Origin: Hyphochytrium catenoides
Taxonomy: Eukaryota; Sar; Hyphochytriomycetes; Hyphochytriales; Hyphochytriaceae
Reading direction: 5' to 3'
Length of the DNA stretch: 64,000 bases
Assembly (NCBI GenBank): GCA_900088475.1
Contig: FLMG01001570.1
Span: forward strand, 63,030-127,029
The notes under the pieces were generated by a model. That model worked only from the letters and a program-made list of their open reading frames with translations. It was not told the origin of the DNA and did no database searches. Position 1 is the first letter of the stretch; the number at the start of each line of letters is the position of its first letter. Position numbers and translations under genes: made by a program. Shown one piece after another: positions 1 through 64,000 of this stretch.

Positions 1-305
1 CCTAACCACTGGCGAGGTGAGCTCAATGGGAGCTGGAGGGTAGGCATCCAAGACCTTGGTCCAAACAGTTGCTGTGCAGGAATGCAACAAACGCTGAGTC
101 CGGAGCTAGTGTAGCTTATTTCAACCTGAACCACTCTAGCGGGACACAATCTAGTGTTGGATAGAAAGAGTGGACCAGCACGCCACAGAGAGCCATGGCG
201 AAACAGTAGCCACCGAGGCCCTATTGGCTGCCCCAGTCTGCTTCCCTAAATCCACGCCGTGAATACTGTGGAGTATCCACCTGACTCTTCAAACCCTCAA
301 AGCTT
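1..305. other. 3' flank of the kinesin gene, no gene seen
   Basis: This stretch lies downstream of the kinesin stop codon and probably contains its 3' UTR. I see no conserved coding segment, RNA gene or repeat in it. Confidence 0.4.
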
Positions 306-3300
306 CTAACACTGGGACTGCTCACTTCCCGGACTATTCTTACCAGTACCATGCGACCCCGAGAGCATCGCTTGCACGCTCTCTGATCTTTCTCTAGCAG
401 CTTCAGAAATGCTAAGGCGGGATCCCAGATCAGGTTCCACAGACTCTCCACCTCCCATGCCCCACATGCTGCTGACTTGCTTCAAAAGATTGAACTTCTG
501 CTGCTTACCCTCACCACCTCCCCGCACCGCTTTCAGGACGACACCTCCTAGCAGAAGATAGCAGTTGGGACCTTAGAGTGCATCCCATACTAGCATTACG
601 ATGGACGAAACAAGAAGTTTGGAAAGAAACGATCCCGTAGGGAAAGCAAACGTCCCTATCTCCTCTACCAGAAGCTGACTTACCCTTCGGGGGCTGATCG
701 GGTGCGGATCCATTAGAGAACGGAGGCTGGATGGACGAAAGCTGTCGCTGTTGCATAGAGAAAGTCCCGAGATCGGAGCTCTCAGCGACTCTTCAAAGAG
801 TAAACGATACCTAACCTGGGGAGGATAGGGAAGTTCATCGGTGCTGACCTTCAAACAATCCATTCTTTCCTGCAGGGCTGCAGTTTCCTCCTGATAACTT
901 TTCCTGATCATCATATCTCTGGCGTGAGATCGTTCAATTTCCTGTATGATAATTTGGAGTCAAAATAACCCCTTTGTAAGGGTGGGAGCTGCAAACGAGT
1001 CCAAGGGCGAACCTTTTCTGCTCTTTCTATGTATGTTGTCTGCAGTAATAACTGCTCATTTAAGCGGTCCATCTGACAGGGGCAAAGAGGAGTTCAGACG
1101 ACCCCAGACAACATTTCAGGGAGTTTTAAGAGGCACAGAGAATTCCTGAGGTGAGCGTGAGGCGACAACTGAATGACGGCTTAGCAAGGATCTCTTTCTA
1201 AGGAAAAGAAGACAGAAGATGACGACATGATTGTTCAATGGGCTGACCTGTATGGACATAGCCCGCATCACCTTCCTATACTTTGACAGCTGCTCGTCAA
1301 AGAAATGGAGCACGGTATCACATAGCTCCTGTTAAGAGGACAATCAAGCGTAAGTTGCTGCCATAGATGTAGTGATTAGAGTACGATTCAGCTCCACGCT
1401 CTTAGATAGTTATTCATCAAGGAGGAGACTATACGTAGCTCATCGACCAGCAAGGAAGAATCTTTGTCAGCAAGAAATAGTATATCCTCATCAATAAGGA
1501 GAGGTAGAAAGGAGAAGGAGATAGCCCTCCGCTAATTGTCCTTACCAGATCCACCTCCTTAAGCACAGAGAGGAGGTAAGCCTTTGCTTCAGTGTCATCG
1601 TCAATCGCTGGACGTTCATCTTCCGGCGATGTCAGGAGATGAACCATATCTAACTCCTCTTTGAGGTTCCTAAGTTCCTTTATATGAAGATGAAAATGGG
1701 ATAAGTAGTGTTATAGAGATAGAGCTGGCTTGCTACCAGAAGACAGTGAGACAAATGGCGAGAGTTCCACGTACCTCAATGCCTCGTCGCTGCTCGTGCT
1801 CTAACTCCGACACTCTTAGTTTCAACTGCAATTACAAAATATATGAAGGAAGGCTGCTTAGTCAAGCAATCCATCATAGGCGGAGCATAAGAAAGAGATA
1901 AGGAAGGGATGAAAGATGACCAAGTTTGTAGCGACGAAGTCTAGGATAGCAAGCTTACACTATCAGCATCCTTCTGATAGCCAGTAGAGACATCCCATGA
2001 ATCCACTAGCTCCTCATACTTCTGCGTCCAGGATGCAATGTTGGCACTCAATGTCGCCGTACCGCTCTCCAGCTCAGCTACTTGCACATCCTTTTCTACC
2101 ACCTGGAACATCCAAAGTTTAGGGACTTCGAAACTATCAACGGAGAATCTAGAGCATTGCAAGCATGCACTGCCAAACCTGATCCCTCGCTGCGTCACGC
2201 TCATCTATTAGTGTTGCCACAAGCTCTCTGAGCTTCTTGTACTCCTGGTAAACATCCAACACCGAATGTAGATCATCTTCTTCGCCATTCTCACGCTCCC
2301 GCTCGCTGGAAAGCTGTGCTATTAACCTATCCTGCTCTTGGATCTATCGGACAGATAAGAGGATAGAGGAGTTACCGGTCATGTCCTGTCCCGTTGAATT
2401 TCTTCTCCATGGGCAAAGTCACAGTTAGCCCTTTGTCTGTGTATTCTCCATTTGTACACCACTCCAGTTAACCTCATCTTTGGCTGCGATCTCAGCCCGC
2501 CGCCTCGTAAACCATGATTCCTTTTTTTTTGCCCTTCGTTACTACCGACCTGCTGCTGAGCCTCCTCGTATAACTGTTTGTACTTCGCCGGGGATAAATC
2601 TTTGTGCTTTCTTGGTCTATTCTCCACGTACTGTGCACCCATTCCAAAACGAATCGCAGAGAGGGTCTCGACCAAATTCTCACTCCCTCCATGGCAAGCA
2701 ATGATGAAGGTACTTTTCATCTGTCCTCCTACAGCGTCCTAAGAGGAGAGTAAGGAGTGGTAGCAGGTGCCGTAATACTGGGTGTCAGGAAAGGGTAGGG
2801 ATAGAGATTGCCAAAAAGTAAAGCTGTAAACAGCTATTGATGAGAATATAATACCCCTAAAGTGACCCTGCCGTCTCATAATTTAGCATACCTGCAGCAT
2901 CCGAGTCAGCTTCGAGTCCTTGTATGGGATGTTGTCTGGATGAGGTGAACTCAGTGCTTCCACTACATTCTCCAGCATCCTGAGCGACTTATGTACATAA
3001 CTCACTTGGGCGTTGGACTGTGCTCCCCTAACAGGATTCTTTGGCAAGACATACAAAATAGTTGTCAGCTCATGCTTTGCAGTCGTCCTGCGGTCTTTGC
3101 CACGTGCTGAGTACAAAACCGCAAACCGAAGTCCATGCAAGGTCCAGCTCACGGCCGAACATAGTCGCACCCACGTCGTCGAGCTTGATCCGCGCTTCTC
3201 TCTTCTCCCGGCTTGCACATTCATTGTGTGCTCTTACCTTTTCTGAGCCCGCAAGGTCAACAAAGAGAATTCGGCTTGTTTTTCGTTCCTCACTAACGAT

Positions 3301-4339
3301 ATCCCTTTGGGTCAGAGTGATGCGAAAGAGACAATGGCCCCGTGCCACATCTATGTTCTGTTTGGTGGCATTGAGGGCTCGATTGGCCACTCCATAGCGT
3401 AAAACAGCCAGTAAGTCCTCGGCACTGGCTACCCCCACCTGCACTGCGTAATCAGTAAATGCATCCCATTTCAGGGTATATTGATCTGAACTCTATGCCT
3501 ACCACTGCCGCGCCTTCCACCCAAACGCCGGTGGACGCTTCCTCTTTCAGTCGTAGGTTTGTCTGTTGAAACAATGGACAGCGGCTAGCGGTTTAGAATG
3601 CCTTGATAAACAATGACGAGAACCTATTGCATATGAGGTTCTCACCTTGGCAGGTTGCAGTAGGTCAAATATCTTCTCTGCATAGATCTGCACAAAGGAG
3701 GCTTGAACGATAAACTCCAGATTGCTCGATGACGTAGCAATCTCTGAAAAGATATCCAGGCAGGCTCGAGGGATTAGTCCCCGATATTCAGGATCGAATA
3801 ACACCTTCACGCAAACAGAAGATGTTAGGTTAACATAATTCTTGATGATCGTTTTCGAGACTCAGCAACGTTTCTTCTAGATTTACCCCTTCTAATGTAT
3901 ATGTCTTGCCAGCGTTGGTCTGACCGTACAGCATGACAGCCGCCGAGTAACCATCAAAGAGACTCGTAATGTGAGGTTTCGTTGTCACTTCATAAACTTC
4001 AGCCTAGAATAACGAACGGTTAGCATCCCCTACCATTGGGCCTATATGCGTGGTGTTAATTGTTACCTGTCCAGCTTCAGGTCCAAAGGCGTGGTCAAAC
4101 TCAAAGGAGGTGAAAGATGAAGCCCTCTGCTGATCGGATCCTGATAGAAACTTCACGCAAGTACCATTGCTAACCTCAATACAGTGAAATCCTGATGGCT
4201 GGTCGTCCTCATCGTCATGATGCACTGCTCGAACACGGCAACATACACGGATATTGGAGAGGGTACGATAGCTCTTGCCAAAGGAACTGGCTTTCTTTGA
4301 TGCCGCAAAGGCTGCACGCTTATTCGGCTCTCGTGCCAT
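306..4339 (-). CDS. Kinesin-like motor protein, N-terminal motor with coiled-coil tail (multi-exon)
   Basis: ATP-driven microtubule motor. The gene starts at ATG 4339 (MAREPNKRAA) and the motor is spread over about seven exons. Exon 1 (to about 4069) carries the first beta strand (NIRVCCRVR) and FEFDHAFGPEAGQ. The P-loop GQTNAGKTYT lies near 3900-3925. The next exon (3810-3647) carries FVQIYAEKIFDLL. Switch I lies near 3340-3370 and reads NIDVARGH where nearly all kinesins have NxxSSRSH. Switch II is intact (VDLAGSEK, about 3240-3260), followed by HKSLRMLENVVEAL and IPYKDSKLTRMLQ (about 2890-2990) and ETLSAIRFG (about 2655). Charged, heptad-like segments down to about 800 form a coiled-coil tail. 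The last exon I can propose ends at TAG 306-308 and is Ser/Gly-rich. Motor assignment is firm; subfamily is not resolved, and the tail exons left of about 1700 are the least certain part. Confidence 0.85.
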
Positions 4340-5517
4340 CTCTTTCTGCGCCGCTTTCTCCCAATCTAGGGAGAGGGACTACTCATTGCAATGAACTCTC
4401 CCTAAATGTATCCGGAAAACTTCAGAATAGCTGCAACAAAGCGATCCTCAGAACCCCAACAAGGCCCACAATTCATGCTTTCTACAGCTGCTTGAGACTC
4501 GCGCCGCGGCCCATCACCGACATCTTCAAGAGACAGAATGGAGTCAATAGTACTAGAAAGCTATAGCGTCGGTAGTCCAAGAGATGCAATCATCAAAAAG
4601 CGCCAGAACACGATAAATCTTCGTTCGTCCCTCATACTCATGATGTTAGGACACGCCACCCAATAATAGACCTCCCAGCAACCACCTCCAATGAAGGATG
4701 ACTGAGAAAGACTCTCATCTATACCCGGAGATTGACCGGATGCGGTCCTGTTCTTAGTCCCCGCAACTAGGCTGGCTCTGATTGGCCACTGGTCCCGTAG
4801 TAGTAAGTTTAGAACAAGGAAAGGTATACCCCATTAGCTACAGGAAGCCGCACAAGTAGTAATACTATGAAGGACCGTTAAGTGATGGCAGCAAGAGACA
4901 GGAAGAACTACATTAGAGAACTCCCCCTTGACAATTGAGAGGAATCAGACTCTCCAGACCTCCCCCTTGACCAAGTCTCCAGAGCTCCCCCTGACCAGAA
5001 GGTTCAACGGATGGACGCTAACGGTAGAAATGCCCGTGAATGATGCAATTCATGTTCTACAGTCCGCTAACTCGCAAGTGGACAAACACCGTAAGTCTTG
5101 CTGGAAGCTGCCCTCAAGGCCATAAGAGAGAGTACATGGAAGGGACAGCCTTGCGGAGTATGTTGTTGTTAATGTTGGCAAAAAGAGGCTAATAAATGGA
5201 GACGCGAGAGCTAACAAAGTAATGCTAACGAAGATCATCGGATCTCATTGAAGATCACAGCAGCCCTCGGTCTTCCTCAACCAAGGGTTACAGAGTGTAG
5301 GAAACTTGCTTCGCACCAGCACACTGCCCAGCAGCCTCCTTTGGGCTTTACAGTCTCTTGTTATGCACTCCTAATCCTTAATCCAAACTCTTGGTAATCT
5401 TAACCAGTCGGCGACGTTGGTCAGGAGCGTCTTAGGTAGACTGCGCTTATTCCCAGTTCCAGCACTGCAAGCTACTATTGTCGAAGACCAATCGTGGCCC
5501 TTCAGGCTGCGGTGGAG
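4340..5517. promoter_or_regulatory. Divergent intergenic region between kinesin and SPT6
   Basis: The 1.2 kb separates two genes transcribed away from each other, so it must hold both promoters. No TATA-like or other core element can be assigned with confidence. A short imperfect direct repeat with the core CTCCCCCTTGACC occurs about three times in 4921-5000. Open frames here (for example 4195-4566 on +) show no family resemblance and overlap kinesin exon 1. Confidence 0.45.
4921..5000. repeat. Short imperfect direct repeat, core CTCCCCCTTGACC
   Basis: The core appears at about 4921-4932, 4959-4972 and 4986-4997, the last two each preceded by a CTCCAGA-like segment. It lies in the divergent intergenic region upstream of SPT6. 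It could be a protein-binding cluster or a chance duplication. Confidence 0.45.
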
Positions 5518-8500
5518 ATGTCAGACGGTGAGAAGTGGAGCATTTAGATTTTGAACCTTCTAAACTACTTACTTATGAGCACAATGTCGACACAGACGAG
5601 CAGCCAAAGTCACCCGATGTCAGCGATTCGGAGTCAGACGCTGGTAAATCGTATAAGGTCACCTTTAGGCCATGTCGAGAGTTAACGCTTTGTTTCATCA
5701 ACTAGATGCCGGCCGTAAGGCAGAGAAGAAAGGAAAGAAGTTGGTTGTCTCCGATGATGAAGAGAGCGACGTAGAGAAGGTAAGGGAAGTCAAGGGCGGT
5801 GATCGTTTCCATAGCATTTCATATGTGGCCTTGGTGGTTGCAGATCAAGACGAAGAAGAAAAAGAAGAAGAAGAAGAGCTCTCTTATTGAAGATGAGGCT
5901 TCTGAGAGCGAGGACGCCGAAGACCTGGGCTCTGATGAGGACGAAGACGAGGATGACGAGGATGAGAACGACTACGTAAACGATGGTTTCGTGGTTGATG
6001 ACGTAGATGAGGATCATAGTAATGACGGTATGGTGTCTGCTTTTTGCATACTGTGCGGTCGGGGCTCCCTCCTTTACTGCTGCTTTGATATCTTGGCTTC
6101 GTCTGTGACTGCCCCTGTGAGCGATATGGGCTATGGTTGACTCTATCATGGAAAATTTTGATGTCTTTAGAAAGTCGCAAGAAGCATAAGCGCCGACGGC
6201 ACAGCTCTCCTGATCGGCGCTTGAAAAGGCTGAAAAGGAAGAAGGCCGAGGTAAGGAAATCGGAGGTCCAAGCCCAGTGATGCTATGGGTTTTTACTCCG
6301 ACGTCTACTGCCGCATAGGAGGAGCTCGATGAGGAGGACTACGACCTTATCAAGGAAAACTTAGGAATAGACGAAGATGAGGGCTACCGGGCTGCAGAAA
6401 GAGAAAGGCGCGAAAGAGAAAGGCGCGAAGCTGAACGGCGGGAGCGTCAGGAAGTCGTGGCATCATCAAAGAAAGACTTAGAAAAAGGGCTTTTTGGTGA
6501 AGATGACGAAGAATCAGAAGCTGAGCCTGATAAGGCTACTGCAGACCGGGATCGGGAAAGGGAACGAGAGAGAGAGAGGTCGAGAAGGAGGATGGACGAG
6601 AGAGAAGAGTTTGACAGCGATGAAATGGACGACTTCATAGTTGATGACGATGAAGAGGGAGATGGTGGTGATGGCAGGGAGGAGCGAAGGCCCCGCCCGG
6701 CTCGGCCCAGCATGAGAAGACATGCGTATATGGGAGGACCTTCTATGGAGGAGCTAGATGAGGCAGAGGAGCTTTTTGGTGATATGGGCGACTTCTTCGC
6801 GTCAGTGCGACAAGAAAAAGAGCCAGAGCAGGATGAAGCAGAGGGAGGAGGCATGGGACAGAAAAAGAAGTCAAGTAAGGTCAATCTAGTTGTCCTGATG
6901 GTTCGCTTGTAGTTCTGAAACATGTTGCCCTGCTTTGCAACCCTTTCAGTGAGCATGAAGGCCATGTATGAGCCGAGCATTCTTAGGGAAAATCTTTGCA
7001 CGGACCAAGACGAGCAGGTTAGAGTACATATTCCGGTAGACGAGTTGCCATTGTCGTCTTACACCGCGTTTCTTGGGCTAGATCCGACAAAGTGACATCC
7101 CAGAGAGGTTTCAGGTGAAAGGACAGCCACCAAAACCTATTGACCCGGAGGAGAGAAATGAAGAGGTAGAGCATAAACCGTTTCTTCCATACCCTTGTCT
7201 CTATGGGCTTACTTGCCTAGTATAAGCAGGACTCTTATTCGTATCGTTTCTTCCGTGTCCGTTCGACTTTGTCCTCCATCCACCTTTGCTTGTTGAACAA
7301 GGACGACTCTCCCTGTTTCTATATCTATCGTTCTATCCTCTTCCTGACGAAGTACGCTGGGGTGTATGTTAGGCGGAATGGATCTTTGATCAGCTTCAGT
7401 TTGAGCGAAGAAAGGACCGCGGCTCAACCGTTGCAGCAATCGAGAGCATTCTGAAGTTTTATCAGGTAGGGAGAGCCCTTGACAAAAGTGCTTGCTTAAA
7501 TGTATTAGACAGTGTGCTTTGGCATCATTACTCTTGGTGGTTAAGTCGTTCTCCGACATTCTAACCTTTCACGTTGCCTTCTGCACTAGGATGATCAATT
7601 GGAGCCAATCTTCGTTTTCACTTATCGCAAGGAATACTATCAGCCTGCAGGTGCTTAGTGAACGGCTGTTTGCGTCCTCTAATCATTGAGTAGTCTAACC
7701 TGTCCATGACCCATAACATATGGCGCAGGGCTTCGTTTGAATCACCTTTGGGATATATTAGATCTAGATGAGCGTTGGCTGGAGATGACAAAGAGGAAGA
7801 AGACGGTAGAAACAATGCTTCAGGTACGTGCAGTCTGAATATAGTAGTTGGGCCACACTTAAAGCTAGCTATAATCTACCTCTATTAAAGGTTTCTGCTA
7901 CTTCTTCTCGTGATCCCGATAGGCAAGGCTGGTTGTCTCCTGCTATTTCCCTTAAGAAATCTATCCACTCCTTCTTGCTTTCATAAGGGCGTGTCGCTTC
8001 CTCTATCCTCTCTTTCTTGCTTCCTCAAAAGCGTGTCGCTTCCTTTGTGCTAGGGTTTGAGTTTACGCGAAGAGATGGACGAGAGTCAGGAAGGAGATGC
8101 GGAACCTCCAGGTGGCAGCCAGATTGGTGAGGGACTCGTGGAAAGGCCTGAGGATACATACCGCATGATGCTAGAGTCAGCATTTACTGAGGACGAGCTT
8201 AGGGATTTAAGAGACTACTTGCAGATGGGTCAGGTATGGACCCATAGGAAGAAGGCAAGCGAGAGAGGAAGTATATTATAGGGTGACGAAGGTGAAGGCA
8301 TAGAATATTAGCGCTGAACGAGAGACGAATTGAGTAGAAATAGGACTGCATCTGGTTGCCTCTCACGCGTTCGCGCTTCAAGGGAGAGACAGATACGTCC
8401 AGCACCAGGTCTCGACGACCCGTGAAGCGCGACTTCATAAAGCTGCTAAAGAAGGCGAACATCGACAAGCTCTGTCAGAGCTTTGCCTTAACTGCCACCC

Positions 8501-11500
8501 AGTTAGGCCGGTCGCTAATGACCAATACCAAGAAGTACATTCCAAAGAGTCCAGAAAGGTAATCGACAGTGTTAGTGTTGTGGCACCCTGGACACTCAAG
8601 TTCTAGGGTGTACGGCTCCATCCTGCAGTCACTCATGGCAAAATTGAATGGCAGTCTGAACATCTCTTGACGGCCACTTGTCACCTATGCGTCCGCTTCG
8701 GTTAGATGGCTGTTGATTTCCTAAAGTTTGTCTTCTCCCCTGGGTTCGCAGTCTTCCAGAAGATTTCGCATTGAACTTCGTGAATGCGGATTACTTCGCC
8801 ACCGAGCACCAAGTGCTGAAAGCTGCACGACATCTCCTCGCTTGCGAGATCGGAGGGGAGCCACAGGTAAGCTGTTCTTGTACTGCAGTGTTTGGCATAC
8901 TTCACCAGCAACGCTAGTTGACTTTGGGGAGACTTCAGCAGGGAAAGTTAAGTAAGGGACGAGAGAGATGAGCAGGTTAAAGTGACATTAGCCTCTAAAT
9001 TAGATGATTACTCTACGAGTCTCCAAAGAGTTTCAAATGGGAGCTGAGGAGTTTAGAATGCTGACTTCTGCGAATGATGAGCTAATATACTTCCTTGGTC
9101 TTAGATTCGGTCGGTGATGCGGAGGTTGTACCGGCAGAATGTCACATTGAGTACACGACCCACCCCCAAGGGCAGGGGAGAAATTGACCCGTGCCACTAC
9201 TGCCACGGGTTGCAATACCTGGAAAGGAAGCCGGCCTTACACTTCCTTCAGCCTCCCTCATCTCAGTATCTTACGCTCGTGAAAGCTGAAAAGGAAGGCT
9301 TCATAGTAATAGAGATGGATGTAAGGAACACTTGCATATTTGAATGGGACTTCTATTCTACAAAGGATGCGTTTCATTACCCTCTGCACGTGATCTGCCT
9401 CATCCCTCCTTGCGCTATATATATATGTATTTACATTGCTACTTCTCTGTTAGCTGGCTTGACCCCTTTTTAAAACCAACACCTCGTCTGCTCTATCTCT
9501 TCGCGCGGTCTGTTGATGCCCTCTAAACAGCCACCCCAAGAGCACGTGTTCCTTGATATTGTGGAGCCTCTCTTTCTCGACATTGGGGCAGCTACCGCTG
9601 AGTGGGACGAGCAGCGGCGGATGATTCTTGAGGTATGAGTAAGCCATGTCAAGTCCATACATTTCCGGTACTTAGTATTTCTTTGCTACCTATCACTGCC
9701 AACCGCTCTAGGAAGCTCTGCGACGACACCTTCTCCCTTCTTTGGAAAGGGAGCTCCGTGAGGAGCTGTTACGAACCAGCAGAGAGTCCGTGGCAAAGGA
9801 AGCCGCAGCGAATCTGATGAGGAAGCTTAAGATGGCACCTTTTAGGTGAGGAATAAGAGTATTCTGACTGTGGAGTGCCCCGTTTAGACCTTGAAGCATC
9901 ATAAAGCTTGTCATCATATCCATGTTATTATATCCACTCATTCACATCAACGTTATCATATCTACTCATTCACCTTATCCCGTACTGCTGAGAGCTCTGA
10001 GCTGACCAGCACTCGTTACCTTACCTTCCTGCTCTATGTCTCCCGCTCAGACCCGCCGACCACAAGGACACGTTCAATCCTGGAGTTCAGAAGGATGTGC
10101 GCATCATGGCTTTCTCTGTAGCAGCCGATCACAAGGATAGGACTTTTGCGGCAGTTGTGAGCAGAGACGGCTCTCTCATAGACTTCAAAGCATTCCCCGG
10201 TAAGTACACCAGACTTGAGGCGAATGATCAACATTTCGGGTTGGTAGTCCTCCTGTCCAACAAGTAGGACTCTATATGCACTACTCGGATGGGAGTTGAT
10301 ACTGCTAGGGATTCGGAAGGGCGAGGAGACGGAGATTTCCTCCTACGCCAGCCACTGAGTCTTCCCTTATAGGTTTTCGGGACCGTGATCTGAACTTGAA
10401 GGTGAAAGAATTCCTCCAGGACCATCGACCACACCTGGTGGTAGTTAGTACTTCCAGTGGTATGGTCTGCAGAAAGATGCTGGCTATTGTACGGGACCAG
10501 GTAACGAAAAATGATTCCTGTCATCTACGTTTTCACTCCTTTCTCGGTTCCCCTTCTGACTGTTGTATGCCTTTGTCCGCATACGTCAATATCCTGTCTG
10601 TTTGGGTCCCAGATTCGTTTCCTCTTTCCTCCTGAGAGCGAAGAGTCTCGGTCGAAAAGACCTCTTGCCCCAGAGCTCTGCTTCCTTGACGATGAAGTAG
10701 CACGAATATTCTCCACATCTCCCAGAGGCCTCAAGGAATTTCCTGACTACCATCCGAACTTACGACTCGGTACGCCCTGTCATCCTTCTCTCCCTCTCGA
10801 GTATTATTTTTGTTGAGACGCCTAGTCTCTCATCAACTTACAGGGTGGTTTCTACTGTCGCGTGTAGAAGCCTCCAATTCAATCATGTTATCTGTCTTAT
10901 CGCTGGGCGTTATCGTCAGTTTGCTTCTTGTCTGATATGGATGTCTCCAGCTATCGCGCTGGCCAGATATGCTCACAATCCAGCATCGGAGCTAAGCGCC
11001 TTATGGGGTACATCTGGACTTGACGATGCCTCTAAAGAGATTCTCTTCCTTAATCTTCACGAACATCAGGACGAGGTCAGTTTCTTTCTCCCGGCATTGA
11101 GAGTCGTGATGCCTTTCCTCGTACATAAAAGCCCTTGCATCACCTTGACCCACTACGATTTCGACTGATGAACCTCTCGCGGTTTGCTATGTTCCTCTTC
11201 CCCCAATGTGACGTTTGACCTCTCCTTTTCTTGCTGCAGGTGAGTCCTCAGATGCAGCTGAAGGAATATGAGCGTTGCTTCGTTGAGGTCATCAACATGG
11301 CAGGAGTTGACCTCAATCACGCAGCAAACAATGAGGTAAGGAATAGTGAACAGAACAGCTCTTGCTACATGGTCTTGTTTCCCATACTTACTCTTTTCTG
11401 ACTTGCTACACAATGACTTACGACCTTGCCATCTCAGCATGCAGCCAGTCAATTGCAGTTCATATGCGGCTTGGGATCACGTAAGGCAATGTCACTTAGA

Positions 11501-14500
11501 CAAGCTGTCCAGCGGAGGGGTTTTTGTGAATCGCGGTAAGTCTTTGACGAGATGGATCTTCCCAGCTCTTTCTTTTGCTGGCTCTGTGCTGTTGTCTTGC
11601 TCCGCTACCGGACGACAGGCAGTCCTCGGAATTACCCTGTGGAGGTTGCTGTCCGTGCTCATCTTGCAGTCTCCTGTGTCTTTCTGGGTGCAGGCAAGAT
11701 CTGGTAACTCATAATATGCTTGGCAAGACCTGCTATAAGAATGCGGCAGGCTTCCTTCGCATTCGCGAAAGCGCAGCTTTGCGTGAAGTTCTGATCGACC
11801 CGTTAGATGATACAAGGATTCATCCAGAGAGCTACTTTATGGCAGTAAAGGTTGGCAGAGCCGTTCTTCTTGTGGTCCGCCTACCTTAATTCCTCATGAG
11901 AGTGTCACCGTGATCGCTTGGCTGCCGTCAATACATTCTCCTCTAATGCGAGGCACCTTTGCCATGCTGCTGGTTTAGTCTGGCTACTTTCTCTTTATAG
12001 TCTGCCCTACCACGAACTGCTATAGCCAAATCGAAGTCCCCTACCAACGCGATTTCATCGCTCTTCCATGGTGTTAACGCAGTAAATGTTCCCTTCCTTT
12101 CGCTCTTTCTGCGGTCATCGTTCTTGCTATCAACTCTTTGACAGATCTGTGGCGATGCTAGTGGGAACTCTGATGTGGACCTCTATGATCCAGTCAAATA
12201 TCAACAGGTAAGGGAGCGTTTCCAAAGTATTCCCCAACCTTCAAGTTGCGTCTGCCCGGTCCAATCGCCCACCTTATCCTCCTTACAAGCTTGTTACAGA
12301 TCCACCTACACTCGCGTTACTGCTTTTGAAGCTAGGTTTTATTTAGGTTTTCTAATCCGTGCTGCTTCCCTTACTGCTCTGGCATCGTGTTTCCCTTTCG
12401 CGCAGGTCGTGGAGGATGTCATGTTCGACTCCAGTAAGACGATCTCAGCCTTAATCAAGCGCGGAGAGCCAGGCTGGGATCAAAGGGAGCCTGACGACAA
12501 GCTCTCAGAACTTGATCTCAATGCGTACGCTGACGTGATAGAAAGGGAGGTAAGAAGAGGAATATGCAGTGCCGAATAATTCAATAGCTAAAGAGGAGAG
12601 ACTGACGCAATGCCGGGGAAATGCTGCCTCTCGCCTATCTTCTCTCGCCGTCCTTCGGCTTCTCCATGACAGTATAAAGCCCCCAAGAACCTTACCATTT
12701 CGGATATAAAGACAGAGTTGCGATTTCCATTCCGAGATCTTCGGCGGCCTTTCTCTCCACCGAGTGAGAGTGAGCTCTTCTTCCTTCTCACGTCGGAGAC
12801 CCCCCAAAGTCTTCAGGAGGGGATGATTGTGACTGTTAAAGTTAGAGCGTTGGACGAGGACGTGGTCAGAGTAGATCTGGATTCCGGCTTGCGTGGTGTC
12901 ATTAGAAAGGTGAGTCGTATGCTTCATCGGAGTGAAGCATGAAGGCTCGGCGAGGGATGAAGCAGCTCCTTCACTGTCCAGTTTCTTTGCTAGAGTTTGT
13001 TTCTTGCCTCGCCTTCCATGAAACACATCACATACTAAGCTCCCCTATCGCCTCCTGATAGAATATGTTGACGGATCGTCAAACGGACTTTCATCTAGAG
13101 GACATTGTAGGCTTGGGACAGACAATGGACGCCAAGGTTATTCGAATCAATATGAGACATTTCGAGGTAAGGTGGACCTCAGCTTTCTACGCTCACTCTC
13201 CTCCCTTAGCTCCAAATCTCAACAGTCCTGAATCCACTATTTGTCCCTCTTTCTGCCATCTTCTTAGAAAAGGTTGATTGTCGGAAGTAGACCCGTCTGT
13301 CCACTCAACATTTCCCAACCTTAAGCTTGGGTGCTCCCTTCTGGTGATGCTGGTCCACCCTAACATTCTATACTGCATCTTGGTCTGTCTGCCTGTCTGT
13401 ACCATCTGTCCGCAGGTCCATCTTTCGACGAGAAGTCAGGACCTTAGAGACCCTCCCAAGTCTTGGGGTGTGGAGGACCCATGCTTCCGCGCCGATTTGG
13501 CTCAGGCAGATTATGAAGAAAAGCGAGCACAGCTCTACAACGATCAGCAGGAGAAAGAGAGGGAAGGCAGAGGGCCGAAAGGAAAGAGGAAGAAGAGATT
13601 AATTTACCATCCAGGTAATGCGAAAAGCCATGGTCCGGGTGCTAGGTCTCCCTGGTCTGGAAGCCTCTAGGACAACTAGTGGTGAAGCCATGTTTAGTTC
13701 TTTCCTACCCTCTCTCTCTACACTCGGAGCCAATGCGGACACTTTTAGGCCCTTATGATCCTCTCTCTTCTTTAGTCCTTCCCTTCTTTAAGCTCTGCTT
13801 TCCTGCACTCCTGCTACAGCCTTCCAGAACTTCGTCAGCTTCAAGGCTGCAGTGCAATATCTGAAGGAAAAACCAGTTGGGGAAGCTGTCTTCCGACCCT
13901 CTTCAGTCGGGGAGGATCACCTCACCCTCTCTTGGAAGGTTTTGCCAAACACTTACGTGCATGTTGATGTCACAGAGGAGGACAAGGAAAATGAGGACAG
14001 TCTAGGGAAGAAGGTAAGAACTCACAGTGACGACATAACGGTATCTCATTGTCCTCGTTGTGGTGTAAGCCTAAGATACCTTCCGCTTCCATGTGATGTA
14101 TCCCTATCTGCGCCGTCCTTATCGTCGTACCCTAATGCCTCTCTGTCCACCTGAATCTTCATACCTGTCATGCTTTTAGCTGCGAATCAAGGACGAGATC
14201 TATGAGGACCTAGATGAGATTTTGGCGCGGTACATCACACCGATGAACGACTTGGTGACAGAGATAACAAGGCATAACAAATTCGTGGAGGTAGGTCTCC
14301 TTTCATGTCCTAGGCACTCTCTGGCTCCTTGGCCATCTTCTGCTTCATTCTACATCTCCTCCACCGCACTGTCGAGTGCGCAATTAGCCGTTCTGTTCTC
14401 TAGTATCGAAACCTCTGTTGCTTCTGGTTCCCCTTGTTGCCCTTGTCTCCTCTCCCCCATATTACCAGGCCGTTTATTGGGCCGTAAAAAGCTTGATTCG

Positions 14501-15709
14501 ATAGCTCACAAGAAGACTTTCTCATACGCTACTCTCCGTCTCTCTCGTTGTGACTTGAACTCGAGTAGAAATCTCGAGAGGACGTACAAGAGATCCTAGA
14601 GGAAGAGAAGAAGCGGGAACCTGCCCGGATCCCATACAGGATTTGCTACAGTGACATCCCAGGCTACTTTTCATTGTCTTTCCTTCCGGGCACGAAGACT
14701 GTTAGACACGATAAGGTAGGAAAAGGATATGCTTTAATGCTTCCATGTCAGAGTCTATTGCGTGGGAATTTCTTTCTGCTCGATGTCCATCTCTGCCTTA
14801 CTCATCTCCCTTTCTTATCTGAACTCCGTTACCAACCCGGACTATCGTCAGATTAAGGTAGTCCCCGACGGGCTTATCTACTATAAGCATGGCGTAGTTC
14901 AGAACCAGAAGCCCTTCCGATCTCTCAACCATCTCCTAGCCTACTTCAAGAAACACTTCAACGATCCCGTCAAGAAGCCGGAAAGGGATCCTCCACTTCC
15001 ACAGGCGGGAGAAAGGGCTGCGACGAGAGGGAGAGACCGCCCTGCTCCTTACTCAGCGTACGACAGGGAGAGAGGATCTGAAGGCGGGGGATATAGCCAA
15101 TCAAGCGACAATCGCCAGCAGCAGAGCAGCTATCGGGACGAATATCGTAGCGGCGGCGGCGCTTATTCTAACCAAAGGGAGGGAGAAAGGTGGAGAGAGC
15201 AGGTGCGATAGCCAACCTTTTTTCCAAGTACATAGGGGGGTGCTGCTTGTCGTTACGACTGAGTGAAGCTAACCTTTGCATTGATTGCTTTTGTTCATCG
15301 CTTCTCTTCTTTCACTGGGCACCTCCCCTGCTAAACTAACGTCCTTCAACAGAGCTATAGTGCTGGAGGAGACAGAAGCTATGACTCGCGCTATGGCCCC
15401 AGCAGAGGGCAAGAAGGAGGTCGGGGATATGACAGCCAACGTGGATATGATGAGGGAAGAGGCTACGACTCACGGGGTTACGACGGTGGAAGAGGCTACG
15501 ACAGAAACTATCAGGGTGGTGGGAGAGATGAAAGAAGATATGAGGGAAGTAGAGGGGGCCATTACGGCGCACCGCCGCCGCCGCCACCGCCACCACCAGC
15601 TCATTCCTATGAGAGAGGGGACAGACGTGATGGATCTAGAGACAGGCCGCCTTATTCCTCTAGGGACGGCAATGATTATGAGCGTAGGGAAAGAGATTAC
15701 AGGCGATAG
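5518..15709 (+). CDS. SPT6: Transcription elongation factor SPT6 (about 33 exons)
   Basis: Histone chaperone and elongation factor that travels with RNA polymerase II. Start is ATG 5518 in a 10-nt first exon (MSD|D) joining 5604 onward; stop TAG 15707-15709. Order: very acidic N-terminus with a Lys tract and the Spt6 signature ELDEEDYDLIKENLG (about 6320-6365); IRQSDIPERFQ (about 7083-7115); helix-turn-helix region; death-like and YqgF regions, including GEIDPCHYCHGLQYL (about 9175-9220) and FVNADYFATEHQVLKAARH (about 8775-8830); LRRHLLPSLERELREELL (about 9717-9770); DDEVARIF and LARYAHNP (10690-10990); HhH region with QLQFICGLGSRKA (about 11450-11490) and TRIHPESYFMA; S1 domain (12700-12910 plus the next exon); SH2 with FRPSSVGEDHLTLSWKV (about 13890-13940), which keeps the phosphate-binding Arg. 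Estimated length is about 1,750 residues, normal for the family. The C-terminal tail is unusual (see finding). Identity is secure; individual small exons may be off. Confidence 0.93.
7969..8044. repeat. Imperfect tandem duplication (about 42-nt unit) inside an SPT6 intron
   Basis: Two adjacent copies of a pyrimidine-rich unit, about 7971-8001 and 8013-8043, both containing CTTCTTGCTT or a near copy and GTGTCGCTTCCT. The second copy ends next to the 3' splice site (TAG at about 8051-8053). The duplication doubles the polypyrimidine tract of that intron. Confidence 0.6.
15400..15580 (+). other. Low-complexity RGYD-repeat and poly-Pro tail of SPT6
   Basis: Within the last SPT6 exon (acceptor at about 15355) the in-frame translation repeats GRGYDS, QRGYDE, SRGYDG and GRGYDR several times, then has a run of nine prolines encoded by CCG/CCA codons (about 15571-15597). 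A second frame is open through the same DNA, but only the RGYD frame joins the previous exon in phase. Confidence 0.7.
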
Positions 15710-16700
15710 GTTAGGGACTATCTTTGACAGTGTAACTTGGTGGTCCGTCTACCTTACATCACATACGCCCTCTTGTCCTTCATCACATTCTTGGCGTTTT
15801 ATGCCTCTGTATCTCTCATTCTTGTAGCGCGCCCTCTACTCCGCTTACCTCGCTGGATACTGACGTGCAATCTTTCTGAGAGCCTTCTACAATCCCCCTC
15901 CTTTCACTTCCCAAGAAGCAAGTACAGGGTTAATCGAACATATGGTGCCTAGAACAGGTCATGACCTCTTTTCTTGTCCGCAAGAGCACCATCACACAAT
16001 TGACGTCATGACCTTGAGACCTAGAAGCTGCCACAGCTCCCCCTCCTTCCAGCTCGCCTATAACCGTAGGAGCGCTCTTTATTCTATATTTACACGGCCT
16101 TGCGGTAGATCTTTGCGCCTCCAGAACAAAATTATACCGCCGCCTCGCTATACTTTTCTGTCGCTTGTCTTGGTCTCGAAGTTGGTTCTCTACACTGCGG
16201 AGTGTTTTCCAATCGGGCAAAGCCTTGCTCTCACTACAACGTGTCCTGCTTATTTAGTTGGGGTGGTCCCGAAAGACTTGGCGCGTCTTGAGGTAGGGGC
16301 GGCAGGCTGCTAACTCGAGGGTCTGCGTCCAGTTCCCTTCCTTCTGCCGCCGCCATCCTTGGTATCGTGGTTAGCAAGAGGAGTACGAAAAAAAGGTGGT
16401 GACTTGAGTTAGCAGGAGGAAGTACGAGAGGGGCGCCAGGTTTAATAGGACAACGCTAACGCAAAGCAACTGCGTTGCAACAGGAGATGAAACAGCGACT
16501 GCATGCTTTGTGATACAAGCTTGACAAATTGAAAGAAATCATAATAAGGCCTCATGAGGAGATATTTAGCAGCGGCAACTTTAGTCAATGGCAAAATAAA
16601 AAAAAATTCTGAAGGCATAAAGGAAGAGAAATGAATGGTAAACAAAGAAGCCGAATATTGACCACACACACGATCATGCACCTCTTGCAGCTAGATACCC
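15710..16700. other. Convergent intergenic region between SPT6 and the ankyrin-SAM gene
   Basis: About 1 kb between two stop codons. It should hold both 3' UTRs and polyadenylation sites. Open frames of up to 123 codons occur on both strands but none resembles a known family or has supporting splice structure. Nothing else recognised. Confidence 0.4.
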
Positions 16701-19399
16701 TCACCTGTCCAACTGCTCCAACTGGTGGCGAAGATCCGTGGTCTTGTTGAGGATGATTCTCCTGTGGCCCTTCTTGACGTTCATGTCAACGAGGTCCTGC
16801 TCATTAAGCGTTACCACCCCTCTCAATGTATCAAAGCCATCTTGCTCGAAGATCCCTGCATATTCTTCCATTTTGATGTTCTTCAGCCAAGACGCAACCT
16901 CCGACCCCATAGAGCCTGTCCTGGTAGAAATTGATGCTACACTTTCGCCGCCACCTCTAAGCGTTCCGTCAAGTGTATCTAGAAGAGGCGAGCAGAGTCA
17001 GATAGAGTGCATGAGGCTAGGGTTATTGACTTCCAGAAGAATCAAGAAGCAAAAGGCTGGGAATGGGTGAGTCATGGAGACAAAACTAGGACTTTATCTT
17101 ATTACCAATAAGACCGTCAACACAAAGAGGCTAAGAAAGAAAAGAAATCAGAAGACCGGCAGTCACCTGATGCATGGCTGGTGTCCGAGGGTCTTCTGTC
17201 TGTCAAGGATTCCGGAGGTTTCACAGAGGGGGCTTCGTTGATAGGGTACGGGACATGAAGCACCGAACAGAAGAGCATGAGCTAACAGATCACCTGATGC
17301 CATCCCAAGACCTTATCTCACTAACCTTGAGAGCGGCTGTCGCCAAATCCTGTCAATGGGATATCATCTTTCCCATTTTCCGTCAACTCTTCGTGTCCCT
17401 CCTCTATCGACTGCATGGCCAGACAGAGGTTAATCAGTTCAGCATTTGGACTAGCTTCGACTCTTCTGGAGGGTGTTCTTACCTGCAGACGTGCAGCTAA
17501 TTCATGATGTCCCATCTCAAAGGCACAACGCGAAGGACTCTTCTCCGTCTAGGGATAAAACCGTCAGACAGTGAAGAAAACAATAGATGGCATAACTTAT
17601 GGAAGTCCAGACAAGACATTCGGTTTAAAGTAACTACATGCCGTGGAGTCTGGAACTGTGCAATCGCATTATGTAAACGTACCAGAGTCAAGGAATGAAT
17701 AAGCTGAGTTCCCTTTCCCCGTTTGACGAGCCACATCGCGCACTCCTTATGACCCCGAAGAGCAGCGTGATGCAACGGATTCCTCCCGAACTGAGGAACA
17801 CGAGCAGGAGGATGGGGAAGTTGGGAAAGAAAGATACGCACATTGTGTGAACAGGGGCTTGGGCTTCGGAGACAGCTACTTACTTTATCTGTGTCACAGA
17901 GCTCTTCGTTGGTAACATGCTTCCCAACAGCTTTCAAGACGCTAACATGACCTGCCTTCGCAGCTATATGGAGAACATTGCAGCCATCCTGTGCCCGAAG
18001 GAAATGGTAAGGTACACGTATACAGGATAAAACCCATAAGGAGAAGACACGGGAAAGAAGTCTGATTAGAATCACTCCATCGTGTACCTTGTTCCGCATA
18101 TAAACTATGCGAAATGCGTCATTTACTTCGGCTATAATCTCTTCTAGTCGTGTAACGTCACCCTCTTCCGCGGCTGTGAGAAAAGCCTAACGGGTAGAAA
18201 ACAATATAGAAACCTTCAGATTCAGAGCCTGTGCAGATTAGGTATAACAGTGGGATGGCCATACCTGCGTCCGCTCATGCCACTGCTTAAGAATTGCTGC
18301 GCAGCGGATCCGCTGTCTGTCATTAGCCAACTGTAAGGCTGTTTTGTTATCCTATATAGCCCCATGATTAGCCAGCGTCGACAGAATAATGGGCAAGGGT
18401 GCCACTGTTCAGTTCCAGACCCCCAGAGAGAATACACTTACATAGCTCGTGCAGTATACGTCAATGCCTTTGTGAACCAAGTACTGCACTACCTCCTTTC
18501 TGCCTTTTAAGGCCGCCCAGTGCAAGGCGGTACCTCCAAACTGCGAATGAGACGGAAACAACGTGCGGTAAGCCGTCTCAATAGTTTGAAAGAGGAGGCT
18601 ACTCCATCATTCATGGATTAGAGTTCAGAGAAATCATCAAGAGGATAGGGCTAGCTCGATTAACGCTGGACCAAGCAATTTTCAAGACATGTAGATAGGA
18701 ACCAGGGGCACAGATAGGAAATAGCCATATTACCTCGTCTATCGCATTGATATTAAGCGCATTTTTGTCTTCGCCTGCTTCCTCAAGCAGGTACTGGACA
18801 ACATCCAAATGACCATTGATTGCTGCCGCCGTGTGGGGCAATCTCCCAAGCTGCGATTTAAGAGGCATATTTGGAAAAAAGCATGAGAAGCAGATCCATT
18901 GGCTCTGTCTTGCCAAGGTAAGTTACCCTGTCAGGGACATCCAGCGGTACACCGTTCTGCACAAGATATTGTACTACTTCCAAATGACCATGGAAGGCCG
19001 CATACTGCAACACCGTTTGATGGTCCTGGAGTATGGCCAAAGAAGGAAAGCCCAACATCATTAGAAGCCTTGTAGAGCAAAGTGGTCATTAACGTACCGA
19101 GTCTAGCGCTTCCAGGTCAATGTTTGGCAGCGACATAAGATATTTCACTACTTCCAGCTGTCCAGCAGCAGCAGCCGCATGCAAGGCGGTGCATCCATTC
19201 TACATCAGACCAACCTGTGAGCTTCTAAAGGTCTAGGATAAAAAAGATAGAATCAAATTTCGACGCCTACCTCATTCGTGAAGTTAGGTTCAACCTTTCC
19301 CTCTTCAACAAGCTGCTTCAATGGAGCTATCCTACCACGAAAAGAGTAGCGGAGCAACTCTTCACCTGGGTCATGCGGCCACTCTTGTTGAGCCATCAT
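16701..19399 (-). CDS. Ankyrin-repeat protein with C-terminal SAM domain (about 12 exons)
   Basis: Probable protein-protein scaffold. Start ATG 19399 (MMAQQEWPHDPGEELLRYSF). Ankyrin units fall almost one per exon: NGCTALHAAAAAGQLEVVKYL (19.1-19.2 kb), TVLQYAAFHGHLEVVQYL (about 19.0 kb), GRLPHTAAAINGHLDVVQYL (18.75-18.85 kb), GGTALHWAALKGRKEVVQYL (about 18.5 kb), DNKTALQLANDRQ (18.25-18.35 kb), CNVLHIAAKAGHVSVLKAV (17.9-18.0 kb), GRNPLHHAALRGHKECAMWL (17.7-17.8 kb), and FEMGHHELAARLQ (about 17.5 kb). The last exon encodes a SAM domain (SWLKNIKMEEYAGIFEQDGF ... DLVDMNVKKGHRRIIL) and ends at TGA 16701-16703. SAM domains usually mediate oligomerisation. Exons between 16.9 and 17.5 kb are poorly resolved. 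The function cannot be deduced from the domains. Confidence 0.8.
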
Positions 19400-20492
19400 G
19401 ACCGTCTCCTTCCTGGTCCCTATCGTTCCTTTGTAGCCTGCCAGGGTTGAGTCCTAGATTTAGGCTTCCTACTGCGCTTTAGATGCCAGTCAGCACCCTC
19501 GGCCTGACTCTCAGACTTCTGGCATATTGTTTCTGCGATAGAGCTCACGCTCTTCCCGTGTAGTACTTAATCTAACAAGAAGCTCATTGTTCACGTTCAG
19601 GTAAAAAGGCAGATCCCGTGTACTGGCGTAGACGACTAAGCCACGCCAGGTTCACTTTCCTGCTCCTGCTATGGTTATTTGATTATCCTTCTTCTTAGCG
19701 CCCCGTGCTGCTGATAGATAAACCGTGAATCTCTGTGAGGCACGGCGATCGTCCTGTCTTCATGATGTTTCCCAAGGCCTGTCTTCCTGTGTTTGTCTCT
19801 GTTATTGTTAGAGAGATCTGATGAGAGAGAAAGCGCTGGAGCTTTCAGAAACCAAAAGCTTGTACAAGTATAATAAGTAACAAGTAGTTCCTAGTTCCTA
19901 GGTACGAGTACTTACGTTCTTTCCGTTCCCGTTTTTCTATAGTAAAAGCTACAGTACAGTAGAGTGTTGAAAACGCCACTTTGTCCGAACTCAGAATCGG
20001 ACGGTTGTTTTCCACAGCTTGAACGATTGGAAATAACACGGTTATTAGATGATTGGAATAGCGATTGGCACTGCCTCTATTCAGGACAGTAAAAGAACCA
20101 CTCTTGAGACCGTCTGATGTCTACAGTGTATGAGTAACACATCTTAACACCATTACACCATCCGCTATGTCGAATAAACTGCGTGTGGATTGGGAACAAT
20201 ACGCGTTACGCTCCTGGGGTAGCTGTGGATAGTATTCCCTGTTCGATTGGGTTGGGTGGTGGTGTGCAGGGAGCTGTGAATGGAGAAGAGGGAACAGAAA
20301 GACGCAGCGGTTCGCATCGCGACAAGGCGCGGTAGCAGCAGTGCAGCGCTCAATAGTTGGGAACGCAGCCGCAGGAGCTTGAAGATTGGTGGCAGCTTTT
20401 CAAACTCTTGGGGCTGCACCGGACAACTATCGGCCTGCCATTGCGTGCTTTAGTGTGGACTGGTAAAGGATATAGCAGACAGCGTATAAGAG
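19400..20492. promoter_or_regulatory. Divergent intergenic region between ankyrin-SAM gene and MTR4
   Basis: A 1.1 kb head-to-head spacer, expected to carry promoters for both genes. No coding segment, RNA gene or repeat is recognised in it. Confidence 0.4.
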
Positions 20493-23400
20493 ATGGACGA
20501 CTTAGATCTTTTTGGTGCCTTTGATGGGACGCAAACTATCTCTAGCCAAGATTTACCAACACAGCCTTCCAAAAAGAGGCGTCTAGAAGATAGCGAGCCC
20601 GTGGAAGAAGAGAGGACGCTTACGGCCTCAAAGAGGAATGGCGATGAGAAGCAGGGAGCCGATGGTACATCATCAATGCAAACAGGCACCTCCGTGAGAG
20701 TAACGGAACCGAAAGGCGCTGGAACTGAGAACTCGGGACAGCAGCCAGTGGTTGCCACCGGGACCACTGAGAAAAATGTCATTGATTTTGTTGCAGTCCC
20801 CACAGACTACAAGGGGGAAGAGACAGAAAAAGAAAAGGAGTTCGTTCCTGCCAAGACCTACAAATTCAAGCTTGATCCTTTTCAACAGAACGCTGTGAAC
20901 TGCATAGAGCGGAACGAGTCGGTATTAGTTGCAGCACATACTTCCGCAGGCAAAACAGCGGTTGCTGAATATGCCATAGCAAAATCTCTTAGAGACAAGC
21001 AGAGGGTTGTCTATACATCTCCCATCAAGGCTTTGAGTAACCAGAAGTACCGTGACCTAGCGGAAGAGTTTGAGGTTAGTTCTTTGTGAACTTGCTCCCC
21101 TCTCGACCATATAGAATGCTGACCCCGTTTCTTCATCTAGGACGTAGGTCTCATGACGGGCGATATCACTATCAATCCGAACGCCACCTGTCTCATTATG
21201 ACGACAGAGATTCTGCGTAGTATGCTCTACCGGGGGTCAGAACTCATGAGGGAGGTGGCATGGGTTATCTACGATGAGATTCACTACATGCGAGACAAGG
21301 AGAGAGGCGTAGTGTGGGAGGAGAGCATCATCCTTCTCCCCAATAAGGTTAGATTTGTCTTCCTCTCAGCAACCATCCCAAACTCCGGAGAATTCGCTCG
21401 CTGGATCGCACATATCAAGCATCAGCCATGCCACGTGGTATACACAGACTACCGTCCGACGCCATTGCAGCATTACATCTTCGCCGCCGGAGGTGATGGG
21501 CTGCATTTGGTGGTGGATGAGAAGGGAAAGTTCCGCGAGGAGAACTTTCAAAAGGCAATGGCGGCGTTAGCTAGCAGTGCAGAGGACGAGATAATGCAGG
21601 ATGGAGGGAAGAAGGGTCGGAAGGGGAGAAACAAAAAGAGTGGTGGCTCTGACCTTGCTCGCATCGTGAAAATGATTATGGAGAGGAACTACGATCCGGT
21701 CATTGTCTTCAGTTTCTCTAAGCGAGACTGCGAGGCGTATGCCCTGCAGATGTCAAAGCTGGATTTCAACGATGATGCAGCAAAGGAGATGGTTGAGCAA
21801 GTCTTCAACAACGCAATGGACTCTCTCTCTGAGGATGACAAGAAGCTCCCACAGGTTGATTCTATTCTTCCTTTGCTGAAGAGAGGTATCGGCATCCACC
21901 ATGGCGGTTTGCTTCCTATCCTCAAGGAAGTCATTGAGATCCTCTTCGCGGAGGGCCTTCTAAAGTGCCTTTTTGCCACGGAAACGTTTGCTATGGGTAT
22001 CAATATGCCTGCCAAAACAGTGGTGTTCACCCAATGCAGGAAGTTTGACGGCAAGGACTTCCGCTGGATCAACGCAGGAGAATATATTCAGATGAGCGGT
22101 CGAGCAGGCCGAAGAGGGTTGGACGCGCGAGGTATTGTCATTCAGATGTTGGATGAGAAAATGGAACCTGCAGTTGCGAAGAGTATTCTCTACGGGCAAG
22201 CGGACCCGCTATTCTCGAGTTTTCATCTTGGCTATAACATGTTGCTCAACCTACTGAGAGTGGAGGATGCAGACCCAGAGTTTATGATCAGGCAGTCTTT
22301 CCATCAGTTTCAAAATGAGCAGACAGCTCCAGGGTTAGAAGAAGAGCTGCAAAATTTGGAGGAGCAACTGAAGGCCATTCAGATAGAGGCGGAGGACAAG
22401 GTGGCTGAGTACTACCACGTGTCCAAGCAAATGACCAAGACCGCTGCCGAGATGCAAGCTTTCATTGCCAAGCCAGAACATTGTGTACCCTTCCTTAATC
22501 CGGGCCGACTGGTGCGTATTGAGGACGAAGAGCTCGCGTGGGGATGGGGCGTCATCGTAAACTTCCAAAAGAAAAATGCTCCGGACAACAAGGGCCTCAG
22601 CAGCGATGGGGTGGGCTCTCTTTACGTCGTTCATGTTCTGCTAAACACCGACGACTCTACACCACCCAAGCCATGCCCTCCTGGGGAAAAAGGGGAGATG
22701 AAGGTCGTACCACTGGTTTTGAAGATGCTGAAGAGCATCAGCTCCCTTCGCGTGTATATTCCAAAGGATCTAAGGTCAGCAGAGAACCGACAAGCGGTTT
22801 GGAAGAGCCTGAAAGAGATACAGAAAAGGTTTCCGGACGGCTTTCCTCTTCTGGATCCTTTAGAAGACATGCAAATTGAAGATGACAACTTCAAAAAGCT
22901 TATTCTTCGAGCTGAAGCCCTGCAGAGACGCATGGTAGAAAGCGAGATAGGCAAGGCTCAAGATATCGACGTCAGAATAAAGCGCTACGACGAGAAGGTG
23001 GAGCTGGAGGCCAAGATCAAGCATCTTAGAAAGGAGATCAAGCAGACTAAAAGTATGGTCCTTCGCGACAATCTGAAGCACATGAAGCGTGTTCTCAGGC
23101 GACTTGGCCATACCGACAGTGAGAACGTCGTGCAACTAAAGGGACGAGTGGCTTGCGAGATCAGCACTGCGGACGAACTTCTCATCACGGAGCTGATTTT
23201 CAACAATGTATTTAACGAGCTTTCGGTGGATCATAGCGTTGCCCTCCTGAGCTGTTTAGTTCATTTGGGCAAAGGAGATGAGTCAGTGAGAGTTAGAGAC
23301 GAGCTATCAGGACCCTTCCGGCAACTGCAGGAAGCTGCCAGACATGTGGCCAAGGTCTCCTTAGACTGCAAAATTGCTATCGACGTCGACGAATACGTCA

Positions 23401-23651
23401 ACCAGTTTACTCCTGACATGATGGAAGTCACACTGGCATGGTGTCGAGGTGCCAAGTTCAGCGAAATCTGTAAAATGACAGATATTTTTGAAGGCACCAT
23501 TATCCGTTGCATTCGGCGGTTGGATGAGCTGCTGAAGCAGCTGTCATCAGCAGCGCATGCCATCGGGAATGTGGAGCTGGAGAAGAAGTTCTTAGAGGGC
23601 TCGAGCAAGATCAAGCGTGACATCATCTTCGCAGCTTCACTCTATCTATAA
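20493..23651 (+). CDS. MTR4: ATP-dependent RNA helicase MTR4 (exosome cofactor; 2 exons)
   Basis: Ski2-family DExH helicase that unwinds and threads RNA into the nuclear exosome, as part of TRAMP-type complexes, for rRNA maturation and surveillance. Exon 1 is 20493-21074, exon 2 is 21141-23651, with a 66-nt intron in phase 0 ([12 protein letters not shown]); 1,030 residues, close to yeast Mtr4. Motifs: Walker [10 protein letters not shown] (about residues 149-157), [24 protein letters not shown] (motif II), LSATIPN (III), [22 protein letters not shown], and [10 protein letters not shown] (VI). The arch/KOW insertion and the C-terminal helical domain ending [12 protein letters not shown] are present, so it is MTR4 rather than SKI2. 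It has far fewer introns than its neighbours. Confidence 0.97.
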
Positions 23652-24347
23652 AGTGCCTCTAACCCCTTATGCTAAATATATTATGATGCCCTTGGTTTTA
23701 TTCTCCACTTTACCGCTATCTATTCCCAATCCGCTATATGGACACGTTTTGTAGGTAGTAGGAAACTGTTCCCTTATATAAGGTAGCAAGGAAGGCCATC
23801 CGCCAAAAGGTGTGATTGGGGAGTTACAAATTTTTGTTGGAAGAAAAACGGTTATGGGGCAATCGCTCATTGAGAGCTAGGCCAGCACAGAGCAGGACAA
23901 AGGCGTCAGAAGCACTGTTCTCTCTCTCTCGTCAGGGCTATCGATAGCGTCCACATCTCTGTTGCACATCCCAGCGCTCAGCTTTTCTTCTAAAGCGCTG
24001 CATTGTATGGAGTACAGAACTTCATCTGGAATCTCCTATTGCCCTTGTCCGAAGTGCCACCGTCATACCGCAACAGATGCGCTGCTGTCCTTAGCCCACA
24101 AGTCTCCTTGCTGCTGGTGAACTTCAGGAATGCTGCCTCATTAGCTCAGTCAAGAGGGTGTTCCAAGCGCATTAGCCTCAGCCATCCGCGGTTGGCTTTC
24201 CAGACAGAAACATGTGGCTTAAGAGCTAAGGGTCCCGTTGGAACAATTCTATTCAGGAGCTTGAGACACTGAACCTGTTGGAGGCCTTGTGGTCCAGGTG
24301 AGGTAGACGGAGCTACCCGCACAGTCACCGGTGGAGTTGAGGTCAAG
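23652..24347. other. Intergenic region between MTR4 and the EF-hand gene
   Basis: About 700 bp between two same-strand genes. It should hold the MTR4 3' UTR and the promoter of the EF-hand gene. An 89-codon frame at 24003-24272 has no recognisable homology. Nothing else seen. Confidence 0.4.
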
Positions 24348-25632
24348 ATGGGCAATCTCTGCGCCGGAATCCGGATATCTGGACATGGATCAACCGTCTC
24401 AGACCTAGATAGGGAGATTACGCAGATACTGCGTAAGAAGAAGGCTATTCTGGACAGTTCTGATGAGAAACATCGGATAATGAGCTTCAACAAGGTCATT
24501 CTTCAATTTAGCACTATCCAGCGAGCGATGCGAAAGATCAAGGATGCCTTCAATTGCTTAGACGTGGTAAGCCCCAGGGCGACATCTCTCAGACTCAAAC
24601 TTTTTGCCAAGTGACTCCTAATTTCTGATCCATGCAGGACCAAAAGGGCTCGATTGACTACGTTGGATTGAGATCATGCCTTAAGCTTTTGGGAACCGAC
24701 ATTTCTGACGATGTTATGAAGCAAATATTTGCTGAGTCAGGTGAGCTCCTCATTCAAGTCCTTAGGGACCCTTTCCTCATGTCTTCAGTTCGCGCCAACG
24801 GCTACTGTTGTCTTCTTCTTTGCGCTCTTGCCATAGCAGTCTATTGGGATCCCTTCCAAAGCTAACTTCTGCGCTGTTCTTTGCAGACTTCACTTCAAAG
24901 GGAGCTCTATCCTACAAGGAGTTTGTGGTCTCCCTCGCTATTGTCTATTTAATGGGCGCGGTACCCTCGCTGTCAGGGCCAGATTCTGTGAAAGCGACAT
25001 CTGAACACAACAAAGCGACCGCTTCAGACAGAAACAGGCACCATACTAAGGACCCAACCGGACAAACAGCCGCAAGCACAACCTTACCAAACAATGAGCC
25101 AAGGGCATCGACCGCATGGACGCAGGAACGCCAGCCATCAAGTAATGGCCCCAGCACCCTCCCAACTATTAACACCAACTCCGGTACAAAGGAGCCAGAC
25201 ATTCAGCCGCTTCCATCCCCTGTACGAGAGGCTCATAGAAGAGGCTCGAACATTATCAGTGACAACAAAGTCATCCTCCAGAAGGCTTTCCATCTCTTGG
25301 TTGACGCGTATCTCTTTTTTGATAAGGACGCTAGCGGGACTATCTCTAAAGATGAGATGCGAGCTGTTCTCATTGAAGATAAAAGCAAACCAAGATCGGC
25401 GGAGTTAGAGGCAACAGCGCAGTTTTTGACCCAACATAGATGGGAAGAGATGGACTGGAACAAGGATGGTACCATTACCTTTAAAGAGTTTCTCTTTGCC
25501 TTCGAGTCCTGGGTTTATGACGAAGAAGATCAGGAGGAGGAGATTTCCACGCAACCATCGGCCGGTGAAGGCTACAAGCACTCAGAGGAAACTCAAGCAA
25601 ACAGCATTTTACGAAAACCGAAAAAGACATAA
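24348..25632 (+). CDS. EF-hand calcium-binding protein with N-terminal lipidation signal (3 exons)
   Basis: Exons 24348-24566, 24638-24740 and 24887-25632 join in frame to 355 residues. The N-terminus MGNLCAGIR has Gly2 for myristoylation and Cys5 for possible palmitoylation, which suggests a membrane-attached calcium sensor. EF-hands 1 and 2 are degenerate (DVDQKGSIDY; DFTSKGALSYKE), separated by intron 2. A Ser/Thr/Asn-rich linker of about 85 residues follows. EF-hands 3 and 4 are canonical (DKDASGTISKDE and DWNKDGTITFKE, with acidic residues at positions 1 and 12 and Gly at 6). An acidic segment and a basic end (ILRKPKKT) close the protein. There is no kinase domain. It resembles calmodulin-like or calcineurin-B-like sensors in layout, but I cannot place it in a named family. 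Confidence 0.85.
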
Positions 25633-26973
25633 GGATCGTCGACGGCGCCTTAGGTTTGACGACCTCTTCACGAACTTAGCGAGCACTGGGATGGAACCTG
25701 AAGCGTGGTGATATTGACGTTGTGTCTCAGCCTGCCGAGGAGCGAAAGCTCACTGACTAGGTTCCTAGATAAAACTTTCTCAAGACATAGAGAGTAACGA
25801 GCTTGCAGACCCGCTGGCAAAAGGAAAGTGTGATTCAGAAAAGTTGGTGCAAGACATCTATGGGCGAACCTAAGCTATTGGACATGGGACATGGGACATC
25901 ATACGGAGGATCTCTAAACAACCTTCCTCCCGACGTATCTTGTTCGGGTTCCGTTGCTTTTATGTCTTTGAGATGTCGCTCGTCCTGCAGCTCAGTGTAC
26001 AGAATAAAATATTAACGGCTTAAGTTAATCTTTACGACGCCAGACAAGAACTGACTTTTCACCCCCTTAACCCTTTTTGGGGCCTTACGTCACTCTCTCC
26101 TCGAATCCACACTGGTAGCATGGCGCTAAGCATACATCACCTTTCGTGCGAGGTTTATTGGCACGTTCTGATCTCATTTTATACTGAGTATCTTGCCGTG
26201 GCCTCAAAGCCATAGCAGGAGATTTTCCCGCGAAGGAACACTCTAGCTACCCTAAAAAGATTTGACTCTGACTGCGATTAGATAACACCTCACCTGGGCG
26301 GGTAACTCTGCCCCACCTAAGACTTTGCCTTGGTTCTCCCACTGTGTGTCGTCCGTTCGACGGGTTGAAGCTCCTCATACCGTCATCTGCTCTCTATTCG
26401 CCACTAGCAGCTACGAGCCTTCAGAGGATAGATAAATTACCTGGGGTCATTGGGATAAGGTGTTGGGCCAGCGGTGGCATGGGTTGGAGACTCAAAGCAT
26501 GCGAATCATGCTCCCCATCACATCTGGCGGTACAAGTCTACTTATTCCGAATATCCTACAACCCGCTCCGAGACAGAGAATGGTTAATGTTCTCACATTT
26601 AGAATCTATGAAGCATGAAACGGATTTATTTGATAGAGGGCAGTGTAGCAGCTTTGTGGCACCCATTCATAGGAGAGCAGAGCATGACCAGGCCTCATAA
26701 AGCTTGACTAGGCTCAGTTTGAAGCCCACCTGACCTCCTGAGACTTCTTTCAAGAGAACTAGCTGCTAGCAACTAGCTGTAGGGCTATCGAGCGCAAATG
26801 AAGAGAGGCTGCAGCGCAATTATTCAGAACGGAGTCTCTGATCTGATGCTCATGATGGCTTTGCAAGGCTAGGGGTGGGACTCGTTACAGTGTCAGACAA
26901 TCGAAAGAGGTGGTGCTGCACTACTTAGGGACGTGCTCTCTTACGGATCCTTGTAGGTGATAAGGATATTAGG
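25633..26973. other. Intergenic region, no gene recognised
   Basis: 1.3 kb between same-strand genes. The longest open frame (26344-26700, 118 codons, +) has no recognisable motif, no start context that stands out and no splice partners, so I do not call it. No RNA gene or repeat recognised. Confidence 0.35.
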
Positions 26974-27810
26974 ATGGAGGATCCATCGCCAAGGTCTTTT
27001 GGCAGCTCAGATGAGCGGTTTGAGACCTCCAGAGCAGTGGCAAAGCAAGGAGGCTATGCTAGTTCTGGAGATGAGAGATTCGAGACTCCAAGGAATGCTA
27101 CCTCTCGATCCTACCACTCTGAGAAGGACTATAAGACTCCAAGAGATGGTGGACAAGTATCAGGAGAAGATGAAAGTGACTCTTACCACACTGGGAGAGA
27201 AGACAAGCACGCCTATGATGTGCCCATCATGCAAGTGGGCTATGTGCCCACAGCCTCTTATCCTCATGTGTCTAGTTACGGCTACCCTACTGTCCCAGTC
27301 ATGGGCTACTCAGCTGATGCTACATATTTGGGGACCCCTTACGTTGTTCACGGCCCCTCGACGGTTGCGGGAGCTCCTGCCTACGGCGCTGGCTGGGGGC
27401 AGGGCGCGGTGTACTATCCAGTCGCTCAAAGCAAACAAGCACCAATTAGTAGGAAGGAAGAGAAGCGGACAGTAGAAGACATCTTCTCCCTGACGCGACA
27501 CAACCGACACGAGGAGGTAGAAGCGCTGCTTTCTTCAGGCATTCCAGTAAGCGTTAGAGACCAGTATGGGAACACGGTCCTTTCAATTGCCTGTCAGAAC
27601 GGATTGAAGCGTCTCGCGAAGCTTGCACTCCGACGAGGGGCAGATATCAATTCGCAGAACTATAAGGGCAACACACCGCTGCACTTCTGCTTTATGTATG
27701 GTTATGGCGATACTTTAGGGGAATATTTAATATCGAAAGGCGCCGATACACAGGTTCGGAACCTTGATGGGCTAACGTGCTTCGAAGTCGCGTCAGGTGC
27801 CCAAGAATAA
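26974..27810 (+). CDS. Intronless ankyrin-repeat protein with FETPR-type N-terminal repeats
   Basis: 278 residues from ATG 26974 to TAA 27808-27810 in one exon. Residues 1-65 are Ser/charged and carry a short motif three times: DERFETSR, DERFETPR and DYKTPRDG. Residues about 70-150 are Tyr/Pro/Gly-rich and probably disordered (GYPTVPVMGYSAD). The C-terminal half holds three ankyrin units: TRHNRHEEVEALLSSGIPVS, GNTVLSIACQNGLKRLAKLA and GNTPLHFCFMYGYGDTLGEY, then KGADTQVRNLDGLTCFEVA. Ankyrin proteins with this C-terminal sequence and TPR-type N-terminal repeats are, from memory, widespread in protists, with unknown function. Single-exon structure is unusual for this window. Confidence 0.85.
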   Translation: MEDPSPRSFGSSDERFETSRAVAKQGGYASSGDERFETPRNATSRSYHSEKDYKTPRDGGQVSGEDESDSYHTGREDKHAYDVPIMQVGYVPTASYPHVSSYGYPTVPVMGYSADATYLGTPYVVHGPSTVAGAPAYGAGWGQGAVYYPVAQSKQAPISRKEEKRTVEDIFSLTRHNRHEEVEALLSSGIPVSVRDQYGNTVLSIACQNGLKRLAKLALRRGADINSQNYKGNTPLHFCFMYGYGDTLGEYLISKGADTQVRNLDGLTCFEVASGAQE

Positions 27811-28714
27811 CGATTAAGAAAACCAGCAGGATATACCAGAGTATAGCAGAGTCTAGCTTCACTTGTCTTACTTCCGACTCCCTTCAAGCACTTGCTCTTC
27901 CTCCAATCACCTTTAGTTGATAGGTCTGAGCTTCACGATGATGAACTCTACTGCGCACAGATCATGACTACTCAGTGTCCTGATCATTATCGGGTAAACA
28001 ACGATCGATATCACGCAGGCTGACTTATTGCCTTCTTGCAGCCACTGGGAACGCCATGGTGACTGATGATGGATCGTGAACAACTATCTGAGAGCTAGGC
28101 GCTAGATAATCTCCACATCTCTTTCAATGCTGATGCGTCTTCATCATTATTTTATTCTTATTGTACTTCCCTATAAATTACAAGGGAATTTGTGCGTTGT
28201 CGTTGTGCTGGTACTGTTCCTTCAAAATTATCAGAACTACGAAGCATAAAAGAGCGAGTCAGAGATCGAAATAGACACGTCTAAGTACTCTTACCTTCCC
28301 AAGATAGCAGTGAGACAGAGGTCATACTAGATAGGCCCATATGCATGTCCTGTACCTTGGGACTGAGACCTTCGCGCTTCACTCTATCAGAGAGTTTGAA
28401 TACAGGCACAAGGAAGTTCTGTCACCTGCTTCCTCAATCTCAGCACAGGGCACAGGCGCATGTCTCTCAGCGCCAACGCCCTTCCTCGCATCGGCAGAGA
28501 CATCGACCAGAGAGCTTGCAGAGAACTGCAGAGAGAGAGAGATCGCCAACAGCAACCTCTCAGCTGGAGCTGAGGGCATGGCATTCGGCGAGCGGTGCTT
28601 GAGAGAGACTCCAGTTCCTCACTGAGTGCATCATCATCTGGACATTCGTTTTGGGACCTTGAGAGGCCGGGCCTTCTGCTGTGATCTGAAGTTGCCCGGC
28701 CTGCCTTTCGAGCG
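27811..28714. other. Intergenic region between ankyrin gene and BRF1, no gene recognised
   Basis: 0.9 kb expected to contain the ankyrin 3' UTR and the BRF1 promoter. Short overlapping frames at 28341-28625 on both strands show no family resemblance. Nothing else recognised. Confidence 0.35.
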
Positions 28715-31700
28715 ATGTCGCTGCGCATGAAGTGTCCATCTTGTGGCTGCCCGGACATTGAGAACAATGAGGCACACGGTGCAGCCATTTGTACAGGATG
28801 TGGTGAGACAGAGCGCTTCTGTCAGACTTCAATATGACGACAGTCCACTACTCACCCTTACTACTCGCTCTGGGCAGCCCCATTCAGGTTCTTCCTTAAA
28901 AATTCAGCTCTCTTCTAAACTTCTTGTCCTTCCTTGCAGGAGCCGTCATTGAGGAAAACTCTATTGTCTCAGACCAGGTCGAATTTACTGAAGGCGCAGG
29001 TGGCAGCAGGTACACGTTCCGAGGATAGTGCTATGGTCTCCGCGTACTCATCGTTATCTCTCTTTCTCGCTCTCTCTTTCCTCGCTATCCTCAACTCTCT
29101 CACTCTGAAGCAATGATATCTACCCTCTATGCCCCTCTCTTACATCTGCATCCATTGCAATCGTTATCTTATGAGGAGACTTATCTCACTCTCGCAGTCA
29201 ATCTCCCCTGTCAATAGTTATCTGACTTTCATTTCTTCAGCTCTGTCATCGGCACTTTCGTGTCTGGCACTCGTACTAAGCCTTTCAGCTCCAACGTGGG
29301 CCCGGGCCACGTATTCGCCAAAGAGAGCCGAGAGGTAACCATTGAAAACGGGCGGAGAAGAATAGCGCAGCTGGCAGGGTCCTTACGCCTTGGGCAGCAC
29401 TACATCGACTCAGCTTTGAGATACTTCCTCGTAGCAGTACAAAGGAATTTTGTGCAGGTAAGATATGCCTGGGGCATGCTAGACCTTTTTAGGCTGAAGG
29501 GAAGCGATGGAAACGTCAAAGGCGACGATAAACAGCTGTTGTGGGCAGACTCCTTACCTGCTAACCCCTTACTTCATATGAACAGGGAAGAAAAACAAGC
29601 AACGTAGTTGCAGCTTGTCTCTACATTGTTTGCAGAAGAGAAAGATCAGCCCATCTTCTGATTGATTTCTCCGACGTTCTCCAGGTATGGTGAAGACAAC
29701 TTTATGGTGAAGACACCTCTATCTCGCTGCTAATCTTTTCTGGCTCTGTAAGACAATGCCTATATACTCTTGCCCCACTGAAGTAGCTGCTGCCTCTCTC
29801 CTTCAAGGCTCCCTGTTATCATTACTTTCGGTGACCTTTCATGCCGATCCTTCACTCAATTACTATTCAATGCGAGCCTGTAGCTCATCCTAAGTATAGT
29901 AGGCCCTAGTGATCTTCGACGAGGTCGTCTCTCCGCCATGCCTTGACAGTCTTCCTATGCCTTTTCGGGTGCTCTCTTTATCTTGGTGGTGGGCATGATC
30001 TGATACAAAGTCTATTCCGCAGACGAACGTATACGTCCTTGGTAGCTGCTTCCTTAAGTTCTGCAGGCTACTGAACCTTAAGCTTCCTACGGTGGATCCA
30101 GCCCTCTTTATCCATCGCTACGCCTCAAAACTGGAGTTTGGAGATAAAACTCACGCGGTGGCAATGACAGCGCTACGCATAGTCAGCAGGATGAGCAGGG
30201 ATTGGATTCAGACAGGCAGGAGGCCTGCGGGTATCTGTGGCGCCGCACTGTTGATCGCCGCGAGAACTCACAACTTCAGGCGGACACAGAAAGAAGTGAC
30301 TAATGTGAGAGCTTAGGGAAAGAAGGGTCGTTGTATGCTACAATCTACTCACTCATGCCTACCGTCTCCTCTCGTCATTGGGCGCTAAATTCCTTGCTCT
30401 TCCTTTCGTGATGCTATTACCATCCGCATTCCTCTGTCGTCGGTACCTTTCATGAGATCGAAGCACGTGTCCTCCTCCTCTATTATCCTTCTTCTTTGTC
30501 TGGCCTCTGAGCAGTTTATATACAGGTGGTCCACATAGGGGATGAGACTCTCCGTCTGCGCCTTCAAGAGTTTGAGATGACCCCATCAGGACAGCTAACG
30601 ATTGAGCAATTTGACCGGCTAGAACTTGTACGCTTCTCCTATGCTCTTTATTTCCTCTCCTATGCTCTGACCCGCCCTCGCTGCCGCCGTCCGAACACGG
30701 ATCCTATTCACCAGGAAGCAGAATGCGACCCTCCAGCCTTCGTGCGGGCAAGGGAGAAGGAGATTACGGAGAACAAGCTCTTGCGACTGACGCAATTAGA
30801 AGAGGGCAAACCAGGTAAACAAGGGACACGTAGTAATGTCAGGGAGAGCTGCAACAACTGAGCCTGCTCTCATTTAGGCTTGCTATGGAAAATCAAGGGC
30901 CCACAACAAGAAACAAGTAAGTCTGTCAGGTGCAGCCAGATGCTGGCACAATGTACTACGTGGCACTGGATTGCGTGCTCTGTCGTTTAGCTTCTTTATA
31001 CATCTAAATGCCATCTCTTTGGTCCCGAAATAGATGACAATGATCTCTCTGGTGACGAAGATGAGGAGACGAACGAGCTCGCGGATGCAGAGGCAGCGGC
31101 GAGAGACGTAGCCTCTCGGGCCCTCACGCATAAGAGGAAGAGGGTGGAGGTCAGTGCTATACAACTCATTGCCTCGGTTTACATACGGCAACTTTTTCTG
31201 AAGTTATTCCTTCACAGCGCCTCAAGCAAAAGCAGGAGACAGTCGCGCGACTATACAAGGTGATAGCGCAAGAGATAGAGGACAGTGGTGCCAATCATGA
31301 AGAGAGAGGGACGGCTCTTTCTGTGGTAAAAAAGGATAGCGAGGCCATTGTTCCGTCCTTCCGAGACCTTGAAGAAGATGAGGAGGCCACTCAGGCCATG
31401 CTGGCCCAGGACACGGAAGTAAGTCAAGGATAAGTCTTCGTACCATACCTTCTGTTTCTGTATGCTAGCCCTTCCGCCATAGGAAGCGCATGCTATCAGG
31501 TTTGGAGGAGAGTCGTTGTCTTCTTAAGCTCAGGACACTTTTTAAAGTGCCATTTCCTCTATATCAACGAAGGTGTAAAAGTCCTCCTCGCTCCTCGTAG
31601 GTAAATAGCGTGATCTTGTCGCCTGATGAGGTCAAAAAGAAGACTGCTATCTGGACCGCCCTTAATCAAGACTACCTTGACCAGCAAGTAAGAGCCGTGA

Positions 31701-32972
31701 CAGGCAGCTTATAGGATTCTGCGGTGTTTTCGACTTCCTTGGTTCCGGTGGCCTCGGGTCTCCATGTCTTATGACCCCATAGACGTTAGTGACCTTGCCA
31801 TGGGCTAATAATCGCAATGCTTTAGGCAGCAAAGGCAGAGCATGAGGCGGTTGTCGGCAAGCCTCAACCACGGAAGAAGAGGAAGAAAGATGGGATCGGA
31901 AATGGACCAGCGGAAAGTGCGGCGGAGGCCACAAAGAATGTGAGAAGGCTTCAGTTAACTCTCTCTGTAGGCGTCTGCGAATTGTCTCTTCGTTGCAACA
32001 TTGTAGCCCTATCTATTGTTCTCTCGCGATGGCCGCTTACCGCCTATATTTTTAGATGCTGCAGCAGAAGAGGATATCCAAAAAAATCAACTATGAGGCC
32101 TTGCAGGACCTTTTTGGAAAGAGGAAAGGTATGGAAAATTCAAATTCTTGCCAGGAGTCGCAGAATAACTTCAGCTCTTTGTTGTCTGCCTCACGCATCC
32201 CCGAATGCCACAGTTCCCAGCTGAGTCTTCACTCCTAGCTCTAACTCACGTCCTCTCTTCCCTCGTTTTGCCTTCGGTGGCGTCTATCATCTTCAAATCT
32301 TGGTCGTCAAGGGAGTATTTCCGTCATGGCACCTCCTGAGAAGGAGACTGAAATTGTCGAAGAGACTCATGAGCCCACTATTTCACTCGCCAAAGCTGGT
32401 GGACCCGCCAAGATCACTGGTAAGAAACCGTGGTGTCTAGGAGCTGTGAACCTCGGCTGCTATCCCGCTTCCTTTGTTCTAGATAATTCCTACTTTCTGT
32501 GCTACTTCACTCTGCGAAGTCCTCTTTCCTGATTTGTTCGTGTTGTTGCAGTGGGTGCCTCCATCGCCAAGGATCTGCCCCCTCCTGCCAGACAACAACC
32601 GATCCGAAAGGACAACGAGGAGAAAGAGGAGGAAGAAGACGAAGAGGAAGAAGAAGATGAGGAAGAAGACGAAGCCGGGGCAAAGGGAGACGAGGACAAA
32701 GAAGAGGAGCTGGAAGTGGTTGTGGAGGTAAAGATCGAAAGCCTGATGCATCACATTCTTGAGGACACAGGACTCTGTGTACACTTCTTTGACAATATTT
32801 TACTCACTGTTTCCCTGTCACAACGCATCTTCCTCTCGGTCTCTCGGTCCCTTTTCCCCCGCCTTTGTAGGACCATCACACTGGTGTGGCGCCTTCTGGA
32901 GGCATGGACGACTACGATGATGAGCAACAGGGCTACGCAGATGACTATGACGATTACGAGGAGGAACTGTGA
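28715..32972 (+). CDS. BRF1: TFIIIB subunit BRF1 (RNA polymerase III initiation factor, multi-exon)
   Basis: TFIIB-related factor that with TBP and BDP1 recruits RNA polymerase III to tRNA and 5S genes. Start ATG 28715. The N-terminal zinc ribbon is CPSCG...ICTGCGAVIEE, with two CxxC pairs split by intron 1. First cyclin fold: [29 protein letters not shown] (about 29350-29460), [20 protein letters not shown] and LIDFSDVLQ (about 29600-29685). Second fold: [20 protein letters not shown] (about 30087-30145) and [23 protein letters not shown]1-specific C-terminal blocks follow: [20 protein letters not shown] (about 31615-31670) and [16 protein letters not shown] (about 32070-32118), then a Glu/Asp tract (32615-32720) and the family-typical end [13 protein letters not shown] 32970-32972. 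Exons between 30.6 and 31.2 kb are approximate. Confidence 0.93.
32615..32722 (+). repeat. Purine-rich GAAGAGGA tract coding for poly-Glu/Asp in BRF1
   Basis: A run of GAA/GAG/GAC codons in the penultimate BRF1 exon gives an acidic segment of about 35 residues. The opposite strand is correspondingly open as poly-Ser, which is a shadow frame. Confidence 0.6.
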
Positions 32973-33279
32973 CCGGTGCTAGGCTTACTTTATTTATTTG
33001 CGTACAGTATGGAAGGGGCGACACAGAGAGCGCAAGGAGGAGCATGACGGCGGGTAATGGTGGAGGGAAGGTTATTTATACATTTTTTGCCTAAGGCGGG
33101 GAGCGCGTAAGAGGGCAAGTAATTATATTATTTACATCGCTTTGCATCTTTGCTAAACATCGTCGAGACTACGTATCATACAGAGTGAACACCGCCCAAT
33201 AATGTACGGGACGAAGAGAGGAAGATGCGGGCAGAGAGGTATCGAGGACCATGGCTTGCTGTCAGCTAGACCTCCAGCC
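32973..33279. other. Short convergent 3' region between BRF1 and RCL1
   Basis: 307 bp between two stop codons on opposite strands, so the two 3' UTRs share or overlap this DNA. No separate feature recognised. Confidence 0.45.
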
Positions 33280-35748
33280 TTAAGTGACCTTCTTGGCAAG
33301 GTTCTTATAGCCGACACCCAGGCAGGAGAGGAGAACCCCACCTCCTTCTGCGCGTACCTTGAAGGTGATGCCGAAAAAGTCCTTCAGCTGCCTTAAACAC
33401 TCAATACTGCGGGGAATGGTCTGATTAGAGAGCTGCTAATAGATACTACTGAAGCGCGGGGGGCGAATTGCCTTAACGTCTCTTACCTTTGTGGAGTGAG
33501 TTTGCCAAACTTTACTCTCGACACATCTTCAGGGCACAGCGTCATCAGCAGAAGAACCAAAGTCTGATGGGAGTTGTCCACGAATCCACCCTGCAGTAGC
33601 ACATTTGATTATGAAAATGGGGCAGAAGCTGCTCAGCCTGCATAGCCTAGTCCCTATATCATACATACAACGCACCATTGCCTCTATCTCTTCCCCATAA
33701 TGTCCTTTGTAATCCTAGCAAACACGGTATAGCCAAAGTGCAGTGTGGATTGTGCCGTATAACCTTCCCTTCCTCATATTTGGCCAACTTACGTGTGCAA
33801 TTTGTTGACATAATAGCTGCGCTGTCAGTTTTCCTAAGTCTTCCGGAAGTGTGCCACCCGCTGCTGCTTTCTCCACTCCTAACAGAGCACCCGTAGTGGA
33901 CTCTGCTACGAGGGTCAAACCAAACCCAGGAGAGCTGTGCAAGGATAGGGGTGGAGAAAGAAACAAGAAAAAGTCGTAAGAGGCATCCTTCCAGGTCAGC
34001 AAGAGAGATGAGGCCGTCACAGTCATAGTGTTTAAAAATAGTGCCATCGTGCCTCCTTGCAATGCAGGTTAACTCATCGTAACAGGGGGAAAGGAGTACA
34101 GGTGCAAGGTGCCAACCACAACAGTTAGAACTTAGAAGGCCATAGAAATGACAGTACTTTGGATCCGTCACTTACAGCCCTGACTCCGCTCCCTTATAGT
34201 GGTCAGTGTAGATGTACACATCCGGAATGAAGCGATTGAGGATCCCCCTAGGGTCAAGCCTTTGTTAAAACATGCCCACAGGCTCAAAAGAATAACAGAG
34301 GCAAAGAAAGGAACCTGCGCTAGCAAGTGAGCGTATGATAGAGGAACCGTGCTCTACTGTCGATGTGGATCAAAGAGTCCATACTCCTCTTACCTGCCTG
34401 CTTCCACTATCCTATTTGAGGTCTGTGGAGACACTCGAGTAGAGTAGGCAAGGCCTCTACCAATAACAGGCAGAAGGTAAGAATAGTCAGTTTGAGGGCT
34501 AACAAAGAAAGGGTACCATTGATGCCATGCGCTTTACCTTATTCTCTTTACGAACCCTTCGTCTACGAGGTTTATAGGCTTGAGCTCGCGAACCACTGGA
34601 CAGGAAAAGAGGACCTAGTAGGAGAGAGTCAGACAGATAAGAGAATAATTCAGAAGATAGTACGCTAGACACACAGGGGCTAAAAGTGAGAGAGAGAATA
34701 GAGACCACAGATTATGCAAGAGCGTCTCTACCTGGCCTCCACCTTGGGGAGGGGCTCCCCTCTTCTTAATCTTTAGCTGAATGTCTCCACCTTGATCAAC
34801 GCCAAAGTGCTGATACAAGAAAGAAGAGCAAGTCATTGAGTGCAGCCTAACTTATCATTTTATTGGCATACTGGAAGTATTAAGACAAATCAGAAGAGTA
34901 ACAAAGGAGAGGAATGATAAGGCAAGAAAGTCCAGGCAAAGATGAGGGAAATCTATTCTAAAGGAATGTGAAGAAGCGGAAAGAGCGCTGCTCGTTGCTT
35001 TTACCTACCTTCAATAGTGGCAGCGTTACCGTTCTGAGGGTGTCCACACCTAAGTCTATGTCGTCATTTGTTATCCCGCTCAGCACCATGGAGACCGGCT
35101 GCTTTGCGAAGGGACAGAGAGGCAGCAGGCCCTCAAGGAACCATCCTATGGCTCTAGATAGCAGTAAGTGGTATAAAGTTAGGCACTATCGTAATGTATC
35201 CCTGTGATTGACATTGGTCTCTAGCTCTGTCTTCTCTCTCCATACATTTCTTCGGCGATTGCCCTGTTTACGTTAATAACGCACCTTGATGTTCCGCAAT
35301 CATGCTCTATGGCGCCTCCAACGATAACTCCCGGCTTGTATCTTAGCACTGTTCCTGTCTCATTGATCTCAATCTCACTCCCGTTCGTCAGCTTGTCCAT
35401 AATGCGGAGAAATGAGGCTTCAAAGTCTAGTGAAAGGACGGATCTGCTTTAGAAGCGTGCCATTGCCAGAAAATAGTATAGAGCCAAGCTGCATTGCTAT
35501 CAAGAAGGAACTGCTAAAAAATAAGCTGAGCAAGCTCGATAGCCAAACAGATGAGCAAGGGAACGGACTGAGGGCAGAGCACATAATTTGATTAAAGTGC
35601 AAAGGCCCGTAGCAAAATACTTACCGGTGAGGCCTGGCTCCTCATCGTCTGCCCGAATGTCGTCGATTTTGATCCTCCGCCCGCTGAGTGTTGCACATAC
35701 AATTCTCTGCCTGAAGTTTGCGCAGCCTTTGAACTTGAGAGAGGACAT
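33280..35748 (-). CDS. RCL1: RNA 3'-phosphate cyclase-like protein RCL1 (18S rRNA processing)
   Basis: Nucleolar SSU-processome factor that, in yeast, works with Bms1 at the A2 cleavage of pre-rRNA. Start ATG 35748: MSSLKFKGCANFRQRIVCAT, then LSGRRIKIDDIR. Later exons: DFEASFLRIMDKLTNGSEIE and PGVIVGGAIEHDC (35415-35285); GWFLEGLLPLCPFAKQPVSM (about 35150-35060); GVDQGGDIQLKIKKRGAPPQ (about 34800-34735); GILNRFIPDVYIYTDHYKG (34250-34185); SPGFGLTLVAESTTGALLGV (about 33940-33880); VDNSHQTLVLLLM (about 33585); QLKDFFGITFKV and LSCLGVGYKNLAKKVT, TAA 33280-33282. The C-terminus has the RCL1 form (SCLGVGYKN) in place of the catalytic-His block of true RtcA cyclases, so RNA cyclase activity is not expected. 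Confidence 0.92.
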
Positions 35749-36855
35749 GACTCTGGATGAGGCTCTCCCGAGCCTTAGAAGTCCTGCTTTCCCTCCCTGC
35801 TCTGGCGACGGCTTCGTCAAGGGGTACGCTCCAAATAGTCAAGTCTTGCAATCGGATTAGAGGATGAGATCTGCTATGGCCCTGGACGTGATGGACTTAA
35901 TGCTGCCTCCAATGTGCTTCTCCTTCTTCGCTATACTTCTTGTAAGCTTCTCCTGATGTGATCCTCTCACTTCAGAGTTACTTCTCTTACTTGCGCTATA
36001 GTCCCGGCCCGGTAAGCTCCTCTAGACAACCTTCTCTGGCCACCAACTCCCCGGTTCTTTAGCTGAAACCACGTGGTGAGGTCTCTTCCTGGCGCTTTGT
36101 TACGGGCTCGTGTGTCTCTTCCTAAGTTCTCTCATCACGATGCGGAGCTTCTGATCACCAGGTCGATGATGGGCAGGATGACCTTTCTGCTGCTGCAGCT
36201 TCGCATCTACAGTTCGGATGGCGACCAACCAACAAAGGAACCATCGAACCATCAACCTTATGAGGAATATCAAGCCTTTGATCAGGTATATGTAAGATAG
36301 AATCGTACGGCTACAGTATATGGACGGTACAGGGGTAGTACTGTAGGACTTGTAAGGTTGAGGAATGATGCTGTCCGGCAGCAGGTCCAACTAATAAATC
36401 TGCAGCGCTGATAGATCCTGCAATGGCCTGGTCCTGTCCTCCTCCGCTCAGTTCCATCACATCGCCGTGCATCATCAATGAAGCCTTTGTCGAGCCTTAT
36501 TATTGGGATTGAGAGACTAAGTACGAGCTGATAGGAGTTCAATGCCACTGCGTTACATGATACGGAGTACAAGCTTAGCTGAAAGGTGTCTCTGACCGGA
36601 ACTGATGGGGTGCGGATGGGAAGATGGACGTTAGATGACAATAATACTGCATGATGGGAAAGTTATTATATGACATTCAATGTTTAGTAGGGTCTTTGTC
36701 TATTGGGACCAGACGCATTATGTCATAGCGGTGCAGCGGCGTAGGAGAAGAGACAGACAAGGTGAAGCCAGGGGTATTGAAGCACTATGCTTGCAACTAA
36801 AGGTGTGGGTGTCGTCATCAATGAGAGTATGACTGCTGTCTTTCGGTGTCGTGTA
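35749..36855. other. Intergenic region upstream of RCL1, no gene recognised
   Basis: 1.1 kb between the RCL1 start and the stop of the SIMPL gene on the same strand. It should contain the RCL1 promoter. A 119-codon minus-strand frame (36282-36641) has no recognisable features. Nothing else seen. Confidence 0.35.
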
Positions 36856-37620
36856 TCACGTGGACTTCTTTGGTGCGATTAGAAACGTAACGGTGACTGT
36901 TTGGCTGATAACCTGGTCAGAGGAGAGAATAGGGGTTGACTTTGCGCTGGCGGCAAACCTCCCATACGACTCAGCCGCATGGAAGTGCGACCCATCCTGT
37001 GAAGCTATCACAGTCTGAATTCCGGTCACTGTGTAGCCCAAAGGTGAAAGCATTTTCAGCGCGGTCGACTGAGCGTTGAGCATCGCTTCGCCCATGAGGT
37101 CATCCCGGAGGGTCATGTACATTTGAGGAGACGCCGTATATGTGACGGAGTCCACTGAGTTAACCCCCAACTTGACAGCCGTGTCAATGACCTTTGAGGC
37201 AAGTTCAAGCTTTGATGTCTCGACCCTTAGATTGTTCGACACCTGAAATTCAGGTTCCGGCCTAGCTTCGTCTTTGCCTGGATAAACATATGCATTTCGG
37301 TCACGAATGCTAAGGGCCGACGTCACAATTTCGGATTCTTCCTTGAGGCCGAGGTCTTTAATTCCTTGAATGACCGCGTTCATAAGCTCGGAGTTCTTTT
37401 CCAGAGCGGCATACGCACTTCTGTCTGCGACCACAACCCCGAACTCCATCCTTAAAAGGTTGGGTTTGACGGTGGATGAAGCTGTACCGACAACGGTTAT
37501 GGTGCTCTCCTTGACTCCGCATTGTTGGCCCTCTTGACCCACAGCGGAGCTTGTAGAGACAAGCAGACATCCCAGAAGGAAGCCGACCAAAGACATCCTT
37601 GTCCATGTGCGCAGTGACAT
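36856..37620 (-). CDS. Secreted SIMPL-domain (DUF541/YggE-like) protein, intronless
   Basis: 254 residues, ATG 37620 to TGA 36856-36858, in a single exon. The N-terminus is a signal peptide: MSLRTWTRMS, then the hydrophobic core LVGFLLGCLLVSTSSAVG. The rest matches the SIMPL/DUF541 fold as known from bacterial periplasmic proteins such as YggE: STITVVGTASSTVKPNLLRM near the start, IKDLGLKEESEIVTSALSI, VSNNLRVETSKLELASKVID, GVNSVDSVTYTAS, and AMLNAQSTALKMLSPLGYTV. Biochemical function is unknown for most members; YggE is linked to oxidative-stress defence, and the animal homologue IRAK1BP1 is a cytosolic signalling protein. Lack of introns, the signal peptide and bacterial-style sequence make transfer from bacteria plausible (inference). 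Confidence 0.88.
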   Translation of the reverse strand: MSLRTWTRMSLVGFLLGCLLVSTSSAVGQEGQQCGVKESTITVVGTASSTVKPNLLRMEFGVVVADRSAYAALEKNSELMNAVIQGIKDLGLKEESEIVTSALSIRDRNAYVYPGKDEARPEPEFQVSNNLRVETSKLELASKVIDTAVKLGVNSVDSVTYTASPQMYMTLRDDLMGEAMLNAQSTALKMLSPLGYTVTGIQTVIASQDGSHFHAAESYGRFAASAKSTPILSSDQVISQTVTVTFLIAPKKST

Positions 37621-38657
37621 GGTGACGTTTAGTAACTTGAAGGGGGCAACTTATAGTAGAATGAGCGGGTGCGGAGGTCCAAAGTTTGCTTGCTATGACT
37701 TCTTCTGTGACTTCCGTCAACGTTGGATATAGATGCCGGACGCGAAGGTGCAGAAGGCTACTACATTTCGTTCCTCATCAGTGCATAGCGTGATGATCCT
37801 TCGATGGAAGCTCTTCCTCTGGAAGAAAAGCTTCTTCAGATGATGACAAAGATTCCTGAAAGCCTCTGTGGAAGCTTGACCTTTGGGGCACTTCAGGTTA
37901 CCTTTGGTCAGACGCCTTCAGTTATCGAAAGGAGTGTACTTCCATGATCTCTGATGAGGGACAGTGGTTCAGCGGTTTAGCGTTCTTATGCTGTATCTCG
38001 GTCGGTTTCTGTCTCTGACATCCTTAGTCTTAGTGCTGTTTATGCATCCTACTCTTTCTCGCTCTGTCTTTGGGGTCACGAGGATTAGAAAGCATCAGGT
38101 GTCGGCCCCCCTCATACACGTGCCACCGCCCTTTTTCCTCATTCCTCATTCTTTCTGGTTTCTCTCTCTCTCTCTCTCTCTCTCTNNNNNNNNNNNNNNN
38201 NNNNNNNNNNNNNNNNNNNNNNNNNTCTCTCTCTCTCCCTCTCTCTCCCTTCGCTCTCTTTCTCTCCTCCGTGCTTCCGACTTCCTTGCCCCTTTGGTCT
38301 TCTGCTGCTGTTTCGGCTTGGCATGAAGTGAAGAAGCATGCGACCATGACGGCGACCTTAGAACTTCTGTCATCTTCCTTCATGCACTGGCGCCCATGTC
38401 AGCTCTTGCCGGTTGAACTGCTTACGGAGAGCCCATAACGCTACTTGCAAGTGCCATTGAACACCTTCATGGTCCCCGAGAGTCAGGAAGCTATTCAAAC
38501 AAATCAGACAAAAGTTCGTAAGCTCCCCAAGCTCTGAGAGACTGCCGGACTAGGACGTGGACCAAGGCCGCTTATAACTAGTACATAGCCTTCGCGGGCA
38601 CTCGTGGAGGTTGCTAGTGGGACCTCACAGTCCACTGTTGCAGTGCATAGGGGAAAT
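37621..38657. promoter_or_regulatory. Divergent intergenic region between SIMPL gene and CIAO2, with CT microsatellite
   Basis: 1.0 kb head-to-head spacer holding both promoters, a CT microsatellite and an assembly gap. A short frame crossing the gap (37964-38438) is an artefact of the repeat and the Ns. Confidence 0.45.
38160..38262. repeat. (CT)n microsatellite interrupted by a 40-N gap
   Basis: TCTCTC repeats run from 38160 to 38185, Ns fill 38186-38225, and TCTCTC/CCTCTC continues to about 38262. The gap is almost certainly an unresolved repeat length, so the number of Ns may not be true. Confidence 0.9.
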
Positions 38658-39824
38658 ATGAGCTGGGAAAAGCTGAACGCTAATCCGAAGGTGTACGCAG
38701 TCATCAAGCCTCAGAAGGAGGAGGCGGTGACAGAGTTTCTTGATGAAGATGCCATCGATGACTTCGATAGCAAAGAGGTTTTTGGTGAGAATGACAAGCA
38801 AAATTGTGATGGCGCATCCACGTCGCTCTCCTTTCTTAAGTTCCGTCTTTTAGAGTAAGCCTCCTTCTCTCCCTGTTGTTCAAGGCTGGTAGACGTTGGC
38901 GTCAACACTCTTAGCTAAGACGGAAGTTGTACCTCATGCTCTCCTTACCTTCGTTGCTTGGCTCGCAACTTCTGTATTGTGCCATGTCTTCTACATGTGG
39001 CTCAGTCCGCTCAATTTCACAACTGCTTCGCCTGTGTCCTGCCATTGGTTATGGGGCTGTGGCTGACTATCGGCTTTCTATAGAGATGATACGGCATGTG
39101 AACGACCCAGAGCACCCTTTGACTTTAGAGCAGCTGAACGTGACGTCAGCCCAGAATATAGCTGTAGACAACGATAAGAATCAGGTCGAGGTGCTCTTCA
39201 CACCAACTATCCCACATTGCAGGTAGGTTATTGTTGAAGTGTCTCTAATGGTTCTTGAGTTATCTACCTTTGAGCTTGTTGGTTGCCATTTAACGGCCAG
39301 GATAGGTTTATGATGTGATCAGCCCGTGCGATTGTTGAGCTTCTCCTTGGTGAAGTGCTTCTCGTCGGTCTATTCCCCCCTCCTGCGCCAGATGTCGCTG
39401 TCAGCAGCTAGCGGTTCTAACTATAGATATCTATGCAGTATGGCAACCTTAATAGGGCTTTGCATTCGGGTGAAGCTTATACGTTCCTTGCCTACGCGAT
39501 TCAAGGTGGCGGTCAAAATATATCCGGGCTCACATCAATCGGAGGGTGCAGGTTGGCAGCAATATTCTCGTCAAAACCTTCTCCGCTTTGGCCTATCTCT
39601 TAGAGAGCGCGAGGCGTTTTGACTTGATACGCTTTTCTCCCAGTTTTATGTTGGTTATTCAGGCACTACCACACTGCTTTTGTCTAGAACGTTTCTCACT
39701 CGACCTTTCCTTGTTGTCTGCAGTGAACAAACAGCTCAATGATAAAGAGCGCGTAGCGGCTGCACTAGAGAATAGACATCTGCTGGAGGTTGTGAACAAA
39801 TGCATAGCGAACACCGATTACTAG
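38658..39824 (+). CDS. CIAO2: MIP18-family protein CIAO2 (cytosolic Fe-S cluster targeting; 4 exons)
   Basis: CIAO2 (FAM96; Cia2 in yeast) joins CIAO1 and MMS19 in the CIA targeting complex that hands [4Fe-4S] clusters to cytosolic and nuclear enzymes. Exons 38658-38784, 39084-39222, 39439-39551 and 39724-39824 join in phase to 159 residues, the usual length. Conserved blocks: [40 protein letters not shown] (with the reactive Cys of the TPTIPHCS motif, split by intron 2), [20 protein letters not shown], and [16 protein letters not shown]. Stop is TAG 39822-39824. The sequence does not separate CIAO2A from CIAO2B type, though an N-terminal acidic stretch ([12 protein letters not shown]) recalls CIAO2B. 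Confidence 0.95.
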
Positions 39825-40117
39825 ACAAGCTCAGTTTTCAAGACCACACGTATCTCTCAGCTGAAACTTTAGCACCTTGCTAATGGCTCTGCTTCCGCCA
39901 TTCTTTCTAATCAATAAATTATTCCCTGTAGCCTACCATGGCTCTCTACGCACTGTCAAGGTCGTTGTTGGCAGCTTGATTGTCTATGTGGGGACCCTCT
40001 TCCTGTATGCTCTTCAGACTGTGATCGTCATTTGTGCTGAGCATCCCCCCAGGTCTGTCAGCCTCTACTGTCTTGATTTGACCATCTTCCTTGCTATCTC
40101 CGCCAGCCTCAGTTTCC

Positions 40118-41171
40118 TCATGCCCTGCCATGGGTTGGTTGATTGGCTTGCAGTCTACTACTCAGCGCCTCGATCTTTGCTTCTTTGATACGAAGCAATT
40201 GCTCCAACTTGGAGACCTTGAGCTCAAGGATCTGTATTGGCGGGGCAATGGTTATTTGCCTTGGCACCACGTCGTCGTCCCCTTGTGAGCACTTGGGGCA
40301 CTTACCCGCACAGTATCCTGTAGATCTTTGATCTCCTGATCTTTCTCCACTATTACGGAAAAGTCTCCTCGGCTTGCACTAGAAAACCAACATGAGTAAA
40401 ATAGGACATCAAGGAGGCGACAACTGCACAAGATAGATGGGCGAGGATTGCACTTTCCATGCAGGACCTGAGATAGGGTTGCACCGTCAGAAGTTTATTG
40501 CCATACCTTCTGTCATCTTGTATGGAGCTGTACTCATAACGGCTGCTGAGGGTGGACAAGTCAGGGTTGTTCTGCTCTTGGGGCTCCTCTCTTGCTGAGA
40601 AGGATCCATCAGCATCCGCGATCGCAGGTCTTTCTCCCGAAGTTTTCCTAGGTTTATATTGAGCCAGCTGGGAGCAGAAGTTAGGTCCGTCTATCTGCCA
40701 AACACAAGAAACAGCGGTACCTTAAGCTGCAAACGGGAAAGAAAAGCTTCTATCTCTCCGGCTTTACAGTTGACAAGGTCTTCAACCTGTGGCTTAGATA
40801 GCTGGCAGTTGAGTCTTCGGAGCACCTTCTCTATCATAGAGGATGAGTCAAGGAGGAGTATCCAGAGTTTGATGCTGCTTCTTACGGTTTAAGGTATTCC
40901 AGTTGAGGACTTTCTGCTGCACGGAGCTGCAACCAGGATAGTTATGAAGCTCCACCAAGCGGGGATGGTAGTGCGCAACAATTTCTGCCACGAGGACTAT
41001 TTGAAGGTCAGTCGGAGGGCATAACTTTGATAGAAGCACGAGCGAAGTAAGTGCTAATGCAGGCTAACCTCCGTCACTGAAGTCTCTAGCAATATTCCTC
41101 TTGGGTCTTGAGAGTGGCACCTCATCAACCCAGGCATAGACCTTTTGCAGCTCCTCATCGGAGAGCGTCAT
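40118..41171 (-). CDS. SPEF1: SPEF1/CLAMP-family calponin-homology microtubule protein (ciliary)
   Basis: SPEF1 bundles microtubules and sits in the central apparatus or tip of motile cilia in animals and protists. Start ATG 41171 (MTLSDEELQKVYAWVDEV). The CH-like domain carries the family signature VPLSRPKRNIARDFSDG (about 41120-41070), then VLVAEIVAHYHPRLVELHNY, SSVQQKVLNWNTLNRK (about 41010-40885), and VLRRLNCQLSKPQVEDLVNC (about 40825-40765). A linker of low complexity follows (40660-40500). The C-terminus is a coiled coil: VIVEKDQEIKDLQDTV (about 40360-40312) and VSKLEQLLRIKEAKIEALSS (about 40215-40155), ending QPTHGRA, TGA 40118-40120. It tells us the organism makes, or recently made, flagella. 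The convergent CIAO2 stop is only 293 bp away. Confidence 0.9.
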
Positions 41172-42004
41172 GTTTATCTTTTCTGTCTTCCGACGACTGC
41201 TTCCGAGACGAAATGCGTCCACTTAGCTCTGTACTCCGGCAAGGCGCTAGTCAATACGAGAGCGCATGAGTACCACTGACAAAGCTAGACTCAACGTGCC
41301 GCACAGAGCCTCTACGGGCCTGGACAAGCGATAGCGCCAGCTTCGGCCGTCGCCACGATGATGATGATGAGTCTGATGATGGCCCGATGAGCCGATGAGA
41401 GAGCCTGACTTGGGCCCACACCTGTCAACAGAGAAAGGATGCGACCGTTATTATGTCATCAGCACTGTACGACCGTATAACCGTGTTCGGCGTCGATGTT
41501 ATTGAACAGTCATTGGTGCTGTACAGGTTACTGGTAACGGCTATAACTACAACCTCCTTTTATCAGTTCCTGTGTCCTTTCGATAAGAAAAGCTCCTGCT
41601 TCTTTTCTCCCTCTCACTTCTCTAGCTCGCTCATGACCTTCATCATCCGCTCAAGGTCTCTGGGGCACTCTCTGGCTGTCGATAGGAAGATGCACCTTGC
41701 CCGTCCGCCCGCCCAGCGTTCAAAAGTTGTCGTGCTCCCCATCATCCGCTGCGAAGATCTCTGACCTGAAGAGTGCCATCGGCTGCTGAAGACGACCATT
41801 CTATACGTGGTTGTCACCCTTCTACCACTCCACCCCGTGACATATGAGAGTCTACTGCGTTCTCTGTCGGTAGCTGGGTTGCAAGTCCAGACTGGTAGCG
41901 TTAATTGTGCCCTGCAATTGCAGCACGGAGCTACGCCTAAGATCCTGAGCATCATTTTGACCACGAGTACTTGGTTGCCAGTTCACCAGTCCCATCGAGA
42001 CGGG
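41172..42004. promoter_or_regulatory. Divergent intergenic region between SPEF1 and a small membrane protein gene
   Basis: 0.8 kb head-to-head spacer. Open frames here (41453-41764 and the 5' part of 41807-42265) are not conserved as far as I can tell. The upstream part of the latter is open in the same frame as the membrane-protein gene, so that gene could begin earlier. Confidence 0.35.
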
Positions 42005-42533
42005 ATGACAAACCTCTGGAACTCGGCTGGTGGTTTGGCTCTGATTGGGCTTATACTAAATTGTCCAACTGTGCACTGCCGCTGTTATCGCTACCCGAAG
42101 GGCATTTATTGTGACTCAGACGACGAAGCAGTTGCTGAAGTGGCCTGGGTGACCCTCTGGGGGTTCTGGACAATGATCTTCCTTCTCCTTTGCGCTTGTT
42201 CTGGAGGGGGATACTACTATCAGAGAAGGTACTTACACACTCGCTCTCGCTCTCTCAGCGACTAATCTTGCAGTTACGGTTTGCGCTTGTGATGCCTATC
42301 TGTCTCAATCCTTAAGCAACTGCCTTGCCTACAGGTACCTGGGGAGTGAAGTCTACCAGCAAGGAGAGGTGTACGAGCCTTTTATTGTCACAAAGCAGCC
42401 ATATTCAGCATATGTCCCACCCAAACCATCGAAGAGGCCATCAGGCGCAGAAAAGTTCAAAACGGAAGAGTCCATTATGGAGGATGGGAGGAATGTGCCA
42501 GAAAATCAGCAGCGAAGAGCATGCAGTGCTTGA
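42005..42533 (+). CDS. Small single-pass or double-pass membrane protein, unknown function (2 exons)
   Basis: Exons 42005-42228 and 42335-42533 join in frame (YYYQR|R|YLGSEV) to about 140 residues. I do not recognise the family. Visible parts: a first hydrophobic segment (SAGGLALIGLIL), a Cys-rich stretch CPTVHCRCYRYPKGIYC, an acidic patch DSDDEAVAE, and a strong transmembrane helix (AWVTLWGFWTMIFLLLCACS) followed by GGGYYYQRRY. The tail is polar with Tyr/Pro motifs (YEPFIVTKQPYSAYVPP), consistent with a cytosolic end. The layout recalls small Cys-rich type I membrane proteins such as the shisa or VOPP1 group, but this is only a resemblance in shape. The reading frame is open further upstream, so the start is uncertain. 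Confidence 0.6.
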
Positions 42534-42715
42534 AAGCATCTGCAAAATAAATAAGTACTGTAGGCATTCGCGTCGCTAGTGTCTGAGGAGGGACTGGGAA
42601 GAGAAAGAACTGGGAATGCAAAAGAAACCCGAAAACGATGGGCCGTAGAGAGAACGACAAACGGGTGATTGGTCAAGGAAGCAGAGTATTTGGAGGGCCT
42701 CGCCAGTAGAGGCAG

Positions 42716-44554
42716 TCAGCTTGCCCGACTCCGATCCGACAGCCAGACGCTAACCACATAGTACCATCGTGAGCCGTCGGAGGCCTAAGAATGAAGATTA
42801 GGTTAGACCCAGGGCCCTAACCCTCGCAAACGCAGATGGTTACCGTAGCTTTGAGAATAAAAGTTCGTTCAACGGAGAAGCAAAGACAAATAGACAATGA
42901 CTCTAGATTTGCTAACCTGGTCATCCACCCAGACCATTCCTTGAGACACCAGGTGCTGCAAAGCCTGGTCTGCTCTTCTTTTATCCCAGCCCAGCCGTGT
43001 CCTGATGAGAGAGACAGAAACGGCACCTTGGTTATTCTCCGCCAGCTCGAGCACCGTCGTCTGATCGGAGTTGAGCTCCATCGGAACCGATACCACCTGC
43101 AAGCAGGATTAGGATTAGAAATCTATCATACTCTTACACGACGTGGGCTCCTTTCGCTGGAACACTGTGAGTTAGCATCTTAGCTTGCTCAGCAACCCTC
43201 TAGCTAGAGCTGCGGTGACCTCCTTAACAAAACTGCGTCTTCCCATCTCAACCTTGTGCTCATTTGACAGAAGTGCTCGTGGACCGTCCCGTCCTTACCA
43301 AAGTCTTTCCTCCCACCGAGTAGAGCTTGAAGCCATTTCCTAGAACTTTTAGCTTCTCGATGGATCGCCTCACGTCGTCCTCCGAGACAAGCTAGTGCCA
43401 CAAGGTGGGTCAGTCGTCTGAAAGGAGGTGACATGGCAAAGGACTCGAGAAAGAGGAGTATAAAACCTAGACGGAACGCACTGGAGGCAATTGTACCTGA
43501 ACCGTTCCTCCTCTGCGTCTATTGACCAGCCTCGTAAGGTCCTGAAGATCTATCAGCCCACCATTTTGATTTCTAAGGATCGAGTGTAAGGAAGAGGGTC
43601 ATGCAACTGCTTGGGGTCTTTCTTCCCTCCTCCCACTTGTCAAGCCAGCTCCCACTCATAGAATTAGGTACATATCTTTCCCCTGCCTCACACCCTATTG
43701 GTCGCCTCCTTGACCTTCGCTCATACCACCGCTAACGCCTTCAGCGCACTGATTGTGTAGTCACTGCTCTCCACAAATCCATAAGCCTCCAGTCACAACT
43801 AAGAGTCCTCTTTCCTCTCAGCTCTGAGTCGAGCTTCGTGCACATCCCATTGCCTAGCTCCCTCAACCATTAGTCGCTTCCTTTCCTTGCGTGGTATGTG
43901 TATGGCCCTCTAAGTATCAAGAGTGGTACCTGGTAGCGATACAGATGTCCGCAACCTGTACTCCCAGCTCGAAGTAGAAGTCACCTACTCCCAGGAGTTC
44001 GGACCAGTAGCCTTTGTTAGAGGCAAGAGGATCGACACCGATGGTGGAGCACATCTGCTGGAACCTAGCCAACATTAGACAGCAGAGGAGAGGAGAGAGA
44101 CGAAGAGGTAGAGGAAGCTTTAACGTACATCACGGGAGGAGACAGCAGAGGGGAGCACGAGAGAATTCACGCTACGATGGGAAGCGAAGGCAGCATGAAG
44201 GTCAGGCGGGATGGTAGGAACGGGAGGTTCTGTAAGCATGCCGAAGGCAAGAGCAAGCGTGACAAAGAAGGGGAAGTAGGGGCTCCATAGAGACCAGGAA
44301 AGATAGAGCGCTATACGATTGTAGATATACGATGTGAAAGCAGCTTACTGGGCTCTGAAAGATGGATCCTTCCTGATGTCATTCTTATGCATCACAGCGA
44401 ACTTCTCCAATTTGTTCTTAAACTCCGTCATCTGCACCTGCACATGCTGCAATGTCTCTTCGGCCAGCTTCTGGCCAGCCTGCTCTATCTGCTGCCTCTG
44501 CTGTTGAGCCCGTAGGATCCCAGCCATACCCGGCCGGCTCCTGCGAGAAGCCAT
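42716..44554 (-). CDS. SNF8: ESCRT-II subunit SNF8/VPS22 (6 exons)
   Basis: SNF8 (VPS22, EAP30) forms ESCRT-II with VPS36 and two VPS25 copies for multivesicular-body sorting. Start ATG 44554 ([20 protein letters not shown]), with an N-terminal helix [20 protein letters not shown] and [11 protein letters not shown]. Next exon (about 44055-43930): [20 protein letters not shown] and [20 protein letters not shown], the EAP30 signature. Then [17 protein letters not shown] (about 43570-43510), [20 protein letters not shown] (about 43390-43330), and winged-helix 2: [40 protein letters not shown] and GMVWVDDQ (43100-42920). The last exon gives [14 protein letters not shown] and stops at TGA 42716-42718. 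Length is about 250 residues, normal for the family. Confidence 0.93.
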
Positions 44555-45173
44555 GTTCCTATGACAGTGAAGACGGTGTCACCAGGAGTCCTGGGTGGCC
44601 AAGGGTCAGATACGCAGCGCAGCTGGTGACGAAGTGAAGGTGAATGACTTCTAAGAAGCTGCGCTGCTGCTGCCTTGGCATGTTCGGCAACCATCTCACT
44701 GTGCGAGGAAAAAATGCCCCTCTAAGATAAAGCAAGGTCTTCTTACCATCTAAGGGTAATAAGGCCTTACTTCCTCTTTACTCTTTACCAAGGTTCAAGA
44801 CTCTTTCTGACTAATCTGCTCGCCTGAAGTAAGGGCTTTACAGTCGGTAACGGCTAGGATTCTGTTGCATCAGTTTGTTAGAAAGGCTACAGAAGTGAAG
44901 AACTTTCATGTTCAATGATAGGAAAATCAGTCATCGGCTTTGGATGAACCTTTATCGGGTCAGCAACGAAGAAGTTGCCTTTTCGGGGTGAAAGGCAGGA
45001 GGGCAGAAGCGCATTGCAGCGAGACTGCAACAGCAACGGCGTGAAAGAAGAGGTGAGGGTAGTTATTCTTTGGTGCCACCGCAGGGTTAGAGCACACTCA
45101 AAGCTCAAAAAAAGAAGACGAGGGCCTAACGTCGGATACTTGTGCGAAGGTGCGCAGAGGTCCAGCGGGAGCA
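44555..45173. promoter_or_regulatory. Divergent intergenic region between SNF8 and CLPP
   Basis: A 0.6 kb head-to-head spacer with promoters for both genes. Overlapping short frames at 44485-44694 and 44887-45247 lack conserved features. Nothing else recognised. Confidence 0.4.
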
Positions 45174-46750
45174 ATGACGGCGAGTTGGGCTGCAGCTTTA
45201 ACAAAGGCACGGCCGCGGGTGCCTTTGGACTCTTTCAGAAAGTTTAGTCGGACCTACGCGTCCACAAGCCAGCGTACGTGGATAGCTGGGCCGGGTGGCA
45301 GCAGCTTTACTACGCCTCCTGCTGCCCAGCTCATCCCTATGGTGCTGGAACAGAGGTACATGCCTTCTCTCAATGTTAAGAGGCTCCGATTGACGAAGTC
45401 TTCCGTTTGACTCATTCTGCAGTGCACGGGGAGAGAGAGTGTATGATATTTATTCGCGACTTCTCAAGGAGAGGATCATATGCTTGCACGGACCGGTAGG
45501 TGGACAAGCTGATAGATCCTGCAAGTGCCTCATGCTTCGTAAACCTTCCTTACTGCTCTTATTGCGCGCGCCCCGTCTCTTCTCTGATGCCTCTCTTCCT
45601 TTCTTCCGCGTCTCGTTTACCTGCATCCTCTGTTTAGGTTCACGACCAGGTGGCGTCAGTGGTCTCCGCCCAGCTACTTTATTTGGAGGTAAACCATCGT
45701 AACAATGCTTTGGAAGTGAATTTCCATTGTCCTCTGCCTCTAAGTTCCAGCCTACTGTCTCTTTTTCCTTAACTCTTGGTGTTTGACAATGCGAAGGCAG
45801 AAAATCCTGAGAAGGACATATACATGTACATCAACAGCCCAGGAGGGATAGTGACCTCAGGGCTTGCCATCTACGACACAATGCAGGTACCCGATCTCAA
45901 CTCGATGCAAAGTCTCTCTCTCTCTCTCTCTTCCTATGACGGCTCCGCCATCGTCCTCCAATATCCCATGTTATCTCATACCTGATTACAATCTCTTGTC
46001 AGCAAAGCCACTATTGAACGTATCCTCTTGACGTCTTGCGAACTTCTCCATTGTTGGCCAGCTATAAGTCCTTTAACGGCCTTGATTCTCTTTTCTCCTT
46101 GGGCACTGTGGGAGCAGTACATCCAACCTGATGTAAGCACCATCTGCATGGGTCAAGCTGCTTCGATGGGCGCTGTGCTACTTGCAGGGGGAACTAAGGG
46201 AAAGCGGATATCACTGCCCAACTCTAGGGTAAGAATTAGATCTCACCTGCATAGAAGAGAGAGGCTATCGACAGCGGTAATCTGACCAGGGTTACCTCTA
46301 TAGATAATGCTCCATCAACCGTCTGGCGGAGCTCAAGGCATGGCAGCGGATATTGAGATTCAAGCGAAAGAAATTCTGTCCCTTCGCCATAGGTGTGGAG
46401 CCCTACCTCTCTAGGCAATTACTTCTTCCTTTGTTCGTGCTGGAACATCAGTTGCAGCGTATCTGCGCTCCCCCTAGTTGTCAGGAGGGAGATGTTATAG
46501 TCTTAGTTATTCCATTTCACATCAACCTCACATATTGCTTCTGCTGCACTCTCAAAGGTTGAACAAGATCCTTTGCCAACATACTGGTCAGCCGATGGAT
46601 GTGATTGAGAAAACGGTGGACAGAGATTATTTCATGGACGCACAGGCCGCCAAAGAGTTCGGTGTCATCGACGAAGTGATTACCCTCCGAACCCAGTCCC
46701 ACGCAGAGACCACCAGGACCGTCGGGACTGACAAGACCGACAAGTTATAA
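45174..46750 (+). CDS. CLPP: ATP-dependent Clp protease proteolytic subunit, organellar (7 exons)
   Basis: Serine protease subunit that forms a 14-mer degradation chamber with a Clp ATPase. The N-terminus from ATG 45174 ([20 protein letters not shown], then [10 protein letters not shown]) is rich in Ala/Ser/Arg without acidic residues, as in a mitochondrial presequence. Catalytic residues: Ser in [12 protein letters not shown] (about 46140-46175), His in [13 protein letters not shown] (about 46307-46345) and Asp in [20 protein letters not shown] (about 46615-46674). Other blocks: [37 protein letters not shown] and [20 protein letters not shown]. The exon 6 donor after CGCCATAG gives [15 protein letters not shown], which fits the family without a gap. 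Stop is TAA 46748-46750. Organelle (mitochondrion or plastid) is inferred. Confidence 0.94.
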
Positions 46751-46781
46751 AAGAGAAAAAGGACCCTTTACGTCGCATTTC

Positions 46782-46787
46782 AATAAA
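46782..46787 (+). terminator. Possible polyadenylation signal AATAAA of CLPP
   Basis: AATAAA lies 32 nt after the CLPP stop codon, followed by a T-run. Many protists use other signals, so this is tentative. Confidence 0.35.
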
Positions 46788-47059
46788 GCTTTTTAGTGCT
46801 CAGAACATGGACGACGAGGCAAGTAAGACTATCGAACTAGATATACCTTTTTAGGGAGCATACGCCGCCTAGAATCAATTTGCCCATCCAAGTCGAGTTC
46901 TTTGTGCCGCAATCGTGTTGGCAAAGTACTTCGCTTATCTCGGCCCTCGGGCCAGCAATCGATAGCTCTTAACTCTAGGTCTATCCTCATAAATACCTCT
47001 AATGATGACCGGTGAAAGAGCAGGTTACCACCCCAAGCACTTAACACATAACTAACTTC
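46788..47059. other. Short convergent 3' region between CLPP and the coiled-coil gene
   Basis: The two stop codons are 309 bp apart; nothing beyond presumed 3' UTRs is recognised. Confidence 0.4.
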
Positions 47060-49765
47060 TCAGGTCTCGTCAGATATATTGAATCTCCTTTGTTCGCGCT
47101 GTAGTCTCTCTCTTTCTGTCTGGATCTCTTTCAAAAGCTCTTGTTGAAGCTCGGCTCGATCATGAAGCATCCTTTCCCTGACCTTCACCAGTTGCTGCTT
47201 CTCACGCACCGCATCTTTTCGCTTTTCCTTGTAGCTTTTCCATCTCTCCTCATGCTTCTTTACCTTCACTTGTGCTTCGACGAGAGACGTAAGAACTTTC
47301 GATGTCTCTTGCTGAGCGTTCGCCGTTGCAAGCTGCTGCTCTCTGAGATCTGCTTCCAGTTTATTAACCTGTTGTTCTTTCTCTGCAAGTAAAATATTGG
47401 CTGTCGAGAGCTCGGTAGAAAGCCTAAAGACCCGTCCATGCAGCACAGCTAACATTTGGTCTGCAGGTAGTTCAGCCTCGTTCTCGGCTAGGTTTGCGTC
47501 TTCGGCTCTCGGTGGCTATCCAAAGACGGCGAGGACTTAGATTGCAGTATGGGTACCTGGCCGACCTCTGGCACGCTCTTACCGACTTTGTAGCCCTAGA
47601 TACTGGTACGGTCGCGGGCCTCACAGAAGTTCTTGTACTTGACTCTCTATAGAGATTCTTTGAAAGCTCCCTATATTTCCCTAGCGCTCCCGGGTAGCCG
47701 GAAAGCAGGGCTTCCATTATTTGAGCCCTGGCATTAACTGTTGCGAGGTCGTTCTGTAGCTTTCTGGCCTCTGATGTCAATGCCCTGATCTGCTCCAAGG
47801 CCCCGTTCTTGTCCGTATCAAAATGTTCCAGTTCCTGAAGGGACAAGGCGAGAAAGACTTCAGAAAGTGCTGTGCAGCGTGAAAGAAAGCTTGTAGGCTA
47901 GCTCACGCAAAATAGGAGATTATAAGCCTTACAAGTGTCAATTCTCGCCTGATCTGCACTTGTCGGTTATATGCTTTCATCGAGCAAAGAGGCCCATACC
48001 TTCTCCACAAGCTTGATAAAGGCAGACCGTTCGGCCAAGGCTCTCTCCCTTTCTGCGATCAATGCATCCTTGTCACGCAAATTGGCCTCCAGTCCACTGA
48101 TCTTGCATAAGAGGTCATCCATTATTCCTTCCTCGGCAGTCTTCTGCGACTGAACATGGTGAAGCTGGGTCTGAGCTGTGGTAAGCCGACTCCTGAGTTC
48201 CAATAAATCACCCTGAAGCTGCAAGTTTTCATGGACCAGTCGAATTTCGTTCTCACTGCGTCGCTGCTGGATCTTAAGATCTTCACTAGGTTGTGCGAGG
48301 TTGTGAAGCCGAACAACAGAGCTCGGGGACAAGGAAGTTTGTGTTGAGGAGGTTACTAGTGTAAGACGTGTTTGCGTCGAAGAGGTTACCATGCTTTTGT
48401 CTTCTGATACTGTCGGCTTTTGGGTTGTAGCAGCTCGTACGTCAAGAAAGAGCTTCTGGAGCTCTTCCTGAACTCCACGGATAGAGCTCACCTGTTCATA
48501 TAGAGCTGCCAAAGAGTCTGAGAAGCTCCCATTTTGATTCTCTGACAGTGTTTGAGAAGGAAGAAATCGGTCATGGTCATGCTCCTTGGAAACTGCACCT
48601 GAGTAGTCCTGTTCTGTCACACCTGTCGTAGACGAGCAACGATCGACGAGTTTTTTCTCGCTCCTACCATCTTCCCTTTGAATCGATTTGTCACTGTCTC
48701 TGATGGATAGGCTTGAAGAGACTGTTGGTTCCTCATTGGAAGGCTCAAAAGTATAAGAAGTACGAGAAGTCCTTTCATTGGATGAAGGGATTCTTGCGTG
48801 GGTGGTAGGAACAAACCCTCCCAATCCACCCTCTCTTGTCCGAGAGGCCCCGCTTCCTAAATTGTCCTTGCGGTGTTGAGGGCAAGACACACAATCCGTT
48901 GCTACCCTTTCCTTGGTAGGTCCTGAACCGGCTGGAACTGATCCCATCTCCGGACTAAGCTGTCCATTGGTCGATGTCGACTTGGCACTTGAAGTAGTCT
49001 GGGGTTCTTCCCTGGCATTCCCATGCCAGCTTCTCGCTGAATGGAGTAGTTGTCGGTTTTCTAACTCTATGCCGCTCAGCCGCTCGGTAAGCATATCAAT
49101 GAGCTGATCTCTCTCGTGTATGTTTTGATCTACGAGGGTGTCAACTTGTGCCAGTTTCTCAGAGACGTAGTGAAATCTACGCTCATATTGCTCGAGCTCT
49201 GCAACTCGAGCTGACAAGTCTCTAAGTTTGGCCCGTCGTGCTCGTGGTGAGCCCGTGATCTTGCGGTCAAGATCCAATCTCGTATGCATAGTTGGGTCTA
49301 AATCTGGCCGACTCGCTTACATTGTGTCATTGTCCTTAAGCTAGAATTCCCCGAACAGCTAAAAGCACATCTGAGCTTCATAATACCCCAACGCCAGGAT
49401 GGACGTACTCCCAATGGAAGTACAGAAGACTTTGCAGATCCATGGGTATTAAGAGGGACCACCTCAATCTCTATAAATACTCGGCGCGCGCTCCCGAGAA
49501 GGTTTAAGTCTAGGAAGAGACCGATTCCCTCTTTGACTGAATATATTTCAGACTTTCTGGAGTTTGGCTGGAGATCTGCCAAGAGCTGCGGCATGCGAAT
49601 ATCGTCGGATTGAGCGTCAAAACGTAACTCCAAATTTGCGCGTTGGTATCGCTCCCGCCATCTTTCAAATACGAAACGAAAGAAACACGCAACACCTGCT
49701 TCTTTATGGATAAAGTGTTTGATTGCTTGGAAAGAATACCCGTGAAACACTGGAATTATTTCCAT
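47060..49765 (-). CDS. Large coiled-coil protein, possible cytoskeletal or centrosomal scaffold (about 5 exons)
   Basis: Start ATG 49765 (MEIIPVFHGYSFQAIKHFIH). The first exon encodes a globular, mostly beta-predicted segment of about 140 residues (ANLELRFDAQ; RRVFIEIEVVPLN) that recalls a C2-like fold, unproven. It is best joined by an 85-nt intron (donor in WRWG|gtatta, acceptor before ACCCAACTATG) to a long exon from about 49298 to 47999. That exon has coiled coils at its start (LRDLSARVAELEQYERRFHY), a Ser/Thr/Glu-rich middle, and heptads again (VHENLQLQGDLLELRSRLTT). Two SSTQT motifs occur near 48333-48392. Later exons: ELEHFDTDKNGALEQIRALT (47846 down), and a final coiled coil (EQQVNKLEADLREQQLATAN ... 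RRFNISDET), TAG 47060. I do not recognise the family. Confidence 0.7.
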
Positions 49766-49953
49766 TGGTTCGAAAATGGTTTGGGGGGATTTTGGGAGTC
49801 TTTTTGAGAAAGCTCAAGAAGCTCCAGATTTCCGGAGAGCTCAAGCAAGACCCACGTCTCGGTCCTGGACCTAAGGCTGCCTTGAAGCTCAGTAAACCCT
49901 CAAGCTCATAAAAGAAGACTAAATCAAACGCTATCGAAGAAGGTGGAGACTGT
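49766..49953. promoter_or_regulatory. Compact divergent promoter region (188 bp)
   Basis: Only 188 bp separate the start codons of the coiled-coil gene and thymidylate kinase, so the two 5' UTRs and promoters must share it. Confidence 0.45.
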
Positions 49954-50850
49954 ATGATGGCTCAAAAGCGCGGAGCGTTCATACTTCTGGAAGGAGTCGA
50001 CCGCTGTGGAAAGACTACGCAGTGCAAGAAGCTGTTAGGCTACCTCCAGACCCTTGGCGATGCAGAGTTTTTGCGCTTCCCAGGTTGTAGATACGATACG
50101 CTTCTCTGCAATAATGTGCTCTAATGGATAGCCTTGCGCAGACAGGGAGACCACTATTGGGCGGATGATCAACTCCTACTTGCAGAACTCTTGTGACATT
50201 GACGACAGGACAGTGCATTTACTGTTCTCTGCAAATCGATGGGAAGCGGCGTAAGCATTTTGGAGTCTCTCTCTATCTCATTTATGCGTTAATATTTTCT
50301 ACGAACATGGCAAAGGTCAAAGCTAGAGAAGATGCTCAAGGAAGGAAAGAATGTGGTCGTAGACCGCTATTCCTATAGCGGTGTCGCATTTTCGGCGGCC
50401 AAGAATGGACTAGATATATCTTGGTGCTACGCTCCAGAGCGAGGGTTACCGAAGCCTGATGCAGTCATTTTCCTAGACCTGCCGATTGAAAAGGTATGTC
50501 AGTGCCTGGTATCTGTGCCTGTTATCAGTAGCCTGTGCCATTATCAGTTGGGCCTGTCAACATTGCTTCTTCATGATCAGCACAGAACTCGTGTTAACGT
50601 TGCGTTTCTTCGCTGCGGAAACTCTCAATAGGCAATGCAGAGGGGAGATTTTGGTAATGAGAGATACGAGAAAAAGGCTTTCCAGGAGTCGGTACGCAGG
50701 AATTTCTTCTCTCTGATTGAGCACGAAAAATCGCTGTGGCATGTGTTGGATGCAAGCGATTCCATAGACAGAATAGCGGAGAAGATTCGGATCATTGCCC
50801 AGCAGACTATCGACATGGCACAGACAAGTCCCTTAAAGTATTTAGACTAG
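49954..50850 (+). CDS. DTYMK: Thymidylate kinase (dTMP kinase; 4 exons)
   Basis: Phosphorylates dTMP to dTDP with ATP, the step before dTTP for DNA synthesis. Exons 49954-50083, 50142-50250, 50316-50493 and 50632-50850 join exactly in phase to 211 residues, the usual eukaryotic length. P-loop is [11 protein letters not shown] (about residues 13-23); [16 protein letters not shown] and [15 protein letters not shown] bind the dTMP site; [20 protein letters not shown] carries the DRY/DRYxxSG motif; the LID is [10 protein letters not shown]. The Arg in the P-loop, as in eukaryotic type I enzymes, supports the class. The C-terminus ends PLKYLD, TAG 50848-50850. No organelle presequence, so cytosolic or nuclear. 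Confidence 0.95.
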
Positions 50851-50982
50851 TCGTAAACCGACTGCAATGCCGTTGGTTGGGCGGGAGGAGTCATGCTGCT
50901 ATAAATAAGGTAGACACTAAAGGCGAAGGTTACGGTACAACAAGGAAGCAGCAGATAGCATCAAGAGCATCTAGGCATCCCT

Positions 50983-53900
50983 CTATCGATTCTGCAAGAT
51001 TTCAAGGATCAACGTCCGGCTGAGGATGTGAAAGCCTTCGGTCTTAGTAACCGTGTCAAAATGTCTGCAGATGTAAGATGTCCAAGGGGTTGGCGAAGCG
51101 TGTCAGACACAGTTGATAGAGCTCTCAGTCGATGTCAAGTCCACACAAGAACCATGTAATAAAGAAGAGGTGGAAGCAAAGGGACACACCTTATAATAAA
51201 GCTCAAGCACTGCTCTTTAATGCGCAAGGCATGCAAATCATCTGCTGTCTGTAGCATGTAGGAGACGTTTTCAATCGTCATGAGACCAGGAAGCTGAGAC
51301 TCACACAAGGTCTGCCGGAAGGTTAGCAGGTAAAACCTCTTAATTCTCGGTATTATCATACGTAAAAGGAATGGATTGGTACTACCTTGAGTCTGTCAAT
51401 AGTGTAGAGGTCGGCGGCGATGTACAGCTCTATCACATTCTCTGGCTGGATATCCACCTGGTCCGTGTAGAGATACTGTAGGATTGCAAGGAAGATTGGC
51501 GCTCGCATATTTGGGATGACAATTTCTCCTTCTCTACTTTCTCGCATTCCTAAACGGAGTAGCCATTAGTCAGCAACATAGCTCACCGCTCAGGGACCCG
51601 GTGATAAATTGGGTACAAGGTTAAGGCTGTGCTCATTTCTCGTCCGTCTGTCCCTCGCTCATGGTGTCCTGCTGATTAACCACTCCCCTACCTCTTTTTG
51701 ACTAGCCCTGAAGTCGGTTGAGTCGCTCAGATTCCTCTTCATTCTCTTTCGCACCGCCCTTCAGTGCTGAAGCCACACTCAGTCTGTCATTATCACCTTC
51801 TCCGACCCTTTGAAAGACTCGAAGTGCGACTCATGTCTCTCTATTTATCACGTGCTACAATCTATGCAATAATTACGCTTTTTCTCTTACCTGATGAGAA
51901 CATCGCCCGGAAGTGTTCGCAGCGTACAGCTAAGAATGCCTTGTGAGCATAGATGTTCCTTCCCTCAACTATAAAGGTAACGTCACTGAAGTCGCTATTA
52001 TCGACGAGGCGGCCAATATCTTCCAGGTATGACGACTCGACGACGGTCCTATTACGTGGAAACCCGATGTCTAGCCACACCGAGAGTGGCGCGAGTCAGC
52101 CACGGCAAAGATGTAACTAAAGTGTAGTTGCACACTTGCAAATAGACGATGAAATCTGGGAGGACACAGAGCTAAAGGTAGTCATAAAGGAAAGGGAAAG
52201 TTGCCACAGGGCGAGTTGAAGGAGATAACAGGGCCATGTAAGCTTACCGACTAGTGCAGTGGTGTGCTCATTGTAAGATGCGACCTTGACGACGTGTTTT
52301 CCTCTTAGAGCCTCAACCACCTTGGGCTGTGTAACCTTTGCAGTGTCATTGTGACCAAGCTTGCCGTGATCACCGTTGCCCCATGTGAAGACAACTCCTT
52401 CATCTAGATGCGCACGATAGCGTCAGTGGTCTGAGATGATGCGATGAACGTCCATCTTTTTGTCGCTCTTGGTAGAAAGGTCCTTGTTGCCGCACTCAAG
52501 CTTTGACCCCGGAAGCAAAAGTCCCTCTGCCTCTCCACTTCACAAGTAGCTTACCTGTGAGTGCCACAGTGTGACTCCATCCGCATGTAATCTGAACGAC
52601 CCTTTGATCCCTCAGTCTCTCAACTAGGGTAGGGACCATCTGGTTGACCTTGTCGCCATGACCCAGCTGGCCATGTTCTCCACCGCCCCAAGTGAAGATG
52701 TGGCCTTCCTCTTGGAAATTAGACAACGTTAGTCCGCGAAGCCATATGCGTCACAAAAATCAAGACCAGTGCTGCTGTGTCTACCGGTACGATATGATAA
52801 CTTGTCATTCAACTTCGATTGAGCCAGGTTTTAACTTATCACATACCAGTGATAGCAGCTGTGTGAAAGCCTCCACAGGAGACCTGCTTCACCTTACGCC
52901 CTACGAGCTCCTCCACCCTTAATGGCAGGTGCTGGTTTCTCTCAGAGCTATGACCCAGCCGGCCGAACTTCCCCTCTCCCCACGTAAACAGCTCTCCGGC
53001 ATCTACGGCGAGTGTTTCATAGCAATATAAATGCAGGAAGTGGGTTGAATGAGACCAAAAGAAGGGGCTTTGCCATGGAATTAGCATTACCGGATACCAC
53101 AGCTGTATGGAATCCACATGCCGAGATTTGTCGACAAGTAACCCCTGCTAGGCCGTCTACACGAGCTGGCAGAGAGAAATGTCCTGGAGTGGCAAAGTTA
53201 GTGGTTCACAAATCTATGCTGCTGACCGTACAGCACACAGTAAAATGATGACCATGGGATATCTCGCCAGCATGACCTGGGCAGCAAAAAGACACAGGGT
53301 TGGAGAGATAGACAGAATAGGAGCGCTGGGTGTGCAAAGTAAGGGGAAGAAAGGAAGGACCCGTCTAGCACTTTACCATCGACATCTCCATGACCCGAAA
53401 CGCCATTTTCCCTATCTCCCCAAGTGTAGACAGTGGCATCGTCTGAGAGCTGGTGTCAGTAGCATTTGCAACAGATGTATGGATAAGAAAAGGCTGCTGT
53501 GGCCTGAAAGGTGCAGACAAGAACAGGACCAGGAGAAGGCCCAAGCGGGACAGCAATGTCATACCGAGCAGTACTACGGTGTGGCGGCTCCCGCATGCTA
53601 CTTGCTCCACTTTCTTGCCCTTCAGCGCTTCAACCAGGCAGGGTGTAGAGTGTCCACTTTCATTTCCATGTCCTAGCTTTCCATACATTCCTCCACCCCA
53701 AGTATAGAGCTCACCAGTGTCTTTTACATTAGAAGAGGTCCCGTGGTAGGAGCGGAAGAGATAATTTGATGAGAGTCGGAGTCTATCTAGGCGAAAGGTT
53801 AGGGAGAAGCCTCAGAGTAGGAGTGTCCGATTAGGGAGACCGAAATGCGGAAGCCCTGCTTGAGACATTAGCCGGAGGAGGAAGAGATAGCGAGTGTCGG

Positions 53901-54355
53901 ACCTGTTACTGCCGCGGTGTGATAGCTCCCACACGTCACCTGCTTGACCCTTTTGCCTCTGAGCGATTCAATGAGTCTTGGCACATACTTCCACCCGTTA
54001 TCTCCATGCCCTAGACGACCATCATCGCCTCTGCCCCAGGTATACACTTCTCCTTTCTCTGGACACCATGGGGACGACAAAGGGTCAGATGCAACCATAG
54101 AGATATTCGGGCCATTGGTGTCGACCTTTACCTGTGAGAACTACTGTGTGACCACTGCCGCAAGCGATGAGGCTGACACCCTTGTCCATCAAAGCCTCCA
54201 CAATGGCAGGCTTATGCTGATCGCTTGTGTCCCCCAGCCCCAGCTGTCCATCCTCGCCCCGACCCCAGCTATAAACGACTGAAATACGACCAACAAAGGC
54301 TCTACTTAGCAGAGAGAAAGCAAGAATGCTGTTAGGAGGAGTGCTTACTGGCCAT
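50983..54355 (-). CDS. RCC1-repeat protein with C-terminal BTB domain (RCBTB-like, many exons)
   Basis: Start is proposed at ATG 54355 in a 7-nt exon (ATGGCCA) spliced over a 70-nt intron to 54278, giving MAIVYSWGRGEDGQLGLGD. About seven RCC1 blades follow, nearly one per exon: VYTWGRGDDGRLGHGD (about 54060), LYTWGGGMYGKLGHGN (about 53705), VYTWGDRENGVSGHGD (about 53430), LFTWGEGKFGRLGHSS (about 52995), IFTWGGGEHGQLGHGD (about 52705) and VFTWGNGDHGKLGHND (about 52400). Then a BTB domain: FSDVTFIVEGRNIYAHKAFL and CEHFRAMFSSG (51990-51905), FLAILQYLYTDQVDI (about 51490-51450) and VIELYIAADLYTIDRL. The final exon HFDTVTKTEGFHILSRTLIL ends at TAG 50983-50985. RCC1-BTB proteins may act as Cullin-3 substrate adaptors; the substrate here is unknown. 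Confidence 0.88.
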
Positions 54356-55370
54356 TCCCTGTAGTAGACGCCAGACTAGCTCTCAAGCTTTTCTTCGAAA
54401 GAGCTCCTTTCGTTGCAAGGCGTGCGAGCTCACAGCTGCCCTCTTATCAGCACACAAGTAACTTGAGGCAGACGAAGATCTGTGAGCTGCAGGCACTGTA
54501 CCTTTCAGCCCTTACTTCCCAGCTTAGAGTGTCTTGAAGAGGCGATTGTTGCTGTTTGTAATCCCTGCACGGGCGATTTTCTGCTTTCTACTAAACCTTT
54601 ACTAAACAACCAAAAGTATAGCTCAGCTACCACTGTCAGAGGCAGGACAATTACAATGTTAAGAACTTCATAAGACTTGTTTTGTTGTACAAGCGGTAGA
54701 GTTGGTACGCCAAGCGTCAGAAGTGCGAACGTCTCAAGCTTCGTTTGTAGGCAGCGGCACAAGAACGGCCGCGGCAGAGCAGTCAGCCATGGCTCTCGCC
54801 ATAGGAGCTAAGGCTTAGAGAGCCAGCCAAGTGCGGACCCATCAAGAGAGGATAAGTGGCGCCAACAGGCAACAGGTTCCTTCACATCGGCAGGAGATCT
54901 CTTGTGGACTGTTGAGGAAGCAGCATGAATGGAGATTGAAAAGTCACTCTAGGGGGACTAGGCTTCAAAGAAGTACAAGTCCTCTCATTGGGCGACACAT
55001 CGTGAGCTGATTGCTTCCTGAAATGGATCTGTACGGGGTGACGTTTGTAGATTAGCTTGGATCATGGTTCTTCCACACTGGCCTGCCAAACCCTGGCACC
55101 AGTGGGCACCAAGCATTCATTTTGCACTAGAAAGAGAAAGCCCGCATAAACGTCCAGATGCCATTGCTTTATAAGTAACCAAGAAGACCTCTACATGGAG
55201 AAGGGAACAAGGGCAGAAACGTATTATACGGTCCTCCTGACAGAAGGAAGTATCATATAAGGCTTCAGGTAGGAGAGAAATGGTGAAGGAAAGCAAAGAA
55301 GAAGACTGACGGGGATAGCGCAGAGGAAAATAGTGAAGATAGATGACACGCTTGACTAGGACCAAGGCGC
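54356..55370. other. Intergenic region between RCC1-BTB and methyltransferase genes, no gene recognised
   Basis: 1.0 kb between two minus-strand genes; it should hold the RCC1-BTB promoter and the methyltransferase 3' UTR. Short open frames at 54482-54762 and 55117-55365 show no recognisable features. Confidence 0.35.
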
Positions 55371-56329
55371 CTACTCGGTCACCAATGGCAAAATATCATT
55401 ATCATCGCCCTCGTGCTCGTCCAAAGTTAACAAGGAAGAAGAGCTTATAAAACTCTCAACCGCTTCCTTGTCCTCTGGACGGAAGATAACCATAAGCCGG
55501 GTATTGGCGAACCGCCCGTTGCTGCCATCTGATATAGCTTCGGAGGTTTGCAGAGCCTCTTCATGCTTGATGAAACGAATTTGCAAAGAATGTCGTTGAC
55601 TAGCCTCTTCTATTTCCTGGCCCCACATGCTCCAACGAGGTGTGAAGGAGATGATGGCCAAAGAAGGGTGCAATGACTCTCCTCTTCCCATCTCCTGGCA
55701 GGCAGGACTGGATCTCAGGAGGTCTGCCAATGTATGAAAGAGAGAGGCAACGGCACTTGCATAATAAATAAGGTCAGAACCCAGTACCAATATCGGGCGA
55801 CCCGCCGTCCCATGCGCATTCCTAGCTTCAGTCACAGGGCCAACCCCTTTACCCCACTCAAGAAAGAGCGGTTTGACTCTTGCCTTGAGCCCATTCCGCG
55901 CGATATTGTGAGCAACGAGCTCCAAGACGTCAGCCTCGCCATCCGTTAGCAGAACTAAGGGTTTGAATGCGAGCCGACCTGCTATAGATGCTGCAGCCAG
56001 CCCGGTGAGGCCGTGTCCGCAGCCTAACTCTACAACGTCCCTCTCCTTGAGGATAACATGGTGGGAGAGGATAAACCAGCAAAGAAGTCGTCCAGCTGGG
56101 CTCGTCCGAAAGCCTTACACATCGAGTTTCGTGATGGTCAGTTAGCGAGATGTAGGGCCGTCAGAATGAGCATATACGGGCACTTACCGGTTCCGTCCAG
56201 CTGACGTGAGGTACTCCTTACGGCCTCATAATGTGCAGCCTGAGAACGGCAATAAATGTCCAGGGACAATTCCGAGCCAAAGGTGCACTTCTCGAGGTTA
56301 TATAGTTCCGAAAGCTCTGAACTGTCCAT
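55371..56329 (-). CDS. Class I SAM-dependent methyltransferase, METTL21/Methyltransf_16 type (2 exons)
   Basis: Exons 56329-56188 and 56113-55371 join in frame (DGT|G|FRTSPAGRLLCWF) to 294 residues. The SAM-binding motif I is VVELGCGHGLTGLAAASIAG; the acidic end of beta 2 is PLVLLTDGEADVLELVAHNI; a post-motif segment has ILVLGSDLIYYASAVASLFH, matching the (V/L)xxxDxxY position of protein lysine methyltransferases of the METTL21/22 family, where DxxY is the hallmark motif. The order fits Methyltransf_16 proteins, which methylate lysines of chaperones, elongation factors or similar. The substrate cannot be read from sequence. The C-terminal 70 residues are acidic. Confidence 0.85.
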
Positions 56330-57210
56330 GACTAGAGTCCAGCTCCGATTCCTTCCCGCTTGACCTTCCTTCCGCTACCTTTAAAGGGCAACCCCGCCTT
56401 CTCCCTGCGGTATGTGAAGAGCTCGCTGCCGCTCTTCACGACCTACGAATTGTCAAGAGCTGCACACCAAGGAAATGCCGCTTCAGCCTTCTGAGTGATG
56501 TGGAAGACGAGGACAAGGTATGAAGGCCTCGACACAGCACAACCCAGTCATTGCTACTTGTTTATAATACCGCTAACGGCCAACAAGAGCAGCGATGCAC
56601 GCGCTAAATGTTGGAAGGGCCTGAACTAGACTCAAAGGAAAGAAGGAACCGCTGCTGATGAGGCCAACACATCGTCAGAAAGAGTCAGGGCATTTGAGGC
56701 CAACACATCGGCCAAAGAAGGATGGACGAGGATGCAGTCGTACTGTGCAGAAGAGATATCAGTCAACGAGCTTTCTGTCCACCACATTCCAAGTGCCAGA
56801 GAGCAGATCAGGATGAGGAATTAGGTTATTGATCCAATAAGCCTGTGAAGACGACAGTTTTTGTTTAGGTTCATCACCATAATAAGGAGCTTGTGTTCTT
56901 CAAATATTGTCCTTATCATTTGGACTTTCTGTCCCGCTGTTGTGCTACTCTGGTAATACGAAGGTTGGCTCCCTTATCAAGATGCAGACAAAGGCTCGTT
57001 CTTCACATCAGCCTCACAGCTACTTCCTCTTTCGGCGTCTAAACTTAGAGCTAAGTCCTCTTATCGCGCTGCTGCACCCCAGTCAGTAAATTGTATTGTG
57101 TTTCTAAACCTTACTGCTCTCTATAAAGCTGGAATTCAGTCTTGGCGCCGCTTGGCGCCTAGTCGCCCTAAGGCCCTTCCAGCCTCGCCACCAAAGATAC
57201 CTACCACTAC
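56330..57210. other. Intergenic region between methyltransferase and thioredoxin-like genes, no gene recognised
   Basis: 0.9 kb between two minus-strand genes. The only structure noted is a short duplication, GAGGCCAACACATCG, at about 56659 and 56697, 38 nt apart. No coding segment recognised. Confidence 0.35.
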
Positions 57211-57585
57211 CTAGAATAATGCATCCAGCGCCGCTCTGTCCTTGCATTCGTCCTCGCCAAGCTTCATCACAGGCTTGCCGTTATCCCACTTAATTAGAGT
57301 GGGTACTCCCGCGATTCTGAGGTCAGGGTTAACGCGATACGGGTGGGTATGTACTCCCTTCCATTCTTCCCTTTGTCCTACTAAGCATTCCACAAAGTAC
57401 GCGTCTGGATGCGAGCTGAAAGCATCTTTGATGGGCTTGCTCGCTTCCCTGCAGTCCGGGCACCAGGATTCGTTCGTTCCAGGATGATTGTTGGCCACAA
57501 AGTAGAGATAAAGAGGTTGATGGCTCTCAAGCTCCTTAAGCTTTGTCTCGAATTCTGAGGGCTTGGATATGGTGACAGACGGCAT
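57211..57585 (-). CDS. TXNDC17: Thioredoxin-like protein TXNDC17/TRP14 family
   Basis: TRP14-type protein disulfide reductase, fed by thioredoxin reductase in animals and acting on small disulfide substrates. From ATG 57585 the protein is 124 residues (MPSVTISKPSEFETKLKELE ...), the normal family length. The active site is WCPDC in GTNESWCPDCREASKPIKDA, the TRP14 signature that separates it from classical thioredoxin (WCGPC). Other blocks: YLYFVANNHPG, VECLVGQREEWKG, NPDLRIAGVPTLIKWDNG (with the cis-Pro), ending AALDALF, TAG 57211-57213. The frame is open upstream to about 57696 and has a presequence-like stretch (RRSVRSLPGVATAIRGFLSR) with an intron-like TTTCTAAAG just before it, so a longer, organelle-targeted form from an upstream exon is possible. 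Confidence 0.88.
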   Translation of the reverse strand: MPSVTISKPSEFETKLKELESHQPLYLYFVANNHPGTNESWCPDCREASKPIKDAFSSHPDAYFVECLVGQREEWKGVHTHPYRVNPDLRIAGVPTLIKWDNGKPVMKLGEDECKDRAALDALF

Positions 57586-58599
57586 CGTGCGAGATAGAAA
57601 GCCACGAATAGCAGTCGCCACGCCTGGCAGGCTTCGGACACTTCTTCTTGTGGGCGGCAAAATTGTTCCTTTAGAAAATGCAAGAGAATGAAGCAAATCA
57701 GAGATGTGACGAAGGAAGATGTTAAGCGTTGTATCCTCCTGCCGTCGTCTACAAGATCTTATTCTCTTGTCTCTGTGCAGTTGAGGCCTCTTCTTCAGTT
57801 CGATGGGCAGCTCCAGACGTCTTCTCAGTCTTGGCGATACGTAAGGCGCTGGTCTCCGCCCGTTGGGTCTCGACTGGATAGCAGGAAAGTTGAAAAATGG
57901 AGAAAGGTGCGAATGATCTTTTCTTCTTCCAAGAAGAGGAGGACAAACGCGAAACAGAGGGAGTTAGAGATGGGTGACGTTGAGAAAGAATGATCTATCA
58001 GATAGACTAAATAGGGAGAGGGTCTGAATAGATACATGCGCGATGCGTCAGAGAGCTCGAGATAACATGAACACGAGGCCTGGTTACTTGTACAAGTAGA
58101 GAGAGGGATATTGGTCAAGCGTGAGATTGTACAATGACGCTTTGGACTCGTCTAATTCCTGACTTTACGATCTCACCGGGTGCGCTGTACAGTACAGTAA
58201 CACCCTTGAAGCTGCCAATGCCAAAGCTCCAGCAGCCCACATCAGCACCGCATCAGACAGCTTCACGACCATCATCCCCGTCTCTATTGATCTCTCTCCT
58301 CCTTCTTCAACCTCCTCTTGGTGCTCATCGGGCACGCTATCCTCTCACCACGTGCTATCCCCCAGCTTGTAGCTTGTACGTGGCCTAGCTTGTCCCTCGG
58401 TCAGGCCTAGCGCTGCAAGCTTCGGAGCTTATCATAGTTCCATGGCGGCGATCGTGGCAGAGCTCCAAATACGATGAAGCTTAAACGACAGGAAGTAGAA
58501 GGTTTTTCTGAGCGAGAGTCACAGTAGCCTTTCCCCACGGCATATTGGTCAATAGAGCTTGCTGAAGCCTTGGGGTCAGGATCACGTCAAGGTTTAGCC
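57586..58599. promoter_or_regulatory. Divergent intergenic region between TXNDC17 and the FAR-acyltransferase gene
   Basis: 1.0 kb head-to-head spacer with both promoters and possibly an upstream exon of TXNDC17. A 101-codon frame on + (57688-57993) and an 84-codon one (58134-58388) show no family resemblance. Confidence 0.35.
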
Positions 58600-61500
58600 A
58601 TGGAGGAATTCTATGCCGGGAAGGTGATCCTCCTTACTGGAGGCACCGGATTTATAGGGAAGGCAAGTGGTTTTTCCTCCTCCCTTTCATCTCTGCGAGG
58701 CCTTTCCATCAATCAAGCATTATCAGCGTCCTACCTCTCTCCTTACACTGACCGTCTCTGCTTCCCCTCCATGGCTTTTTTTGCCACGGTTCTCCTCACT
58801 GAACTTTCTCCGGATTCCCCTGGGCTTAACTCACTTTGGCGACTGACACGTAACCCCATTACGTAGGTCATCATACAAAAGCTATTCAGCTCTTTGATGA
58901 TGATCGAGCGCTGCTACTGTCTAGTGAGGNNNNNNNNNNNNNNNNNNNNNNNNNNNNNNNNNNNNNNNNNNNNNNNNNNNNNNNNNNNNNNNNNNNNNNN
59001 NNNNNNNNNNNNNNNNNNNNNNNNNNNNNNNNNNNNNNNNNNNNNNNNNNNNNNNNNNNNNNNNNNNNNNNNNNNNNNNNNNNNNNNNNNNNNNNNNNNN
59101 NNNNNNNNNNNNNNNNNNNNNNNNNNNNNNNNNNNNNNNNNNNNNNNNNNNNNNNNNNNNNNNNNNNNNNNNNNNNNNNNNNNNNNNNNNNNNNNNNNNN
59201 NNNNNNNNNNNNNNNNNNNNNNNNNNNNNNNNNNNNNNNNNNNNNNNNNNNNNNNNNNNNNNNNNNNNNNNNNNNNNNNNNNNNNNNNNNNNNNNNNNNN
59301 NNNNNNNNNNNNNNNNNNNNNNNNNNNNNNNNNNNNNNNNNNNNNNNNNNNNNNNNNNNNNNNNNNNNNNNNNNNNNNNNNNNNNNNNNNNNNNNNNNNN
59401 NNNNNNNNNNNNNNNNNNNNNNNNNNNNNNNNNNNNNNNNNNNNNNNNNNNNNNNNNNNNNNNNNNNNNNNNNNNNNNNNNNNNNNNNNNNNNNNNNNNN
59501 NNNNNNNNNNNNNNNNNNNNNNNNNNNNNNNNNNNNNNNNNNNNNNNNNNNNNNNNNNNNNNNNNNNNNNNNNNNNNNNNNNNNNNNNNNNNNNNNNNNN
59601 NNNNNNNNNNNNNNNNNNNNNNNNNNNNNNNNNNNNGAGGCGACTCCGGCGGAGTTGGAGAAGCTAACTATCAACCTCATCAGCACCTACCCGAATACTT
59701 ACACGCTAAGCAAGGCCATGGCGGAGGTGGGTATTGGACATCCCGGTGCCTATGTGTCAAAGGTCCAGGGTGTAATCCTGTCCTGACGGAGGTGCTCAGG
59801 CTACCTTTCGTTGCCTTTTTGCCAGCTACCCCCAATATATTGCTAACCAAAAAGCCTACTCTGCGCCTATCTGTCTTTCTCGGTCTGGCGCCTATGCAAG
59901 TAGTCTGAATCTACCGTCCCTCTCTTACAGAATCTGGTGATGAGGCGCAGGGGGACGCTTCCCGTCATTGTCGTCCGGCCATCTATTGTGGGCGCGTCAT
60001 GGAGGGAACCATTCCCTGGATGGGTTGATAATGTCTCTGCAGCTGGAGTCATTTTCCTGGCGGCAGGGCTTGGGATGATGACCGTCATTCCAGGCAACCC
60101 AAGAGGAATCGCAGATCTTGTACCGGTAGATATTGTTACGGCAGTGGTTCTCGTATCAATAATGCAGGTAAAATATTGGGCTGCTTTGGCTTGGAGGTTT
60201 ATTTCCTGTCTTCTGTCGATCATAAACCCCAGCTTGAAGTCAATGACTGGTAATGGGAGTCGCTTTCTCTTCTCATTTCGGTCCGCTTCACCCTAACTTT
60301 ATGTACCAAGCCCTTGTACTGATCCGATCTCCTTGGACACAACGGTTTACTCAACATCAGTACGGGGGTCGCAATGACCTGACCGTGATCCATGCGTGCA
60401 CAAGTGATGAGCGTGTTAACCCGATGAAGTGGAGAATCGCTGGGAAGGTTATGGATCGGGATTACTTTAGGAAGAACCCTTGCGAGCAGCGAATAGGTAA
60501 GGAGAGGCTCAGCACTGAATAACCATCGCTCATGGATTGTCATACTGTTCAACCAACATGTAGGGCCTAATCATATCTCGATGATACAAAACGAGCAGTA
60601 CTATGAGCTGCAATGGTTTCTTCGCTATTCGCTTCCGTCCAGCCTATACTCGTTCATGGCCTCCATTTTGGGAGATGCACGGACTACGGAGCAGGCAGCC
60701 AGGTGAGATTCTACCCTTATAGTCCTTGGTAGCCGTCGTGAAGTATGCATCTCCTACGCAGGTACCCTTTGTTAATGTGATGCACTAACAACGTTCATTA
60801 CCTTATACAGACTTAGGAAATTAACCTGGAGAGTGCGGAACATTACAGAGGCATATCGGCCTTTCACCCAGAATGAGTGGATTTTCGATTGCGAGAAACT
60901 CCTCATCCTTAAGGGATCTTTGGCTGGAAGGGATGCAGATACCTTCAACCTAGACGCCCGGGAGATCGTTTGGGAGAGGTAAGGGTCTATTAGCCTCCAT
61001 ATATTCTTCTCACCATGTTCCTGTGTCCTTGGCTATTGAGATCTTTTCTTCACGTGTACCGTCATACCTTAGGATTTCGCGGATCTTCCTCTCGGATCCT
61101 TACTTTCTTCGATCTCAACAGGTATCTCCAGAACTTCTGCTATGGTTTGAAGAAGTGGGTGCTTCACGAGGATATGGTTGATGTGTCTGAGGAGGCTGTG
61201 AAACATACTGAACTGGCCCTAACCACCGGAAGGATTCTAGAGTGGTAAGCGAAGCATGAACACAGCAAAACGATGCCCTTGGGTGAAGAAGGGATGCTTG
61301 CGGGCTGAGTAACAGCTCCATGAAAGAGAAAAAGCGGTCTGGCCCCAACTTTTAGGCGTCAGCATGCACCAACCCCATAGAAGTAGCAAAATAGAGTATG
61401 CGGAGGGGGACCCGTAACCACGAAGGCTAAAGTGCTCTTTGCCTTAGGGATCCTGACCATCATCGAATCTCCTTCCCTGGGTTGTTTGCCGACTTATCGT

Positions 61501-64000
61501 GGGCATACACCAGCAGCCGCAAACCCGGCTATACTAAATCAGGGCTACTTGGAAGGTAGGTTGAAACGGAGGGGAAGACAGAATGGCTCAGGAGTCTGGT
61601 TGAGAGCAGGATTTGGAGTCACCACGAGTCAAGGACAGCTTAAACAAAGAGAAAAGGAAGTATATGGTAGTTGCGAAGATGAGCTGCTGGTACAGTTCTA
61701 GACAGAGAGATATCAATACTTGGATCTTAAAAGAAGGAGGTAGTCAAACTTATCTTGTTCCCATCCTAGGTTCATGGGCCTGACAGGCTGGAAAGAAGGA
61801 ATGAATCATGAGGCTAGTCATGTGCCTCGCAAAAGGCAAAGAAAGTGGGCCGAGGTATGCTTAATGCATCTAGGGCTTACCTTCCACGGCAGCAGTGGTT
61901 ACGATCACAATGTGCCTATCTTCCATTTAGATTCCTTCTCCTGACGTCTCTTCTTCTATCTGCAAGCCGGTGAGGCCGCAGGAGTATCTGTTATGGCTTA
62001 TAAGTGAGTGACATCTTCCCCATTGTGACAGATGAAGAATCTAGTTCTAGATTCCGATCGAGTGCAAGCCGCCATCGGGGAGGAGGCGAAAAGATTGGGT
62101 GGCGATGGTGGTTTGGCCGCTGCAAGGGCACTCAAAATCTATAAAGCCATGGCGGCTGACATTCAATACCCGACAGCTAGAGCGCTAGCCTGGTCGCTGA
62201 GAAAGGTCTTGTAACCATTTTGCTCTACGCTCTTAGCGCTTTGGACGCGATCTCTTGCCTTCTTTTCATTGTCGTGCTATTATCTTCTGCTGCCTTGCGG
62301 TCTCCTTTTCATCACTGGATGACGTCGTTGACAGAACTTCTGGGCTCGTCCACCTCATGCAGATATGGCGAAAAATCTACGACGGTATAATTGTGGATGA
62401 GCCGGGAATCAATCGGGTCAGACATCTGGCCAAGGACAAGAACCCCATTGTAAGTCAATACTCTCCCTTTATCGATAATCTCTCTAATAAGCCATCCTTG
62501 CTTAAAGTCTAACACTCCGTTTAGCCCTCTTCTTGCCCGACTCCTTGCCTTGGATCAGTGCTATTGTCATTATGTGGTACTGATATCTGTTGTCGGGCAA
62601 CTTGTGCTTCCTTCTCTGTCAGCACCCATCGCGGTCTCCACCACCTGCCTCCTTTGTCGAACTGTATTACTTAGAGTCTCAGTCACGAGATTGGTTTGGC
62701 TAAGCTTAAACTTCTTTACTCTTTACCTCCCTTGCGGCAGGTCCTCATTCCAACCCACCGCTCCTACATCGACTTCCTCCTTCTCTCCTACATCTTCTTT
62801 GCCTACAATCTACCCATCCCGTACATAGCAGCTGCGGAAGACTTTCAGAACCTGGGGAAGATGTCTCAACTTTTGCAAAGGGCAGGTGCTTTTTTCTTGA
62901 AGAGAAGAAAGGAAGGAGAGGCTGAGAAAAGGCGAGATGAAGACTTGCTGTACTACGCTATATTTACAGAGTATACGCAGAGGCTTCTAATGGACGGACA
63001 GGCCGTCGAGTTTTTTATAGAGGGAACCCGAAGCAGAAGTGGAAAGCAGCTAAAGCCTCGCTTCGGTCTACTGAAGATAGTGATGGACGCGTTAGAGCGT
63101 GTGACCCTAGAGCGAGGGGATAGGAGCGCTGAAGCGATTGACGATGTGCACCTTGTCCCCATAACGATTGATTATGAGAGGCCTCTGGAAGTGTCCTTGC
63201 ACCAGAAAGAACTACTTGGTAGGCCACCTCTAGAAGTGCTATCCCCCTTCTTATAATCAATCATCTTCTCTCTTACCTTACAAACTCCACTACTTGCTGG
63301 TCGCTACAAGTTTTATCGTTCATTATCCCTCCTTGTATCTGAGCCAATCCCTAAAATCAACATAGGGGAGTCCAAGGTCCCCGAGTCCATAAGTTCTCTT
63401 CTTCGAGCTAGCCAAGTCCTCGGCTCTCAGTTCGGTTCAATTGCAGTCAGCTTTTCAAAACCCATCTCCCTCAGAAGTTTCCTGTCAGAGCAGAGCAATA
63501 AAGGTAAGAAAGTCAGGAAGATCGCTGGTTTCAGTGCTAGGCTCTTCCTTTCTTTTGCCGCCTTGTGCCTTTCGTTCTGAATGGGGCCTATGTCCTTATT
63601 TTCGCTGTGTGTTCTCTGCGGTAATTGTCCAGCTACCATGGTCAAACTTCTAACGCCCGAAAACCCACTGTCGTCAACCCTTTTTCGCAGGGAGTAGCCC
63701 CTCGACTCCCTCTCATTCGTCTTTGGTCAAGGCTAATGCTCCAGTGGAGCAGTTAGGCTACCTCCTGACAGAGCGCCTAATCTGCTCATCATCATGCATG
63801 GGCACGCATCTTGTGGCCGTACTTCTTCTGTTACATCGAAGTGGGATTAGCAAAGGGGAGCTAGTGGAACGAACGGATTGGCTACGAAGAGAAGTCGAGA
63901 GACGAGGAGGAACTGTCCACTGCGCACAAGGGATGAACAAGAAGGCTGTCGTCGATAGGTAACGCGTCCTGTATAGCTCTACTTCTACTTCCGAACGATT
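58600..64000 (+). CDS. Fatty acyl-CoA reductase fused to DHAP/glycerol-phosphate acyltransferase (partial at right edge)
   Basis: The N-terminal half is an alcohol-forming fatty acyl-CoA reductase: MEEFYAGKVILLTGGTGFIG (Rossmann TGxxGxxG), IIQKLFSS...CYCLVR, [707-N gap], TYPNTYTLSKAMAE (YxxxK), LPVIVVRPSIVGASWREPFP, VDIVTAVVL, INPMKW-type VNPMKWRIAG, and the FAR C-terminal domain FTQNEWIFDCEKLLIL ... FNLDAREIVWE (to about 60980) with YLQNFCYGLKKWVLHE (61122-61246). The second half (from about 62032) is a GNPAT/PlsB-type acyltransferase: VLIPTHRSYIDFLLLS (HX4D), RAGAFFLKRR, VEFFIEGTRSRSGKQLKPRF and VPITIDYERP, then YLLTERLI...CMGTHLVAVL. A linking exon at 61771-61855 joins both halves in phase. 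Together they make the fatty alcohol and acyl-DHAP for ether lipids. The 3' end lies outside the window. The alternative is two adjacent genes, the second starting at ATG 62032. Confidence 0.82.
58663..58866 (+). other. Non-canonical GC-AG intron (intron 1 of the FAR-acyltransferase gene)
   Basis: The exon GGATTTATAGGGAAG is followed by GCAAGT rather than GTAAGT, and the next exon begins after TACGTAG at 58867. This join keeps the family sequence GFIGK|VIIQKLFSS in phase. The nearby GT (58668) would shift the frame and lose the similarity. Confidence 0.65.
58930..59636. other. Assembly gap (707 Ns) inside the fatty acyl-CoA reductase
   Basis: Ns replace the part of the reductase between CYCLVR and the YxxxK region. 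Frames of 257-266 codons across it are made of X only and are not real. Confidence 0.95.

Follow-up and report, generated by a model that had tools for sequence, protein, structure and literature searches.

The Hyphochytrium catenoides gene that starts at position 58600 of the window, the 64,000-nucleotide stretch of DNA analysed here, very probably encodes a single bifunctional peroxisomal FARAT, in which a fatty acyl-CoA reductase (FAR) is followed by a DHAP acyltransferase (DHAPAT). Since the product has both FAR and DHAPAT domains and a junction segment that, among the sequences compared, was found only in fused proteins, and since an AGPS gene is present elsewhere in the genome, the protein is, at the level of its sequence, a FAR-DHAPAT fusion. 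The initial annotation proposed the same fusion as in TtFARAT of Tetrahymena; domain order, a homologous junction and fused relatives all support this, and the precedent is correct, as TtFARAT is described, citing Dittrich-Domergue 2014, in PMC9113324. The fusion itself was already known: the relevant portion of a 2011 paper noted it in ciliates, dictyostelids, Phytophthora infestans and Naegleria (PMC3143110), and the Dictyostelium fusion has been examined genetically (PMC7375469, in the part cited). The H. catenoides gene confirms and extends this protist enzyme.

The N-terminal FAR would convert long-chain acyl-CoA to fatty alcohol and the C-terminal domain would acylate DHAP to acyl-DHAP, and the AKL at the C-terminus would carry the two activities jointly into the peroxisome. 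AGPS, encoded on another contig, would then exchange the acyl for the alkyl chain, giving alkyl-DHAP, the first ether lipid. From the sequence we infer transcription as a single mRNA, both activities, import and any channelling, and DHAP rather than glycerol-3-phosphate is the acyl acceptor predicted from kinship alone.

Gene structure and the interdomain junction

The gene lies on the + strand and comprises at least 21 exons from 58600 to 65832 in window coordinates, its 3' end being on the same contig, 1.8 kb beyond the window end. Exon 1 (58600..58662) contains the start codon and the Rossmann motif MEEFYAGKVILLTGGTGFIGK, comparable to MEQFYAGKGLFVTGGTGFIGK at the start of P0012, and is followed by a GC donor. 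Exon 2 (58867..58929, VIIQKLFSSLMMIERCYCLVR) continues into an unstranded N gap within the FAR part (58930..59636), confirmed to be 707 bases long as first described; exons 1 and 2 together match Pfam NAD_binding_4 (E 2.6e-8). Judged from P0005, P0006 and P0038, the three of seven relatives in which both flanks were located by pattern, the gap hides about 146 residues of FAR, so that 707 bases suffice, introns included; because part of FAR is concealed, a FAR defect could lie inside the gap. The reductase then continues through exon 3 (59637..59726, catalytic motif NTYTLSK), exon 4 (59931..60167, end of NAD_binding_4, PSIVGASWREPFPGWVDN), exon 5 (60361..60496), exon 6 (60564..60702, where the Sterile domain begins), exon 7 (60811..60978, Sterile domain) and exon 8 (61122..61244), which ends FAR at RILEW; the FAR block had been drawn to 61246 and ends at 61244.

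Downstream of the interdomain exons 9 (61448..61555) and 10 (61770..61854), the acyltransferase starts with exon 11 (62032..62205), which encodes the N-terminal part of DHAPAT, and exon 12 (62363..62449). Exon 13 (62741..63218) carries the acyltransferase core with HRSYID, FFIEGTRSRSG and VPITIDYE (E 8e-22), GPAT_C begins in exon 14 (63366..63503), and exon 15 (63691..63958), also GPAT_C, is the last inside the window. Past the window end (locus L009), exons 16 to 21 occupy 64116-64233, 64374-64568, 64727-64911, 65131-65305, 65409-65519 and 65704-65832 in window coordinates, the last ending in FPILAKL-stop. All but one of the 19 fully visible introns are GT-AG, the other being GC-AG, and two splice sites are unusual, the GC donor after exon 1 and the GTCTTG donor after exon 11. 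The succession of FAR and acyltransferase exons on one strand was thus correctly perceived, and they splice in frame.

The linker exon of the initial annotation exists, at 61770-61854 instead of 61771-61855. The claim that it joins both sides in phase holds for the frame, but the intervening exon at 61448-61555 had been overlooked; since the length of exon 9 is a multiple of three, the version without it remains in frame. Exon 9 is 108 nt long, is bounded by a TTAG acceptor and a GTAGGT donor with phase 2 on both sides, and begins with a 17-base word that occurs once in the genome. It encodes DPDHHRISFPGLFADLSWAYTSSRKPGYTKSGLLGR, which homologues carry at the same position, and exon 10 supplies the second half (FMGLTGWKEGMNHEASHVPR...WAE), making an interdomain segment of 56 residues, DPDHH...HVPR. 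We compared this segment by blastp with 247 fetched sequences (144 fused, 16 FAR-only and 87 AT-only, where AT is the acyltransferase) and found it in 50, at 56-91% identity; these are 50 of the 144 fused sequences, and in 50/50 it lies between the domains. No match was obtained in the 16 FAR-only or 87 AT-only sequences, which are mostly animal or bacterial and thus a weak control for this clade.

Domains, peroxisomal context and rival readings

The Pfam domain order is NAD_binding_4, Sterile, Acyltransferase, GPAT_C, and for the 1,011 residues that follow the gap the E values are 1.5e-19, 1.6e-17, 2e-23 and 7e-70, respectively. FAR is represented by the Rossmann TGGTGFIG, YTLSK (YxxxK) and the subsequent Sterile domain, part of it being under the gap, and the acyltransferase by the HX4D and EGTRSRS motifs and GPAT_C. 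With the same 1,011 residues as query, 12 of 36 homologue matches reached 100% query cover. In pairwise comparison, identity was 44-46% to oomycete proteins over more than 1,050 residues and 50% to P0004 over 934 residues. The check for the same domain order in other proteins, suggested at the outset, found FAR before the acyltransferase in 144/144 fetched sequences with both domains. The predicted model of the relative P0006 (mean pLDDT 83, pTM 0.81) resembles both GPAT1 (8e4y, TMt 0.82) and rice FAR (7eoz, TMt 0.80). The sole Sterile match reported in this genome is the FAR-DHAPAT gene.

The C-terminal AKL is a PTS1-type signal, and of the 99 fused proteins at least 1,000 aa long, 79 have such an end, versus 0.38% of internal tripeptides. 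AGPS, for which the initial annotation had proposed a search elsewhere in the genome, is encoded on contig C423 (E 2.8e-69 to 4bby). Two further contigs were considered for AGPS: C70 was dropped, its peptides matching D-lactate dehydrogenase, and C1046, with a GEHGVG-type motif judged by eye, was not adopted. Among peroxins, Pex2/Pex12 gave two matches above the cut-off, one spanning nine stops, and Pex3 was below the cut-off in this genome (24.1 vs 27.6 bits). PEDS1, for the plasmalogen step, had no match in the genome, and the control was equally silent, so nothing is inferred from that result.

Could the locus make two products? FAR would then end at a TAA after exon 8, and translation of DHAPAT would begin in exon 10, with the ATG at 61774 or that at 61801, or in exon 11, with the ATG at 62032. 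An in-frame TAA does directly follow exon 8, where retention of intron 8 would give a FAR-only protein ending at W, and in-frame ATGs are present in exons 10 and 11. In addition, the Saprolegnia protein P0151, annotated as a 'variant' (539 aa, with the AT alone and 97% identity to the fused P0001), begins at a Met within the segment (MHHEASHVPR), and H. catenoides has a Met at the matching position, 61801. However, exon 9, which would fall between the two products, shares homology with the segment that joins the domains in fused proteins, the phases at the exon 8-9-10-11 junctions agree (2/2, 2/2, 0), the segment has no match among the 103 single-domain sequences, P0151 retaining only its last ten residues, and Saprolegnia has the fused P0001 as well. 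Because exon 9 bears the fused-protein segment, we did not adopt two genes, which we regard as very improbable; P0151 is either a shortened gene model or a genuine AT-only isoform, and an isoform of that kind may exist here too. An assembly chimera or pseudogene, to which the N gap inside the gene might point, is still less credible, as the gap interrupts FAR and leaves the junction untouched, the sequence runs unbroken through the junction and on either side of it, and exons 3-21 give 1,048 codons free of premature stops, with intact splice sites and motifs.

A single fused gene might also serve other products, with the FAR alcohols going into wax esters and the acyltransferase using glycerol-3-phosphate to make ester lipids, and GPAT1 is indeed the nearest solved acyltransferase structure by sequence. 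Yet in a tree of the AT half, 44 rows of fused enzymes and animal DHAPATs stand together, apart from six GPAT rows (support 100/100), a second GPAT_C gene is available in the genome on contig C375, and both AGPS and the PTS1-type end are present. Characterised relatives also supply ether-lipid synthesis, according to the relevant parts of PMC7375469 and PMC9113324. We consider such alternative products about as improbable as two genes, and retain a peroxisomal FARAT feeding AGPS.

Relatives and distribution of the fusion

The fused protein of H. catenoides was initially placed, with reserve, in a distant lineage; it is far from the ciliates, but among named organisms it lies closest to the oomycetes, a group already known to have the fusion. 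Their fused proteins, such as P0001, P0005 and P0038, are homologous over the whole length and share the junction segment, at 79-89% identity in named oomycetes, whereas overall identity is the 44-46% given above and the H. catenoides AT half branches outside both the oomycetes and P0004. In a tree with 51 fused relatives, H. catenoides falls in a clade of 13 rows (support 99); the relatives in that clade, 12 in number, carry the segment, and no others do. TtFARAT, or ART1, of Tetrahymena likewise has FAR then DHAPAT in one chain, supplies ether-lipid precursors and is peroxisomal (PMC3143110 and PMC9113324, in the passages concerned), but the two named ciliate rows compared, P0102 (Paramecium) and P0172 (Moneuplotes), gave no match to the 56-residue segment. 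Dictyostelium FARAT (fatA) shares the domain order and a PTS1-type end, there SKL; the part of PMC7375469 cited reports the fatA mutant as devoid of ether storage lipid, with 13% residual in one measurement. The junction in the amoebozoan rows P0057 and P0021 is different and shorter.

In bacteria, Myxococcus xanthus MXAN_1675, of the operon MXAN_1676-1674, resembles the H. catenoides protein by its published description, with an N-terminal FAR-like and a C-terminal GNPAT-like domain and an adjoining AGPS gene (PMC9131029, in part). The bacterial fused proteins L035 and L093, and four further ones that group with them, differ in being distant and 819-926 aa long, and P0128, of the bacterial fused group, matched neither Sterile nor GPAT_C. 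Whether the eukaryotic fusion came directly from bacteria is left undecided by the tree, in which a stem of 2.7 changes per column leads to the bacterial fused rows and their position is not resolved. For the fused proteins of 1,121-1,122 aa ending in PKL or PKI (P0070, P0073-P0076, P0078, P0081), a bacterial host was not adopted, because those included in trees fall with ciliate rows, and most of the matches in the bacterial genomes scanned (best 80 of 146 relatives) were AT-only.

In Capsaspora the two halves are fused in one gene; the FAR half is decayed, YTFSR replacing YxxxK, and the AT half groups with the separate animal GNPATs, which suggests, from these sequences, that animals lost an ancestral fusion. 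Among 22 clade members, the most conserved 56-column window is the junction (77%, versus 48% for FAR and 44% for AT); it has low confidence in the predicted structure. The conserved junction may dock or order the two domains, or bind AGPS. Taken jointly, and tentatively, since we put the combination at somewhat below even chances, the fusion would be the ancestral eukaryotic form of DHAPAT and animal GNPAT a remnant after FAR decay, and in the stramenopile-like branch the junction, not either catalytic core, would be the most constrained part, as fits an AGPS-binding or relay site. Capsaspora would then represent the intermediate state, fused, with its AT sister to animal GNPAT and its FAR broken.

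In 2011 the odd distribution of the fusion was explained by its having been gained or lost several times (PMC3143110, in the part cited); an ancestral fusion taken apart by animals may explain it. Within the clade of H. catenoides, the junction outranks the active sites in conservation and is a candidate element for docking or relay among FAR, DHAPAT and AGPS.

Exon structure of the fused gene

We read the exons off the + strand, added sequence from past the window end and tested the exon chain by script. The 21 visible exons span 58600 to 65832 (window coordinates, + strand), and the reading frame was kept at every visible exon junction, the join across the 707-N gap lying outside the test. 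Eighteen of the 19 fully visible introns were GT-AG and one, after exon 1, was GC-AG; the presence of introns marks the genome as eukaryotic. The gap conceals ~146 FAR residues, as judged from the fused relatives P0005, P0006 and P0038 (the pattern used worked in 3/7 relatives), and the protein ends in FPILAKL-stop.

The initial annotation had correctly spotted a FAR-acyltransferase fusion on one strand, as seen from the in-frame exon chain, the Pfam domain order and the fused homologs; its exon chain missed one exon and its coordinates were off by one or two. The missed exon 9 (61448-61555, + strand; 108 bases, phase 2 on both sides) reads DPDHHRISFPGLFADLSWAYTSSRKPGYTKSGLLGR and encodes the 36 extra residues that aligned relatives carry where a 525-base intron (61246-61771) had been placed. 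Because exon 9 is 108 bases long, the model lacking it was also in frame. A 17-base word from the exon start occurred once in the genome (42.5 Mb assembly, 1,105 contigs, with the window at C760:63030-127029). We are highly confident that the gene encodes a single, predicted peroxisomal bifunctional FAR-DHAPAT protein (FARAT), a kind of fusion that is already known. Its upstream neighbour is a TXNDC17-like thioredoxin gene (57211-57963, - strand); downstream, from about position 3500 of the locus past the window end (L009), the first open frame had no Pfam match and looked like a coiled coil by eye.

Distribution and kinship of fused enzymes

With the 1,011-residue string without exon 9 as the query, the Pfam order was NAD_binding_4, Sterile, Acyltransferase and GPAT_C. 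The protein search gave 36 matches at E <= 1e-3 out of 7,993 scored candidates, and 12/36, oomycetes among them, covered the full query (100%). A profile search gave 375 matches; among the 120 listed were Hondaea, Durusdinium, Paramecium, dictyostelids, Mucoromycota and an entry with a name starting Percolom. Among the 120 listed of 325 matches to one acyltransferase (AT) half were animal DHAPATs, Acanthamoeba and Capsaspora. Two custom profiles, applied to the 247 collected sequences, found both domains in 144, FAR only in 16 and AT only in 87. Other protists share the domain order, a point on which the initial annotation had proposed a search: FAR preceded AT in 144/144 two-domain sequences.

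The Mucoromycota proteins P0117, P0118, P0120 and P0121 (1,464-1,545 aa) are divergent fusions of the same order, and the three placed in trees had long stems. Another fused set of 1,121-1,122 aa (P0070, P0073-P0076, P0078 and P0081) ends in PKL or PKI and lies on contigs of up to 303 kb; P0070 and P0078 grouped with ciliate rows.

In a careful AT tree (50 rows), the window protein was sister to the fused relative P0004 plus oomycetes (100/98), within a larger fused group, and a quick FAR tree (64 rows) again put it beside them (support 94); such per-domain trees had been proposed in the initial annotation. The fused enzymes and animal DHAPATs stood apart from six GPAT rows in the AT tree (100/100). 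Durusdinium, a dinoflagellate, grouped with the thraustochytrid Hondaea (the pair P0015 and P0044) with support 100 in both halves, which may reflect transfer or contamination.

The Gene deFuser report names Tetrahymena, Paramecium, Dictyostelium, Polysphondylium, Phytophthora infestans and Naegleria as carriers of the fusion and terms its distribution odd (PMC3143110). The Tetrahymena precedent named in the initial annotation was borne out by a report that describes the fused protein and cites a 2014 paper for it (PMC9113324). The fusion may be absent from some protists, since a report on the cryptophyte Guillardia gives separate candidates for GPAT/DHAPAT in addition to an AGPS and a peroxisomal FAR (PMC9244630). 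In M. xanthus, an operon is described in which a FAR-GNPAT-like protein is encoded together with AGPS and a reductase (PMC9131029); L035:1109-6695 and L093:29-5673, from a Sericytochromatia MAG and a Deltaproteobacteria/Myxococcota MAG, resemble it by eye in their three-gene order of AGPS-like gene (by eye), FAR-AT fusion and NAD-epimerase-like reductase (by eye).

Ether-lipid genes and putative peroxisomal signals

An AGPS gene, which the initial annotation had suggested looking for elsewhere in the genome, was found on C423, where joined exon peptides match the peroxisomal AGPS 4bby (2.8e-69). Another FAD-oxidase gene, on C70, was set aside as AGPS, being D-lactate-dehydrogenase-like. No Sterile match other than the window gene was reported for the genome. 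GPAT_C had a second site on C375 (L034) with the motifs CHKSHLDY and DIEFFLEG, GPAT-like by eye, and this gene is probably an ordinary GPAT. At C799:119500-127500 (L010) there were strong NAD_binding_4 matches, some of them within an open frame of 1,538 residues, and no Sterile match; the gene is predicted to be another kind of acyl reductase.

AKL and [SAP][KR][LMI]-type ends act as PTS1 signals. Such a C-terminus was present in 79/99 fused proteins of at least 1,000 aa vs 0.38% of internal tripeptides. Two Pex2/Pex12 matches in the genome were above the cut-off, one of them read across nine stops, and a Pex3 match was below it. A Dictyostelium report supports a PTS1 role for the SKL end of its FARAT, shows the enzyme to be peroxisomal and describes a mutant without ether storage lipid, with 13% residual in one measurement (PMC7375469).

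The interdomain segment and the Capsaspora protein

Between the domains lies a 56-residue segment, DPDHH...HVPR (model residues 341-396; exons 9-10, window 61448-61854). A blastp search with it (E <= 1e-3, n=247) gave 50 matches, all in fused proteins and all between the domains, against a weak single-domain control in which, by listed name, animal sequences predominate, the remainder being bacterial and unnamed rows and one oomycete. In a quick AT tree, the 13-row clade holding the window (support 99) comprised exactly the window and the 12 segment-bearing relatives, and the segment was absent from the other 39 fused rows. The oomycete control, P0151 (Saprolegnia diclina "variant", 539 aa, AT only), is 97% identical to the fused Saprolegnia protein P0001 and starts at a Met within the segment (MHHEASHVPR). 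This entry could be an AT-only isoform or the product of a shortened gene model or annotation error, and it made us slightly less confident in the bifunctional reading.

Among 22 hand-picked fused clade proteins, the segment was the most conserved 56-column window (rank 1 of 1,121), with a mean pairwise identity of 77%; the AT core reached 62%, the FAR part past the gap 48% and AT 44%. The segment alone had no match in Pfam or PDB up to E 10. An SDLxWA-type motif inside it, a loose pattern of which some matches may be chance, occurred at a similar spot upstream of HRSYxD in 109/136 fused proteins and 54/63 animal-like separate ATs; other AT-only proteins had it in 2/12, both (P0182 and P0231) animal by name and misclassed by the length rule, and the rest in 0/10. 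This spread suggests that the segment is an N-terminal element belonging to the DHAPAT itself, which has grown longer in the window's clade, and that the true domain boundary is the position of intron 8. In a structural model of P0006 (pLDDT 83, pTM 0.81, 29 sequences), both domains were confident and the segment (residues 485-540) had block means of 35 to 51. Being conserved yet of low model confidence would be the pattern expected of a partner-binding part; the shallow alignment may also be the cause. The junction is one of two parts worth a second look.

The other is the fused Capsaspora protein P0166. In the careful AT tree its AT half and seven animal DHAPATs formed a group (100/99), which the quick AT tree also gave (90); the 36 other fused rows of the careful tree formed one side of a branch with support 72/58. 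Its FAR half has TGATGTVG, carries YTFSR at the YxxxK position of others and did not match Sterile at E 1e-3. The place of the AT half is better founded than that of the FAR half, because the FAR branch is long (4.7 changes per column, quick tree) and the separate FARs, nine in all and animal wherever named, form one clade (support 100) whose position among fused FARs the tree leaves unsettled. The FAR tree thus gives no proof of an origin of animal FAR from the fusion. The open literature, which leaves out most subscription journals, yielded no paper on a dihydroxyacetone phosphate acyltransferase of Capsaspora, and a publication may still exist. With such a FAR half and an AT half sister to animal GNPATs, P0166 may represent an intermediate stage of gene fission in animals, and the case is worth a closer look.
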